Positions 1 to 64,000 of a DNA stretch of 64,000 nt are shown one piece after another. A program made the translations under genes and the position numbers. Origin of the DNA: Bacillus sp. FSL K6-3431 (GTDB lineage Bacteria > Bacillota > Bacilli > Bacillales > Bacillaceae_C). A model generated the notes under the pieces. It did no database searches. It was not told the origin of the DNA and saw only the letters and a list, made by a program, of their open reading frames with translations. The stretch spans positions 3,286,001-3,350,000 of the forward strand of contig NZ_JBBOCT010000001.1 in assembly GCF_038002605.1 (NCBI RefSeq), given 5' to 3'. Positions within the stretch are counted from its first letter, which is position 1, and each line of letters starts with the position of its first letter.

Positions 1-2
1 AC

Positions 3-179
3 CACCAAAAACGCGTCGCATTAATTAATCATATTGTACACAAAAAGGTAATTGATAATTTACTAACAGATGATGAAATGATACAAATAGAAAAATGGTA
101 TGATGACGTAATCCAAAACAAAAATGGAATAGAGTCTGACTTAGATACAATCAATCGATTTATTGACGGTAAAGAATAA
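3..179 (+). CDS. 3' end of an unrecognised protein gene (partial)
   Basis: An open frame enters from the left window edge and ends in TAA at 177-179, giving the last 58 residues of a protein. The visible part is polar, helix-prone and rich in Asp, Glu, Asn and Lys, and ends NRFIDGKE. I see no motif that identifies it. It is convergent with the parB operon, so it is probably the edge of a block that is not part of the ancestral origin order. Without the N-terminal part no function can be given; a spurious frame cannot be fully excluded, but 58 stop-free codons of plausible composition favour a real gene. Confidence 0.45.
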   Translation, partial: HQKRVALINHIVHKKVIDNLLTDDEMIQIEKWYDDVIQNKNGIESDLDTINRFIDGKE

Positions 180-195
180 AGAAAGAAATAACTAA

Positions 196-238
196 AAGCC
201 CAGAAGAAACGCTAAGACATAGCATTTTTTCCGGGCTT
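196..238. terminator. Imperfect 43-nt hairpin between convergent genes
   Basis: AAGCCC at 196-201 pairs with GGGCTT at 233-238, and most of the bases between them also pair (GCT/AGC at the tip). The T run inside the right arm suits a transcription stop for the plus-strand gene. The left side also contains the stop codon of the truncated DUF554 frame. Confidence 0.4.
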
Positions 239-338
239 ATGTTGCTTTCATTTTATCCGGAATCCGGTGTAGGAACTTTCCAAAAATTGTTCCTAATATA
301 ATACATATTCCATTCATCAACGTACCTAAAAGCACCAT
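237..338 (-). pseudogene. Truncated DUF554 membrane protein gene (N-terminal remnant)
   Basis: Read on the minus strand, ATG at 336-338 preceded by AGGTGA opens a 33-residue frame starting MVLLGTLMNGICIILGT, which looks like the first transmembrane segment of the DUF554 family. In many Bacillaceae a full DUF554 gene of about 230 residues follows spo0J/parB, and this remnant sits in exactly that place. The frame stops right after IPDKMKAT, at the hairpin 196-238, so about 85 percent of the protein is missing. I infer a deletion or insertion that removed the rest. The family assignment rests on recall of the N-terminal pattern. Confidence 0.55.
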
Positions 339-469
339 AATTTCACCTATTACGGCAAATCCCTTCAATTAAAGAGAAGGAGTAACGACTAGGAGCGCCA
401 CGGGTCTTGGCAAAATCGTTGTACTCGCATCATAAAGGCCACACACTTTAGGAGAAGGCGGAAATTATA

Positions 470-1309
470 TCACTCAAGAATTTCTAAAATCCTAGCGAGA
501 TCCTCTTTCGTTAAGAACTCTATTTCTATTTTCCCTTTTCGTTTTGATTGCTTAATCGTAACTGTAGTACCAAACTTTTCCCGCAAACTATTCTCATAAC
601 CTTCTATAAATACATCTTTTTTAGGAATAGGCTCTTTTGTTTCACGTGGAACATTTTCATTCATTTCTTGTACTAGCTTCTCTAGCTGACGAACATTCAA
701 GCCTTCTTTTACGATTTTTTCAGCAATAGATGTTATCTTTTCTTTTCTTTTCAGCCCTAGTAATGTACGTCCATGTCCCATTGAAAGCTTTCCATCAGTT
801 ATAAATAGTTGAATATGCTCAGGTAGTGATAACAGTCGAACGTGATTGGCGATATGCGGACGGCTTTTACCTAATCTTTTTGCTAGTTCTTCCTGTGTTA
901 TATGTAGCTTATCCAATAAAGTTTGATAGGCAGTAGCTTCCTCAATAGGGGTCAAGTCTTCCCTTTGTAGATTTTCTAACACTGCGAGTTCCATCATTTG
1001 ACGATCATTCAATTCACGAACAACTGCAGGAATTGTTTCTAGTTTTGCTGCTTTAGCTGCACGAAATCGTCGCTCTCCCACAACAATTTCATAGCCTTTA
1101 ATATTTTTTCTAATAATAATTGGCTGTAAAATCCCATGTTCTAAAATGGAGTTTTTCAATTCCTCAATCGCTTCCACCTCAAAGACCTTTCTAGGTTGGT
1201 AAGGATTAGGTTTAATTTCTTGTAAGTCTATTTCTCGTACCGCTTCTTCTTTATTAATATCCATATTTGCAAATAAAGCATTAATCCCTTTTCCGAGACC
1301 TTTAGCCAT
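470..1309 (-). CDS. parB: Chromosome-partitioning protein ParB (Spo0J)
   Basis: CTP-dependent DNA clamp that loads at parS sites, spreads, recruits SMC and, with Soj, directs origin segregation and modulates sporulation. The 279-residue product shows the N-terminal CTP-binding domain with the GERRFR box at about 78-83, a helix-turn-helix at about 138-160 for parS recognition, and a C-terminal dimerisation domain. I chose the ATG at 1307-1309 (MAKGLGKG), which overlaps the soj stop by 8 bp and has AAAGGAAG upstream; a longer frame to 1330 lacks homology at its start. Its own coding sequence contains a parS site. Co-transcribed with soj. Confidence 0.97.
   Translation of the reverse strand: MAKGLGKGINALFANMDINKEEAVREIDLQEIKPNPYQPRKVFEVEAIEELKNSILEHGILQPIIIRKNIKGYEIVVGERRFRAAKAAKLETIPAVVRELNDRQMMELAVLENLQREDLTPIEEATAYQTLLDKLHITQEELAKRLGKSRPHIANHVRLLSLPEHIQLFITDGKLSMGHGRTLLGLKRKEKITSIAEKIVKEGLNVRQLEKLVQEMNENVPRETKEPIPKKDVFIEGYENSLREKFGTTVTIKQSKRKGKIEIEFLTKEDLARILEILE
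638..653. promoter_or_regulatory. parS site inside parB
   Basis: TGTTTCACGTGGAACA; the other strand reads TGTTCCACGTGAAACA, a full match to the parS consensus. B. subtilis also carries a parS inside spo0J. This is where ParB nucleates beside the origin. Confidence 0.93.
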
Positions 1310-2063
1310 GTTCAGCCACTTCCTTTGCAAGTTCTAAATAAACTTCCGCACCTCTAGACTTTGGATCATAAACAATAACCGGCTCGCCATGACTTGGCGC
1401 CTCACTAAGCCGAATATTACGGGGTATTATTGTTTTAAATACTTTATTTTGAAAGTATTTTTTCACTTCCTGGATGACTTGAAGTCCCAAATTTGTTCGA
1501 GCATCGAGCATCGTTAATAAAACGCCTTCAATCATCAATTCATTATTTAAGTGTTTTTGTACTAAACGTACTGTATTTAAAAGCTGGCTTAATCCCTCTA
1601 GTGCATAATACTCACATTGAACTGGAATTAGTACAGAATCAGATGCAGTTAACGAATTGAGAGTGAGCAGGCCCAACGATGGAGGACAATCAATTAATAT
1701 ATAGTCATATTCATCTTTTACCTGATCCACGGCACGTTTTAATCGAACTTCTCTTGATATTGTAGGAACCAATTCAATTTCAGCGCCCGCAAGCTGAATA
1801 GTTGCCGGAACAATGGAGAAGTTTTCTAATTTAGTTGCTATTATTACATCTTTGATATCCACATCATCTACGAGTACATCGTAAATACATTGGTGGACAT
1901 CACCTTTATCAACCCCAGCTCCGCTTGTTGCGTTTCCCTGAGGATCAATATCAATCAGGAGTACTTTCTTCCCAATATATGCTAAACAGGCCCCCAAATT
2001 AACTGAGGTGGTCGTTTTTCCGACGCCGCCTTTTTGATTGGCCATGGAAATAATCTTCCCCAA
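1302..2063 (-). CDS. soj: ParA-type ATPase Soj
   Basis: Walker-type ATPase that works with ParB in origin segregation and controls DnaA activity. The product has 253 residues, the same as B. subtilis Soj, with the deviant Walker A motif KGGVGKTT at residues 10-17, and ends AKEVAEHG. I chose a TTG start at 2061-2063 (reading MGKIISMANQ), which sits properly behind AGGTAGGTG. The upstream in-frame GTG lies inside that ribosome binding site. First gene of the soj-parB operon; its stop overlaps the parB start. Confidence 0.96.
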   Translation of the reverse strand: MGKIISMANQKGGVGKTTTSVNLGACLAYIGKKVLLIDIDPQGNATSGAGVDKGDVHQCIYDVLVDDVDIKDVIIATKLENFSIVPATIQLAGAEIELVPTISREVRLKRAVDQVKDEYDYILIDCPPSLGLLTLNSLTASDSVLIPVQCEYYALEGLSQLLNTVRLVQKHLNNELMIEGVLLTMLDARTNLGLQVIQEVKKYFQNKVFKTIIPRNIRLSEAPSHGEPVIVYDPKSRGAEVYLELAKEVAEHG

Positions 2064-2183
2064 CGATGTCACCTACCTTTTACTTCCTCTAAAAATAACT
2101 GTCTTATCTTCTATTCTAGCAAACAATTTCCTTCATTTACTGTTTAATACAAAAAAAGATTATGATTATAAATTTTTATAGAG

Positions 2184-2220
2184 AAAAGTGAGAAACTCGA
2201 TCTGCAAGTTTCTCACTTTT
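2184..2220 (-). terminator. Terminator downstream of noc
   Basis: A 14-bp perfect inverted repeat (AAAAGTGAGAAACT / AGTTTCTCACTTTT) with a 9-nt loop. In the minus-strand direction it is followed by an A/T-rich stretch. It separates noc from soj. The rest of the 2064-2380 gap holds a structured repeat described separately. Confidence 0.75.
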
Positions 2221-2307
2221 AGAATTCAGCCCCTACACAACATAGTGAACTTAACAAATGTTCCATTTTTGTACATGCTTCGATGAACAAAGCGCTGTAG
2301 CTAAGGC

Positions 2308-2367
2308 TCGCACGATGCAAGTCACAACGGCGTTGCCACATGACGTGGTTACCTTGGCCGTTGTTCC
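2308..2367 (-). repeat. Structured repeat, copy A, directly after noc
   Basis: On the minus strand the element begins GGAACAACGG (2367-2358), 13 nt beyond the noc stop. ACAACGGC pairs with GCCGTTGT around an inner CCAC-GTCAT-GTGG hairpin (apex at 2336-2348), and a second small GCA-TCG-TGC hairpin follows. Related copies lie after mnmE and mccB, and two-hairpin versions lie at 28686 and 62643. No protein is encoded. Confidence 0.7.
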
Positions 2368-2380
2368 TTTATTGTCTAGC

Positions 2381-3235
2381 TCAAGGCTTTTTCTTTGGTA
2401 TTTTAATTGTAAATTGATAAAAGTCCTCGAATTCTTCTTCTTCAGCATCAAGATTAATCCCGCTATCGGTGACCATTGACAGTGATTGGCGAATTGTATT
2501 TACAGCTATACGCATATCCTTACTAACTGCTTTGCGCTTTGCCTTACGTTTAGGTGTTTCTGTAGACAAAAGTTTGACCACTTGTTCTTCTGTCTGCTTC
2601 ACGTTTAAACTTTTTTCAATAATGAGTTCCATTACCTGAATTTGTTTTGTTGGATCCTTTAATGGAATCAATGCACGCGCATGGCGCTCTGTGATTCTTT
2701 TTTTCAATAATTCTGTTTGCACTTCTTCTGGTAACTTTAAAAGCCGTAGTTTATTGGCAACGGTTGATTGTCCTTTTCCAAGTCGCTGGGCCAAGGCTTC
2801 TTGAGTCAAATCATGAATTTCCAAAAGTTTTCCGTATGCCATCGCTTCCTCAATCGGCGTTAATTCCTCACGCTGAAGATTCTCAATCAATGCTACTGAT
2901 GCAGTTTCGGCATCACTTAAATTTTTAATAATTGCCGGCACATCTGCCCAACCGAGCATCTGGACCGCACGAAAACGGCGTTCTCCTGCAATGATTTCAA
3001 ATTGGTCACCGGATGATTCTCTAACCACAATTGGCTGGATAATTCCATGTGTATGAATCGTTCTAGCCAATTCCTCAATTTTTGACTCATCAAAAATCGT
3101 TCTTGGTTGGAATTGATTTGGAACAATATCAGTAACTGGTATTTTCCGTACTTCATCCCGCTCTTCTGCCACTTCTTTTTCTATCGGCAATTCCTTGTCG
3201 CTCAAACCAAATAAACGAGAGAAAGGATGCTTCAT
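2381..3235 (-). CDS. noc: Nucleoid occlusion protein Noc
   Basis: ParB paralogue that binds Noc-binding sites and, through its N-terminal amphipathic helix, the membrane, to stop FtsZ ring assembly over the chromosome. The product has 284 residues. It shows the amphipathic start [11 protein letters not shown], a CTP-binding core with GERRFR at about 84-89, a helix-turn-helix centred on the [17 protein letters not shown] segment, and a basic C-terminus ending KKKP. The position between soj and rsmG and the N-terminus distinguish it from ParB. A structured repeat begins 13 nt after its TGA. Confidence 0.96.
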
Positions 3236-3340
3236 CCTTCTACACCACCTTAATAGAACTCCCTTTAATACATCATTCTATTTTATTTAGCATTATCCTG
3301 CAAAACAACTGCTAATTTCCTCGAAATTAGGCTAAACAGC

Positions 3341-4057
3341 TCACTCTAAAGGCATTTTATTTGGTGTACCGGGTTTTCGGGGAAATTTATTAGGCGTTTT
3401 TTTGATTTTCTTAATTACGATAATATTTCGCTCACTATCCTCTATCGGCAATGTAAAAGAATGCACTGTAGATAGCTTCCCCCCGAGTTGTTTGATTGCA
3501 TTATCAGCTGCAGTCAGCTCTTCCTCAGCATTAGCTGCTTTCATAGCTATGAACTGACCTCCCTGTTTTACTAAAGGTAAACACAGTTCGCTTAATACTG
3601 ACATTCTTGCTACTGCCCGTGCTGTTACGATATCAAATTGTTCTCGAAATGCTTGATTTTTTGCAAATGTTTCCGCTCTATCATGATAAAAATGAGTGTT
3701 TACTAATCCTAGCTCTTTAGATAAATGTTCCAAAAAAGTAATTCTTTTGTTCAAAGAATCTACAATGGTAATATTTAAATTTGGATAACAAATTTTCATT
3801 GGTATACTAGGAAATCCAGCGCCAGCTCCAACATCACATAATTTGATCGGTTGTTGAAGATCCACAAAAAAAGCCGCACTCACTGAATCAAAAAAGTGTT
3901 TTAAATACACTTCTTCTTTTTCAGTGATTGCTGTCAAATTCATTTTTTCATTCCATTCAACAAGTAATTCGAAGTATCTCTCAAATTGTTCAAGTTGACG
4001 TGAATCAAGGACAATTCCTTGATCTTTTAACTTGTCTATAAATACATCTTTATTCAT
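3341..4057 (-). CDS. rsmG: 16S rRNA (guanine-N7)-methyltransferase RsmG
   Basis: SAM-dependent enzyme (GidB) that methylates N7 of a conserved guanine (G527 in E. coli numbering) in the 530 loop of 16S rRNA. The 238-residue product carries the SAM-binding motif GAGAGFPS at about 77-84 and the family segment [13 protein letters not shown]. The C-terminus [11 protein letters not shown] is typical of the Bacillus proteins. It lies 17 bp downstream of mnmG in the same direction and is very probably co-transcribed with it. Loss of this gene gives low-level streptomycin resistance in other bacteria; nothing here suggests a defect. Confidence 0.97.
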
Positions 4058-4074
4058 CTAGAATTCATTCCTTT

Positions 4075-5970
4075 TTAAACATCTCCAGATACTCGGGCAA
4101 TTTTCCCATGTTCAATATATACAAGTAAAATTGAAATATCAGCAGGATTAACCCCTGCAATCCGTGAAGCCTGGGCTATTGAAAGCGGGCGTACTTCATT
4201 GAGTTTATGACGAGCCTCTGTAGCGATTCCATTGATGGCATCATAATCAATATTTTCAGGGATCTTTTTGTCTTCTAATTTTTTAAGTCTTTCCACTTGC
4301 TGTAGGGATTTATTAATATATCCTTCATATTTGATCTGGATCTCAACTTGTTCTGTTACATCTTTAGGTAAGTTGCTATCCGCCGGTATTATTTCATGAA
4401 TGTGTTTATATGACATTTCTGTCCTTTTTAATAAATCGGATGCGCGAATCCCATCTTTTAATTCACTTCCACCTTCCCGACGTATCACATCTTGCACTTC
4501 TTCATTCGGTTTTAAAATAGTAGAACGAAGTCGATTTATCTCATCTTCTATTGCTGATTTTTTCTCAATATATTTATTATAACGTTTATCTGAAATAAGT
4601 CCTATTTCGTGGCCAATTTCAGTCAAACGTAAATCGGCGTTATCATGGCGAAGTAATAGTCGATATTCTGCTCTTGAAGTAAGCAAACGATATGGTTCAT
4701 TTGTGCCTTTTGTTACAAGGTCATCAATTAATACTCCGATATAGCCATCAGAGCGACTTAAAATAACTTCTTCTTTGCCCAATATATTTCTTGCTGCATT
4801 GATCCCAGCCATAATACCTTGTGCAGCAGCTTCCTCATATCCTGATGTCCCATTAATTTGCCCAGCTGTATACAAGTTTTTAATTTTCTTTGTTTCCAAT
4901 GTTGGCCATAGCTGTGTAGGTATAATCGCATCATACTCAATCGCATAGCCTGGTCTCATCATGCGGGCATTTTCCAAGCCCGGAACTGAAGTAATCAACT
5001 CATGTTGAATTTCTTCCGGCATGCTTGTGGAAAGTCCTTGTACGTACACTTCATTCGTATTACGTCCTTCAGGTTCAAGAAAAACTTGATGACGTGGCTT
5101 ATCATGAAAACGAACGACTTTATCTTCAATAGAAGGACAATAGCGGGCGCCAGTTCCCTTTACCATACCTGAAAACATCGGTGAACGATGCAAGTTTTCG
5201 TCAATAAGCTGATGTGTTTTTGCAGTCGTATATGTGAGCCAGCACGGTAATTGATCTGTTATGAATTCAGTTGTTTCATAACTAAATGCTAACGGTTCAT
5301 CATCACCAGGTTGAATTTCCGTTTTACTATAATCAATTGTTTTACTGTTAATTCTCGGTGGCGTCCCTGTTTTAAAGCGAGCCAATTCAAAACCCAATTG
5401 TTCAAGGTGTTCGGAAAGCTTAATCGATGGTTGTTGATTATTGGGACCGCTTGAATATTTCAATTCACCTAAAATGATTTCTCCCCGGAGGAATGTACCT
5501 GTTGTAATAATGACGGATTTCGCACGATAAACCGCTCCTGTTTTTGCTACTACACCCTTACATTCTTCATTTTCTACGATCAATTCATCAACCATTCCTT
5601 GAAGTAAGGTAAGGTTTCGTTCATTTTCCAATGTGTTCTTCATTTCATGTTGATATTGAAATTTATCTGCTTGTGCACGTAATGCTTGTACAGCTGGTCC
5701 CTTTCCTGTATTTAGCATGCGCATTTGAATATACGTTTTATCTAGGTTTTTTGCCATTTCTCCACCAAGTGCATCAATCTCACGAACGACAACCCCTTTA
5801 GCTGGACCTCCAACAGATGGGTTACATGGCATAAAAGCTACCATATCAAGATTAAGCGTAAGCATTAACGTATTTGCGCCCATTCGAGCAGCCGCTAAGC
5901 CCGCTTCACACCCGGCATGGCCTGCACCAATCACAATAACATCATATTGGCCTGCCTCATATTGTTTCAT
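4075..5970 (-). CDS. mnmG: tRNA uridine-5-carboxymethylaminomethyl modification enzyme, large subunit MnmG
   Basis: FAD-binding partner of MnmE (GidA). Together they place the cmnm5 group on U34 of tRNAs reading split codon boxes. The 631-residue protein has the dinucleotide-binding motif GAGHAG at 15-20, the family signature [13 protein letters not shown] at about 47-59, and the second signature YAIEYDAI further on. The C-terminal helical domain that contacts MnmE is present. It follows mnmE on the minus strand, separated by a 64-bp gap that holds repeat copy B, and runs on into rsmG. Confidence 0.97.
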
Positions 5971-5999
5971 AATTAAATTGAACCTCCTTAAATTTCAAG

Positions 6000-6034
6000 A
6001 CCCACACGACGTGGCGTCCTTAGCCGTTGTTCCT
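6000..6034 (-). repeat. Structured repeat, copy B, directly after mnmE
   Basis: On the minus strand GGAACAACGG (6033-6024) starts one base after the mnmE TAG, followed by CTAAGGA and the hairpin CCAC-GTCGT-GTGG (6014-6002). It is a shorter form of the element after noc and reads in the sense direction of mnmE. Confidence 0.7.
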
Positions 6035-7420
6035 CTACTTCCCTAAGCAAAATTGGGAGAATAGCTCATTTATTAAGCTTTCCTGAACTGTATCGCCAAT
6101 TATTTCTCCAAGTAATTCCCATGTACGGGTTAAATCTATTTGAATAATATCGATGGGTGTTCCAAAGTCTATACCCGATAGCACATCCTCTATAGCTTGT
6201 AACGCTTGATGTAGTAGAGCAATGTGGCGATTATTCGATACATAAGTAATATCTGCTGCTTCAAGTTTGCCTTGAAAAAACATGCCTGCTATCGCTTGTT
6301 CTAGATCATCAATTCCTTCTTCTTCTAATAATGAAGTCGTAACAATTTGATGACTTTCAGCAATTTCTCTGACGCGATCCATATTTATTTGTTGTGGTAA
6401 ATCTGTTTTATTTATAATAACGATGACATCCATCTTTTCGACTGCAGCAAAAAGCTGTTCATCTTCGATTGTAAGTTCGTCCGCAGAATTAAGTACGAGT
6501 AAAATTAAATCGGCTTTCTTTAAAACTTGTCTTGAACGCTCTACACCAATTCGTTCTACAATGTCTTCCGTTTCCCTAATTCCTGCCGTATCAACCAATC
6601 TTAGTGGTACTCCACGTACATTTACATATTCTTCAATGACATCCCTAGTTGTCCCAGGTACATCTGTCACGATTGCTTTATTTTCTTGAACCAAACTATT
6701 CAATAAGGATGATTTACCAACATTTGGCCTTCCAATAATAACAGTGGAAAGACCTTCACGTAAAATTTTTCCTTGCTCTGAAGTTTGGATTAATTTTTGA
6801 AGTTCACCCTTTATATACGTGGCCTTATCAACAAGCATTCGATGGGTCATTTCTTCAACATCATCATATTCAGGGTAATCAATATTGACCTCAACATGTG
6901 CTACTGTATCAATAATCTCCTGCCTAAGCCCTTTAATCAGTTTTGATAGACGTCCTTCCATTTGTCCTAGGGCAACACCCATAGCTCGGTCTGTCTTTGC
7001 TCTAATCAAGTCCATAACCGCTTCCGCTTGTGATAAATCAATTCGACCATTAAGAAATGCACGTTTTGTAAATTCGCCAGGTTCGGCTAGTTGTGCTCCC
7101 GCATTTAATACTAGCTGCAGCACTCGATTAACAGAAACAATGCCACCGTGACAGTTAATTTCTACAACATCTTCCCGAGTAAAAGTGCGTGGACCTTTCA
7201 TCACACTGACCATAACTTCCTCTGCCGTTTCTTGTGACTTTGGATCAATAATTCTACCATAGTGAATCGTATGTGATGGTACCTCTACAAGTTTACTTCC
7301 CCCTGCACTACGAAAAACTTGATCCGCAATTTTGATCGCTTCATCCCCACTTAAGCGTACAATAGCAATTGCTCCCTCACCCATGGGAGTAGAAATGGCG
7401 GTTATAGTTTCAAATTCCAT
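6035..7420 (-). CDS. mnmE: tRNA modification GTPase MnmE
   Basis: GTPase (TrmE) that forms the cmnm5U34 modification complex with MnmG, using a tetrahydrofolate one-carbon unit. The 461-residue product has the N-terminal folate-binding domain (residues 1-118), a helical domain split around an inserted G domain with P-loop GRPNVGKS at 230-237, and the C-terminal catalytic CLGK (residues 458-461). The ATG at 7418-7420 follows GGGGTGGAG; the frame extends ten codons upstream but without homology. Next along the minus strand is mnmG. Confidence 0.97.
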
Positions 7421-7761
7421 CTTCTCCACCCCTCTTTCTCGTATTGACATTTATCTCATCATGCAGTTGCATGAAATTTATCATTTATAGGATATTTATC
7501 CCCAATATAATAGAGTAACAAAATTTCTATCTATATAAAAGAATATTTTACAGATGTAAAATATTACCCACATTTACAATGTAGTATTCCTTATTTTAAC
7601 TTATCCACATGTGAATAACAATACGGCGTACTTATTTGTAAATTATCAATTGATGGCTATTCTTAATGAACGATAAAAAAACCTTGGCATTTAACCAAGG
7701 TTTCGTCAAATTATCTGGAATTTAGTTTATAATCGACAGCTTATTTCTTCCGCTATTTACC
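7421..7761. other. Intergenic region upstream of mnmE with a DnaA box pair
   Basis: No gene seen in this 341-bp stretch. It is AT-rich and holds a perfect DnaA box TTATCCACA at 7601-7609, immediately followed by TGTGAATAA (7610-7618), an inverted box with one mismatch. It also contains the terminator of the upstream LTA-synthase-like gene at 7675-7703. The mnmE promoter should lie here, but I cannot single out a convincing -35/-10 pair. Confidence 0.6.
7675..7703 (-). terminator. Terminator of the LTA synthase-like gene
   Basis: AACCTTGG (7679-7686) and CCAAGGTT (7695-7702) form a stem with an 8-nt loop. In the minus direction it is followed by an uninterrupted T run. Classic rho-independent form. 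Confidence 0.88.
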
Positions 7762-9624
7762 TTAATCATGTATAAATTTTAATAAATCACCAAAAATTAC
7801 TTTATCCGAATAATTTAATTCTCGCTGAACCTGTTCAAAATATGGCGTGCATTTATTTCGTTTCACTTTCTCCCCTGTCTTTATACTAAGGCACTCTCCT
7901 TCACTAAATAAATGGTTAGAAGTAGCAAAGCTTCCATCTCGAAATATGACTAGGTTTTTATGATCATCCGCGAGTAAACTTGTACCAAATGCTACTGTTT
8001 CATCTTTTTTATCAATACCCAGTAAATCAAGAATGGTCGTTCTCAGATCTATTTGACCCCCAACCGTCTCGATAACCTGCCCTTCCAACCCTGGAATATG
8101 AATAATTAGCGGCACCTTTTGTAATTCCATATGATCTGCAGACGTTATTTGTTTATTCAAGACTTCCCCAAGTGCATCATAATAATTTCTTGAAATACCA
8201 TAATGATCACCAACCAAGACAAATATAGAATTATTATATAACTCCGTTCCCTTTATTTGTTTAAAAAAGGTCTTAATCGCTTCATCTTCATAACGGACAG
8301 TTGTAAAATATCTATTCACTACACCTTGATCTGTTTCTGCTTCATCCATAAATAAATCTTCTGGTTCTAACAAAAACGGAAAGTGATTTGTTAATGTTAA
8401 TAGTTTAGAATAAAAAGGTTGGGGTAAAGATTGTAAATACGGAACAGACTGTTGTAAGAATGGAATATCTTTTAATCCATAATTCACGGAATTATCATCA
8501 TTTACTTCAAAATATTCCTTTGAATAAAATTCATCATATCCAAGTGATTCATACATGACCGAGCGATTCCAAAACTGTGCGTCATTACCATGAAAAGAAG
8601 CTGAAAAGTAATCCTTTTCTTTCAGAATTTGAGGTAAACTATAAAACACATTTTGTGGTCTTCTAACAAACACGGATCCCCCCGGAAGAGGATAAAGACT
8701 ATTATCAATAATAAATTCAGCATCAGATGTTTTTCCTTGAGCTGTCTGATGATAGAAATTCGTGAAATACAAACTTTCTTCTTTCATTTTATTCAAAAAA
8801 GGTGTAACTTCTTGACTATTAATTTGTCTATCTATCACAAACGATTGAGTAGACTCTAGGAAAATCATTACAACATTTTTATTTTTAGCTATCCCATGTA
8901 ATTCAGATGCTTTAGACTGTTTTTGTTTCTTATCCGTATAATTTTTAATCTCCAATATTTCCGTCCCATCAGCAAAGGCACTATTTACTGTGTTTTTGGA
9001 GTATGCAAGTAAATCATATAAATGATAATGATAGAGACCAAGTGACTTTACCATTAATTCCCTATCATACGATTTATTCCAAAAGCCAGTATTAATAATT
9101 AATGTTAAAACTAGCGGAGCAATTATTATCACACATGCCATTTTTCGCCATACACTTCTTTTTCCTGATAGTTGTGGAAGCCGTTTATTCTTTAAGAGCA
9201 TAACTAGGATTACAATATCAAGAAATAATAATACATCAAAGATACTTATCAATTCCAATGTACTTTGGCTAAGCCCACCGACATTTTGGAATTGCAACAA
9301 TACTGGTACGGTTATAAAATCAATATAAAATCGGTAATACAAGACATTTCCAAATAATAAAAAGGTAAGTATTATATGTATTATAAGTAGTGCAGCTATT
9401 CTCCTTTTCTTTGAAAACGCAAATCCAATGCCAAGAAGAAGTGTAGCCGATCCAAGTGAGGTTAAGGCTAAGGCTATTCCTTCACTCCATGACTGAACAT
9501 TTATATGAAATACCCATATATAAAGCGCACCCATTTTCAACCAAAGAAATAAGACCGAAAGTATGTATAATGATATATCTTCACTTTGTTTTACTTCAAT
9601 CAATTGTAAAAAATTTCTCCTCAT
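7762..9624 (-). CDS. Lipoteichoic acid synthase family protein
   Basis: Membrane enzyme of the LtaS/YfnI/YqgS/YvgJ group, which transfers glycerol-phosphate from phosphatidylglycerol to the lipoteichoic acid chain or a primer. The 620-residue product has five predicted N-terminal membrane spans (roughly 17-40, 48-70, 76-96, 125-145, 160-180) and an extracellular sulfatase-like domain. The catalytic Thr is T299 in AQGKTSDAEF; metal ligands are probably E257, H414, D473 and H474 (VGDHYG), matching S. aureus LtaS E255/T300/H416/D475/H476. It is inserted between jag and mnmE, adjacent genes in B. subtilis, and has its own terminator and an ECF-sigma-like promoter, suggesting an envelope-stress paralogue. 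Whether it is a synthase or a primase cannot be told. Confidence 0.9.
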   Translation of the reverse strand: MRRNFLQLIEVKQSEDISLYILSVLFLWLKMGALYIWVFHINVQSWSEGIALALTSLGSATLLLGIGFAFSKKRRIAALLIIHIILTFLLFGNVLYYRFYIDFITVPVLLQFQNVGGLSQSTLELISIFDVLLFLDIVILVMLLKNKRLPQLSGKRSVWRKMACVIIIAPLVLTLIINTGFWNKSYDRELMVKSLGLYHYHLYDLLAYSKNTVNSAFADGTEILEIKNYTDKKQKQSKASELHGIAKNKNVVMIFLESTQSFVIDRQINSQEVTPFLNKMKEESLYFTNFYHQTAQGKTSDAEFIIDNSLYPLPGGSVFVRRPQNVFYSLPQILKEKDYFSASFHGNDAQFWNRSVMYESLGYDEFYSKEYFEVNDDNSVNYGLKDIPFLQQSVPYLQSLPQPFYSKLLTLTNHFPFLLEPEDLFMDEAETDQGVVNRYFTTVRYEDEAIKTFFKQIKGTELYNNSIFVLVGDHYGISRNYYDALGEVLNKQITSADHMELQKVPLIIHIPGLEGQVIETVGGQIDLRTTILDLLGIDKKDETVAFGTSLLADDHKNLVIFRDGSFATSNHLFSEGECLSIKTGEKVKRNKCTPYFEQVQRELNYSDKVIFGDLLKFIHD

Positions 9625-9707
9625 ATTCTCACTTCCTAATTATTCATTCTCTTATTTTAACATTATTATTTTAATAATCACTAAATAATACCATTACTCT
9701 TACTATT

Positions 9708-9734
9708 GACGATTTAGACATGATGAAAGTTTCA
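9708..9734 (-). promoter_or_regulatory. ECF-sigma-type promoter for the LTA synthase-like gene
   Basis: Minus strand: TGAAAC (9734-9729), 17 nt, CGTC (9711-9708). This matches the -35/-10 pattern of B. subtilis extracytoplasmic-function sigma factors (SigM, SigW, SigX group). It lies about 85 nt upstream of the start codon. B. subtilis yfnI, a paralogue, is SigM-dependent. Confidence 0.5.
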
Positions 9735-9749
9735 AAATGAGGTAAAACA

Positions 9750-9780
9750 AAAAGAACCTCCAATTTAGAAAGGTTCTTTT
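9750..9780 (-). terminator. Terminator after jag
   Basis: AAAAGAACCT (9750-9759) and AGGTTCTTTT (9771-9780) form a 10-bp stem. In the minus direction the right arm runs into TTTTTGTTTT. Ends the rnpA-yidC-jag transcript. Confidence 0.88.
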
Positions 9781-9806
9781 TATACTTTGTTTATTTCAGG
9801 TGCGAT

Positions 9807-10445
9807 TTATTGATTTTTCTCTTTCAACCGAGGTTCAATTACAACATAACGTTTAGGTTCTTCCCCTTTTGAAAGAGTTTGGATATTCTTATTATTTGAA
9901 AGCGCAGTATGAACAACTTTTCGTTCATAATTTGGCATTGGTTCTAATAAAACAGGTTTTTTAAGGTGTAGTGCTTTTGATGCAAGCCGCTCAGCCAATT
10001 GAATCAATGTTTCTTTGCGTCTTTCTCGATAATCTTCTGGATTCAAAATAATTGTAATATAGTGTTTGGAATGTCGATTTGCCGCCAATTGAGTTAAATA
10101 TTGTAGCGAATTAACAGTTTGTCCTCTTTTACCTATTAACAATCCCATTTTTTCACCAGAGATATGAAAAGTAACATTTCGTTCATCTTCTTGAACTGTT
10201 TCTATTTCAGCATCAATTTCCATATGCTTTAATACAGTTAGCAGATATTCCTTGGCAGTTTCTACTGCATCCGGCTTCATCGTAACTTCTACAACTGCTG
10301 GACGAGAACCAAATAAACCAAACAGCCCTCTTTTTCCCTCATCTACGATATTGATGTCTATTGTTTCTCTTGTTGCGTTTAGTTGAGCCAGTGCGGATTC
10401 TACTGCTTCCTCGACGGTCTGTCCTGTAGCAGTGATTTCTCTCAC
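9807..10445 (-). CDS. khpB: RNA-binding protein Jag (KhpB)
   Basis: Cytoplasmic RNA-binding protein, known as Jag, SpoIIIJ-associated protein or KhpB/EloR, linked to cell elongation control and post-transcriptional regulation. The 212-residue product has an N-terminal Jag_N domain (about 1-50), a KH domain with the RNA-binding loop GLLIGKRGQ, and a C-terminal R3H domain with the signature RKVVH. It begins with GTG at 10443-10445, overlapping the yidC stop by 4 nt (GTGA), so the two are translationally coupled. The operon ends at the terminator 9750-9780. Confidence 0.95.
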
Positions 10446-11233
10446 TTTTTAGCTCCCCCCGCTCCTCCATCTGTTTCTTTCACTTTTCCCACAACTGGCG
10501 ATTTAATAAAATAAGTTTGAGCAATCATAAAAATATTACCTACTACCCAATAAAGCGCAAGTGCTGCTGGGAAGTTCACAGCAAAGATTAAGATCATAGC
10601 TGGCATGATGTATAACATCATTTGCATTTGTGGGTTTTGCCCCGACATACCAGACATCATAATTTTCTGTTGTAAAAACGTCGTTGCACCAGCAATAATC
10701 GGTAATAAATAAATAGGATCCGGTGCACCAAGGTCAAACCAAAGGAAGTCGCCCGCTTTCCCAATTCCTTCTGTTCTAATAATTGCTTGATAGAATCCAA
10801 TTAAAATTGGCATTTGAACAAGTAATGGAAAACAGCCTGCAAGTGGATTAACTTTATGCGTTTGGAAAAGCTGCATTGTTTCTTGTTGCAATTGTTGTTG
10901 TGTTTTTTGATCTTTTGAACTGTACTTTTCTTTTAATTTCTTCATTTCTGGCTGAAGAGCCTGCATTGCCTTTGAATTTCTTGTTTGTTTAATCATCAAT
11001 GGCAAAATAGCCAAACGAATTAAAAGTGTGACGATAATAATAGATAAGCCGTAGCTGTTACCCAATATTTCTGCTACTGTAGTAATAAGCCAAGAAAGCG
11101 GATAAACAATATATTCACTCCAAAATCCCGTACTTTCAGCTGTTATATAGTTAGGGTTATCAATTGTTGCACAACCTGTTGCTATCAGCATTAACACTAA
11201 GATTGCTGACATCAATAATATTCTTTTTTTCAA
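10442..11233 (-). CDS. yidC: Membrane protein insertase YidC1 (SpoIIIJ)
   Basis: YidC/Oxa1/Alb3 insertase that places proteins in the cytoplasmic membrane; the B. subtilis homologue SpoIIIJ is also needed for SigG activation during sporulation. The 263-residue protein starts with a lipoprotein signal peptide, lipobox IATGC with the lipidated Cys near residue 21, followed by five membrane spans and a basic tail. The conserved Arg of the hydrophilic groove is in [10 protein letters not shown]. The start is TTG at 11231-11233 behind GGGAGGAAAA. It sits between rnpA and jag. Confidence 0.96.
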
Positions 11234-11322
11234 GCCTTTTTTCCTCCCTACTCACCTGAAATCACTATATCGGATATTTTAACACCTTTTAATGCTAATA
11301 GTAAAAAAACTGATATCTTTTT

Positions 11323-11673
11323 TTACTTTTCCCTACTTTTTAAACATTTTCCTAATCTAAGCACATGCTCCAGACTTTTTTTCACTGTATGATAATCCAT
11401 TACAGCAACAGGTTTCCTGGCGATAATTACATAATCTTTCCCCGGTACCACATGCTCCGATAATTCATGAAAAACCTGGCGGACATAGCGTTTAATATGA
11501 TTTCTTACTACTGCATTTCCGATTTTTTTACTAACTGATAAACCTAATCTATAGTTCTTTTGTTCCTCTTTGTTCAATATATATATAACAAACTGCCTGT
11601 TTGCAACCGATTTCCCTTTTTTGAAAACAGCTTGGAAGTCATCATTTTTCTTAATTCTAAAAGCTTTTTTCAT
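11323..11673 (-). CDS. rnpA: Ribonuclease P protein component
   Basis: Small basic protein that binds the catalytic RNase P RNA and helps it cleave the 5' leaders of pre-tRNAs. The 116 residues carry the family RNR signature [12 protein letters not shown] and the conserved central-cleft aromatic residues near the N-terminus ([10 protein letters not shown]). ATG at 11671-11673 is preceded by GGGTGA. It lies downstream of rpmH, but 190 bp away and behind a terminator-like hairpin, so read-through or a second promoter must supply it. Confidence 0.97.
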
Positions 11674-11745
11674 ACATTCACCCGCAATTTAAATCTATTA
11701 AAAACATTATTATAAGCACGGCACTTTATCATTATTTCTATAGAA

Positions 11746-11782
11746 CTAGCCTCTTAAAGAAATTTTGTTTATAAGAGGCTAG
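11746..11782. other. Hairpin between rpmH and rnpA
   Basis: CTAGCCTCTTA (11746-11756) pairs perfectly with TAAGAGGCTAG (11772-11782) around a 15-nt loop. No T run follows on the minus strand, so it looks more like an mRNA processing or stability structure than a terminator. It lies in the rnpA leader. Confidence 0.55.
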
Positions 11783-11830
11783 CATCCTGCAGATCAGAAA
11801 AATAGTTTTTCCGTGTTTCCCATCATTTAT

Positions 11831-11864
11831 TAGAAAAAAAGACCACTGAGACGTTTCAGTGGTC
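11831..11864 (-). terminator. Terminator or attenuator after rpmH
   Basis: GACCACTGA and TTCAGTGGTC (11841-11864) form a stem that starts at the last base of the rpmH stop codon. It is followed by seven Ts in the minus direction. It probably reduces transcription from the strong rpmH promoter into rnpA. Confidence 0.8.
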
Positions 11865-11998
11865 TACGCTGATAACACTTTTCTTCCTTTGCGACGACGA
11901 GCAGCCAAAATGTTGCGGCCAGTTTTTGAACTCATGCGCGCACGGAAACCGTGTACTTTGCTTCTTTTACGTTTATTTGGTTGGAAAGTTCTTTTCAT
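11864..11998 (-). CDS. rpmH: Large-subunit ribosomal protein bL34
   Basis: A 44-residue, very basic ribosomal protein, [18 protein letters not shown] onward, ending GRKVLSA; it is essentially the family consensus and has the usual length. The ATG at 11996-11998 follows GGAGGTG. It is the first gene leftward from oriC and has its own SigA promoter (12053-12082). A terminator-like hairpin starts at its stop codon. Confidence 0.97.
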
Positions 11999-12052
11999 AC
12001 TATGACACCTCCTCGAAGGTAAAAAAAAATTCAATTCCAGACATACTAATCA

Positions 12053-12082
12053 ATTATAAAGACCTAAGCAAATGATTGTCAA
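12053..12082 (-). promoter_or_regulatory. SigA promoter of rpmH
   Basis: Minus strand: TTGACA (12082-12077), 18-nt spacer, TATAAT (12058-12053). Both hexamers are perfect; it lies about 55 nt upstream of the rpmH start. Confidence 0.85.
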
Positions 12083-12147
12083 CCCTTCATTCAAATTTCC
12101 CCTATTTTTTTGAAGTATATTTACTAAACTTCTCATTAATTTTAGGT

Positions 12148-12408
12148 TGTGGATAGATTTCGACACTGTTTTTATTATCCACAACACATATCGACAGCTT
12201 TTTCACAAACTAAGTGGCTGTGGACAATTTTAATTCACTGGCCATTAGGTTTGTGGATAATTTTCTTTGTGCATTGCTAAGCTTGCTTTTATTTGTTATG
12301 ATTATGATGTTTTCACTCTGAATACATTTTGTGGGTAATTCACTTATCCCCAGATTGTGGATAAGATGTGGATAGTTTATTCACCATCGATGGATAAACT
12401 TGTCCACA
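12148..12408. other. oriC: oriC, upstream DnaA-box cluster
   Basis: Between rpmH and dnaA there are perfect DnaA boxes TTATCCACA at 12175-12183 (plus) and 12252-12260 and 12356-12364 (minus). Boxes with one mismatch lie at 12148-12156, 12330-12338, 12343-12351, 12367-12375 and 12400-12408. This corresponds to the incAB part of the bipartite B. subtilis origin and overlaps the dnaA regulatory region, so it also serves dnaA autorepression. A possible dnaA -10 (TATAAT, 12474-12479) lies downstream without a clear -35. Confidence 0.93.
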
Positions 12409-12555
12409 TTGCGTGGATGATGTCGAAAACCACTTCTCTTCCTTATTATATGTTTTCCACATTCATAGATTTGTATAATTATTAATATGAGTAAATTTGG
12501 TGAGAAACAGTTATATAACAGAAGATATAAAAGTTTATGTAAAGGAGGTATAGCT

Positions 12556-13899
12556 TTGGAGAATATAACTGATCTTTGGGATCAGGTCCTGATAAACATT
12601 GAAAAAAAGGTTAGTAAACCTAGTTTCGATACTTGGTTGAAATTTACGAAGGCTCACGTATTGCAAGGAGATACAATGGTTATTACTGCTCCAAATGAAT
12701 TTGCTAGGGACTGGCTTGAAGGTAGATACTCCCAACTAATCTCAGGATTGCTGTATGAGATTATTGGAGAAGAGCTAAATGTGAAATTTATTATTCCACC
12801 CCAGCAAGAAGATGAAGATAATATTCCTCCCGTCGCAAACGATGTTAAAAATAATGAAGCTACAGATATTTATCAAAGTATGTTAAATCCCAAATATACA
12901 TTCGACACCTTTGTTATTGGCTCCGGTAATCGCTTTGCACACGCAGCATCACTTGCTGTAGCAGAGGCTCCAGCAAATGCGTATAATCCTTTATTCATTT
13001 ATGGAGGAGTTGGTATGGGTAAAACCCATTTAATGCACGCAATCGGCCACTATGTTCAAGAGCATAATCCAGCCGCAAAAGTAGTGTATTTGTCCTCTGA
13101 AAAGTTTACAAATGAATTTATCAACTCAATCCGCGATAATAAGGCTGTTGATTTTCGAAATAAATATCGAAATGCTGATGTTCTATTAATCGATGATATT
13201 CAATTTTTAGCTGGAAAAGAACAAACACAAGAGGAATTTTTCCATACATTTAATACTTTGCATGAAGAAAGCAAACAAATTGTCATTTCAAGTGATCGTC
13301 CTCCGAAAGAAATACCTACACTTGAAGATCGTTTAAGATCTAGATTTGAATGGGGACTAATTACTGATATTACACCCCCAGATCTTGAAACACGAATTGC
13401 CATTTTACGCAAAAAAGCGAAGGCTGATGGCCTTGATATTCCAAATGAAGTCATGCTATACATTGCTAATCAAATTGACTCGAATATCAGGGAATTAGAA
13501 GGTGCTCTTATTAGGGTTGTTGCGTATTCATCGCTAATTAATAAAGATATCAATGCGGATCTAGCAGCTGAAGCATTAAAAAATATTATTCCCAGCTCAA
13601 AACCAAAGGTCATTACTATCTTAGATATTCAAAAAATGATCGGTGCTGAATATAATATAAAACTTGAAGATTTTAAAGCGAAAAAACGTACACAGTCAAT
13701 CGCCTTTCCACGTCAAATTGCTATGTTTTTATCTCGCGAAATGACAGATTTTTCTCTTCCTAAAATTGGAGAAGAATTTGGAGGCCGTGATCATACTACA
13801 GTTATTCATGCCCATGAAAAGATTTCAAAAATGTTGGCTTCTGACCCTGAATTTCATAGTAAAATAGAAGAAATTCGTGAGTCTCTAAAAAAACAATAA
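12556..13899 (+). CDS. dnaA: Chromosomal replication initiator DnaA
   Basis: AAA+ ATPase that binds DnaA boxes, forms a filament on the DnaA-trios and opens oriC. The product has 447 residues (B. subtilis 446): domain I (about 1-80), a linker, the AAA+ domain with Walker [10 protein letters not shown] at 150-158 and Walker [10 protein letters not shown], and domain IV with the box-recognition signature [12 protein letters not shown] chose TTG at 12556-12558 (MENITDLW) because an excellent AAAGGAGG lies 8 nt before it; the frame extends 23 codons upstream without homology. Flanked by DnaA-box clusters on both sides. Confidence 0.98.
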
Positions 13900-13983
13900 T
13901 GGGGATTATGTGTATAACTGTGCCTATATTGCACACAGTCTGTCCACATGGGGATAGACTGTGTTTTCAAACGATTAACATAG

Positions 13984-14080
13984 TTATCCACATATCCACA
14001 AGCCCTACTACTATTACTACTATCTTTTCTTTTAAAAATAACTATATATACTGGCTTAATAGCCAAATTTTTAGACTTGG
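13984..14080 (+). other. oriC: oriC, dnaA-dnaN unwinding region
   Basis: A perfect DnaA box TTATCCACA (13984-13992) overlaps a second, near-match box ATATCCACA (13992-14000). After a short GC segment come repeated trinucleotides CTACTACTATTACTACTAT (14005-14023), which match the DnaA-trio element of B. subtilis. An A/T-rich stretch to about 14080 follows, the likely DNA unwinding element. The order box, GC cluster, trios, AT-rich is the basal unwinding layout. Confidence 0.9.
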
Positions 14081-14091
14081 AGGAACATAGC

Positions 14092-15228
14092 ATGAAATTC
14101 ATCATTCAGCGAGATCGTCTTATTGATAATGTACAGGACGTGATGAAAGCCATTTCTACAAGAACAACCATCCCAATCCTTACAGGGATTAAAATTATTG
14201 CATCTGAAGAAGGAGTAACTTTTACTGGAAGTGACTCTGACATATCGATTGAATCTTTTATACCTACAGAAGAAGCAGGTATTGAAATAATTGAAATAAT
14301 GCAAACTGGTGGAATCGTATTAAACGCTAAGTTTTTTGGAGAAATTGTTCGAAAGCTTCCGATGGATACCGTAGAAATTGAAGTTTTAAATCATCATCAA
14401 ACAATTATTAGATCGGGAAAAGCTGAATTTAACTTAAATGGTCAAGATCCTGATGAATATCCGCATCTACCGCAAATTTCTGAGGAAAATGTTTTTTCTA
14501 TACCAACCGATTTGCTAAAAACATTAGTCAGACAAACTGTATTTGCAGTGTCCACCTCAGAAACACGCCCTATCTTGACAGGTGTAAACTGGCAGATTAC
14601 AGAGGGTATTCTTACTTGTACAGCAACAGACAGCCATAGGCTTGCTATGAGAACTGCTCCAATAGAAATTGACCCTGCGGTTTCATATACGGCTGTTATT
14701 CCAGGAAAAAGTTTAATTGAATTAAGTAAAATATTAGATGATTCTAATGATCCAGTTGAAATTGTATTTACGGAAAACCAAATTCTTTTTAAATCAAAAA
14801 ACATTTTATTCTTTTCACGGAGATTGGAAGGAAATTATCCTGATACCTCAAGATTAATTCCGACAGAGAGTAAAACAGAACTTGTTTTACACGCACGTGA
14901 ATTCCTTCAAGCGATCGATCGTGCTTCCTTGCTTGCACGTGGGGAAAGAAATAACGTTGTAAAATTAGCTACACTTGAAGGGAAAATTATAGAAGTTTCC
15001 TCAAACACCCCTGAAATTGGAAATGTAATTGAAGAAATTCAAAGTGAATCGATTGAGGGAGAAGAACTAAAAATATCATTTAGTGCAAAATATATGATGG
15101 ATGCTTTAAGAGCACTAGAAGGTACAAATATAACTATTAGCTTTACCGGTGCGATGAGGCCATTTATCATTCGTTCTGCAGAGGATACTTCCATCTTGCA
15201 GCTGATCCTACCAGTTCGTACATTCTAA
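14092..15228 (+). CDS. dnaN: DNA polymerase III beta subunit (sliding clamp)
   Basis: Ring-shaped homodimer that tethers the replicative polymerase to DNA. The product has 378 residues, identical in length to B. subtilis DnaN, starting MKFIIQRDRLIDNVQDVMKA and ending LILPVRTF; three repeated clamp folds fill the chain. I chose ATG at 14092-14094 behind TTGGAGGAA. It follows dnaA across the oriC unwinding region. A weak hairpin with a T run (15268-15298) follows, so some transcription probably stops before yaaA. Confidence 0.98.
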   Translation: MKFIIQRDRLIDNVQDVMKAISTRTTIPILTGIKIIASEEGVTFTGSDSDISIESFIPTEEAGIEIIEIMQTGGIVLNAKFFGEIVRKLPMDTVEIEVLNHHQTIIRSGKAEFNLNGQDPDEYPHLPQISEENVFSIPTDLLKTLVRQTVFAVSTSETRPILTGVNWQITEGILTCTATDSHRLAMRTAPIEIDPAVSYTAVIPGKSLIELSKILDDSNDPVEIVFTENQILFKSKNILFFSRRLEGNYPDTSRLIPTESKTELVLHAREFLQAIDRASLLARGERNNVVKLATLEGKIIEVSSNTPEIGNVIEEIQSESIEGEELKISFSAKYMMDALRALEGTNITISFTGAMRPFIIRSAEDTSILQLILPVRTF

Positions 15229-15267
15229 AAAAGTGGTTACTCTTCTATTTCGCTTATTTTAATCATA

Positions 15268-15298
15268 AAAGGTCCTGCCCATAAAGGTGGGGTTTTTT
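15268..15298 (+). terminator. Weak terminator-like structure after dnaN
   Basis: CCCA and TGGG flank a 6-nt loop, followed by TTTTTT. The stem is short and interrupted, so termination is probably partial. Confidence 0.3.
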
Positions 15299-15405
15299 GT
15301 GATTATAGAAAATTGGATCTACATGGACATATTACGCATTTTTTACCGATTATTAGATCTTTGTAAAAAACGTTAAAGTTTAGTAAAATAAAGGAATGAC
15401 TACTC

Positions 15406-15639
15406 ATGGGAAAGAGTGAAAATGTGGAAAATAACATTAAAATTGATACGGAAGTAATTACATTAGGACAGTTTTTGAAACTTGCTGACATCATTCAATC
15501 AGGAGGAATGGCAAAGTGGTTTCTTAGTGAACATGATGTTTTTATAAATAGTGAACAAGATCAAAGAAGAGGTCGGAAACTTAAAGTAGGAGATCAAATT
15601 GAAATACCGGGAATTGGAACTTACGTTGTTACCCGTTAA
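15406..15639 (+). CDS. yaaA: S4-domain RNA-binding protein YaaA
   Basis: Small S4-type RNA-binding protein conserved between dnaN and recF in Firmicutes, implicated in 50S ribosome assembly. 77 residues; the conserved core [17 protein letters not shown], the [10 protein letters not shown] strand and the [14 protein letters not shown] segment are clear. The first seven or so residues are not conserved, and an in-frame GTG seven codons in (reading MENNIKID) is an alternative start. AAAGGA upstream of 15406 supports the longer form. 14 bp before recF. Confidence 0.93.
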
Positions 15640-15653
15640 AGGATGTCGACTTC

Positions 15654-16772
15654 ATGTACATTGAAGATTTGGAGTTACAAAATTACAGAAATTATGAAAA
15701 ACTCTCCATATCATTTGAAAATAATGTAAATGTTATCTTAGGAGAAAATGCGCAAGGAAAGACAAATGTCATGGAATCCATTTATGTTTTAGGTATGGCT
15801 AAATCACATCGAACATCGAACGATAAAGATTTAATCCGCTGGGATTCAGAGTATGCTAAAATAAAGGGTAGGGTTCAAAAGTCTAGAGGGGCTGTCCCGC
15901 TAGAATTAACAATCTCAAAAAAAGGAAAAAAGGCAAGATTTAATCATATTGAGCAACAAAAATTAAGTCAGTATGTTGGGAATATGAATGTTGTCATGTT
16001 TGCGCCAGAAGATCTCCACCTTGTGAAAGGTAGCCCTCAAATAAGGCGCCGTTTTATTGATATGGAAATTGGCCAAGTTTCCCCAGTCTATTTATATGAT
16101 ATGAGTCAATTTCAAAAAATTCTTCAGCAGCGTAATCATTATTTGAAACAGCTGCAAATAAAAAAGCAAACTGATTACACGTTTCTCCATGTTTTGACTG
16201 AACAATATATTGATGTAGCAGTAAAGGTCATAAAAAAGCGATTCGAGTTTATTCAAATGCTTGAGAATTGGGCTAAACCTATTCATTCTGGTATTTCTCG
16301 TGGACTAGAAAACCTTGAAATTCACTATAAACCTTCGTTTGAGGTATCAGGAAGTACAGACTGGTCAAAGATGGTAGAAGTGATGGAAAATAAAATCTCT
16401 GCTCTTCAAAACAGAGAAGTTGATCGTGGTGTAACTTTAGTTGGGCCACATCGTGACGAGATCCTTTTTAATGTAAACGGGCGGGATGTTCAGACATTTG
16501 GATCGCAAGGACAGCAACGTACAACGGCATTATCTGTAAAACTTGCTGAAATTGAACTAATTCATTCAGAAATAGGAGAATATCCAATCTTACTTCTAGA
16601 TGATGTATTGTCTGAATTGGACGATTACCGCCAATCACATTTATTAAATACGATAAAAGGAAAAGTACAGACCTTTGTTACGACAACAACCATTGATGGT
16701 ATTGATCATCAAACATTGAAGGAAGCAACAACCTTTTCCGTGAAAAACGGAGTGATGGATAGGGTGAGGTGA
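15654..16772 (+). CDS. recF: DNA replication and repair protein RecF
   Basis: ABC-type ATPase of the SMC/Rad50 group that loads RecA at gaps together with RecO and RecR. The 372-residue product has Walker [10 protein letters not shown] at 30-38, the family signature segment [18 protein letters not shown], and Walker [22 protein letters not shown] precedes the ATG at 15654. It sits between yaaA and remB as in other Bacillus species and is 4 bp from the next gene. Confidence 0.97.
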
Positions 16773-16776
16773 GCAG

Positions 16777-17031
16777 ATGTATGTGCATATAGGCGATAAT
16801 ACAATGGTACGCTCTCGTGAGATTATAGTGATGCTTGAAAAAGATACTATCCATGCATCAGAAGAATTTCAAAAGCTATTTACTGAAAAAAAGGATCAAG
16901 TGATCAAGTTAACAAATGGTTCGTATAAATCGGTTATTTTTACAAGTAAGCAGATTTACCTTTCACCAATCGCTGTAGCTACATTGAAAAAGAGATTATT
17001 GAAATCAACAAGCTACCAGTTAATCATATAG
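16777..17031 (+). CDS. remB: Extracellular matrix regulator RemB
   Basis: Small protein (YaaB) of the DUF370 group; in B. subtilis RemA and RemB activate biofilm matrix operons. The 84-residue product begins MYVHIGDNTMVRSREII and keeps the internal segment IYLSPIAVATLKKRL. It starts 5 bp after recF and precedes gyrB, its usual neighbours. The assignment rests on position and the N-terminal pattern; its regulatory target here is inference. Confidence 0.88.
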   Translation: MYVHIGDNTMVRSREIIVMLEKDTIHASEEFQKLFTEKKDQVIKLTNGSYKSVIFTSKQIYLSPIAVATLKKRLLKSTSYQLII

Positions 17032-17107
17032 TTTATCTAAAAGTTGTGACTTACCTTTTATGATATTGTGGATACTAGCTCCTGCTTACAGGGGCTCTAA
17101 GTAATAA

Positions 17108-19081
<1,974 letters not shown>

Positions 19082-19165
19082 AAACATGGCAAATGCAAAT
19101 AGATCTGAGGCGTGTTAATAGTGCCTCATTCCTTTTTTGCCAATGAAAGGGAGGTTCCCAAAGGT

Positions 19166-21688
19166 ATGGCGGATTTACCGAGATCGAATGTGAAAGAAAT
19201 TAATTTGAGTCAAGAAATGCGTTCATCTTTTCTTGATTATGCAATGAGTGTTATTGTAGCACGTGCTTTACCTGATGTAAGGGATGGCTTGAAGCCTGTT
19301 CACCGTCGTATTTTATATGCGATGAATGATTTGGGTATGACAAGTGACAAAGCATTTAAAAAATCAGCACGGATTGTCGGTGAAGTAATCGGTAAGTATC
19401 ATCCACATGGTGACTCTGCAGTTTATGAAACGATGGTGCGGATGGCACAAGACTTTAGCTATCGAAATATGCTTATAGAGGGACATGGAAACTTTGGGTC
19501 CGTTGATGGCGACGGTGCGGCTGCTATGCGTTATACAGAAGCAAGAATGTCAAAAATATCAATGGAACTTGTACGAGATTTAAATAAAGATACAATAGAT
19601 TATAAAGATAACTATGATGGTTCAGAAAGAGAGCCAGTAGTTTTGCCAGCACGTTTTCCAAACTTACTAGTCAATGGTTCCTCCGGAATTGCTGTGGGGA
19701 TGGCTACGAATATTCCTCCGCATCAACTAGGAGAAGTGATCAATGCGTTGATTGCCCTTAGTGAGGATCCGGAAATAACAATCCCAGAATTAATGGAATT
19801 TGTTCATGGCCCCGATTTTCCGACATACGGATTAATCGTTGGTAGAAGTGGTATTAGAAGTGCATATGAAACGGGCCGCGGTTCGATTATGATGCGTGCA
19901 AAAGTGGAAATTGAAACAAAAGCAAATGGTAGGGAAACAATTCTAGTGCATGAACTACCATTTCAAGTAAATAAAGCAAGATTAATTGAACGGATTGCTG
20001 AGCTCGTTCGGGATAAGAAGATTGAAGGATTAACTGATCTGCGTGATGAATCTGACCGAACAGGTATGAGAATTGTAATGGAAGTACGTAGAGATGCTAA
20101 CGCTAATGTTATTTTAAATAATTTATATAAACTGACTGCCCTACAGACGAGTTTTGGAATAAATATGCTCGCATTGGTAGATGGACAACCTAAAGTATTA
20201 AATTTAAAACAATGCCTATACCATTATTTAGAGCATCAAAAGGTTGTCATTAGACGCAGAACAGAATTCGAGTTACGTAAAGCTGAAGCACGGGCCCATA
20301 TCCTAGAGGGGCTAAGAATAGCGCTAGATCATATTGATGCAATCATTAGCTTAATCAGGGGCTCTGCTACAACGGATATTGCCCGCACAGGATTAATGGA
20401 ACAATTCCAATTAAGTGAGAAACAAGCACAAGCAATTCTAGATATGAGACTTCAACGATTAACAGGCTTGGAACGGGAAAAAATAGAAGATGAATATCAA
20501 GAATTACTTAAAGTTATCTCTGAATTAAAAGGGATACTAGCAGATGATGAGAAAGTTCTGCAGATTATTAGAGAAGAATTAATCGAAATTAAAGAACGTT
20601 TCGACGATGGACGCCGGACTGAAATTATAGCAGGTGGTCTAGGACATATAGAAGATGAAGATCTTATTCCAAGAGAAAATATTGTCGTATCGCTAACTCA
20701 TAATGGGTATATTAAACGCCTACCTATTTCTACTTACCGTAGCCAAAGACGGGGCGGACGAGGGATACAAGGGATGGGAACAAACGAAGATGATTTTGTT
20801 GAACATTTGATTACACCATCAACCCATGACACTATCTTGTTTTTTACAAATAAAGGTAAAGTGTATCGTGCAAAAGGGTATGAGATTCCCGAGTATAATA
20901 GAACGGCAAAAGGTTTACCGATTATTAATATGCTTGGAGTCGAAAAGGACGAATGGGTTAACACAATTATACCTGTGGAAGAATTTGTAGAAGATTGGTA
21001 TTTATTCTTTGCGACGAAGCAAGGTGTGGTGAAACGAACTCCACTTACTGCCTTTGCTAATATTAGGAATAACGGTTTGATCGCCCTTGGACTTCGTGAA
21101 AATGATGAATTAATATCTGTTCAATTAACAGATAATAATAAAGACATGATTATGGGAACAAAAAATGGTCTGCTCATTCGCTTTAATGAAACAGACGTAA
21201 GGTCGATGGGACGAACAGCAACGGGTGTAAAAGGAATAACGTTATCGAATGATGATGAAGTGGTCGGAATGGAAATACTAGAAGAAAATCAAGATGTGCT
21301 AGTAGTGACAATGAATGGCTTTGGAAAAAGAACCCCCGCAAAAGAGTATAGAATCCAAACCCGTGGTGGAAAAGGATTAATTACTAGTAACATTACTGAA
21401 AGAACAGGTACGGTCGTTGCTGTAGAAACTGTCAACGGTGACGAAGACCTAATGATAATCACAGCTGGAGGAATTTTGATTCGGATGGATGTAAAGGATA
21501 TCTCCATTTTAGGTCGGAATACACAAGGTGTTACGTTGATCAGGCTCGCTGATGAAGAATTCGTAGCTACTGTTGCGAAGGTTGAAAAAGAAGATGAAGT
21601 AGTTGAAGAAGTTGGGCAAGACGGGGAAAAGATAGAAAATAATGAGGATCACACAACCACCCCATTGGAAGAACCAATTGATGAATAA
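19166..21688 (+). CDS. gyrA: DNA gyrase subunit A
   Basis: Breakage-reunion subunit of gyrase. The 840-residue product has the catalytic tyrosine Y123 in MRYTEARM and six-bladed C-terminal DNA-wrapping repeats, including the GyrA box QRRGGRG, and ends in an acidic tail. The quinolone region carries S84 and E88 ([10 protein letters not shown]), the usual susceptible residues. I chose ATG at 19166 ([13 protein letters not shown]) because homology begins there; the frame reaches back 18 codons without homology. Strong terminator after the gene. Confidence 0.97.
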
Positions 21689-21788
21689 ATGAATTCAAGC
21701 ACTCTAGTCGATTGAAGCTAGAGCTAGGTATGAAAATTCAACTTGAAATTTTATCTCCCAAAAGACTTATATTTTCTTTCATATAGAA

Positions 21789-21815
21789 AAGGACGCCAAT
21801 TGGTGTCCTTTTTTT
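21789..21815 (+). terminator. Terminator after gyrA
   Basis: GGACGCC-AATT-GGTGTCC followed by seven Ts. The rest of the 21689-22011 gap carries a CTCTAG/CTAGAG inverted repeat just after the stop but no gene that I can support. Confidence 0.9.
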
Positions 21816-22011
21816 ATACGGAATTTTTTTATTTGAGCATATCTGTATAAAGTGATATATCCTACTGGGGCTAGGTGAACTAGGTTTATCAGCAGTTGCC
21901 AAAAGATCTTGGGAACTTTACTGATGTTACTTATATATCCCTTGAAGGCCAAGGGTCTACGCTTTTTCTGTGATACAATAGGAGTAAAGAATAGTTTTTG
22001 GGGTGATATAT

Positions 22012-23103
22012 GTGAGGCTGAATGTGGAAGAAATACGTATAGACTTTATCTTGGAAAAAGATGTAATTGGCAAAACAAAGAATCCTATTATCGCAGCAAA
22101 TACTGTGCTGACAGAGAAACACCTACATGTATTAAAAGCATTTTTAATAAAAGAAGTAGATATTCGAAATAAAGTCGCAAACGGTGATCTCAAAAAAACA
22201 GAAAGAAAAGTAAAAGCCGAAGTTGATAACACAAATACCGATATCGAATCGTCTAGCCTATTCTTTTCAGAAAAATATATGCATGCAATAGAGCAATATA
22301 AAAGAGAGTTTCAATCTTGGCAGTCAGGACTTGGGATAAATATGACCAGTTTAAGAAAATTACTTATTCCACTTATTGAGGAATCTGAACAAGATAAGGA
22401 CTGGATTAAAAATATTCATCTTTATTCAAATAAAAAGAACTACTTATTCCACCATGCGATCGCCGTTGCTATGATTTCTAACTTTTTAGCACGGGGAATA
22501 GGATATGATAAAGGTCAATCTCTTCAAGTAGCGATTGCAGGATGTCTCGCGGATTCTGGTATGGCAAAAATAACTCCAAGTATTTTAACTAAAACAAAGC
22601 TTTTTACTGAAAGTGATTGGAATGAAATGAAGAAACACCCTATTTATAGTTATCAAATGGTAAAAACATTATCATTGCTGAAACCAGAAGCAAAATTAGC
22701 TATTTATCAACATCATGAGCGATTAGACGGTTCAGGTTATCCTACTGGTGAAAAAGGTGTCCGTGTACATCAATTATCACAAATACTGGCAATTGCTGAT
22801 GTTTATCATGCAATGACAACAGAAAAACCGTATAAAGAAAAGCAACCACCATTTAAAACATTACAAATCATGGAAGAAGACTTATTTGGCCAATTTGATA
22901 TAGCAATTTTAAAAGTTTTAGTTGCAGGAATTGCTTCACTTTCTGTAGGGAGCGCAGTAAAGCTTTCTAATGGAGAAACAGGAGAAATTGTTTATGTAAA
23001 ATCGGAAGCGCTGACCCGACCTTTAATTAAGATAAAGGATAATGGCAATATGGTTGATTTAGAAAGAAATAGACATCTATATATAGAACAAATAATTAGT
23101 TAA
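22012..23103 (+). CDS. HD-GYP domain protein with degenerate HD motif
   Basis: 363-residue protein. The N-terminal 80 or so residues (MRLNVEEIRIDFILEKDV) resemble the small beta domain that precedes many HD-GYP phosphodiesterases, which hydrolyse cyclic di-GMP. The C-terminal half has HHERLDGSGYP, the GYP signature, and ADVYHAM. However, the expected HDIGK is CLADSGMAK, so the first metal-binding His and the Lys are missing. Catalysis may be lost or altered; a c-di-GMP sensor role is possible. I chose GTG at 22012 behind GGGGTG. It lies between gyrA and the rRNA operon, where B. subtilis has no gene. Confidence 0.85.
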   Translation: MRLNVEEIRIDFILEKDVIGKTKNPIIAANTVLTEKHLHVLKAFLIKEVDIRNKVANGDLKKTERKVKAEVDNTNTDIESSSLFFSEKYMHAIEQYKREFQSWQSGLGINMTSLRKLLIPLIEESEQDKDWIKNIHLYSNKKNYLFHHAIAVAMISNFLARGIGYDKGQSLQVAIAGCLADSGMAKITPSILTKTKLFTESDWNEMKKHPIYSYQMVKTLSLLKPEAKLAIYQHHERLDGSGYPTGEKGVRVHQLSQILAIADVYHAMTTEKPYKEKQPPFKTLQIMEEDLFGQFDIAILKVLVAGIASLSVGSAVKLSNGETGEIVYVKSEALTRPLIKIKDNGNMVDLERNRHLYIEQIIS

Positions 23104-23446
23104 GTGGTATAAGGTAACTAGCAGCCGTTATTTAATATTATATATGTATCGTGTTTAAAAATAGGTATTTTAAAATACTGCATCAAGCTCCAAACTCGGT
23201 CGAAACAAGATTTGTAGCTCTTTTATAGAAGAAAGAGTAGACGTTCATTAATACAAAATAAAAAAATGAACTTTATGTTATGAATAAGCTTTCAGTCTTT
23301 CTGCAAGGGTGGATACCTTGGCCTTCATAGCGTGGTGATACCTTTAAGTTTGGATTCGCCATCCCTGTGAAGGGCATACTTTGTGTAGAAATATAGCATT
23401 TAGTTAGAGGTTAAATAAATTGAATAAACTTTTTATTGAATAGCTA
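23104..23446. other. Intergenic stretch upstream of the rRNA operon
   Basis: About 340 bp without a supported gene. I see a short run around 23310-23385 with partly complementary GGTGGATACC/GGTGATACC words and GGATTCGCCATCCC, suggestive of structured or repeat-derived DNA, but no clear element. Confidence 0.4.
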
Positions 23447-23475
23447 TTGCAAATTCTAGTAGAACTTGTTATATT
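23447..23475 (+). promoter_or_regulatory. rRNA promoter P1
   Basis: TTGCAA (23447-23452), 17-nt spacer, TATATT (23470-23475). Spacing is optimal for SigA; it lies about 200 bp upstream of 16S. Confidence 0.75.
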
Positions 23476-23541
23476 AATAGACGTCGCTGAAACAGAAGTT
23501 GCAGTGATTGAAAAAGCGGAAAAAGAAAAAGAAATAAACTA

Positions 23542-23570
23542 TTGACTTTTCTAAGTAGAAGAGTTATGAT
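23542..23570 (+). promoter_or_regulatory. rRNA promoter P2
   Basis: TTGACT (23542-23547), 17-nt spacer, TATGAT (23565-23570). Close to consensus and followed by a leader with the boxA-like TGATCTTTGAAAACTGAA found before Bacillus rRNA operons. Confidence 0.85.
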
Positions 23571-23677
23571 AGTAAAGTTGCTGTTAGAAAGTAACGAACA
23601 AGTTTGATCTTTGAAAACTGAACGAAACAAAACGTCAAAAAGTAATACATGTAAGACCAGCAAATGAGCTACAAACA

Positions 23678-25236
<1,559 letters not shown>

Positions 25237-25324
25237 AAACTGTTGGCCGCGGTGCCAACATAAACAGACGTTTTTGTTTCGTTCAGTTTTGAGAGGTCGA
25301 ACTCTCTTACCATTCACACAATGT

Positions 25325-25401
<77 letters not shown>

Positions 25402-25444
25402 TCCCACATTTGTTTATTTGAAATGGGGATATTTCTAATTTAAT

Positions 25445-25520
25445 GGGGCCTTAGCTCAGCTGGGAGAGCGCCTGCCTTGCACGCAGGAGGTCAGCGGTTC
25501 GATCCCGCTAGGCTCCACCA
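25445..25520 (+). tRNA. trnA: tRNA-Ala (TGC)
   Basis: 76-nt cloverleaf, acceptor GGGGCCT paired to AGGCTCC with one G-U, CCA encoded, anticodon TGC. It is the second spacer tRNA before 23S. Confidence 0.98.
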
Positions 25521-25672
25521 AATACTTTCGTTCTTTGAAAACCAGATAAAATGAGAAGCAATAAACCGAGAAACATCACCTTATGGATTTATCCGTAAGT
25601 ATGTATGACCTTTTTTTATGATCAGGCAATGAGAAGCTGACGCAGCAATGCATCGCTTATCATGGACCAAAT

Positions 25673-28603
<2,931 letters not shown>

Positions 28604-28685
28604 AAATATGAATTAAATCGATGTTTCACAAGTTTACCTTCTCATTTATCTGGTTTTGAAAGAATGAAAAGTTCTTTTCAATGAT

Positions 28686-28744
28686 CTTCTGTTAAGATCG
28701 CCACGTCATGTGGCAACACAGAAGTCAGCACATCCGTGTGCAAG

Positions 28745-28745
<1 letters not shown>
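28686..28745 (+). repeat. Structured repeat, copy D, in the 23S-5S spacer
   Basis: CTTCTGTT and AACACAGAAG flank an inner GCCAC-GTCAT-GTGGC hairpin (apex 28701-28713). GTCAGCACATCCGTGTGC follows, a second small hairpin that runs straight into the 5' end of 5S rRNA. The same two-hairpin arrangement recurs at 62643-62710. Confidence 0.7.
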
Positions 28746-28860
<115 letters not shown>

Positions 28861-28863
28861 ATC

Positions 28864-28903
28864 AAGGCACGACACATTTTATATGTGTCGTGCCTTTTTT
28901 TAT
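28864..28903 (+). terminator. rRNA operon terminator
   Basis: AAGGCACGACACA pairs with TGTGTCGTGCCTT (28864-28896), followed by a T run. A 13-bp perfect stem. Confidence 0.93.
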
Positions 28904-29226
28904 TTTTTCTTCACTAGAAAAAAAGTTTCTAATGGTGACATATATTGAATTAGAGTTAGTTAGGTTTTACTTACATGTTTAATTTTTATTCTACGATATA
29001 TTTCAAATATCTTTCTACCTTTAATAACTAATTTAATTAATCTGCAAGATGTGGAATTCCATTAATATGCAATTGGTAGTGTTGGCTGAGAAGTAACCAT
29101 GGTATGCTAATTAACATTTCCTCAGAAACTGCTGAGATCTCTATGCAGTTAATAGTCGGAGATCTTATATATTTCATATAAATCCAATTAATTGATATAA
29201 AATAAAGAGAGATTATAATATTCTTC
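28904..29226. other. Spacer between the two 5S genes
   Basis: About 320 bp, very A/T-rich and without a coding frame that I would support. Near 29130-29164, AGATCTC pairs with GAGATCT across a 17-nt loop. No tRNA is seen. Confidence 0.5.
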
Positions 29227-29255
29227 TTGAAAGTTTTATATAATACCTGTATAAT
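29227..29255 (+). promoter_or_regulatory. Promoter of the second 5S gene
   Basis: TTGAAA (29227-29232), 17-nt spacer, perfect TATAAT (29250-29255). Predicted transcription start about 30 nt before the 5S sequence. No other gene lies between the promoter and 5S. Confidence 0.85.
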
Positions 29256-29293
29256 ATTATAAGTAAGGTCAAACGCATTTAAGTATGTGTGAG

Positions 29294-29409
<116 letters not shown>

Positions 29410-29416
29410 ATATTAA

Positions 29417-29458
29417 AATAACACGATAAGGTGAATCGCCTAGTCGTGTTATTTTTTT
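29417..29458 (+). terminator. Terminator of the second 5S gene
   Basis: AATAACACGA (29417-29426) pairs with TCGTGTTATT (29444-29453), followed by Ts. Faces the end of yaaC. Confidence 0.9.
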
Positions 29459-29482
29459 ATATTCTTCAGGCAAGAAAAACTT

Positions 29483-30445
29483 TTAAAGGACCTTTATAAG
29501 TTTTGATTTAAGATATTGGAGAATAAGGTATGGTCCCTTTTTTTCCGTGATCGATAAAAAGGTTTTAATAAAAGGGAAGTCAGCGTTTGGTGTAGTTTTG
29601 ATTAAATCAAACCACCATTCCGTTTCATAGCGTGAAATCATGCTTAGATTATAGAGAAGTAGGTAATGGATAATAAGATCATGGAGCTGGCTATATGGAT
29701 GAAGTGTACTAGGTAAACAAGCCTTTTGTTTAAATAGATGATATCTAAAAGGTGGTTGTACAGACGCCTCTTGATAAAAACTAAGTATGTTATTGCTTTC
29801 ATCACACCAGGTTAGTGGACCATGATGCTTTGTATTCAAGTAATGTCTCAATCTTTTTTCACTCATATAGTATGACTCATGAATCTTGTTAGGAATATGC
29901 CAAAGTCCAGATTTGTTTTGATCTAGAAAAGTAATGTTATTACTATTTTTAATGAAAAGGAAAGCATCATCTAGTTCGGCGATAAGAGAAAATAAATCGC
30001 GCATAATAAATTTTTCACCTTCTAAATGTTTCACGTGAAACATTTGTTCTGAAAAATAAGTGCATAAGCCAAACTTTTGTACTTTAACTTCATCATTATA
30101 AAATTGATATTGACGTTTTTTTCTTTTTCTTGTTGAAACACCGTGAGCAAGGACAGAGGTTGTACTCGGATATAAAGGATCAACTGTAAGTAAAGATGCT
30201 TTTATTAAATGGACCAGCCCGTAAAATAGTAGTACTGGCTTGATAGAAAAGGGAGCATTAATAGCCTGATCGTAAAAGACTTTTCCTTGTTCTAAATAGT
30301 AAATAAAAGGATAAGAATTCTCGTACCCTTTTTGCTCTGGATCTTTTACAGCAATTTTATGATAACAATTTTTTAAATATTGTTGTGAAGTTTCTGCGGA
30401 ATGAAAAAATAAAAGTTGTTTCCATGTAGTATCCTCATTATACAA
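29483..30445 (-). CDS. yaaC: YaaC family protein of unknown function
   Basis: 320-residue protein matching B. subtilis YaaC in place (between the rRNA operon and guaB, minus strand) and in overall character. The N-terminal part YLKNCYHKIAVKDPE and the stretch FSIKPVLLFYGLVHLIKA are typical of the family as I remember it. No catalytic motif is visible and no function is known to me. The gene runs against replication, one of few here that do. It contains a perfect parS site, so its conservation at this place may partly reflect that site. Confidence 0.85.
   Translation of the reverse strand: MYNEDTTWKQLLFFHSAETSQQYLKNCYHKIAVKDPEQKGYENSYPFIYYLEQGKVFYDQAINAPFSIKPVLLFYGLVHLIKASLLTVDPLYPSTTSVLAHGVSTRKRKKRQYQFYNDEVKVQKFGLCTYFSEQMFHVKHLEGEKFIMRDLFSLIAELDDAFLFIKNSNNITFLDQNKSGLWHIPNKIHESYYMSEKRLRHYLNTKHHGPLTWCDESNNILSFYQEASVQPPFRYHLFKQKACLPSTLHPYSQLHDLIIHYLLLYNLSMISRYETEWWFDLIKTTPNADFPFIKTFLSITEKKGPYLILQYLKSKLIKVL
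30027..30042. promoter_or_regulatory. parS site inside yaaC
   Basis: TGTTTCACGTGAAACA, a perfect 16-bp palindrome and a full match to the parS consensus. It is on the opposite side of oriC from the parB site, giving ParB loading sites on both replication arms. Confidence 0.95.
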
Positions 30446-30495
30446 ATGTTTTCACTCCTTAAGTTATTTGAAAAATGGAACATAGCTATATATCC

Positions 30496-32024
<1,529 letters not shown>

Positions 32025-32034
32025 ATGAAAAAAT

Positions 32035-32072
32035 GGCAGGTGTATAATATAAACAAAACCTGCCTTTTTTTT
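32035..32072 (+). terminator. Terminator after guaB
   Basis: GGCAGGT (32035-32041) pairs with ACCTGCC (32058-32064), followed by eight Ts. Confidence 0.92.
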
Positions 32073-32191
32073 ATGGAAGTTTTCAATTTAGAGATAGGAT
32101 CGAAAGTAAATGCGACGATTGTCATGTACTAAAGAGGGCGGAATTATGCTAAAATGACAAAGGTGTACATATATAGTTGGAGGGTTTTCAT

Positions 32192-33535
32192 GTGAAAAAA
32201 AGATGGAGTAAGATGTATATAGCATTAGGTTTAGCCGTTATTGTAATGTTAAGTGTTATCCAACTCCCTGAGCGTGCTTTTGCAGAAACATCATTAGATG
32301 TCAATGCCGATGCTGCTATTGTAGTAGAAGTAAGCACAGGAAAAATTTTATATGCAAAAAATATAGATACAGCGCTGGGTATTGCGTCTATGACGAAAAT
32401 GATGACGGAATATCTTATGTTCGAAGCCATTAAAGAAAAGAAAATTTCATGGGATCAAGAGCAAATAATAAGTGAGTATGTCCATCAAGTCTCTAAAGAT
32501 ACAGCACTTTCAAATGTTGGCCTTGAAGTAGGAAAACCTTATACAATTAGAGAATTGTACGAAGCATTAGCAATCTATTCAGCAAATGGGGCTACAATTG
32601 CTATTGCAGAAGCTATTGCTGGTTCAGAATCAAAATTTGTTAAAATGATGAATGAAAAAGCAGAAGAGCTTGGACTAGATAATTATAATTTTGTAAACTC
32701 AACAGGTTTAAATAATCAAAGTTTACTAGGAAAGCATCCTGATGGAACAGGTCCTGAAGATGAGAGTGTCATGTCAGCGCGATCAACAGCTAAACTTGCT
32801 GCTCAATTGATGAAGGATTTTCCAGAAGTACTGGAAACATCTAGTGTACCAACAATGAAATTTCGTGATTTAATAGGCGAAATGACAAACTGGAACAAAA
32901 TGCTTCCAGGTCTTGATTTTGAATATCCAGGTGTAGATGGATTAAAGACCGGAACCACTGATTTTGCTGGACGTAGCTTTACAGGAACGGCTAAACGTGA
33001 TGATATGAGAATTATCACCGTTGTAATGAATGCGAAAGATTCAGATGGTAATAGCAGTGATAAAGGACGATTTGGTGAAACAAGAAAATTGATGGATTAT
33101 GCTTTTGCGAATTTTTCAATGAAAGAAATTTTTCCGAAAAATTATGAATTAAAAGGGAAAAAGTCATTGCCTGTAACAAAGGGTAAGGAGAAATCTGTCA
33201 AAATCCATACAGAACAACCATTACAATTGGTTATTAAAAATGGGGAAGAAAAATCGTTTAACCCTGTTTTTACAGTTGATAAAAAGAAAATGAATAAAGA
33301 AGGAGTGTTAACTGCTCCTCTCAAGAAAGGCGAACAAGTAGGAACCCTTGGAGCTGTCCAAAAAGGAAATGAAGATGATGGGTTCTTAGAAAAAGGCTAC
33401 ACACAAACAGTAAAAGTTGTTACAACTGAAAAAGTTGAAAAAGCAAATTGGTTTGTATTGATGATGCGTGGTGTAGGCGGTTTTTTCTCTGATATCTGGG
33501 GAAGTGCCACAGATATGGTGAAAGGCTGGTTCTAA
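32192..33535 (+). CDS. dacA: D-alanyl-D-alanine carboxypeptidase (PBP5)
   Basis: Removes the terminal D-Ala from peptidoglycan pentapeptides. The 447-residue product has a signal peptide ending AFA at about residue 31, the active-site SMTK at 66-69, the SAN motif, and KTG in DGLKTGTTD, then a beta-sandwich C-terminal domain and a terminal amphipathic segment that holds the enzyme on the membrane. I chose GTG at 32192 because TTGGAGGG lies 8 nt upstream. Usual neighbour of guaB and pdxS. Confidence 0.97.
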   Translation: MKKRWSKMYIALGLAVIVMLSVIQLPERAFAETSLDVNADAAIVVEVSTGKILYAKNIDTALGIASMTKMMTEYLMFEAIKEKKISWDQEQIISEYVHQVSKDTALSNVGLEVGKPYTIRELYEALAIYSANGATIAIAEAIAGSESKFVKMMNEKAEELGLDNYNFVNSTGLNNQSLLGKHPDGTGPEDESVMSARSTAKLAAQLMKDFPEVLETSSVPTMKFRDLIGEMTNWNKMLPGLDFEYPGVDGLKTGTTDFAGRSFTGTAKRDDMRIITVVMNAKDSDGNSSDKGRFGETRKLMDYAFANFSMKEIFPKNYELKGKKSLPVTKGKEKSVKIHTEQPLQLVIKNGEEKSFNPVFTVDKKKMNKEGVLTAPLKKGEQVGTLGAVQKGNEDDGFLEKGYTQTVKVVTTEKVEKANWFVLMMRGVGGFFSDIWGSATDMVKGWF

Positions 33536-33727
33536 ACGGTCTGTTCTGTTGTAATTAGTGCTAGAGTCCGGGCAGCGTTAATTGTAACTTTCTATTATTC
33601 CTAAAAGATACATTGTTTCGATGAAAGTTTACAAGTACAATTTTAGACACCAATGTCTAGGCCTTCGAGATTACAGTCATTTTCATGGTTCTTGTTAGGG
33701 TTGGACAAGCTACTTGTGATTTCTGGT
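33536..33727. other. dacA 3' flank
   Basis: The dacA-pdxS gap is 307 bp. This first part holds no gene or clear structure that I can support. A terminator and the pdxS leader make up the rest. Confidence 0.5.
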
Positions 33728-33756
33728 CCCTCCTGTATTGACAGGGGGGTATTTTT
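33728..33756 (+). terminator. Terminator between dacA and pdxS
   Basis: CCCTCCTGT (33728-33736) pairs with ACAGGGGGG (33741-33749) with one T-G pair, then TATTTTTAT. Confidence 0.82.
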
Positions 33757-33842
33757 ATAGTTTACTAAATGGTATCGTATTATTCCGATAGTTTTAATTA
33801 GAAAGAAAAAAAGAATCATTTACATTAAAGGGGCGACTAGAA

Positions 33843-34724
33843 ATGAAAACTGGAACAGATCTTGTAAAACGCGGTATGGCTGAAATGCAAAAAGGCGGCG
33901 TAATAATGGATGTCATTAACGCGGAGCAAGCGAAATTAGCAGAAGAAGCTGGAGCTGTAGCAGTAATGGCTCTTGAAAGAGTGCCTTCCGATATTCGCGC
34001 TGCAGGTGGCGTAGCAAGAATGGCCGATCCAACTATCGTAGAGGAAGTAATGGCAGCAGTTTCTATTCCAGTAATGGCGAAAGCTCGAATTGGTCACATT
34101 GTAGAAGCGCGTATATTAGAGGCTATGGGCGTTGATTATATAGATGAAAGTGAAGTGCTAACTCCGGCAGATGAGGAGTTCCATTTAAATAAAAAAGAAT
34201 ATACTGTACCATTCGTTTGTGGATGTCGCGATCTAGGTGAAGCGGCTCGTAGAATAGGTGAAGGCGCTTCTATGCTTAGAACAAAAGGCGAACCAGGAAC
34301 AGGAAATATTGTTGAGGCAGTTCGACATATTAGAAAAGTAAATGCTCAAGTACGTAAAGTTTCATATATGGATGAGGATGAATTAATGACGGAAGCTAAA
34401 CTGCTGGGTGCTCCGTATGAATTATTATTGGAAATCAAGCGGACTGGACGTCTACCAGTTGTTAACTTTGCTGCCGGTGGTGTAGCAACGCCAGCGGATG
34501 CTGCTTTAATGATGCAGCTAGGAGCAGATGGTGTGTTTGTTGGCTCTGGTATTTTCAAATCTGAAAACCCTGCGAAGTTCGCTCGTGCGATCGTAGAAGC
34601 AACAACTCATTATCAAGATTATGCAAAAATTGCAGAACTTTCTAAAGGACTTGGAACACCAATGAAAGGTATTGAAATCTCTACACTTGCAGCAGAACAA
34701 CGGATGCAGGAGCGCGGGTGGTAA
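33843..34724 (+). CDS. pdxS: Pyridoxal 5'-phosphate synthase subunit PdxS
   Basis: Synthase subunit of the DXP-independent vitamin B6 pathway; makes PLP from ribose 5-phosphate, glyceraldehyde 3-phosphate and ammonia supplied by PdxT. The 293 residues form a TIM barrel with the Schiff-base lysines K80 (VMAKARIGH) and K148 (RTKGEPGTG). The C-terminal QRMQERGW is typical. A 1-nt gap separates its stop from the pdxT start, and the two subunits form a 12:12 complex. Confidence 0.98.
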
Positions 34725-34725
34725 A

Positions 34726-35307
34726 GTGAACGAAGCGATTACGGTTGGCATACTTGGGCTTCAAGGAGCAGTACGTGAGCATGTACGAGCAGTAGAACAA
34801 TGTGGAGTACAGGCAGTTGTCGTGAAAAATGTAGATCAGCTTGTTCATGTGGATGGATTGATTTTACCTGGTGGGGAAAGCACAACGATGCGAAGATTAC
34901 TTGACAAATATCAGTTCATGGAACCACTTCGTGAATTTGCTGAAATTGGTAAACCAATATTTGGGACATGCGCAGGATTAATATTACTTGCTAATAAAAT
35001 AAGCGGATCTGATGAAGTTCATTTAGGACTGATGGATGTTGTTGTTGAACGAAATTCATTTGGTCGTCAGCGCGATAGCTTTGAGGCTGATATAGCGATT
35101 GCTGGAGTAACAAACTCCATGAATGCCGTGTTTATAAGAGCTCCTCATATTACAGAAGCTGGCGAAAATGTGGAAATATTAGCGAAGTATGATGGTAGAA
35201 TTGTTGCAGTAAGAGAAGGACAATTTCTTGGCTGTTCATTCCACCCAGAACTAACAGTTGATAATAGTTTGACAAACTACTTTATTGAAATGATAAGAAA
35301 AGCGTAA
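34726..35307 (+). CDS. pdxT: Pyridoxal 5'-phosphate synthase glutaminase subunit PdxT
   Basis: Class I glutamine amidotransferase that delivers ammonia to PdxS. The 193 residues include GILGLQGA at the N-terminus, GGEST near 49-53, the nucleophile C82 in GTCAGL, and H173/E175 in SFHPEL. I chose the GTG at 34726-34728, one base after the pdxS stop; the frame runs upstream into pdxS without meaning. The last codons and the stop (AGAAAAGCGTAA) form the first bases of the 123-bp tandem repeat. Confidence 0.97.
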
Positions 35308-35556
35308 GGCGCCCGCATATCGGCGACAAGCACAAGACGAATTGCGAGGAGGCAGCATCCCAGCCACCACAGCAATTTGACTTGTGACCTCGAGCCGATG
35401 GCGCTTGAAGCTAGACAAAGAAAAGCGTAAGGCGCCTGCATATCGGCGACAAGCACAAGACGAATTGCGAGGAGGCAGCATCCCAGCCACCACAGCAATT
35501 TGACTTGTGACCTCGAGCCGATGGCGCCTGAAGCTAGACAAAGAAAAGCGTAAGGC
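35296..35556. repeat. 123-bp tandem repeat, two full units and a 15-bp third start
   Basis: AGAAAAGCGTAAGGC recurs at 35296, 35419 and 35542, an exact period of 123 bp. The two full units differ at only two positions that I noticed. Inside each unit ATCGGC and ACAAG near the left end are mirrored by CTTGT and GCCGAT near the right end, with GGCGCC at the borders, so each unit can form a long cruciform or hairpin. The repeat begins within the last pdxT codons. It resembles palindromic repeats scattered in Bacillus and Geobacillus genomes. No protein is likely. Confidence 0.92.
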
Positions 35557-35608
35557 ACTCTTTATTAGCTGACACTTTTATATAATTATAATTAGAACGA
35601 TAAAAAAT

Positions 35609-35637
35609 TTGCATTTATCTAACAGATATAGTATAGT
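35609..35637 (+). promoter_or_regulatory. serS promoter
   Basis: TTGCAT (35609-35614), 17-nt spacer, TATAGT (35632-35637), directly upstream of the T-box leader. Confidence 0.8.
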
Positions 35638-35644
35638 ATGAGCA

Positions 35645-35890
35645 AATTTATATGCGTAAAAATGTCGATAGGAAATAGTAACGGATATGTAGTCTTAAGA
35701 GAGCCGATGGTTGGTGTGAATCGGTGACGCTCCCTGTGAATCCATCCTTGAGTAAAATGCCTAAAGCCCTTGGTTATTAAGCATTTTCGGTTCAAAGCCG
35801 TTATCTAATTAAGAGGAAAGCATTGCGCTTTCAATTTGGGTGGCAACGCGGGTAACTCTCGTCCCTTCTAGGGATGGGAGTTTTTGTTTT
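35645..35890 (+). promoter_or_regulatory. T-box riboswitch of serS
   Basis: Leader RNA that senses uncharged tRNA-Ser. The T-box core GGGTGGCAACGCGGG is at 35838-35852, followed by a terminator stem ACTCTC-GTCCC / GGGATGGGAGT (35855-35881) and a T run. Stem I spans roughly 35650-35760. In GAATCCATCC (35739-35748) the TCC would be a serine specifier codon, placed by pattern only. Uncharged tRNA should stabilise the antiterminator and switch on serS. Confidence 0.9.
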
Positions 35891-35906
35891 GTCTAAAATA
35901 ATATAA

Positions 35907-37202
<1,296 letters not shown>

Positions 37203-37208
37203 TAAAAT

Positions 37209-37247
37209 GAGTCTCATGGAGTTATTATTTTCCATGAGTCTTTTTCT
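37209..37247 (+). terminator. Terminator after serS
   Basis: CTCATGGA (37213-37220) pairs with TCCATGAG (37231-37238), then CTTTTTCT. Confidence 0.85.
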
Positions 37248-37359
37248 ATCAGTGGTGTATTAAAGGAGTGGGATTAATTAATACTGTGGCGAAGATTCTT
37301 AGGTGTGTAGAAGTAAGCTGATAACGAAGTTCGACATCCATTTTTTTGGACTTTTGAAT

Positions 37360-37388
37360 TTGACAATCGGAAAATATCCTGTTATTAT
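37360..37388 (+). promoter_or_regulatory. tRNA-Ser promoter
   Basis: TTGACA (37360-37365), 17-nt spacer, TATTAT (37383-37388), 16 nt before the tRNA 5' end. Confidence 0.88.
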
Positions 37389-37403
37389 TATTTTTGTTAC
37401 CAA

Positions 37404-37496
37404 GGAGGAATACCCAAGTCTGGCTGAAGGGATCGGTCTTGAAAACCGACAGGGGAGTCAAATCTCGCGGGGGTTCGAATCCCTCTTCCTCCTCCA
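37404..37496 (+). tRNA. trnS: tRNA-Ser (TGA)
   Basis: 93-nt class II tRNA with a long variable arm. The anticodon is TGA in GGTCTTGAAAACC, acceptor GGAGGAA pairs with TTCCTCC, and CCA is encoded at 37494-37496. The discriminator base (73) is T at 37493, whereas tRNA-Ser usually carries G73. Same place as B. subtilis trnSL-Ser1. Own promoter and terminator. Confidence 0.97.
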
Positions 37497-37526
37497 TTAA
37501 CTTAACGCATAAATATTCGAGATACT

Positions 37527-37560
37527 AAACCCACTGCAGAAATGTAGTGGGTTTTATTAA
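37527..37560. terminator. Bidirectional terminator, tRNA-Ser and yaaH
   Basis: AAACCCACT and AGTGGGTTT form a 9-bp stem with T-rich flanks on both strands, between convergent units. Confidence 0.85.
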
Positions 37561-37561
37561 T

Positions 37562-38845
37562 TTATTTTTTTACAATTTCAAAGTTATCTGTAATTAATAG
37601 CCAGTTTTGTGGGAAAGAGAGACCGAGTTTCCAATAGCTAACACCACGTAGTTTTAATTCCTTTACTAGGTCAAACTTTGCCTGAATAGATCTTGCATCT
37701 TCAAACCAAACTTCATGGTTTTTTCCATCCTCGGCAGTGTAATGAAAAAATGGCGCTTGGGATGTTTCATCATATTGGATAGCTACTTGATTATTAGCAG
37801 CGATTTGGATAGCTTGCTGTGGGCTAACAGCTTTTGCTGTTGTTCCTTGCTCGAAAGGAAGTGTCCAGTCATAACCATATAAATTTTGTCCCATTAAAAT
37901 TTTATTTGCAGGTATTACTGTTAGTGCATATTCAAGTACCTGCCGCACAGGTCCAATTGGTGAGACAGCCATCGCTGGACCACCGCTATAACCCCATTCA
38001 TATGTCATAATTACGGTATAATCTACGATATCTCCATGTGCTTGATAATCATGACCTTCATACCATTCTCCTTGCTGTGTTCCACTTGTTTTTGGTGCTA
38101 ATGCTGTTGATATCATCAGACCTTCAGCATGTAACCGATCGCGAGCAATCCTTAAAAATTGGTTGTAGGCTTCTCGATCAGTTGGAAGAATACGTTCCAA
38201 ATCGAAATGGATATCGCCAAAGCCAACTCGTTTCGCCTCATTAATAATATTTGTTAAAAATGTATTTCTCACTTGCTCATTTGTTAGGAGAACATGGACA
38301 AGCTCTGTACTGAATTGTCCATTTTCTTGATTGGCAATAACCATAACAAGTAGATTATTGTTGTCTCGGGCAATGGCAGGAAAATTATTTAATGGAGGCG
38401 GAGTTAAGGAACCATCTCGCTTGGCTAAGTATCCGAATGGAGACAAATACGTTAGATACGGAGCGGCTTTACGTGTGCTAGATTCAAGCGCTTCCGAAAC
38501 CGATCCACCAAGGGGTTCAACATATGCATTAAATTCACGATTCGTCTTTTGTTTTGGTGGAATATAGAGACGCATACCGATTGTGAGCGGATGGTTGATT
38601 GTAATTCCATTTATGCGGGCAAGCTCCTGATAAGGAATACCTAATTTCCTACCGATGGACCAGAAGCTGTCCCCAGGTTCGACCCAGTAAAAGCTCCCCA
38701 CGATAGGAATAACGAGTGCTTGCCCAACAACAAGTTGATCAGGGTTTGGTAATTCATTTGCTTCGGCAATTACATTTGCTGTTACACTATAGCGAGCAGC
38801 AATCGCACCCAATGTCTGAGTAGATTCGACAATATGAATTTGCAT
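37562..38845 (-). CDS. yaaH: Spore cortex-degrading N-acetylglucosaminidase (YaaH/SleL family)
   Basis: 427 residues, the same as B. subtilis YaaH. Two N-terminal LysM domains (about 2-47 and 52-97) bind cortex peptidoglycan. A GH18 domain follows with the catalytic segment FGDIHFDLER, whose Glu should be the acid. In B. cereus SleL is the cortical fragment-lytic N-acetylglucosaminidase active in germination. No signal peptide is seen, as expected for a mother-cell protein that coats the forespore. ATG follows AAGGAGGAAT. A SigE-like -10 lies upstream. Confidence 0.94.
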   Translation of the reverse strand: MQIHIVESTQTLGAIAARYSVTANVIAEANELPNPDQLVVGQALVIPIVGSFYWVEPGDSFWSIGRKLGIPYQELARINGITINHPLTIGMRLYIPPKQKTNREFNAYVEPLGGSVSEALESSTRKAAPYLTYLSPFGYLAKRDGSLTPPPLNNFPAIARDNNNLLVMVIANQENGQFSTELVHVLLTNEQVRNTFLTNIINEAKRVGFGDIHFDLERILPTDREAYNQFLRIARDRLHAEGLMISTALAPKTSGTQQGEWYEGHDYQAHGDIVDYTVIMTYEWGYSGGPAMAVSPIGPVRQVLEYALTVIPANKILMGQNLYGYDWTLPFEQGTTAKAVSPQQAIQIAANNQVAIQYDETSQAPFFHYTAEDGKNHEVWFEDARSIQAKFDLVKELKLRGVSYWKLGLSFPQNWLLITDNFEIVKK

Positions 38846-38880
38846 ATAATTCCTCCTTAACCAAAAGAATGGCTGACACT

Positions 38881-38888
38881 ATTGTATG
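38881..38888 (-). promoter_or_regulatory. SigE-like -10 element for yaaH
   Basis: Minus strand CATACAAT, matching the SigE -10 consensus, about 36 nt before the ATG. The -35 (GTCTAG) is weak. Confidence 0.45.
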
Positions 38889-38939
38889 AAGAATGGTAAG
38901 AAACTAGACCCAATTTAGGCATAAAACGGACATTGTTGA

Positions 38940-39534
<595 letters not shown>

Positions 39535-39540
39535 AAAATG

Positions 39541-39813
39541 TATCGTGCTAGACGGGGAAGTAGCGGAGCCTTGTAACCCGCAATCCGCTCCAGCGGGGTT
39601 GAATTCCTTCTAGAGGCTGTTGTTCTGTAAGGTCTGCCTTAAGTAAGTGGTGTGGACACTCGGGTCCTGCGCAATGAGAATCCATGAACCATGTCAGGTC
39701 CGGAAGGAAGCAGCATTAAGTGGAAGCTCTCATGTGCCGCAGGGTTGCCTGGGTCGAGCTAACTGCTTAAGTAACGCTTATGGAACACAGTCGAAGGAAG
39801 GTGCACGGTATTT
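39541..39813 (+). ncRNA. scr: Signal recognition particle RNA (scRNA, large Bacillus type)
   Basis: About 272 nt with an Alu domain as well as the S domain. Domain IV shows GTCAGGTCCGGAAGGAAGC (near 39691), where Ffh binds. The ends TCGTGC and GCACGGTA are complementary. The length and the block CTTAAGTAACGCTTA match the B. subtilis 271-nt scRNA. It sits between tadA and dnaX as in B. subtilis. Confidence 0.96.
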
Positions 39814-39827
39814 ATATTGCACATACA

Positions 39828-39856
39828 AAGCCATCCAATAAAGGATGGCTTTTTTG
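39828..39856 (+). terminator. SRP RNA terminator
   Basis: AAGCCATCC (39828-39836) and GGATGGCTT (39843-39851) followed by Ts. Confidence 0.92.
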
Positions 39857-39857
39857 T

Positions 39858-40226
39858 ATCCAGCTATAGACGGCATCGGCTCAAGTTCATAAGTTTGCCT
39901 TATCGATGGGAAATTGAGCTTTCCGGCTTTCCTTATGTATAAGCTACTTTAAGGGTAGATTCCCTGGGAAATAATTATAAGAAATATGTCGGAATTTCTG
40001 AGTTTATTACAAAGTAAACGAAAGGGTCTTAAGATGAGGAGAAAGGATATTTATAGAATGTAATGAAACTGAAAAAGTAAGACCAATAGTGAATTAATAA
40101 TTCCAGACAAAACTATACTTTTCTGTAACAATGGCATGATATGGCGAACCAGCTACCTTTTGAACAGCTACTTTTAGAAGGTAAAGTGGAAAATCATCCG
40201 AACAATCCTAAATATTCAGCTTGGCT
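39858..40226. other. Intergenic region before dnaX
   Basis: Nearly 370 bp with no gene that I can support. A 29-codon frame beginning ATG at 40141 (MANQLPFEQLLLEGKVENHP) ends at 40230; it has no ribosome binding site and a stop lies just upstream in frame, so it may be a gene fragment. Confidence 0.4.
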
Positions 40227-40256
40227 TTGAAAATATAGGTTTGATTAAGGTATAAT
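40227..40256 (+). promoter_or_regulatory. dnaX promoter
   Basis: TTGAAA (40227-40232), 18-nt spacer, TATAAT (40251-40256), about 50 nt before the start codon. Confidence 0.8.
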
Positions 40257-40304
40257 AGAAGAAGTGAAAAATATTTCGGGAAAAAGAAAATGGAGGAGGA
40301 AAAT

Positions 40305-41990
40305 ATGAGCTATCAAGCATTATATCGAGTATGGCGACCGCAATCATTTACGGACGTTGTTGGTCAAGAACACGTAACAAGAACATTGCAAAACGCTCTC
40401 CTCCAACAAAAAACATCCCATGCTTATTTGTTTTCTGGACCACGTGGAACAGGAAAAACGAGCGCAGCCAAAATATTGGCTAAAGCGGTAAATTGCGAAA
40501 AGATGCCTGTATCCGAACCGTGTAATGAATGTGCTGCGTGTAAAGGGATTACAGACGGTTCCAATCAAGATGTGATTGAATTTGACGCTGCATCTAATAG
40601 TAGAGTTGAGGAAATGCGAGATGTGCTTGATAAAGTGAATTTTGCACCAAACTCTGTTCCTTATAAAGTATATATTATTGATGAAGTGCATATGCTTTCC
40701 ATCAGTGCTTTCAACGCATTATTGAAAACATTGGAGGAGCCGCCACAGCATGTTATTTTCATATTGGCTACAACGGAGCCACATAAAATTCCATTGACGA
40801 TCATATCACGTTGTCAGCGTTTCGATTTTAAACGGATTACTGCACAAGACATTGTTGGACGAATGACTCATATTGCAACTGAATCAGGGCTTCAGTTTGA
40901 TGAAAAGGCGCTCCACGTTGTTGCTAGGGCCGCTGAAGGTGGAATGCGTGATGCACTTAGTCTTCTTGACCAAGCTGTTTCTTTTAGTGTTGATGGGGTG
41001 ACAGTGGAGGACGCTTTAGCTGTAACAGGTTCAGTCGCACAAAGTTACTTAAATCGATTAGGACAAGCAATGCATGAAAAGGATATTCCACAGGCACTTG
41101 AGGCGCTTGAAGAGTTAATGCGTCAAGGAAAAGATCCGGCGCGTTTTGTAGAAGACCTAATTTTGTATTTTCGTGATATGCTTCTATATAAAACAGCCCC
41201 AAACTTGGAAGAATCATTAGAACGTGCACTACTTGATGAAGGATTTACAACATTATCAACGCAAATTTTTCCTGAACAGATATATGAATACATTGATATA
41301 TTAAACAAAACCCAGCAAGAAATGAGATTTTCTAATCATGCGCGAATATACTTAGAAGTATGTTTAGTGAAACTTTGCCAAACAGAATCTAAAACAGGTG
41401 TTGCGGATGATTCAAGCGTACAAGAGTTATTCGCCAAAATTGATGCCCTTGAAAAAGAAATATCATTATTAAAAAACAATAGACCAATTGGGGAAGAGGC
41501 AACGAAAGCTCAACCATCCCAAAAAGCTACTCGGTCGACAAAAAGGTATCTCGCAAATACAAGGATGATTAGGGAAGTATTAAAAGATGCAACACGTGAA
41601 GATTTAAATGCGATCAAAAGCCGTTGGGGCGATCTACTTGAAATGCTGAACAGTAGGCAAATGCGTTCTCAATCTGCCCTTTTAAATGATGCAGAGCCGG
41701 CAGCTGCTTCACCTAATGCTTTTGTGTTAAAATTCAAGTATGAAATCCATTGTCAAATGGCAGTGGAAAATCATAAACTCATTGAAACAATATCAACATT
41801 TTTAAAAGAAGTGTCAGGAAAGCAATATCAATTTGTTGGTGTTCCAGAGGATCAATGGACTGAGATTAGAGAAGAGTTTTTGCAAAGCCAAACGCAAAGT
41901 GGTGAACAAGGTGAGGAAAATAGTGAAGATCCACTGATTGCGGAAGCGATGAAGCTTGTAGGTGCAGATTTGATTGAAATAAAAAATTAA
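40305..41990 (+). CDS. dnaX: DNA polymerase III gamma/tau subunit
   Basis: Clamp-loader ATPase and replisome organiser. The 561-residue product has Walker A GPRGTGKTS near residues 45-53, four zinc cysteines in the CEKMPVSEPCNECAAC segment, and the DEVHML Walker B, followed by a helical collar and a divergent C-terminal tau region. I chose ATG at 40305 behind GGAGGAGG (reading MSYQALYRVWRP). No obvious frameshift site for a short gamma form. Followed by ebfC, recR, yaaL, bofA in one direction with short gaps. Confidence 0.97.
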   Translation: MSYQALYRVWRPQSFTDVVGQEHVTRTLQNALLQQKTSHAYLFSGPRGTGKTSAAKILAKAVNCEKMPVSEPCNECAACKGITDGSNQDVIEFDAASNSRVEEMRDVLDKVNFAPNSVPYKVYIIDEVHMLSISAFNALLKTLEEPPQHVIFILATTEPHKIPLTIISRCQRFDFKRITAQDIVGRMTHIATESGLQFDEKALHVVARAAEGGMRDALSLLDQAVSFSVDGVTVEDALAVTGSVAQSYLNRLGQAMHEKDIPQALEALEELMRQGKDPARFVEDLILYFRDMLLYKTAPNLEESLERALLDEGFTTLSTQIFPEQIYEYIDILNKTQQEMRFSNHARIYLEVCLVKLCQTESKTGVADDSSVQELFAKIDALEKEISLLKNNRPIGEEATKAQPSQKATRSTKRYLANTRMIREVLKDATREDLNAIKSRWGDLLEMLNSRQMRSQSALLNDAEPAAASPNAFVLKFKYEIHCQMAVENHKLIETISTFLKEVSGKQYQFVGVPEDQWTEIREEFLQSQTQSGEQGEENSEDPLIAEAMKLVGADLIEIKN

Positions 41991-42012
41991 TTATTTAATG
42001 GAGGTTATGTAA

Positions 42013-42333
42013 ATGCGTGGTGGAATGGGAAATATGCAAGGTATGATGAAGCAAATGCAAAAGATGCAAAAGAAAATGGCTGAGGCGCAAGAAGAGCTAG
42101 GAGAAAAGCGGATTGAAGGATCAGCTGGTGGCGGTATGGTAACAGTTGTTGTATCTGGTCATAAAGAGGTGTTAGAAGTAAATATTAAAGAAGAAGTAGT
42201 TGATCCTGAAGACATTGAAATGCTACAAGACCTTGTGCTTGCTGCTACAAATGACGCTTTGAAGAAGGCAGAAGATCTGACAAGTCAAACGATGGGGCAA
42301 TTCACTAAAGGAATCAACCTTCCTGGAATGTAG
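42013..42333 (+). CDS. yaaK: Nucleoid-associated protein YaaK (YbaB/EbfC family)
   Basis: Small DNA-binding dimer of 106 residues. Methionine- and lysine-rich N-terminal helix ([19 protein letters not shown]), then the conserved [15 protein letters not shown] strand pair. GGAGG precedes the ATG. It lies between dnaX and recR in nearly all bacteria, 12 bp before recR. Proposed roles are nucleoid organisation and recombination support. Confidence 0.96.
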
Positions 42334-42345
42334 GAGGTTTTAAAT

Positions 42346-42942
42346 ATGCACTATCCTGAACCAATATCAAAGCTAATTGATAGCTTTATGAGACTGCCGG
42401 GAATCGGGCCAAAAACTGCTGCCCGCCTGGCTTTTTTTGTTTTAAATATGAAAGAAGACACAGTGTTAGACTTTGCAAAGGCACTCGTAAATGCCAAGCG
42501 CGACTTGGGATTTTGTACGGTTTGTGGCCATATTACGGATCAAGATCCCTGCTATATTTGTAAAGACGAGCGACGGGATAGAAGTGTGATCTGTGTAGTC
42601 CAGGAAGCGAAAGATGTTATTGCAATGGAAAAGATGAAAGAGTACAGTGGACTTTACCATGTATTACATGGTTCGATTTCTCCAATGGAGGGAATTGGAC
42701 CAGAGGATATTAATATTCCTGATCTATTAAAAAGGCTACAGGATGATACTGTGCAGGAAGTAATTCTAGCTACAAATCCAAATATTGAAGGTGAAGCTAC
42801 AGCGATGTATATTAGTAGGCTCTTAAAGCCGTCTGGTATTACGGTAACTAGAATTGCTCATGGTTTGCCGGTTGGAGGAGATCTGGAATACGCGGACGAA
42901 GTCACCCTCTCTAAAGCAATGGAAGGTAGAAGAGAATTATAA
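42346..42942 (+). CDS. recR: Recombination mediator RecR
   Basis: Forms a ring clamp that, with RecO and RecF, loads RecA onto gapped DNA. The 198 residues contain the helix-hairpin-helix [13 protein letters not shown], a four-cysteine zinc site in [16 protein letters not shown], a TOPRIM domain, and the C-terminal Walker-like [16 protein letters not shown]. Follows yaaK by 12 bp. Confidence 0.98.
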
Positions 42943-42961
42943 TAACGAAAGGGTGCGTTAT

Positions 42962-43174
42962 ATGTTTCGTAAACAGAAGCTTCGTAAAGCGTATGACCAG
43001 AAATTAATAGATGTAATGGAAAGTACACGAGAAAATTGGCTTCATCAAAGACATTTGGAAAACTTAAGCTATGAACAAAGTGAAGATATACGTTGTAGAA
43101 CATTACTTGCACAAGCAAAATACTTTTTTTTATTTCGAGAAGCAAAAATCAGAAAAATATCAACGAAAAAATAA
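42962..43174 (+). CDS. yaaL: YaaL family protein (DUF2508)
   Basis: 70-residue protein of unknown function found between recR and bofA in Bacillus. It is charged and helical, with a conserved C-terminal AQAKYFFLFREAKIR. I chose ATG at 42962 (MFRKQKLRKAYDQ), preceded by AAAGGGTG; the open frame extends back into recR without meaning. No functional motif. Confidence 0.9.
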   Translation: MFRKQKLRKAYDQKLIDVMESTRENWLHQRHLENLSYEQSEDIRCRTLLAQAKYFFLFREAKIRKISTKK

Positions 43175-43256
43175 TGTTAGGTTCCCGGTTTGTTCTTTTC
43201 GGACAATCTTTTCATACACTAGGTTGAAAGGATAATTCGATATGGGAGGGGTAAAC

Positions 43257-43520
43257 TTGGATCCGATGATAATTATATTGGCAATCTTTGGATTGATTGC
43301 TTTCTTGTTGGTAGTCGGGATGCCAGGTAAGGCATTGAAGTGGACTGGACAGGCTGTTATGAAAGTGATGATAGGTGCTATATTCCTATTTTTTTTAAAT
43401 GCCATCGGCAATCAATTTGGCATTTTTGTGCCAATTAATTTCGCCACTTCTGTTGTTTCTGGTTTTTTAGGATTGCCGGGCGTTGCCGCTTTAACTGTAA
43501 TACAATTATGGATCATTTAA
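43257..43520 (+). CDS. bofA: Pro-sigmaK processing inhibitor BofA
   Basis: Integral membrane protein that, with SpoIVFA, holds the SpoIVFB protease inactive until the forespore signal arrives, so it times SigK activation. The 87-residue product (same length as B. subtilis BofA) has two membrane spans and the conserved block NQFGIFVPINFATSVVSGFL. I chose TTG at 43257 because GGGAGGGG lies 5 nt upstream and the resulting length matches. Strong terminator after it. Confidence 0.95.
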   Translation: MDPMIIILAIFGLIAFLLVVGMPGKALKWTGQAVMKVMIGAIFLFFLNAIGNQFGIFVPINFATSVVSGFLGLPGVAALTVIQLWII

Positions 43521-43521
43521 T

Positions 43522-43560
43522 AAACATCCGCTAATAACCTGGCGGATGTTTTTATTTTTT
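43522..43560 (+). terminator. Terminator after bofA
   Basis: ACATCCGC (43524-43531) and GCGGATGT (43542-43549) followed by TTTTATTTTTT. Confidence 0.92.
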
Positions 43561-43787
43561 GTGTACGGGGGCAGCGCCCGCTCCCCTTTATGCTATTCAT
43601 GGGTAAAGGGCCAAGAACATAGGACCTAGCGCTGAATAAGGGGCTTGTGCTTTTCTTACGGAATAAAAAATAGTTAACAGATTAATGGTATGATAGGGAG
43701 GAAAATATTGGGTGTATAGGTTTTATTATCTATTTGCATTATATAAAATAGGATATTAAAAACTATCATAATTAAAGGGTGGTCAAA

Positions 43788-45131
43788 ATGGATTTAAAGC
43801 ATGAAACATTTGATGTAAGCGTTCTCGGTGGAGGGCCAGCAGGGATCACAGCGGCCCTTAGCGCAGCAAGAAGTGGCGCGAAAACAATATTGATAGAAAA
43901 GTATGGATTTTTAGGAGGAATGTCAACCGCTGCAATGGTATATCCATGGATGACGTTTCATACTGCTACAGGAAAACAAGTAATTCGTGGAATTGCTCAA
44001 GAAATAGTAGATAAACTAATGAGTCTGGATGCTTCACCGGGCCATTTACGAGATACTATCGGATTTGTTCATACATTAACACCTTACAATCCAGAAGTGT
44101 ATAAAATGGTGGCTTTTGATTTATTAGAAGAAGCCGGAGTGAAGCTGCTCATGCATTCTATGGTCACTGAGGTAAACATGTCTGATCAGCAAATTGCTAG
44201 TGTATCTGTATATAATAAAAGTGGAAAAGTAAATATTAAATCAAAAGTTTTTGTTGATGCAACTGGAGATGGAGATGTAGCTTATCTTGCTGGAGCTCCG
44301 TGGGAAAAAGGAAATAAGGATGAAAAGGTTCAGCCGATGACGATGAAATTTAGAATGAAAGGTGTAAAGCTGGACGAAGTAAAGAAATATATGCAGGAAA
44401 ACCCGGATGAATTTTATGAAAAGTCATTAGTTAGTGAACTAGATAAATTACCATTAACCGGGGTTATGGGTTTTTATCGTCAATGGGATGAAGCGAATTT
44501 ACCGATTGCTCGAGATGGTATTTTATTTTTTGCGGGTCCAGGGGATGATGAAGCATTAATCAATGTATCCCGTGTGTCAGGTCTAGATCCAACGAATACT
44601 GAAGACTTAACAGCAGCTGAAATTGAAGGACGAAGACAAGTATATATGCTAGAAAAGTTTTTTCGACAATATATACCTGGTTTTTCAGAGGCCACAGTAG
44701 TTTCTACTGGAACTCAAATAGGTGTGAGGGAAGCACGAAGAATTATAGGGGAATATGTTCTAAATGGTGAAGACGTGTTGAATGGAACGAGATTTGCCGA
44801 TGTGATTGCTAGAAGCGGTTACCCGATCGATATTCATAATCCAGAAGGGAAAGGCGTGACAGCTAATTTTATTAAGGAAGGTGGCGCATATGACATACCA
44901 TATCGATCCATCGTCCCTAAAAGTGTCAATAATTTATTGTTAGCAGGACGCTGCATTTCTACTACACACGAAGCACAAGCAACGACACGTTTAACACCAA
45001 GCTGTATGGCAATTGGACAAGCGGCAGGAGCGGCGGCCGCAATCGCAGCCAAAGAAAATTGTGCAGCCAGAGATGTAAATATATCTTCACTACAAAATGA
45101 ACTAATAAAGGGAAATGCTGATCTAGGGTAA
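43788..45131 (+). CDS. FAD-dependent oxidoreductase (FAD_oxidored, PF12831-like)
   Basis: 447-residue flavoprotein. N-terminal Rossmann motif GGGPAG at 14-19, followed by EKYGFLGGMSTAAMV, the FAD pattern of the FAD_oxidored family. DATGDGDVAYLAG in the middle and the C-terminal FAD-closing segment NNLLLAGRCISTTHEA...AIGQAAGAAAA complete it. No signal peptide, so cytoplasmic. Substrate unknown; relatives often sit beside carbohydrate-active enzymes, as here. I chose ATG at 43788 behind AAAGGGTGG. It and the next gene occupy the place of the rrnA operon of B. subtilis, so the pair is probably acquired. Confidence 0.88.
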   Translation: MDLKHETFDVSVLGGGPAGITAALSAARSGAKTILIEKYGFLGGMSTAAMVYPWMTFHTATGKQVIRGIAQEIVDKLMSLDASPGHLRDTIGFVHTLTPYNPEVYKMVAFDLLEEAGVKLLMHSMVTEVNMSDQQIASVSVYNKSGKVNIKSKVFVDATGDGDVAYLAGAPWEKGNKDEKVQPMTMKFRMKGVKLDEVKKYMQENPDEFYEKSLVSELDKLPLTGVMGFYRQWDEANLPIARDGILFFAGPGDDEALINVSRVSGLDPTNTEDLTAAEIEGRRQVYMLEKFFRQYIPGFSEATVVSTGTQIGVREARRIIGEYVLNGEDVLNGTRFADVIARSGYPIDIHNPEGKGVTANFIKEGGAYDIPYRSIVPKSVNNLLLAGRCISTTHEAQATTRLTPSCMAIGQAAGAAAAIAAKENCAARDVNISSLQNELIKGNADLG

Positions 45132-45253
45132 TAAGAAAAGTGAAAGCGTCTTGCTCATCGACGTATAGACAGCAATGTTTCGGACGGAATAAATAAAAGG
45201 TGAGCATCCTCAAAAAAACATATTAGACCAGATTAGTAGGAGGAAATAGAAAC

Positions 45254-46879
45254 ATGCAATCAATTATTAAACTAGAGGATCACCCTGTCATTTTGTTTGC
45301 TTGTGAGGAGCTAGTCGCTGCCTCTATGCGAGCTGGTTTACAATGGAAGGTCATAGAAGCAAATAAGCAAATCGATGATAAGTCAGTCATTGTTGGAACT
45401 TGGGCAACTTTAAAGAGCAAGGGATGGTTCCCATCTACATTAAAATTTGGTGTTGACCATTACCTTTTTGGTGAAAGTGATGGTCATATATGGATATCAG
45501 GTCAAAGTGAACGGGCTACTCTATATGCCGTATACCATTTTTGTAAAGTATACTGGGGAGAGCAGTGGATTTATCCAGCAGAACTTACACTATCTGAACC
45601 GACCAACACATCATTACATATTGTCAGTTATGAACCCGCTTTTATCCGTAGGGGTTTTGTATTTGAGACGATTAATGAGCCAGACTACATTATCTCGATG
45701 ATTGATTGGCTTGTAAAAAATCGGATCAATGAAGTATTTTTTACTTTTACTTTATGGGATGAATTGAAGGATAGGATTGCTCCTGAAATTAGTAAACGTG
45801 GATTAAGTGTGACATTGGGTGGTCACAGTATGAAGTTTTTCTTGGACAAGGAAACAGCGTTGAATCAATCGGTAGCTAACCATCCATATACAGCTATAAA
45901 ACAGCTCAATTATCAAGATAAGGTATGGCAAGAAAAGATATATGAAGAGATTGTAGCATATTGCCAGGATGTCCCAAACTTAACAAGAATCTCTTTATGG
46001 CCTGAAGATGTAGCGATAGAACCGGACTCTGAGCAAACCAATAGTTTTTTAAAGTCATATATCGAATACACAGAAGGTTTAAAAGCTACCCTCATACGTA
46101 AAGGAATAGATATAACTGTGGAACATATTGCTTATAATGCTGGTTTATCATGGATGATGCTTGAACGAGACGGGATGGAGATCTCACAGGAAGTAGATTC
46201 ACTATTCGCATACTGGGGTCGTGATTATCGATATTCCTTTTTGGAATCACCCCAAAAAAGTGATCAGAGAGCATGTATATCATTGAAGGATTGGATCAAA
46301 GGGACAAAGAAAAGTAATCGAGAACTGACTATATTTGAATATTATAGTGATCAATTTATGTTGACACCGTTATTTCCCTTATTATCTCAACGCATCACGG
46401 CAGACTTGAAAGAATATAATCAATTAGGGATTGAGGGAATCACAAACTTGATAGTTCCAGTTCGAACAATTGAAAATCATCCATGGCATTGGATTCACCA
46501 ATTTAACAGCTATGTTTTTTGTCGAGCGTGTTGGGGTGACCAGCTAGAGGATATTTTAGAAGATTATTATTTATATTTTCAAGATAAAGAGCGAGCGTGG
46601 ATTAGGTGTGCATTTGAACTAGTCGAAGAAATTTTACCGGCAATAACAACGTGGAATACGCTACTTTTCCCAGCTAGAATAGTTGATCCAGAAATGGCGA
46701 AGGGTAATAAAAAGCAAAGTCTAGATGCATATGCATTATTGGAGGAAATTAGTAAGAATATGCAGAGGCTTTTGCAACAATCACCCTTATCAGAAGATAA
46801 TATGGCTAATAAATATATTGAACATCTGGCTAATTATTCTCATGAAATGGCTAAGCAATGGAATGATAAAAAAGAATGA
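45254..46879 (+). CDS. Alpha-glucuronidase-like/DUF4838-like putative glycoside hydrolase
   Basis: 541 residues. The N-terminal part, with GQSERATLYAVYHFCKVYWG, resembles the small domain that precedes the barrel in GH67/GH20-type enzymes. The middle resembles a TIM barrel and ends in a DUF4838-like stretch: YWGRDYRYSFLESP, ELTIFEYYSDQF, EYNQLGIEGITNLI. I see no secretion signal. I cannot name the catalytic acids; candidates are W-P-E-D near residue 250 and the E of FEYY. GGAGGAAA precedes the ATG. It follows the FAD oxidoreductase by 122 bp without a terminator, so probably one operon acting on a sugar derivative. Confidence 0.7.
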   Translation: MQSIIKLEDHPVILFACEELVAASMRAGLQWKVIEANKQIDDKSVIVGTWATLKSKGWFPSTLKFGVDHYLFGESDGHIWISGQSERATLYAVYHFCKVYWGEQWIYPAELTLSEPTNTSLHIVSYEPAFIRRGFVFETINEPDYIISMIDWLVKNRINEVFFTFTLWDELKDRIAPEISKRGLSVTLGGHSMKFFLDKETALNQSVANHPYTAIKQLNYQDKVWQEKIYEEIVAYCQDVPNLTRISLWPEDVAIEPDSEQTNSFLKSYIEYTEGLKATLIRKGIDITVEHIAYNAGLSWMMLERDGMEISQEVDSLFAYWGRDYRYSFLESPQKSDQRACISLKDWIKGTKKSNRELTIFEYYSDQFMLTPLFPLLSQRITADLKEYNQLGIEGITNLIVPVRTIENHPWHWIHQFNSYVFCRACWGDQLEDILEDYYLYFQDKERAWIRCAFELVEEILPAITTWNTLLFPARIVDPEMAKGNKKQSLDAYALLEEISKNMQRLLQQSPLSEDNMANKYIEHLANYSHEMAKQWNDKKE

Positions 46880-46975
46880 GGTTCCCTATGAATTTAATTT
46901 TACAGACAAACACGGCTAAGGTTTTGTTGGCATATGATGAATGTAAACGAATATTTAGGTAATTTTAGCAATTGT

Positions 46976-47004
46976 GTATACAGTAATGTAGATTGGGTAA
47001 AATA
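46976..47004 (+). promoter_or_regulatory. SigF/SigG-type promoter of csfB
   Basis: GTATA (46976-46980), 14 nt, GGGTAAAATA (46995-47004), which fits the forespore pattern GGnnAnAnTA. B. subtilis csfB is transcribed by SigF and SigG. Confidence 0.6.
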
Positions 47005-47024
47005 TTATGTATGGGGGTGGAGTT

Positions 47025-47198
47025 ATGGAGAAATGCATCGTTTGCGATGAAGCGCAAAAGCATGGTATTCATCTTTATACATCTTTTATCTGTACAGATT
47101 GCGAGAAAGCTATGATTAATACGGATCCAACCGATCCAACATACAAGTATTTTATCAATCAACTAAAAGTAGTTACAGAATCGAAAATCATGTCTTGA
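47025..47198 (+). CDS. csfB: Anti-sigma factor CsfB (Gin)
   Basis: Small zinc protein that blocks SigG (and SigE) so that forespore sigma factors switch in order. The 57 residues carry two CxxC pairs, CIVC near the N-terminus and CTDC further on, with GIHLYTSFIC between them as in B. subtilis Gin. I chose ATG at 47025, behind GGGGGTGGA; the frame runs six codons upstream. Own forespore-type promoter and terminator. In B. subtilis xpaC and yaaN follow; they are absent here. Confidence 0.94.
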   Translation: MEKCIVCDEAQKHGIHLYTSFICTDCEKAMINTDPTDPTYKYFINQLKVVTESKIMS

Positions 47199-47229
47199 AC
47201 CAGGCTTATAAACATAGCCTGGTTTTTAT
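47198..47229 (+). terminator. Terminator after csfB
   Basis: AACCAGGCT (47198-47206) and AGCCTGGTT (47215-47223) followed by TTTATA; the stem starts at the last base of the stop codon. Confidence 0.88.
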
Positions 47230-47316
47230 AATACAAAGATATCAAACAATGTCGAATAAGAATATATAAATATGTTATTATCGTTGCAATAGTTGTTACT
47301 GGAAAGGACAAACAGA

Positions 47317-48756
47317 ATGGATCAAAATCAAATACCGCTTTTGAAGAAATTAATGGATCATAAAATAAAAAAAACAATTCCCTTTCATGTTCCTGGTCAT
47401 AAAAATGGAATATTATTCAATGGGCTTGATGATGCATTTACTGCCTTTATGGATTTCGATGTAACTGAGCTATCAGGGCTTGATGATCTACATGAGCCTG
47501 AAGAGGTGATTTCTGAGGCGCAGCAGCTTTTAACTAATGTATATCAAACAAAAAAAAGTTACTTTCTCGTTAATGGCAGTACAGTGGGGAATTTAGCGAT
47601 GATTTTAGCTTGTTGTAAGGAAGGGGACACGGTTTTAGTCCAACGTAATTGTCATAAATCCATTTTAAATGGTTTGATGTTAGCGAATGTGAAGCCAATA
47701 TTTATAACCCCTGACATATCTGAAAGTACTTCGCTGTTTTCAAGTATAGAACCGGTGCATGTGGAGCAAGCATTTGCTCGTTATCCTGATATAAAGGCAT
47801 GTATATTTACATATCCTGATTATTACGGTCAAACATATAAATTGAAAGCGATTATAGAGATAGCACATCGACAAGAATCAATTGTTTTAATCGATGAGGC
47901 ACATGGACCTCATTTTCAGATTGGAGATCCATTCCCAGATTCTGCTCTTAAGCTAGGTGCTGATATCGTTGTTCATTCCGCACATAAAATGTTGCCTGCA
48001 ATGACGATGGGTTCTTATTTGCATATTAATAGCGATCAAATAGAACGACAAAAAGTTGAATTTTATTTATCCGTTTTGCAATCAAGCAGCCCCTCTTATC
48101 CTATTATGGCCTCACTTGATATTGCCCGCTCTTATTTAGCTAATTTTTCAAACGAGGATATTACATATACGATGGAAAAGAGACAAACCTTCTTGGACAA
48201 ACTTGTCGATATACCTAATCTATATGTTCATCCCCTTGAAATAGGACAAGATCCGTTAAAAATGCTGATTGCTCATGAAGACTTAACCGGATATGCGTTG
48301 CAATCTGTTTTTGAAAAACATCATATTTATCCTGAGATGGCAGACCCTTATCAGGTACTTTTCACACTGCCACTATTAAAACAAAACATGGTATTTCCTT
48401 ATGAAGCAGCAGCTAGCAAAATAAGTAAGATATTTTGGGGTAGAATGGAAGAAGGCCACTCACGCTATGCCATTAATAATAAAGTTAATAAGCAGGAAAA
48501 AATGAGTGAATTGTATTTTTCATATAAAGCTATGTTAAATAAATCGGCAGAAGTGATTCCCATGGGAGAAGCGATCGGAAGAATTGCAGCTAAAATGGTC
48601 ATTCCTTACCCACCAGGAATCCCATTATTATTACCAGGCGAAAAAATTACAACTACACATATAGAGAGGCTAAAGGAATTATTGCTGATAAGCGCCCGTT
48701 TTCAAGGTGGAGGAGAGGCACTGCAAGCGGGGATGGTAGAAGTATTTATTCATTAG
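47317..48756 (+). CDS. yaaO: Orn/Lys/Arg decarboxylase-family protein YaaO
   Basis: PLP-dependent fold-type I enzyme, 479 residues (B. subtilis YaaO 480). The PLP lysine is in [12 protein letters not shown], and the substrate-side segment [11 protein letters not shown] is typical of the Orn/Lys/Arg decarboxylase major domain. The substrate is not settled for YaaO. I chose ATG at 47317 behind GGAAAGGACA. 46 bp before tmk, as usual. Confidence 0.92.
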
Positions 48757-48802
48757 CTTTGATATACTAAAACAACAAGTACAGGCAACGGGGGTATATA
48801 GA

Positions 48803-49441
48803 ATGCAAGGATTATTTATTACAATAGAAGGTCCCGAAGGTGCGGGAAAAACAACCATTATTCAAAGGTTAGCAAAGGAAATAGGAAATAATGGTGTTGA
48901 TGTTGTGTTAACAAGAGAACCGGGTGGTATCCAAATTTCGGAGCAAATAAGAGAAACTATTTTGGATCCTAAAAACACTGCAATGGATGCGAGAACGGAA
49001 GCTTTGTTATACGCAGCTGCGAGGCGTCAGCATTTAGTGGAAAAGGTAGTGCCAGCACTAGAGAAAGGCGCAGTTGTGCTTTGCGATCGATTTATCGATA
49101 GTTCGCTCGCCTATCAAGGGCATGCGCGAGGCTTAGGAATAGAGGAAGTCCTTTTAATCAATCAATTTGCCATCCGGGATTTAATGCCCGATAAAACACT
49201 GTATTTTGATATCGCCCCTGAAATAGGCCTAAGAAGAATTGAAGAGCATGCAGGCCGGGAGATAAACCGCTTAGATTTAGAAAAGCTCGAATTCCATTAT
49301 AAAGTAAGGGAAGGGTATCAAATTCTTTTGGAGAAATTCCCTGAAAGAATCATTTCCATTGATGCAAGTGCATCTATTCAAAATGTATATGAAGCGACAA
49401 AAGCTTTAGTCGATCTACTCCTTACAAAAAAGGGAATTTAG
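48803..49441 (+). CDS. tmk: Thymidylate kinase
   Basis: Phosphorylates dTMP to dTDP. 212 residues with P-loop GPEGAGKTT starting at residue 10, the DRX motif [12 protein letters not shown], and a lid region around [10 protein letters not shown]. Lies between yaaO and darA, its standard place, leading into the clamp-loader gene holB. Confidence 0.98.
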
Positions 49442-49474
49442 ATTGATCTACGTTTTAAAAAAATATATTTTTAA

Positions 49475-49900
<426 letters not shown>

Positions 49901-49925
49901 TAAAATCTAACAAATTACACATACT

Positions 49926-49992
49926 GGACTCACGGAATGTGGGTCCATCGATGCTAGCAGTGTACGTCATGTACATTGGCAGCTACCACATC
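49926..49992 (+). repeat. Hairpin-rich segment between darA and holB
   Basis: GGACTCAC-GGAAT-GTGGGTCC (49926-49946) is an 8-bp stem, and TGTAC-GTCAT-GTACA (49961-49975) is the tip of a longer imperfect hairpin. The GTCAT loop equals that of the repeats at 2308 and 28686. No T run follows. It occupies the place of B. subtilis yaaR. Confidence 0.5.
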
Positions 49993-50092
49993 CAAAACGG
50001 ATGATTTGATTATCATTAAAGGACAAAACATTCTGGAGAATATTTTCTACTGGATTGCTCCTTAATTTATATATGTTAGCGAGTGAATGCAT

Positions 50093-51097
50093 GTGTCCAT
50101 ATCATGGAACGAATTTGAGCAAGCTCAGCCATTTGCAGCTAAAATGATGAGAAGTAGTATAAACAAGAAACGTGTTGCTCATGCTTATCTTTTCGAAGGT
50201 GAAAGAGGGACAGGGAAACGGGATGTTAGTATATTAATAGCGGAAAGTCTTTTCTGTGAAAATCCGTCTAATATCGTTCCCTGTGGAAGTTGTATTAATT
50301 GTAAACGCATCAAGCATGGAAATCACCCAGATATCCATATGGTTGAACCTGATGGATTATCGATTAAAATAGATCAGATTCGTGCGTTGCGTACGGAATT
50401 TAGTAAGTCTGGTGTGGAATCGAAGAAAAAACTATATGTGATTATGGATGCGGAAAAGATGACGATTTCGGCAGCTAATAGTCTGTTGAAGTTTTTGGAA
50501 GAGCCGCATTCAGAAACGACAGCAATTTTAATAACAGAACAACCGCAACAAATACTACCGACAATATTATCTCGTTGCCAAGTGGTTTCTTTTAAGTCAC
50601 TTCCTGCTGTCTTTTTTAGTGAAAAGCTTCAAAAAGCAGGTGTACATCCCGTAAAGGCCCCACTCTTGGCATCTATAACAAATAATTTACAAGAGGCGTT
50701 AGAACTTGATGGTGATGATTGGTTTGCACAAGCTCGAAAGATAGTGTTAAAATTGTATGAAGTCTTGAAGAAGAATCCATTATATGCGTTAACTGCCCTT
50801 CAAGATGAATGGATTGGTCACTTTAAGGACAAATCTCAAATAGATATAGGTTTAAATCTTTTATTGCTTGTATATAAAGATGTGCTATATATACAAATGG
50901 GGAAGGAACAGCAGCTTGTATATGCGGATCAAAAGAACATATTTGAATCAGATGCTTTGCACATCTCGTCAAGGCGGCTGTCCGAACAAATGACTGCCAT
51001 TCTGGAAGCTAAACGGAAATTAAACGCAAATATGAATCCTCAGCTGTTAATGGAACAGCTTGTGCTAAATTTGCAAGGGGGACCTTCTTTTGTATAA
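50093..51097 (+). CDS. holB: DNA polymerase III delta' subunit
   Basis: Clamp-loader stator subunit. 334 residues; a degenerate P-loop GERGTGKRD near the N-terminus, a four-cysteine zinc site including CGSCINC, and the conserved NSLLKFLEEP and SRCQVVSF segments shared with DnaX. I chose GTG at 50093 (reading MSISWNEFEQ), 6 nt after GAGTGA; an in-frame ATG at 50087 is too close to that site. Overlaps ricT by 8 bp. Confidence 0.95.
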   Translation: MSISWNEFEQAQPFAAKMMRSSINKKRVAHAYLFEGERGTGKRDVSILIAESLFCENPSNIVPCGSCINCKRIKHGNHPDIHMVEPDGLSIKIDQIRALRTEFSKSGVESKKKLYVIMDAEKMTISAANSLLKFLEEPHSETTAILITEQPQQILPTILSRCQVVSFKSLPAVFFSEKLQKAGVHPVKAPLLASITNNLQEALELDGDDWFAQARKIVLKLYEVLKKNPLYALTALQDEWIGHFKDKSQIDIGLNLLLLVYKDVLYIQMGKEQQLVYADQKNIFESDALHISSRRLSEQMTAILEAKRKLNANMNPQLLMEQLVLNLQGGPSFV

Positions 51098-51911
51098 TGT
51101 GATAGGTGTCCGGTTTAAAAAAGCCGGTAAAATATATTATTTTGACCCAGGAGAGTTTCCGATCGAAAAGAATGATTATGTAATAGTGGAAACCGCTCGT
51201 GGTATTGAATATGGGAAAGCTGTCACTGCTAAGAAGCAGGTAAATGAACATGATGTTGTTTTGCCGCTGAAAAAGGTAGTGCGTATGGCTGACCCAAGGG
51301 ATCAAATGAATGTGGAAGAAAATAAGCAAGCAGCGGAGCAGGCATATGAAGTTTGTTGCGACAAAGTAATAGAGCATCAGCTAGACATGAAGTTAGTTGA
51401 TGTGGAATATACGTTTGATCGTAATAAAGTAATATTCTATTTTACGGCGGATGGCAGGGTAGATTTTCGAGATCTTGTAAAAGATTTGGCTTCAATTTTT
51501 CGTACAAGAATAGAGCTTAGGCAAATCGGAGTAAGAGATGAAGCGAAAATGCTTGGCGGAATTGGCCCCTGTGGTCGCATGCTTTGTTGCTCTACATTTC
51601 TCGGAGACTTTGAGCCAGTATCAATTAAGATGGCAAAAGATCAGAATCTTTCCTTGAATCCTACAAAAATTTCAGGGCTGTGTGGGCGACTAATGTGTTG
51701 CCTAAAATATGAGAATGATGAATATGAAGAGGCTAAAGCTGAATTACCTGATATAGGTGAGGCGATCAAAACGCCTGATGGACCTGGAAAAGTTATTGGT
51801 TTAAATTTATTAGAGCGTGTGATTCAAGTGAATTTAACAGGGCAGGAACGCGTTTTAGACTATACTTTGGAAGAAATATTGAGTGAGAGTGCAGTTCCGG
51901 CTAGAGAATAA
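51090..51911 (+). CDS. ricT: RicT (YaaT), subunit of the RicAFT RNA-maturation complex
   Basis: With RicA and RicF it carries Fe-S clusters, interacts with RNase Y, and promotes mRNA maturation and Spo0A phosphorylation in B. subtilis. The 273 residues include two cysteine motifs, GPCGRMLCC and GLCGRLMCC, which fit cluster binding. TTG start at 51090 inside the end of holB, with AAGGGGGA upstream, so translation is coupled. Followed by yabA after 14 bp. Confidence 0.96.
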
Positions 51912-51925
51912 CGAGGTGTAAAAAT

Positions 51926-52291
51926 ATGGATAAAAAGGAGTTCTTCGATTCTGTCAGCAGCATGGAGATGCAGATTGGCCATTTGTATCAGCAGCTTGGG
52001 GAGATCAAGCAATATCTTGCTGAGTTAATAGAGGAAAACCATGCCTTGAGACTTGAAAATACGCATTTGCGTAACCATATGGAACAAGAGCCGGAAACGA
52101 AAAGTATATCATCTAATTCTGAAGAACAACCGAAGGAAAGTGTATACGACAAAATGTCAGAGATTGGCGAAGGCTATGATAATCTTGCTCGTCTCTATCA
52201 AGAAGGCTTCCATATTTGTAACGTTCATTTCGGCAGTCCTCGCCGTGATGAAGATTGTCTGTTTTGTCTTTCTTTTTTAAATAAGAAATAA
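51926..52291 (+). CDS. yabA: Replication initiation control protein YabA
   Basis: Negative regulator of DnaA that also binds the sliding clamp DnaN. 121 residues: N-terminal coiled coil (about 1-55, with heptad-like [19 protein letters not shown]) that tetramerises, a linker, and a C-terminal zinc domain with HICNVHFG and CLFC. Directly relevant to the oriC and dnaN genes in this window. Terminator-like hairpin downstream. Confidence 0.97.
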
Positions 52292-52342
52292 TAGATTCGA
52301 CAAACTTCTACCTAGAGAAAACTGGCCATAAAAATGTGAGGC

Positions 52343-52373
52343 AGCCTTCCTTTTATAAAAGGAAGGCTCTTTA
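52343..52373 (+). terminator. Hairpin terminator after yabA
   Basis: A 26-nt perfect palindrome with arms AGCCTTCC and GGAAGGCT (52343-52368), then CTTTAAA. The T run is short. Confidence 0.65.
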
Positions 52374-52530
52374 AATACCTAGTTTTAAGGCAGTTGAGGT
52401 AGTAGATTCAGAAGGCTCCCAAGAGTATACTACGAAGATGTAGTAGGCATTTTTTAGTGAAAGTTCCTTAAACGGTGTTACACTCAAAACAGATGACTAA
52501 GCTGTTTGACTTTACATGGAGGTGAAAGTA

Positions 52531-53277
52531 ATGCCTAAGCTCTACGATGATGAACGGCTTGATTATTTATTAGCTGAGGACTTGCGGATTATCCAAAGCC
52601 CTTCAGTATTTGCTTTTTCACTTGATGCAGTTTTACTTGCTCGTTTTGCATATTTACCAATTCAAAAAGGAAATATTATTGATTTATGCAGTGGAAATGG
52701 AGTAGTACCTTTACTTATCAGTAATCGAACAAATGCAAATATAACCGGAGTTGAAATTCAGGAGCGGTTGTATGGTATGGCTGTTCGAAGTATTTCCTAT
52801 AATAATCTTGAAGCACGCTTGAACATGATTCACGGAGATATTAAAGAGATCCCTGAACAGCTCGGACATGGAAAATTCGATGTCGTGACATGTAATCCAC
52901 CTTATTTTACATCACCTTCCCCTGAAGTGATCAACGCAAATGAACATTTAGCAATTGCCCGTCATGAAATCTTATGTAATTTAGAAGATGTTGTTCGTGT
53001 GAGTAGTCAACTACTACGACAAGGGGGAAAAGTTGCCTTTGTTCATAGACCAGAAAGACTGATGGATTTATTCATGTTGATGCGGCAATATCGCTTGGAA
53101 CCGAAACGGTTAAGGTTTGTTTATCCGAAACCTGGTAAGGAAGCAAACACAATCTTAGTAGAAGGAATAAAAGATGGAAATGCAGGTTTGAAAATACTAC
53201 CGCCCCTATTTGTTTATAATCAAGATAATGAGTACACATTAGAAGTGAAAGAGATGTTGTTTGGAAATGAAAAGTAG
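52531..53277 (+). CDS. trmN6: tRNA1(Val) (adenine-N6)-methyltransferase family protein YabB
   Basis: SAM-dependent methyltransferase; E. coli TrmN6 methylates A37 of tRNA-Val. 248 residues with motif [13 protein letters not shown] and the catalytic NPPY in VTCNPPYF. I chose ATG at 52531 behind GGAGGTGA. Its last codons overlap yazA by 11 bp, so the two are coupled, and rsmI overlaps yazA in turn. Confidence 0.94.
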
Positions 53278-53551
53278 TAAACACTTTTTTTACGTTTTAG
53301 AATGTAGGGATGGCTCCTTCTATGGTGGCTACACAACTGATCCGATTCGCAGACTGGCCCAGCATAATCATGGAAAAGGTGCAAAATATACGCGTATGAA
53401 AGCACCAGTAAAAATGATTTACACTGCTGAGTATGAGGATAAAACAGCGGCGATGAGAGCTGAATATGCTTTTAAACAGCTGTCTCGTTTAAAGAAAGAA
53501 CAATTTTTAAGAGAAGCTGGTGATTGGAATGAAGATTCAAAAGAGCTTTAG
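53267..53551 (+). CDS. yazA: GIY-YIG nuclease-superfamily protein YazA
   Basis: 94-residue UPF0213 protein. The GIY-YIG fold signature appears as [17 protein letters not shown], with conserved R of IRRLAQHN and the downstream Glu in AEYAFKQL. Members are presumed nucleases, but no biological role is established. ATG at 53267 within the 3' end of trmN6; overlaps rsmI by 23 bp. Confidence 0.93.
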
Positions 53552-54407
53552 TGTCACAGACAATAAAGGAATTCTATATTTGGTACCAACTCCGATCGGT
53601 AATTTAGAAGATATGACCTTTCGTGCTATTCGTATGATGAAAGAAGCCAATATTATTGCCGCTGAAGACACGCGAAATACAAAAAAGCTATGCAATTACT
53701 TTGAGATTGCTACACCATTAGTAAGCTATCATGAACATAATAAGGAAGCGAGTGGGCTACAATTGCTAACAAGGCTAGCAAGAGGTGAAAAAGTGGCACT
53801 TGTTAGTGATGCAGGCATGCCTTGTATTTCTGATCCTGGCTATGAGCTAGCTGCAGAGGCAATTGCCGCCGGATATACTGTTGTGCCTTTGCCAGGGGCG
53901 AACGCTGCTTTGACTGCACTCATTGCTTCTGGTATAAATCCACATCCTTTCTTCTTCTATGGATTTTTACCAAGGGGTAAAAAGGAGAAGAAAACTGAAT
54001 TGGAAGTATTGAAAAAACAGACTAGTACTGTTATTTTTTATGAGGCGCCCCATCGATTGAAAGAAACATTAAAATCGATGCTCTCTGTATTAGGTGATCG
54101 GCAAATAGTTCTCTGCCGTGAGCTTACGAAAAAGTTTGAAGAATTTATGCGTGGAACGATTGAAGAGGCGCTTCAATGGGCAGAACAAACAGAAATCCGC
54201 GGTGAATTTTGTCTTATTGTTGAGGGGAATGCAGAAGAGGTCGAAGAAAGCGACGTGCCATGGTGGACTGACATGGGAATAAAGGCACATGTTCAACACT
54301 ATATAGATGTGCAACAACTATCATCTAAAGAAGCGATCAAACAAACATCACTCGATCGTAAAGTTGCAAAACGTGATATTTATCAAGCCTATCATATTGA
54401 AAACTAA
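53529..54407 (+). CDS. rsmI: 16S rRNA 2'-O-ribose C1402 methyltransferase RsmI
   Basis: Tetrapyrrole-methylase-fold enzyme (YabC/YraL) that methylates the 2'-OH of C1402. 292 residues with LYLVPTPIGNLEDMTFRA, AEDTRNTKKL, and VSDAGMPCISDPG, the family hallmarks. I chose ATG at 53529 because the length then equals B. subtilis; an in-frame GTG lies three codons earlier. Strong terminator starts at its last base. Confidence 0.97.
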   Translation: MKIQKSFSVTDNKGILYLVPTPIGNLEDMTFRAIRMMKEANIIAAEDTRNTKKLCNYFEIATPLVSYHEHNKEASGLQLLTRLARGEKVALVSDAGMPCISDPGYELAAEAIAAGYTVVPLPGANAALTALIASGINPHPFFFYGFLPRGKKEKKTELEVLKKQTSTVIFYEAPHRLKETLKSMLSVLGDRQIVLCRELTKKFEEFMRGTIEEALQWAEQTEIRGEFCLIVEGNAEEVEESDVPWWTDMGIKAHVQHYIDVQQLSSKEAIKQTSLDRKVAKRDIYQAYHIEN

Positions 54408-54446
54408 AGAAGTAAACTGTTGAATATTCGACAGTTTACTTCTTTG
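54407..54446 (+). terminator. Terminator after rsmI
   Basis: AAGAAGTAAACTGT (54407-54420) and ACAGTTTACTTCTT (54431-54444): 14-bp perfect stem, 10-nt loop. Confidence 0.88.
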
Positions 54447-54523
54447 CAATTCATTGCAATAAATGATAAATTTAATTATATATTAATCCTAAGTATTTAC
54501 ATAGGATAAGAAGTATATAAAGT

Positions 54524-54675
54524 GTGGATAGTGAATGTAATTTACTTTTTGATAATTGGTCAATACCTTTGAGGAGGTTGTGACTGATTATAATCCTGAG
54601 TATATGGAATTATTTCGTGATTATGATCGTATTTTAGAAGAAGTAATATTACACAACCGTTCCTGTACCGCATAA
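54524..54675 (+). pseudogene. Degraded yrrT-like methyltransferase gene
   Basis: Two overlapping frames read NLLFDNWS (54539-54562) and, after a shift near 54563, EEVVTDYNPEYMELFRDY onward to RILEEVI, ending at TAA 54673-54675. Together they resemble the N-terminus of YrrT, the SAM methyltransferase that heads the B. subtilis yrrT-mtnN-mccA-mccB operon. The SAM-binding motif and the rest are missing. A good GAGGAGG lies before a GTG at 54580 by chance or relic. The similarity is from memory of the YrrT N-terminus; the location just before luxS-mccA-mccB supports it. Confidence 0.6.
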
Positions 54676-54706
54676 AATAATTAAATCAAGTCGATTTTCA
54701 AGTACA

Positions 54707-54734
54707 TTCACAAAGAAAAATGACTTTGTATAGT
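54707..54734 (+). promoter_or_regulatory. Possible luxS-mccAB promoter
   Basis: TTCACA (54707-54712), 16 nt, TATAGT (54729-54734), about 30 nt before luxS. Moderate match to SigA. Confidence 0.4.
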
Positions 54735-54766
54735 TAAACGAAGCAACTAAATGAGGAGGAATTCTG

Positions 54767-55237
54767 ATGTCTAAAAAACAAGCGATGAACGTAGAAAGTT
54801 TTAATTTGGATCATACAAAAGTAAAGGCCCCTTTTATAAGACTTGCGGGTGTTAAAAAAGGCGTAAACGGTGATGTAATTCATAAATATGATCTTCGTTT
54901 TACACAACCCAATAAAGAACATATGGAAATGGCAGCAATTCATTCGCTTGAACATATGATGGCGGAATTTAGCAGAGATCACTCGAATAAAATTGTGGAT
55001 ATTAGCCCAATGGGATGCCAAACTGGCTATTATCTGTCAGTGATTAATCATGATGATTATGATGACATTTTAATGATTGTTGAAAAAACATTGACAGATG
55101 TGCTATCAGCTACCGAAGTGCCAGCTTGTAATGAGGTGCAATGTGGATGGGCTGCAAGCCATAGTTTAGAAGGCGCAAAAGAACTAGCAAAAGCTATGTT
55201 ATCGCACCGTGATGAATGGACAGAAGTTTTTTCATAA
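54767..55237 (+). CDS. luxS: S-ribosylhomocysteine lyase
   Basis: Cleaves S-ribosylhomocysteine to homocysteine and DPD, the AI-2 precursor. 156 residues with the metal motif HSLEH at 59-63, third ligand C126 and catalytic C84 (same numbers as B. subtilis). GAGGAGGAA precedes the ATG. Here it leads a luxS-mccA-mccB cassette, so homocysteine is fed directly into reverse transsulfuration. In B. subtilis luxS lies elsewhere, alone. Confidence 0.97.
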
Positions 55238-55251
55238 AAGAGGTATGGACA

Positions 55252-56178
55252 ATGAAATATGCAAAAAATATTCAAGAGTTGATTGGGCATACACCACTGT
55301 TAGAAATTACTTCCTTTCCATTGCCGACAAGTGTTCGGTTGTTTGCAAAACTAGAGTATTTTAACCCAGGTGGCAGTGTGAAGGATAGACTCGGTTTATT
55401 TTTGCTCAAGCGGGCAATCGAGAGCGGTAAGCTAAAGAAAGGCGGCACGATTATTGAACCGACAGCGGGCAATACAGGCATCGGACTCGCGCTTGCTGCT
55501 TTAAAATATGAAGTGAACGCAATTTTTGTGACGCCCGAGAAATTCAGTAAGGAAAAACAGACGTTAATGCGGGCGCTTGGGGCAAAAGTTGTCAATACGC
55601 CAACAAAGCATGGAATGGAGGGCGCTATTCAAAAAACAAAGGAGCTATTAGCAAGTATTCCCAGAGCGTTTTATCCAGGTCAATTCCAAAATCTTAATAA
55701 TCCGCAGACATATTATGAAACCTTAGGTCCGGAAATATATGAAGCACTAGATGGGAAGGTTCATATATTTATAGCTGGAGCGGGGTCTGGCGGCACCTTT
55801 ATGGGAACATCTCGCTATTTAAAGGAGCGCAATGAGCAAATAAAATGTGTGATTGTAGAACCAGAGGGATCGATTTTAAATGGCGGGGTACCGAGGGCTC
55901 ATCGAACGGAAGGAATCGGGATGGAATTTGTACCAACCTTTATGGATGAATCTTATTTTGATGGAATGTATACAATCTCTGATAATGAAGCTTTCTATTA
56001 TTTGAAGGAGTTAGCGAAAAAAGAAGGCGTATTAGTAGGCAGTTCTTCAGGAGCTGCAATGGCTGCTAGTTTGGCAGAGGCAGAAAAGGCGAAGCCTGGT
56101 ACAAATATTGTCACCATTTTCCCAGATAGCAGTGAACGATATATAAGTAGTAATATTTACGATGAGGTGGCTGAATGA
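55252..56178 (+). CDS. mccA: O-acetylserine-dependent cystathionine beta-synthase MccA
   Basis: PLP enzyme (YrhA) of the cysteine synthase family that joins homocysteine to activated serine. 308 residues; PLP lysine in NPGGSVKDR, phosphate loop GAGSGGTF, and SSSGAAM near the end. It could in principle be a plain cysteine synthase, but pairing with mccB and luxS argues for cystathionine formation. ATG at 55252 behind AAAGAGG, 14 bp after luxS; its stop overlaps mccB (ATGA). Confidence 0.92.
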   Translation: MKYAKNIQELIGHTPLLEITSFPLPTSVRLFAKLEYFNPGGSVKDRLGLFLLKRAIESGKLKKGGTIIEPTAGNTGIGLALAALKYEVNAIFVTPEKFSKEKQTLMRALGAKVVNTPTKHGMEGAIQKTKELLASIPRAFYPGQFQNLNNPQTYYETLGPEIYEALDGKVHIFIAGAGSGGTFMGTSRYLKERNEQIKCVIVEPEGSILNGGVPRAHRTEGIGMEFVPTFMDESYFDGMYTISDNEAFYYLKELAKKEGVLVGSSSGAAMAASLAEAEKAKPGTNIVTIFPDSSERYISSNIYDEVAE

Positions 56179-57317
56179 TGAAAAAGAAAACGAGATTAAT
56201 CCATGGTGGCGTAGGCAGAGATCCCCATACAGGGGCTGTAACGATTCCAATTCATCACGCAAGTACATTTAAACAAAATGGTGTTGGAAATTTTGAATAT
56301 GAATATGGAAGAACTGGAAATCCAACGAGGGAAGCACTGGAGAAGCTCATTACTGAGATGGAAGGCGGAGTTCGCGGTTTTGCGTTTGCATCGGGGATGG
56401 CGGCAATTACAGCGGTTATACAGCTTTTTTCCAAAGGTGATCATTTTATTTTTACAGATGATGTTTACGGTGGTACGTTTCGCCTGATGACGAAAGTATT
56501 TAATAAATTTGGTATTGAAGTGACGTTTGTAGATACAACTAAATTAGATCAGGTAAAAAGCGCCATTCGTGAAAATACGAAAGCTATTTACGTAGAAACG
56601 CCAACAAACCCACTACTGAAGATAACGGATCTTGAGGCGATTAGTTCGATTGCAAATGAATATGAGTTAAAATTAATCGTCGATAATACCTTTAGTACAC
56701 CATACTGGCAAACACCGATTACATTTGGTGCTGATATCGTATTACACAGTGCTACAAAGTATTTAGGTGGACATAGTGACGTAGTATCTGGGCTTATTGT
56801 AGCTGCAGATAAAAAAATTGGAGAAGAATTGCATTTTATTCAAAACTCCACAGGTGGTATACTTGGCCCGCAAGATAGTTGGTTGCTGATGAGGGGTATT
56901 AAAACACTCGGTATTAGAATGGAAGAAATAGAAAGAAACACGAAAGAAATTTCTGAATTTTTAATAAACCACTCTGGTGTGGAAAAGGTATTTTATCCAG
57001 GATTTGAAGATCATCCTAGCCATTCGATTCATAAAAAGCAAGCTGATGGTTTCGGTGGAATGATTTCCTTTACAGTGGAAAATGAGGAAAAAGCACTGGC
57101 GCTTGTAAATAAGGTGAAATATTTTACCCTTGCTGAAAGTTTAGGAGCGGTCGAAAGTCTTATTTCGGTACCAGCATTAATGACCCACGCATCCATTCCA
57201 CGTGAAAGAAGACTGGAATTGGGAATTGAAGATGGTCTTGTACGTATTTCAGTAGGGTTAGAAGATGTTGAAGATTTAGTTAATGATCTTAAACAAGCCT
57301 TAGAGTTAGACAGTTAA
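56175..57317 (+). CDS. mccB: Cystathionine gamma-lyase MccB
   Basis: PLP enzyme (YrhB) that splits cystathionine to cysteine, 2-oxobutyrate and ammonia. 380 residues, with PLP lysine in LHSATKYLGGHSD, YGRTGNPTR near the N-terminus, and the C-terminal THASIPRERR of the family. ATGA overlap with mccA shows coupling. Its stop lies in the first of four GTTAAGGAAC words that lead into repeat copy C. Confidence 0.95.
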   Translation: MMKKKTRLIHGGVGRDPHTGAVTIPIHHASTFKQNGVGNFEYEYGRTGNPTREALEKLITEMEGGVRGFAFASGMAAITAVIQLFSKGDHFIFTDDVYGGTFRLMTKVFNKFGIEVTFVDTTKLDQVKSAIRENTKAIYVETPTNPLLKITDLEAISSIANEYELKLIVDNTFSTPYWQTPITFGADIVLHSATKYLGGHSDVVSGLIVAADKKIGEELHFIQNSTGGILGPQDSWLLMRGIKTLGIRMEEIERNTKEISEFLINHSGVEKVFYPGFEDHPSHSIHKKQADGFGGMISFTVENEEKALALVNKVKYFTLAESLGAVESLISVPALMTHASIPRERRLELGIEDGLVRISVGLEDVEDLVNDLKQALELDS

Positions 57318-57383
57318 GGAACGCGTTAAGGAACGTTAAGGAACGTTAAGGAACAACGGCTAAGGTCGCCACGTCGTGTGGGC
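57313..57383 (+). repeat. GTTAAGGAAC short repeats and structured repeat copy C, directly after mccB
   Basis: GTTAAGGAAC occurs at 57313, 57325, 57335 and 57345; the first contains the mccB stop. GGAACAACGG (57350-57359) and the hairpin CCAC-GTCGT-GTGG (57369-57381) follow, the same unit as after mnmE and, in longer form, after noc. Confidence 0.8.
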
Positions 57384-57390
57384 CTAAAAA

Positions 57391-57438
57391 AAGAAGTAGA
57401 TTTATCCGTAGTTCACTCGGATAAGTCTACTTCTTTTG
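57391..57438. terminator. Bidirectional terminator, mccB and abrB
   Basis: AAGAAGTAGATTTATCCG (57391-57408) pairs with CGGATAAGTCTACTTCTT (57418-57435) with T runs on both strands. Sits between convergent genes. Confidence 0.92.
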
Positions 57439-57443
57439 GTTCA

Positions 57444-57725
57444 TTAATTTTTAGTAAATGCATCTTGAATTTCTTTAATCAGTTGGTCTGCGCCTTCGCG
57501 ACTAAGAACAAGTTTACCACCAGCAAGTACTGCATTATTATCGGATACGTCTCCAGTAATTTGGCAAGTCATGCTTGGTTTATATTTTTTCAAAATAATT
57601 TTATCGTCGTCCACATAAATTTCAAGAGCGTCTTTTTCTTCTATACCTAATGTGCGGCGTAGTTCTATAGGAATTACTACCCGGCCCAACTCATCAACTT
57701 TACGCACAATACCTGTAGATTTCAT
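57444..57725 (-). CDS. abrB: Transition-state regulator AbrB
   Basis: DNA-binding tetramer that represses post-exponential genes. 93 residues: N-terminal swapped-hairpin DNA-binding fold (STGIVRKVDELGRVVIPIEL) and C-terminal multimerisation domain. GTAGGAGGAAA precedes the ATG. One of few genes against replication. Promoter and Spo0A box upstream, as in B. subtilis, where Spo0A~P represses abrB. Confidence 0.97.
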   Translation of the reverse strand: MKSTGIVRKVDELGRVVIPIELRRTLGIEEKDALEIYVDDDKIILKKYKPSMTCQITGDVSDNNAVLAGGKLVLSREGADQLIKEIQDAFTKN

Positions 57726-57777
57726 GTTATTTCCTCCTACAATATTAAAAAATAGAATACTAGTTTAATCGCCATAA

Positions 57778-57784
57778 TTCGACA
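57778..57784 (-). promoter_or_regulatory. Spo0A box downstream of the abrB promoter
   Basis: Minus strand TGTCGAA, the 0A-box consensus, 18 nt downstream of the -10. B. subtilis abrB has 0A boxes at the same relative place; a degraded second one (ACACGAAG) lies next to it. Confidence 0.75.
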
Positions 57785-57801
57785 ATTTTCTTCGTGTTTT
57801 C

Positions 57802-57830
57802 AGCATACCATTCTTTCCCATTAACGTCAA
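57802..57830 (-). promoter_or_regulatory. abrB promoter
   Basis: Minus strand TTGACG (57830-57825), 17 nt, TATGCT (57807-57802). Confidence 0.8.
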
Positions 57831-60066
<2,236 letters not shown>

Positions 60067-60244
60067 ATTTAATAGTGCTGAAAATTCAGATATATTGTTA
60101 TAACTTGGTAGCGTAGAGGGTGGAAGTGTTTACTTGCAGTTTATATATCCCTCTCTATGTTGCTTTAATGTAATATAAATGTTAGTTTACTGTGATAATG
60201 ATAACGATACTATAGCGTATACTCTTAAAGAGAGGATTTTGACT

Positions 60245-61012
60245 ATGCTTTTTGATACACATGTACATTTAAATGATGATCAATTCTCAGAAGATATTGA
60301 AGAAGTAATAAACCGAGCACAAGCTTCAGGCGTAGAAAAAATGGTTGTAGTTGGCTTTGATCGAAAGACGATCCAAAAGGCACTAGAGTTAATTGAGAAA
60401 TACGAGTTTTTATACGCAAGTGTAGGTTGGCATCCCGTTGATGCAATCGATATGACTGAGGATGACCTGATTTGGATTGAAGGAATTGCAGCACATCCAA
60501 AAGTTGTAGCTCTTGGTGAAATGGGGTTAGACTATCATTGGGATAAATCTCCTAAGTCTGTCCAACAAGATGTGTTTAGAAGACAAATCAGACTAGCAAG
60601 AAAGCTGAATTTGCCAATTACCATCCATAATAGAGAAGCTACTCAAGATATCGTTCAAATATTGAAAGAAGAAAAGGCATATGAAGTTGGCGGAATTATG
60701 CATTGTTTCAGTGGTAGTGCAGAAGTTGCGAAGGAGTGTATAGATTTAAACTTTTATATTTCTTTAGGTGGCCCGGTAACATTTAAAAATGCAAAAAAAC
60801 CAAAAGAAGTGGCCGTACAAGTGCCAATCGATCGTTTGCTCATTGAAACGGATTGTCCGTATTTGGCACCACATCCTTACCGAGGCAAAAGGAATGAACC
60901 TGCATTTGTAAAATTTGTTGCAGAAGAAATTGCGGAATTGAAGGGTCTTTCACTAGATGAAGTAGCGCAGGCAACGACAGCGAATGCAAAAAAAGTATTC
61001 AACATTGAATGA
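60245..61012 (+). CDS. tatD: TatD family metal-dependent DNase YabD
   Basis: TIM-barrel metallohydrolase; TatD proteins are 3'-5' exonucleases acting on damaged DNA and RNA. 255 residues with the first metal pair in FDTHVHL, ETDCPYLAPHPYRGKRNEP near the C-terminus, and GEMGLDYHW in the middle, all family signatures. I chose ATG at 60245 behind GAGAGGA; the frame extends 22 codons upstream without homology. Confidence 0.96.
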   Translation: MLFDTHVHLNDDQFSEDIEEVINRAQASGVEKMVVVGFDRKTIQKALELIEKYEFLYASVGWHPVDAIDMTEDDLIWIEGIAAHPKVVALGEMGLDYHWDKSPKSVQQDVFRRQIRLARKLNLPITIHNREATQDIVQILKEEKAYEVGGIMHCFSGSAEVAKECIDLNFYISLGGPVTFKNAKKPKEVAVQVPIDRLLIETDCPYLAPHPYRGKRNEPAFVKFVAEEIAELKGLSLDEVAQATTANAKKVFNIE

Positions 61013-61178
61013 CAAAAAATACGCTAATGTGTGAAAGTGGATGCCTTCTCTTAGTTGGTTTGCAGGAAATTCAACAAAACTTTACTACTCCAAAGAGTAA
61101 TTTTGTCGTTAACTATTTCTTTTCTTTTTAGTAATCTATCGTCATAATGATGCGTAACTTACCAAAAAGGGATAGGGG

Positions 61179-61208
61179 TTGACAAATGATAAATAGTATA
61201 TATATAAT
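61179..61208 (+). promoter_or_regulatory. yabE promoter
   Basis: TTGACA (61179-61184), 18 nt, TATAAT (61203-61208): both hexamers perfect. Confidence 0.85.
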
Positions 61209-61235
61209 CTCTCGGAGAAGAAGGAGGCGTGTTTT

Positions 61236-62480
61236 GTGAAGACAAAACCCACAAAAAGGTTATCTTTTGCATCAATGAGTAGAAAGAAATTAGGTATTTT
61301 TGTTGCTAGTTTCATAGTGTTTTTAGCGACATTAAGCATCTTGACATACGAACGTACAAAGAATGTAGTCGCGCTTACAATTGATGGCGATGAAGTAGTA
61401 GTTAGAACGCATGCTAAAACGATTGGTGAAATTTTTACAGATCTTAACATAAATATAAAAGATGATGATTTTTTGTCTCATTCCAAAGATGCATTGGTTA
61501 AGAATAAACTCAATGTAATCTGGGAACCAGCAAAACTTGTTGTTTTAAAAGATGGAGAATATTCCGAACGAGTTTGGACGACGGCTAAAACAGTTGAAGA
61601 GTTTTTAGGTGAAAACAACATTACAATGTCTGAGCATGATCAAATTAGTGTTTCGCTTGAAGAGCAAATTTCAGAAAATATGAACCTAGCGATAGAGCGC
61701 GCTTTCCCCCTAATATTAAAGAATGGAAATAAAGAGGAGGAAGTTTGGTCAACTTCGACTACGGTCGCTGACTTTTTAGTACAGCAAGGAGTTACACTCG
61801 GTAATTTAGATCGTGTGGAACCAGAACCAGATACCAGCTTGGAGCCAAATGGTGTCATTAGCGTTATTCGAGTTGAAAAGGTCACCGATGTAGTGGAAGA
61901 ACCAATTGATTACGCAATTGTGACGAAAAAAGATTCAAATATGACCAAAGGCGCTGAAAAAGTAGTTCAAGAAGGCGAAGAAGGTTTGTTGAAAAAAGAG
62001 TTTGAAGTGACAAAAGAAAATGGCAAGGAAGTTGCTAGAAAATTGGTCGACGAAAATAAGGTGAAAGATAGTACAGATAAAGTTGTAGCTGTAGGAACAA
62101 AGGTTATAGTTGCGCAGGCTTCACGTGGGCAATCTAAATCAGTACCTAGAACAAACAGCAGCGAAACTGTTGAGGCAACTCCAAGTGGCGGAGAAGAAAT
62201 GTATGTCAGTGCTACAGCTTATACAGCTCAATGTAATGGTTGTTCAGGAGTTACAGCTACAGGTATTAATTTAAATGCTAATCCTAATCTTAAAGTGATT
62301 GCAGTTGATCCAAATGTCATCCCATTAGGGTCGAAAGTTTGGGTAGAGGGATATGGTCACGCCGTTGCAGGTGATACGGGTGGAGCAATCAAAGGAAACA
62401 AAATTGATCTATTTGTCCCGTCAAAGGAACAGGCATATAAATTTGGCAGAAAACAAGTGAAAATCAGAGTATTAAACTAA
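61236..62480 (+). CDS. yabE: Resuscitation-promoting-factor-like cell-wall protein YabE
   Basis: Secreted or membrane-anchored wall protein of 414 residues. N-terminal hydrophobic segment (about 18-37), three DUF348 repeats (each with a pattern like ALTIDGDEV...TIGEIFTDL), a G5 domain, and a C-terminal 3D domain with three aspartates (AVDPNVIPLGS, AGDTGGAI, KIDLFV) thought to act as a lytic transglycosylase. GTG start behind AAGGAGG. In B. subtilis yabE is controlled by an antisense RNA; I did not find one here. Confidence 0.94.
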   Translation: MKTKPTKRLSFASMSRKKLGIFVASFIVFLATLSILTYERTKNVVALTIDGDEVVVRTHAKTIGEIFTDLNINIKDDDFLSHSKDALVKNKLNVIWEPAKLVVLKDGEYSERVWTTAKTVEEFLGENNITMSEHDQISVSLEEQISENMNLAIERAFPLILKNGNKEEEVWSTSTTVADFLVQQGVTLGNLDRVEPEPDTSLEPNGVISVIRVEKVTDVVEEPIDYAIVTKKDSNMTKGAEKVVQEGEEGLLKKEFEVTKENGKEVARKLVDENKVKDSTDKVVAVGTKVIVAQASRGQSKSVPRTNSSETVEATPSGGEEMYVSATAYTAQCNGCSGVTATGINLNANPNLKVIAVDPNVIPLGSKVWVEGYGHAVAGDTGGAIKGNKIDLFVPSKEQAYKFGRKQVKIRVLN

Positions 62481-62495
62481 GTAATGATGAATCTG

Positions 62496-62524
62496 CAGGG
62501 GAAAGTCTTTCCTCTGCTTTTTGC
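62496..62524 (+). terminator. Terminator after yabE
   Basis: GCAGGGGAAAG and CTTTCCTCTGC (62496-62518) form a stem, then TTTTTG. Confidence 0.85.
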
Positions 62525-62587
62525 ATTATCCTTTTTTAGGTTATAATAGGAAAAGTGTATGCACCGTTTATTGTTGTGTATAAGAGG

Positions 62588-62797
62588 ATGTTCAAAAAGT
62601 CACCAAATGATAAACGGCGAATTTCTTCGTGCTATAGGTACGTACTTCTACTAAAAGCGCCCACGTCCTGTGGGTAACGTAGAAGTCAGCACATCCTGTG
62701 CAAGTCCGGTTCTCACGTATTAAAAGCATACGCTCTGATCCTCAAAACCTTCTCGCCTCGAACTTCTTGTTTCTAATTTGGCATCATTTTGAACACG
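62588..62797. mobile_element. MITE-like element with imperfect terminal inverted repeats
   Basis: The left end TGTTCAAAAAGT...CCAAATGATAAAC (from 62589) is mirrored by the right end, whose reverse strand reads GTGTTCAAAATGA...CCAAATTAGAAAC (to 62796). About 210 bp, no coding capacity. It resembles non-autonomous repeats common in Bacillus genomes with TTGTTCAAAAAG ends. A two-hairpin structured repeat (copy E) is nested inside. Confidence 0.65.
62643..62710 (+). repeat. Structured repeat, copy E, nested in the MITE-like element
   Basis: CTTCTAC and GTAGAAG flank CCCAC-GTCCT-GTGGG (apex near 62660-62674), followed by TCAGCACATCCTGTGCAAG, a second small hairpin. Same layout as copy D in the 23S-5S spacer. 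Confidence 0.75.
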
Positions 62798-62977
62798 AAC
62801 TATAACTTGGGGCCGCATGAATTTGGGTCTCAACAATGGGTGCTAGAACAAACAAAGAAAAACGACTTAAATATCTTGATCGGCTCTAGTAATGTGCATG
62901 AGCACGAATTTGGGCGACTAAAAAATCAGTTATTTAACTACCGATTGTCTTCGGTCCAATTAGGAAAGATGGCGTGA
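62798..62977 (+). pseudogene. Possible gene remnant between the MITE-like element and rnmV
   Basis: A frame open from the end of the MITE-like element to TGA at 62975-62977 reads, from about the sixth codon, LGPHEFGSQQWVLEQT onward and ends YRLSSVQLGKMA. Composition looks protein-like, but there is no ribosome binding site or proper start codon. I do not recognise it. It may be the 3' remainder of a gene cut by the element. Confidence 0.3.
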
Positions 62978-63051
62978 AAAAGGTATTAGAGAACCATCTT
63001 AATATATTAGACGTTTATCAAATGAAAAGAGTTTCAATATTTGGAGGGAAA

Positions 63052-64000
<949 letters not shown>

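Follow-up and report, generated by a model that had tools for sequence, protein, structure and literature searches.

In loci for sugar uptake and degradation, genes of a small family of Bacillales proteins with a GH20/GH84/GH67/GH115-type glycosidase fold recurrently stand near that of a PF12831 flavoenzyme, and one such pair lies between bofA and csfB/gin in Bacillus sp. FSL K6-3431, within a stretch of 64,000 nucleotides that is called the window throughout. The association is real and conserved, i.e. not the curiosity of one strain. Since the pair recurs in soil-bacterial clusters for the uptake and digestion of complex sugars, both proteins probably work in one sugar-breakdown route as yet not worked out, and we consider it fairly likely that, as enzymes of the cytoplasm, they form the core of a route for glycan catabolism. 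The glycosidase-fold family (hereafter GH) is small and well bounded; no tested member was found, and it is a candidate for a new carbohydrate-active enzyme family that has, in the flavoenzyme, an obvious partner for assays. Its pairing with flavoenzymes of three separate lineages offers a testable case of redox chemistry within glycan catabolism.

Table 1. Features in and around the bofA–csfB/gin interval (positions in the window)
Feature	Position	Strand	Evidence
bofA, left flank	43242..43520	+	TIGR02862, 86.8 bits, above its cut-off; PF07441
Terminator-like stem-loop 3' of bofA	43522..43551	+	Pattern scan: 12 pairs, T run; aligned in L067 too
DNA absent from the nearest relative, L067, except for a 61-bp piece	43561..46896	.	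Alignment ends at 43560 and restarts at 46897
PF12831 flavoenzyme, 447 aa, c14 type	43788..45131	+	PF12831, 442 bits; model pLDDT 83.6
Dispersed intergenic repeat separating the flavoenzyme and GH genes	45134..45165	+	Also in L069, L071, L072 and L073
GH67N-containing glycosidase-fold protein, 541 aa	45254..46879	+	PF03648 match; AlphaFold2 model
GH67N domain, residues 2-96	45257..45541	+	PF03648
Invariant W249-P250-E251-D252 motif closing barrel strand 4, with the proposed catalytic acids	45998..46009	+	65/65 alignment rows; model; catalysis inferred
csfB/gin, right flank	47028..47198	+	PF10764, 74.7 bits

The bofA–gin interval and its history

The interval holds two intact plus-strand genes, the flavoenzyme followed by the GH protein (Table 1), in agreement with the two-gene unit originally predicted between these flanks. 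For the flavoenzyme, ATG 43788 is the probable start, favoured by the AAAGGGTGG stretch at 43774-43782 over GTG 43779, from which a longer call begins, and the GH start at 45254 is preceded by AGGAGG. By eye, no signal peptide is visible at either N-terminus, as the original prediction had it. The intergenic repeat is present as one copy in the window, and the same 30–32 bp are found 3' of bofA in L069, L071, L072 and L073 (E values from 9e-7 to 2e-9). Because the flavoenzyme and GH ORFs overlap in eight other loci as called, i.e. with the longest start for each gene, which may exaggerate overlaps, the repeat may have pushed the two genes apart here. A promoter scan gave no signal (18 found, compared with 13.8 +/- 4.2 in shuffled sequences). 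Elsewhere in the window, two 5S rRNA genes (28745-28860 and 29294-29409) follow one 16S–23S operon, and there are three Bacillaceae-1 RNAs (2307-2373, 28676-28742 and 62635-62702), one of them between the 23S and the first 5S gene.

In B. subtilis, bofA and csfB presumably flank rrnA. A bofA match was found in 15 of 16 genomes of the genus; among the 14 besides that of the window, gin lies less than 1.5 kb from bofA without the pair in 11, and is absent from the stretch examined in the remaining three. ARAGORN placed a tRNA-Ile gene 3' of bofA in six of these 14 genomes, accompanied by tRNA-Ala in four of the six, while in a fifth, L068, a tRNA-Ala gene can be seen by eye to begin at the edge of the stretch; one further genome has a 62-bp piece of 16S rRNA 3' of bofA at a contig edge. 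The spot thus behaves like the rrnA spot, and to this extent the claim that the pair sits in the place of rrnA stood, but the pair does not literally replace an operon common to all relatives. A replacement of rrnA for a functional reason was rejected, considering the 11 of 14 genomes with gin near bofA and no pair, and the nearest relative, L067, with only a 61-bp piece.

Among the loci with tRNA-Ile 3' of bofA (L068-L073), L069-L072 leave no space for an rRNA operon ahead of gin, and their site looks like a collapsed rrnA. In L068 and L073, an aldo/keto-reductase-like gene was also noticed by eye 3' of bofA.

The 61-bp piece of L067 (BofA 84 %), at L067:1843-1903, is an 80 % identical remnant of the GH gene and scores 53.6 bits, whereas none of 200 shuffles exceeded 29.2. 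Since this decayed fragment sits at the same site, the common ancestor probably carried a GH gene between bofA and gin that L067 has since lost, and the whole pair was probably lost there.

The flavoenzyme

The flavoenzyme is a full-length member of PF12831 (442.4 bits against a cut-off of 27, residues 9-439 covering profile positions 1-416 of 416), in line with the FAD_oxidored-type enzyme expected from the original prediction. Its model (pLDDT 83.6) resembles the folds of 3oz2, the FixC-type chain 7koe_C and flavocytochrome c3. At least 7813 of the 7999 candidates scored were matched as homologues, and the c14 genes lying upstream of GH in eight other loci encode proteins 67–75 % identical to it.

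The glycosidase-fold protein

An alpha-glucuronidase-like N-terminal domain was likewise confirmed in the 541-aa protein, its match to GH67N (PF03648, residues 2-96) lying barely above the cut-off (24.6 against 24.3 bits). No other GH67 Pfam domain was found in the window protein at E<=10, and the match of profile A1 to the solved GH67 structure 1k9d (E 0.079) was confined to positions 4-101, in the N-terminal part. The predicted DUF4838-like C-terminal half was not borne out: PF16126 was unreported for the window protein by Pfam at E<=10, the relationship being weak and distant, with matches in only five of 65 relatives. Among these 65 aligned relatives, domain matches at E<=0.01 comprised GH67N in 36, NAGLU_N in seven and DUF4838 in five. 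True membership of GH67 or GH163 by sequence was therefore rejected, there being no GH67 match beyond the N-terminal domain and no PF16126 match.

The AlphaFold2 model of the protein is a confident one (pLDDT 92) and appears to show a whole GH20/GH84/GH67/GH115-type glycosidase fold, with GH67, GH115, GH84 and GH20C tied as best folds and with 6–12 % identity in the GH84 and GH20C comparisons. The W249-P250-E251-D252 motif, preceded in the model by strand 243-248, is invariant in all 65 alignment rows, and we propose E251 and D252 as the putative catalytic acids. The window protein keeps the residues invariant across the alignment, including the full set of acids. When compared by hhalign, the GH family and the neighbouring GH20C family gave a probability of 0.3.

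The single sequence retrieved 244 relatives at E<=0.001 from about 5.8 billion proteins, and a profile search retrieved 245 at E<=1e-5, so the GH family is small and closed. Among the best 120 relatives, all genus-named members belong to the Bacillales (Paenibacillus, Cohnella, Marinicrinis, Psychrobacillus, Sporosarcina, Paenisporosarcina and Falsibacillus). Near the window strain the gene is rare, being present in four of 100 related genomes including its own. A scan of reference genomes with the window protein alone gave 12 pattern matches, none of them confirmed; with the alignment, the scan yielded 61 loci.

Linkage of the flavoenzyme and GH genes

Linkage was counted in 61 loci, i.e. 60 of the 61 scanned loci (L064 was dropped, its GH gene not being found whole) plus the window; near-copies were kept, and L001-L004, the first of which repeats the window, were left out. 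A same-strand PF12831 gene directly adjoins GH in 30 of the 61 loci and lies within two genes in 48 and within three genes in 49; extending the range to six genes still gives 49, or 50 if L064 is counted. As the window genome has four full-length PF12831 genes in 5.5 Mb, chance adjacency should by our own estimate be well under 1 % per locus.

The partners belong to three types. The c14 type lies directly upstream of GH in nine loci, among them the window, and at a greater distance on the same side in two (Paenibacillus, Cohnella); the c6 type is found directly downstream in 21 loci (Psychrobacillus, Sporosarcina, Rossellomorea, Solibacillus and others); and the c4 type is located two genes upstream in 17 loci, the gene between being c7 (617 aa) or, in L036, an esterase gene. 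In the midpoint-rooted PF12831 tree, the three types fall on three deeply separate branches. When the four partner labels are placed on the GH tree, which is likewise midpoint-rooted and, like the former, has long branches, they require nine changes, compared with a mean of 32.9 for shuffled labels, and none of 200 shuffles was as low. Both window proteins group with Paenibacillaceae homologues. Chance neighbourhood is rejected on two grounds, the linkage counts and the way in which partner labels cluster along the GH tree.

Twelve of the 61 loci lack a PF12831 gene within three genes, which we count against a common route. In six of these 12 genomes, a c14-grade gene (>=779 bits) is present elsewhere, and in six there is none; three of the six genes encode proteins 69–78 % identical to GH-linked c14 proteins and three are 61–62 % identical to that of the window, one of the latter lying beside ABC permeases that resemble those next to the DUF4127-type paralogue described below. 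In Paenibacillus abyssi, the c14 flavoenzyme gene is located about 13 kb downstream of GH in the same run. The c14-type flavoenzyme is also used without GH, since the paralogue in the window genome has no GH alongside.

Sugar-catabolic neighbourhood

The survey for co-occurrence that had been suggested with the original prediction found the two families together far beyond chance, and in sugar-catabolic loci; by homology, neither gene was assigned to a characterised unrelated pathway. Neighbour families were named from one cluster representative each (Pfam, NCBIfam). Recurring neighbours comprise ABC permeases, solute-binding proteins and LacI regulators; enzymes such as Gfo/Idh/MocA (often two per locus), Zn-ADH, epimerase, DHDPS-like and AP_endonuc_2 proteins; and AXE1 and GDSL esterases, GH1, GH20C, NagA, NanE and ROK proteins. 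Given the NagA match (326.8 against a curated cut-off of 225.65) and that of the GH20C cluster to the solved pneumococcal enzyme (464 bits), most c4-type loci would handle N-acetylhexosamine.

A same-strand run in P. abyssi comprises LacI, GH, a PHP protein, ABC permeases, a solute-binding-like protein, a 1918-aa SLH/CBM protein, a heparinase II/III lyase with CBM96, the c14 flavoenzyme and GH88, and judging from these gene families it is probably a uronate-polysaccharide locus. Jointly, the two contexts would fit a polymer of uronate and N-acetylhexosamine; the two gene sets were not seen together in one locus among the annotated loci. An inositol substrate has only weak hints in its favour, the IolG-, IolE- and inosose-dehydrogenase-like matches among neighbours in other species scoring well below curated cut-offs.

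The 617-aa c7 protein is encoded beside GH and the flavoenzyme in 19 loci (L047:7955-9808 and 18 others). Its representative shows no clear family in Pfam or NCBIfam, one member touching Pec_lyase (22.2 against a cut-off of 22), and in a PDB profile search it best matched, along a short segment, a leucine-rich-repeat chain (E 0.0013), followed by a mannan endo-1,6-alpha-mannosidase (E 0.16). Very large SLH/CBM_4_9 proteins (c8) are encoded in 18 GH loci, e.g. L113:5412-11168 and L007:11826-16397.

Related genes elsewhere in the genome

No transporter or regulator gene adjoins the pair, so the statement that no transporter is adjacent holds for the window; it does not extend to the homologous loci, many of which have ABC permeases, nor to a second locus of the same genome, where ABC, ADH and flavoenzyme genes cluster. 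This locus (L090:3505-11129, genome C1 ~90,500-98,130) encodes an ABC importer, a GntR-SBP regulator, a Zn-ADH and a c4-type flavoenzyme, with identities to homologous loci of 49 % for the binding protein, 71 and 65 % for the permeases, 61 % for the Zn-ADH and 69 % for the flavoenzyme, and it offers the best candidate for the missing transporter. At L089:10827-13868 (genome C1 ~3,896,800-3,899,900), two ABC permease genes are followed by a c14 paralogue (58 %) and a DUF4127 gene (PF13552, 458 bits), with no GH beside the paralogue; this is another unexplained flavoenzyme association.

A close LacI homologue was not found in the genome, the best reaching 32 %. Neither c7 nor PF18088 GH20C was matched there, in searches whose positive controls also gave no signal, and the best NagA homologue reaches only 38 %; we count the c7, PF18088 and NagA results, too, against the glycan-catabolic reading. 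A further NagA-like match at genome C1 3679804-3680474 (L111, L112) is split in two, a stop lying between the pieces or within them, and is perhaps a broken second copy.

Proposed role and alternatives

In the glycan-catabolic route that we favour, an ABC transporter, in the window strain perhaps that of L090, would import an often acetylated oligosaccharide that includes N-acetylhexosamine, uronic acid or both. The 541-aa protein would cleave it by means of E251-D252 at barrel strand 4, helped by further acids at strands 1 and 7; the flavoenzyme would alter, by oxidation or reduction, the redox state of the freed sugar or of the remaining saccharide, and dehydrogenases and kinases would then feed the converted sugar into central metabolism.

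It might be argued instead that GH acts like the GH67/GH115 enzymes, as an alpha- or beta-uronidase, and that its released uronic acid products are then oxidised or reduced by the flavoenzyme, as the GH67N domain, the presence of GH67 and GH115 among the tied folds, and the heparinase II/III and GH88 genes of the P. abyssi locus would suggest. However, the GH84 and GH20C folds match equally well, the c4-type loci have NagA, GH20C, NanE and ROK instead, and the resemblance to the solved GH67 enzyme ends with the N-terminal part, so we regard such a uronidase as unlikely. Somewhat more doubtful still is an order of events in which the flavoenzyme would act before cleavage, oxidising a hydroxyl of the intact oligosaccharide, e.g. 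to a 3-keto sugar, with the GH-fold protein or a partner cleaving only the oxidised glycoside, in the sense of the oxidative cleavage that the original prediction had put forward. Gfo/Idh/MocA and AP_endonuc_2 enzymes serve in NAD-dependent keto-sugar routes, and genes for both (c1 and c24) occur in other loci of the GH family; in NCBIfam, one Gfo/Idh/MocA protein best matches a UDP-GlcNAc 3-dehydrogenase model, scoring 200.7 bits where the cut-off is 450. The close linkage of the two genes also speaks for this order. It is tempting to speculate on a flavin counterpart of these routes, in which a PF12831 flavoenzyme would oxidise a sugar of an imported N-acetylhexosamine/uronate oligosaccharide and a new GH family, paired in evolution with three different flavoenzyme lineages, would act on nothing but the oxidised form, an idea to which we give the same low credence. 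Nevertheless, GH has its own full set of invariant acids and may need no oxidation, and in the window the pair has no Gfo/Idh/MocA or AP_endonuc_2 gene next to it.

The sparse distribution of GH in related genomes, the grouping of both proteins with Paenibacillaceae homologues, the mere remnant in L067 and the lack of an adjoining transporter or regulator or of a LacI homologue better than 32 % would also be expected of a stray pair that was acquired but serves no working pathway in the window strain. Against this stand two intact ORFs with good ribosome-binding sites, the alignment-invariant residues of the window protein and the related transport locus in the genome, and this explanation appears the least probable of those considered.

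Comparison with known systems

None of the titles and abstract openings surveyed, largely from outside the subscription journals, mentions the flavoenzyme–GH pair. From the GH67 and GH115 alpha-glucuronidases, the window protein differs in its length of 541 aa, in GH67N as its sole GH67 Pfam domain at E<=10 and in its flavoenzyme partner, while GH84 O-GlcNAcases and GH20C beta-N-acetylhexosaminidases share only 6–12 % identity with it, the acid pair here being Glu-Asp. A DUF4838 protein is tabulated as GH163 in PMC9870897, and PMC10154615 describes a Bacteroides GH163 enzyme that removes LacNAc antennae at GlcNAc-beta-1,2-Man; likeness to this group is limited to the five of 65 family members matching PF16126 at E<=0.01, among which the window protein does not count. 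The window flavoenzyme matches PF12831 FAD_oxidored flavoproteins over its full length and differs from them by its linkage to the GH family. With the ABC-type oligosaccharide loci of Bacillales, the GH-family loci share an importer, a LacI-type regulator, glycosidases, a kinase and NagA, to which they add the recurrent flavoenzyme–GH core and the 617-aa c7 protein.
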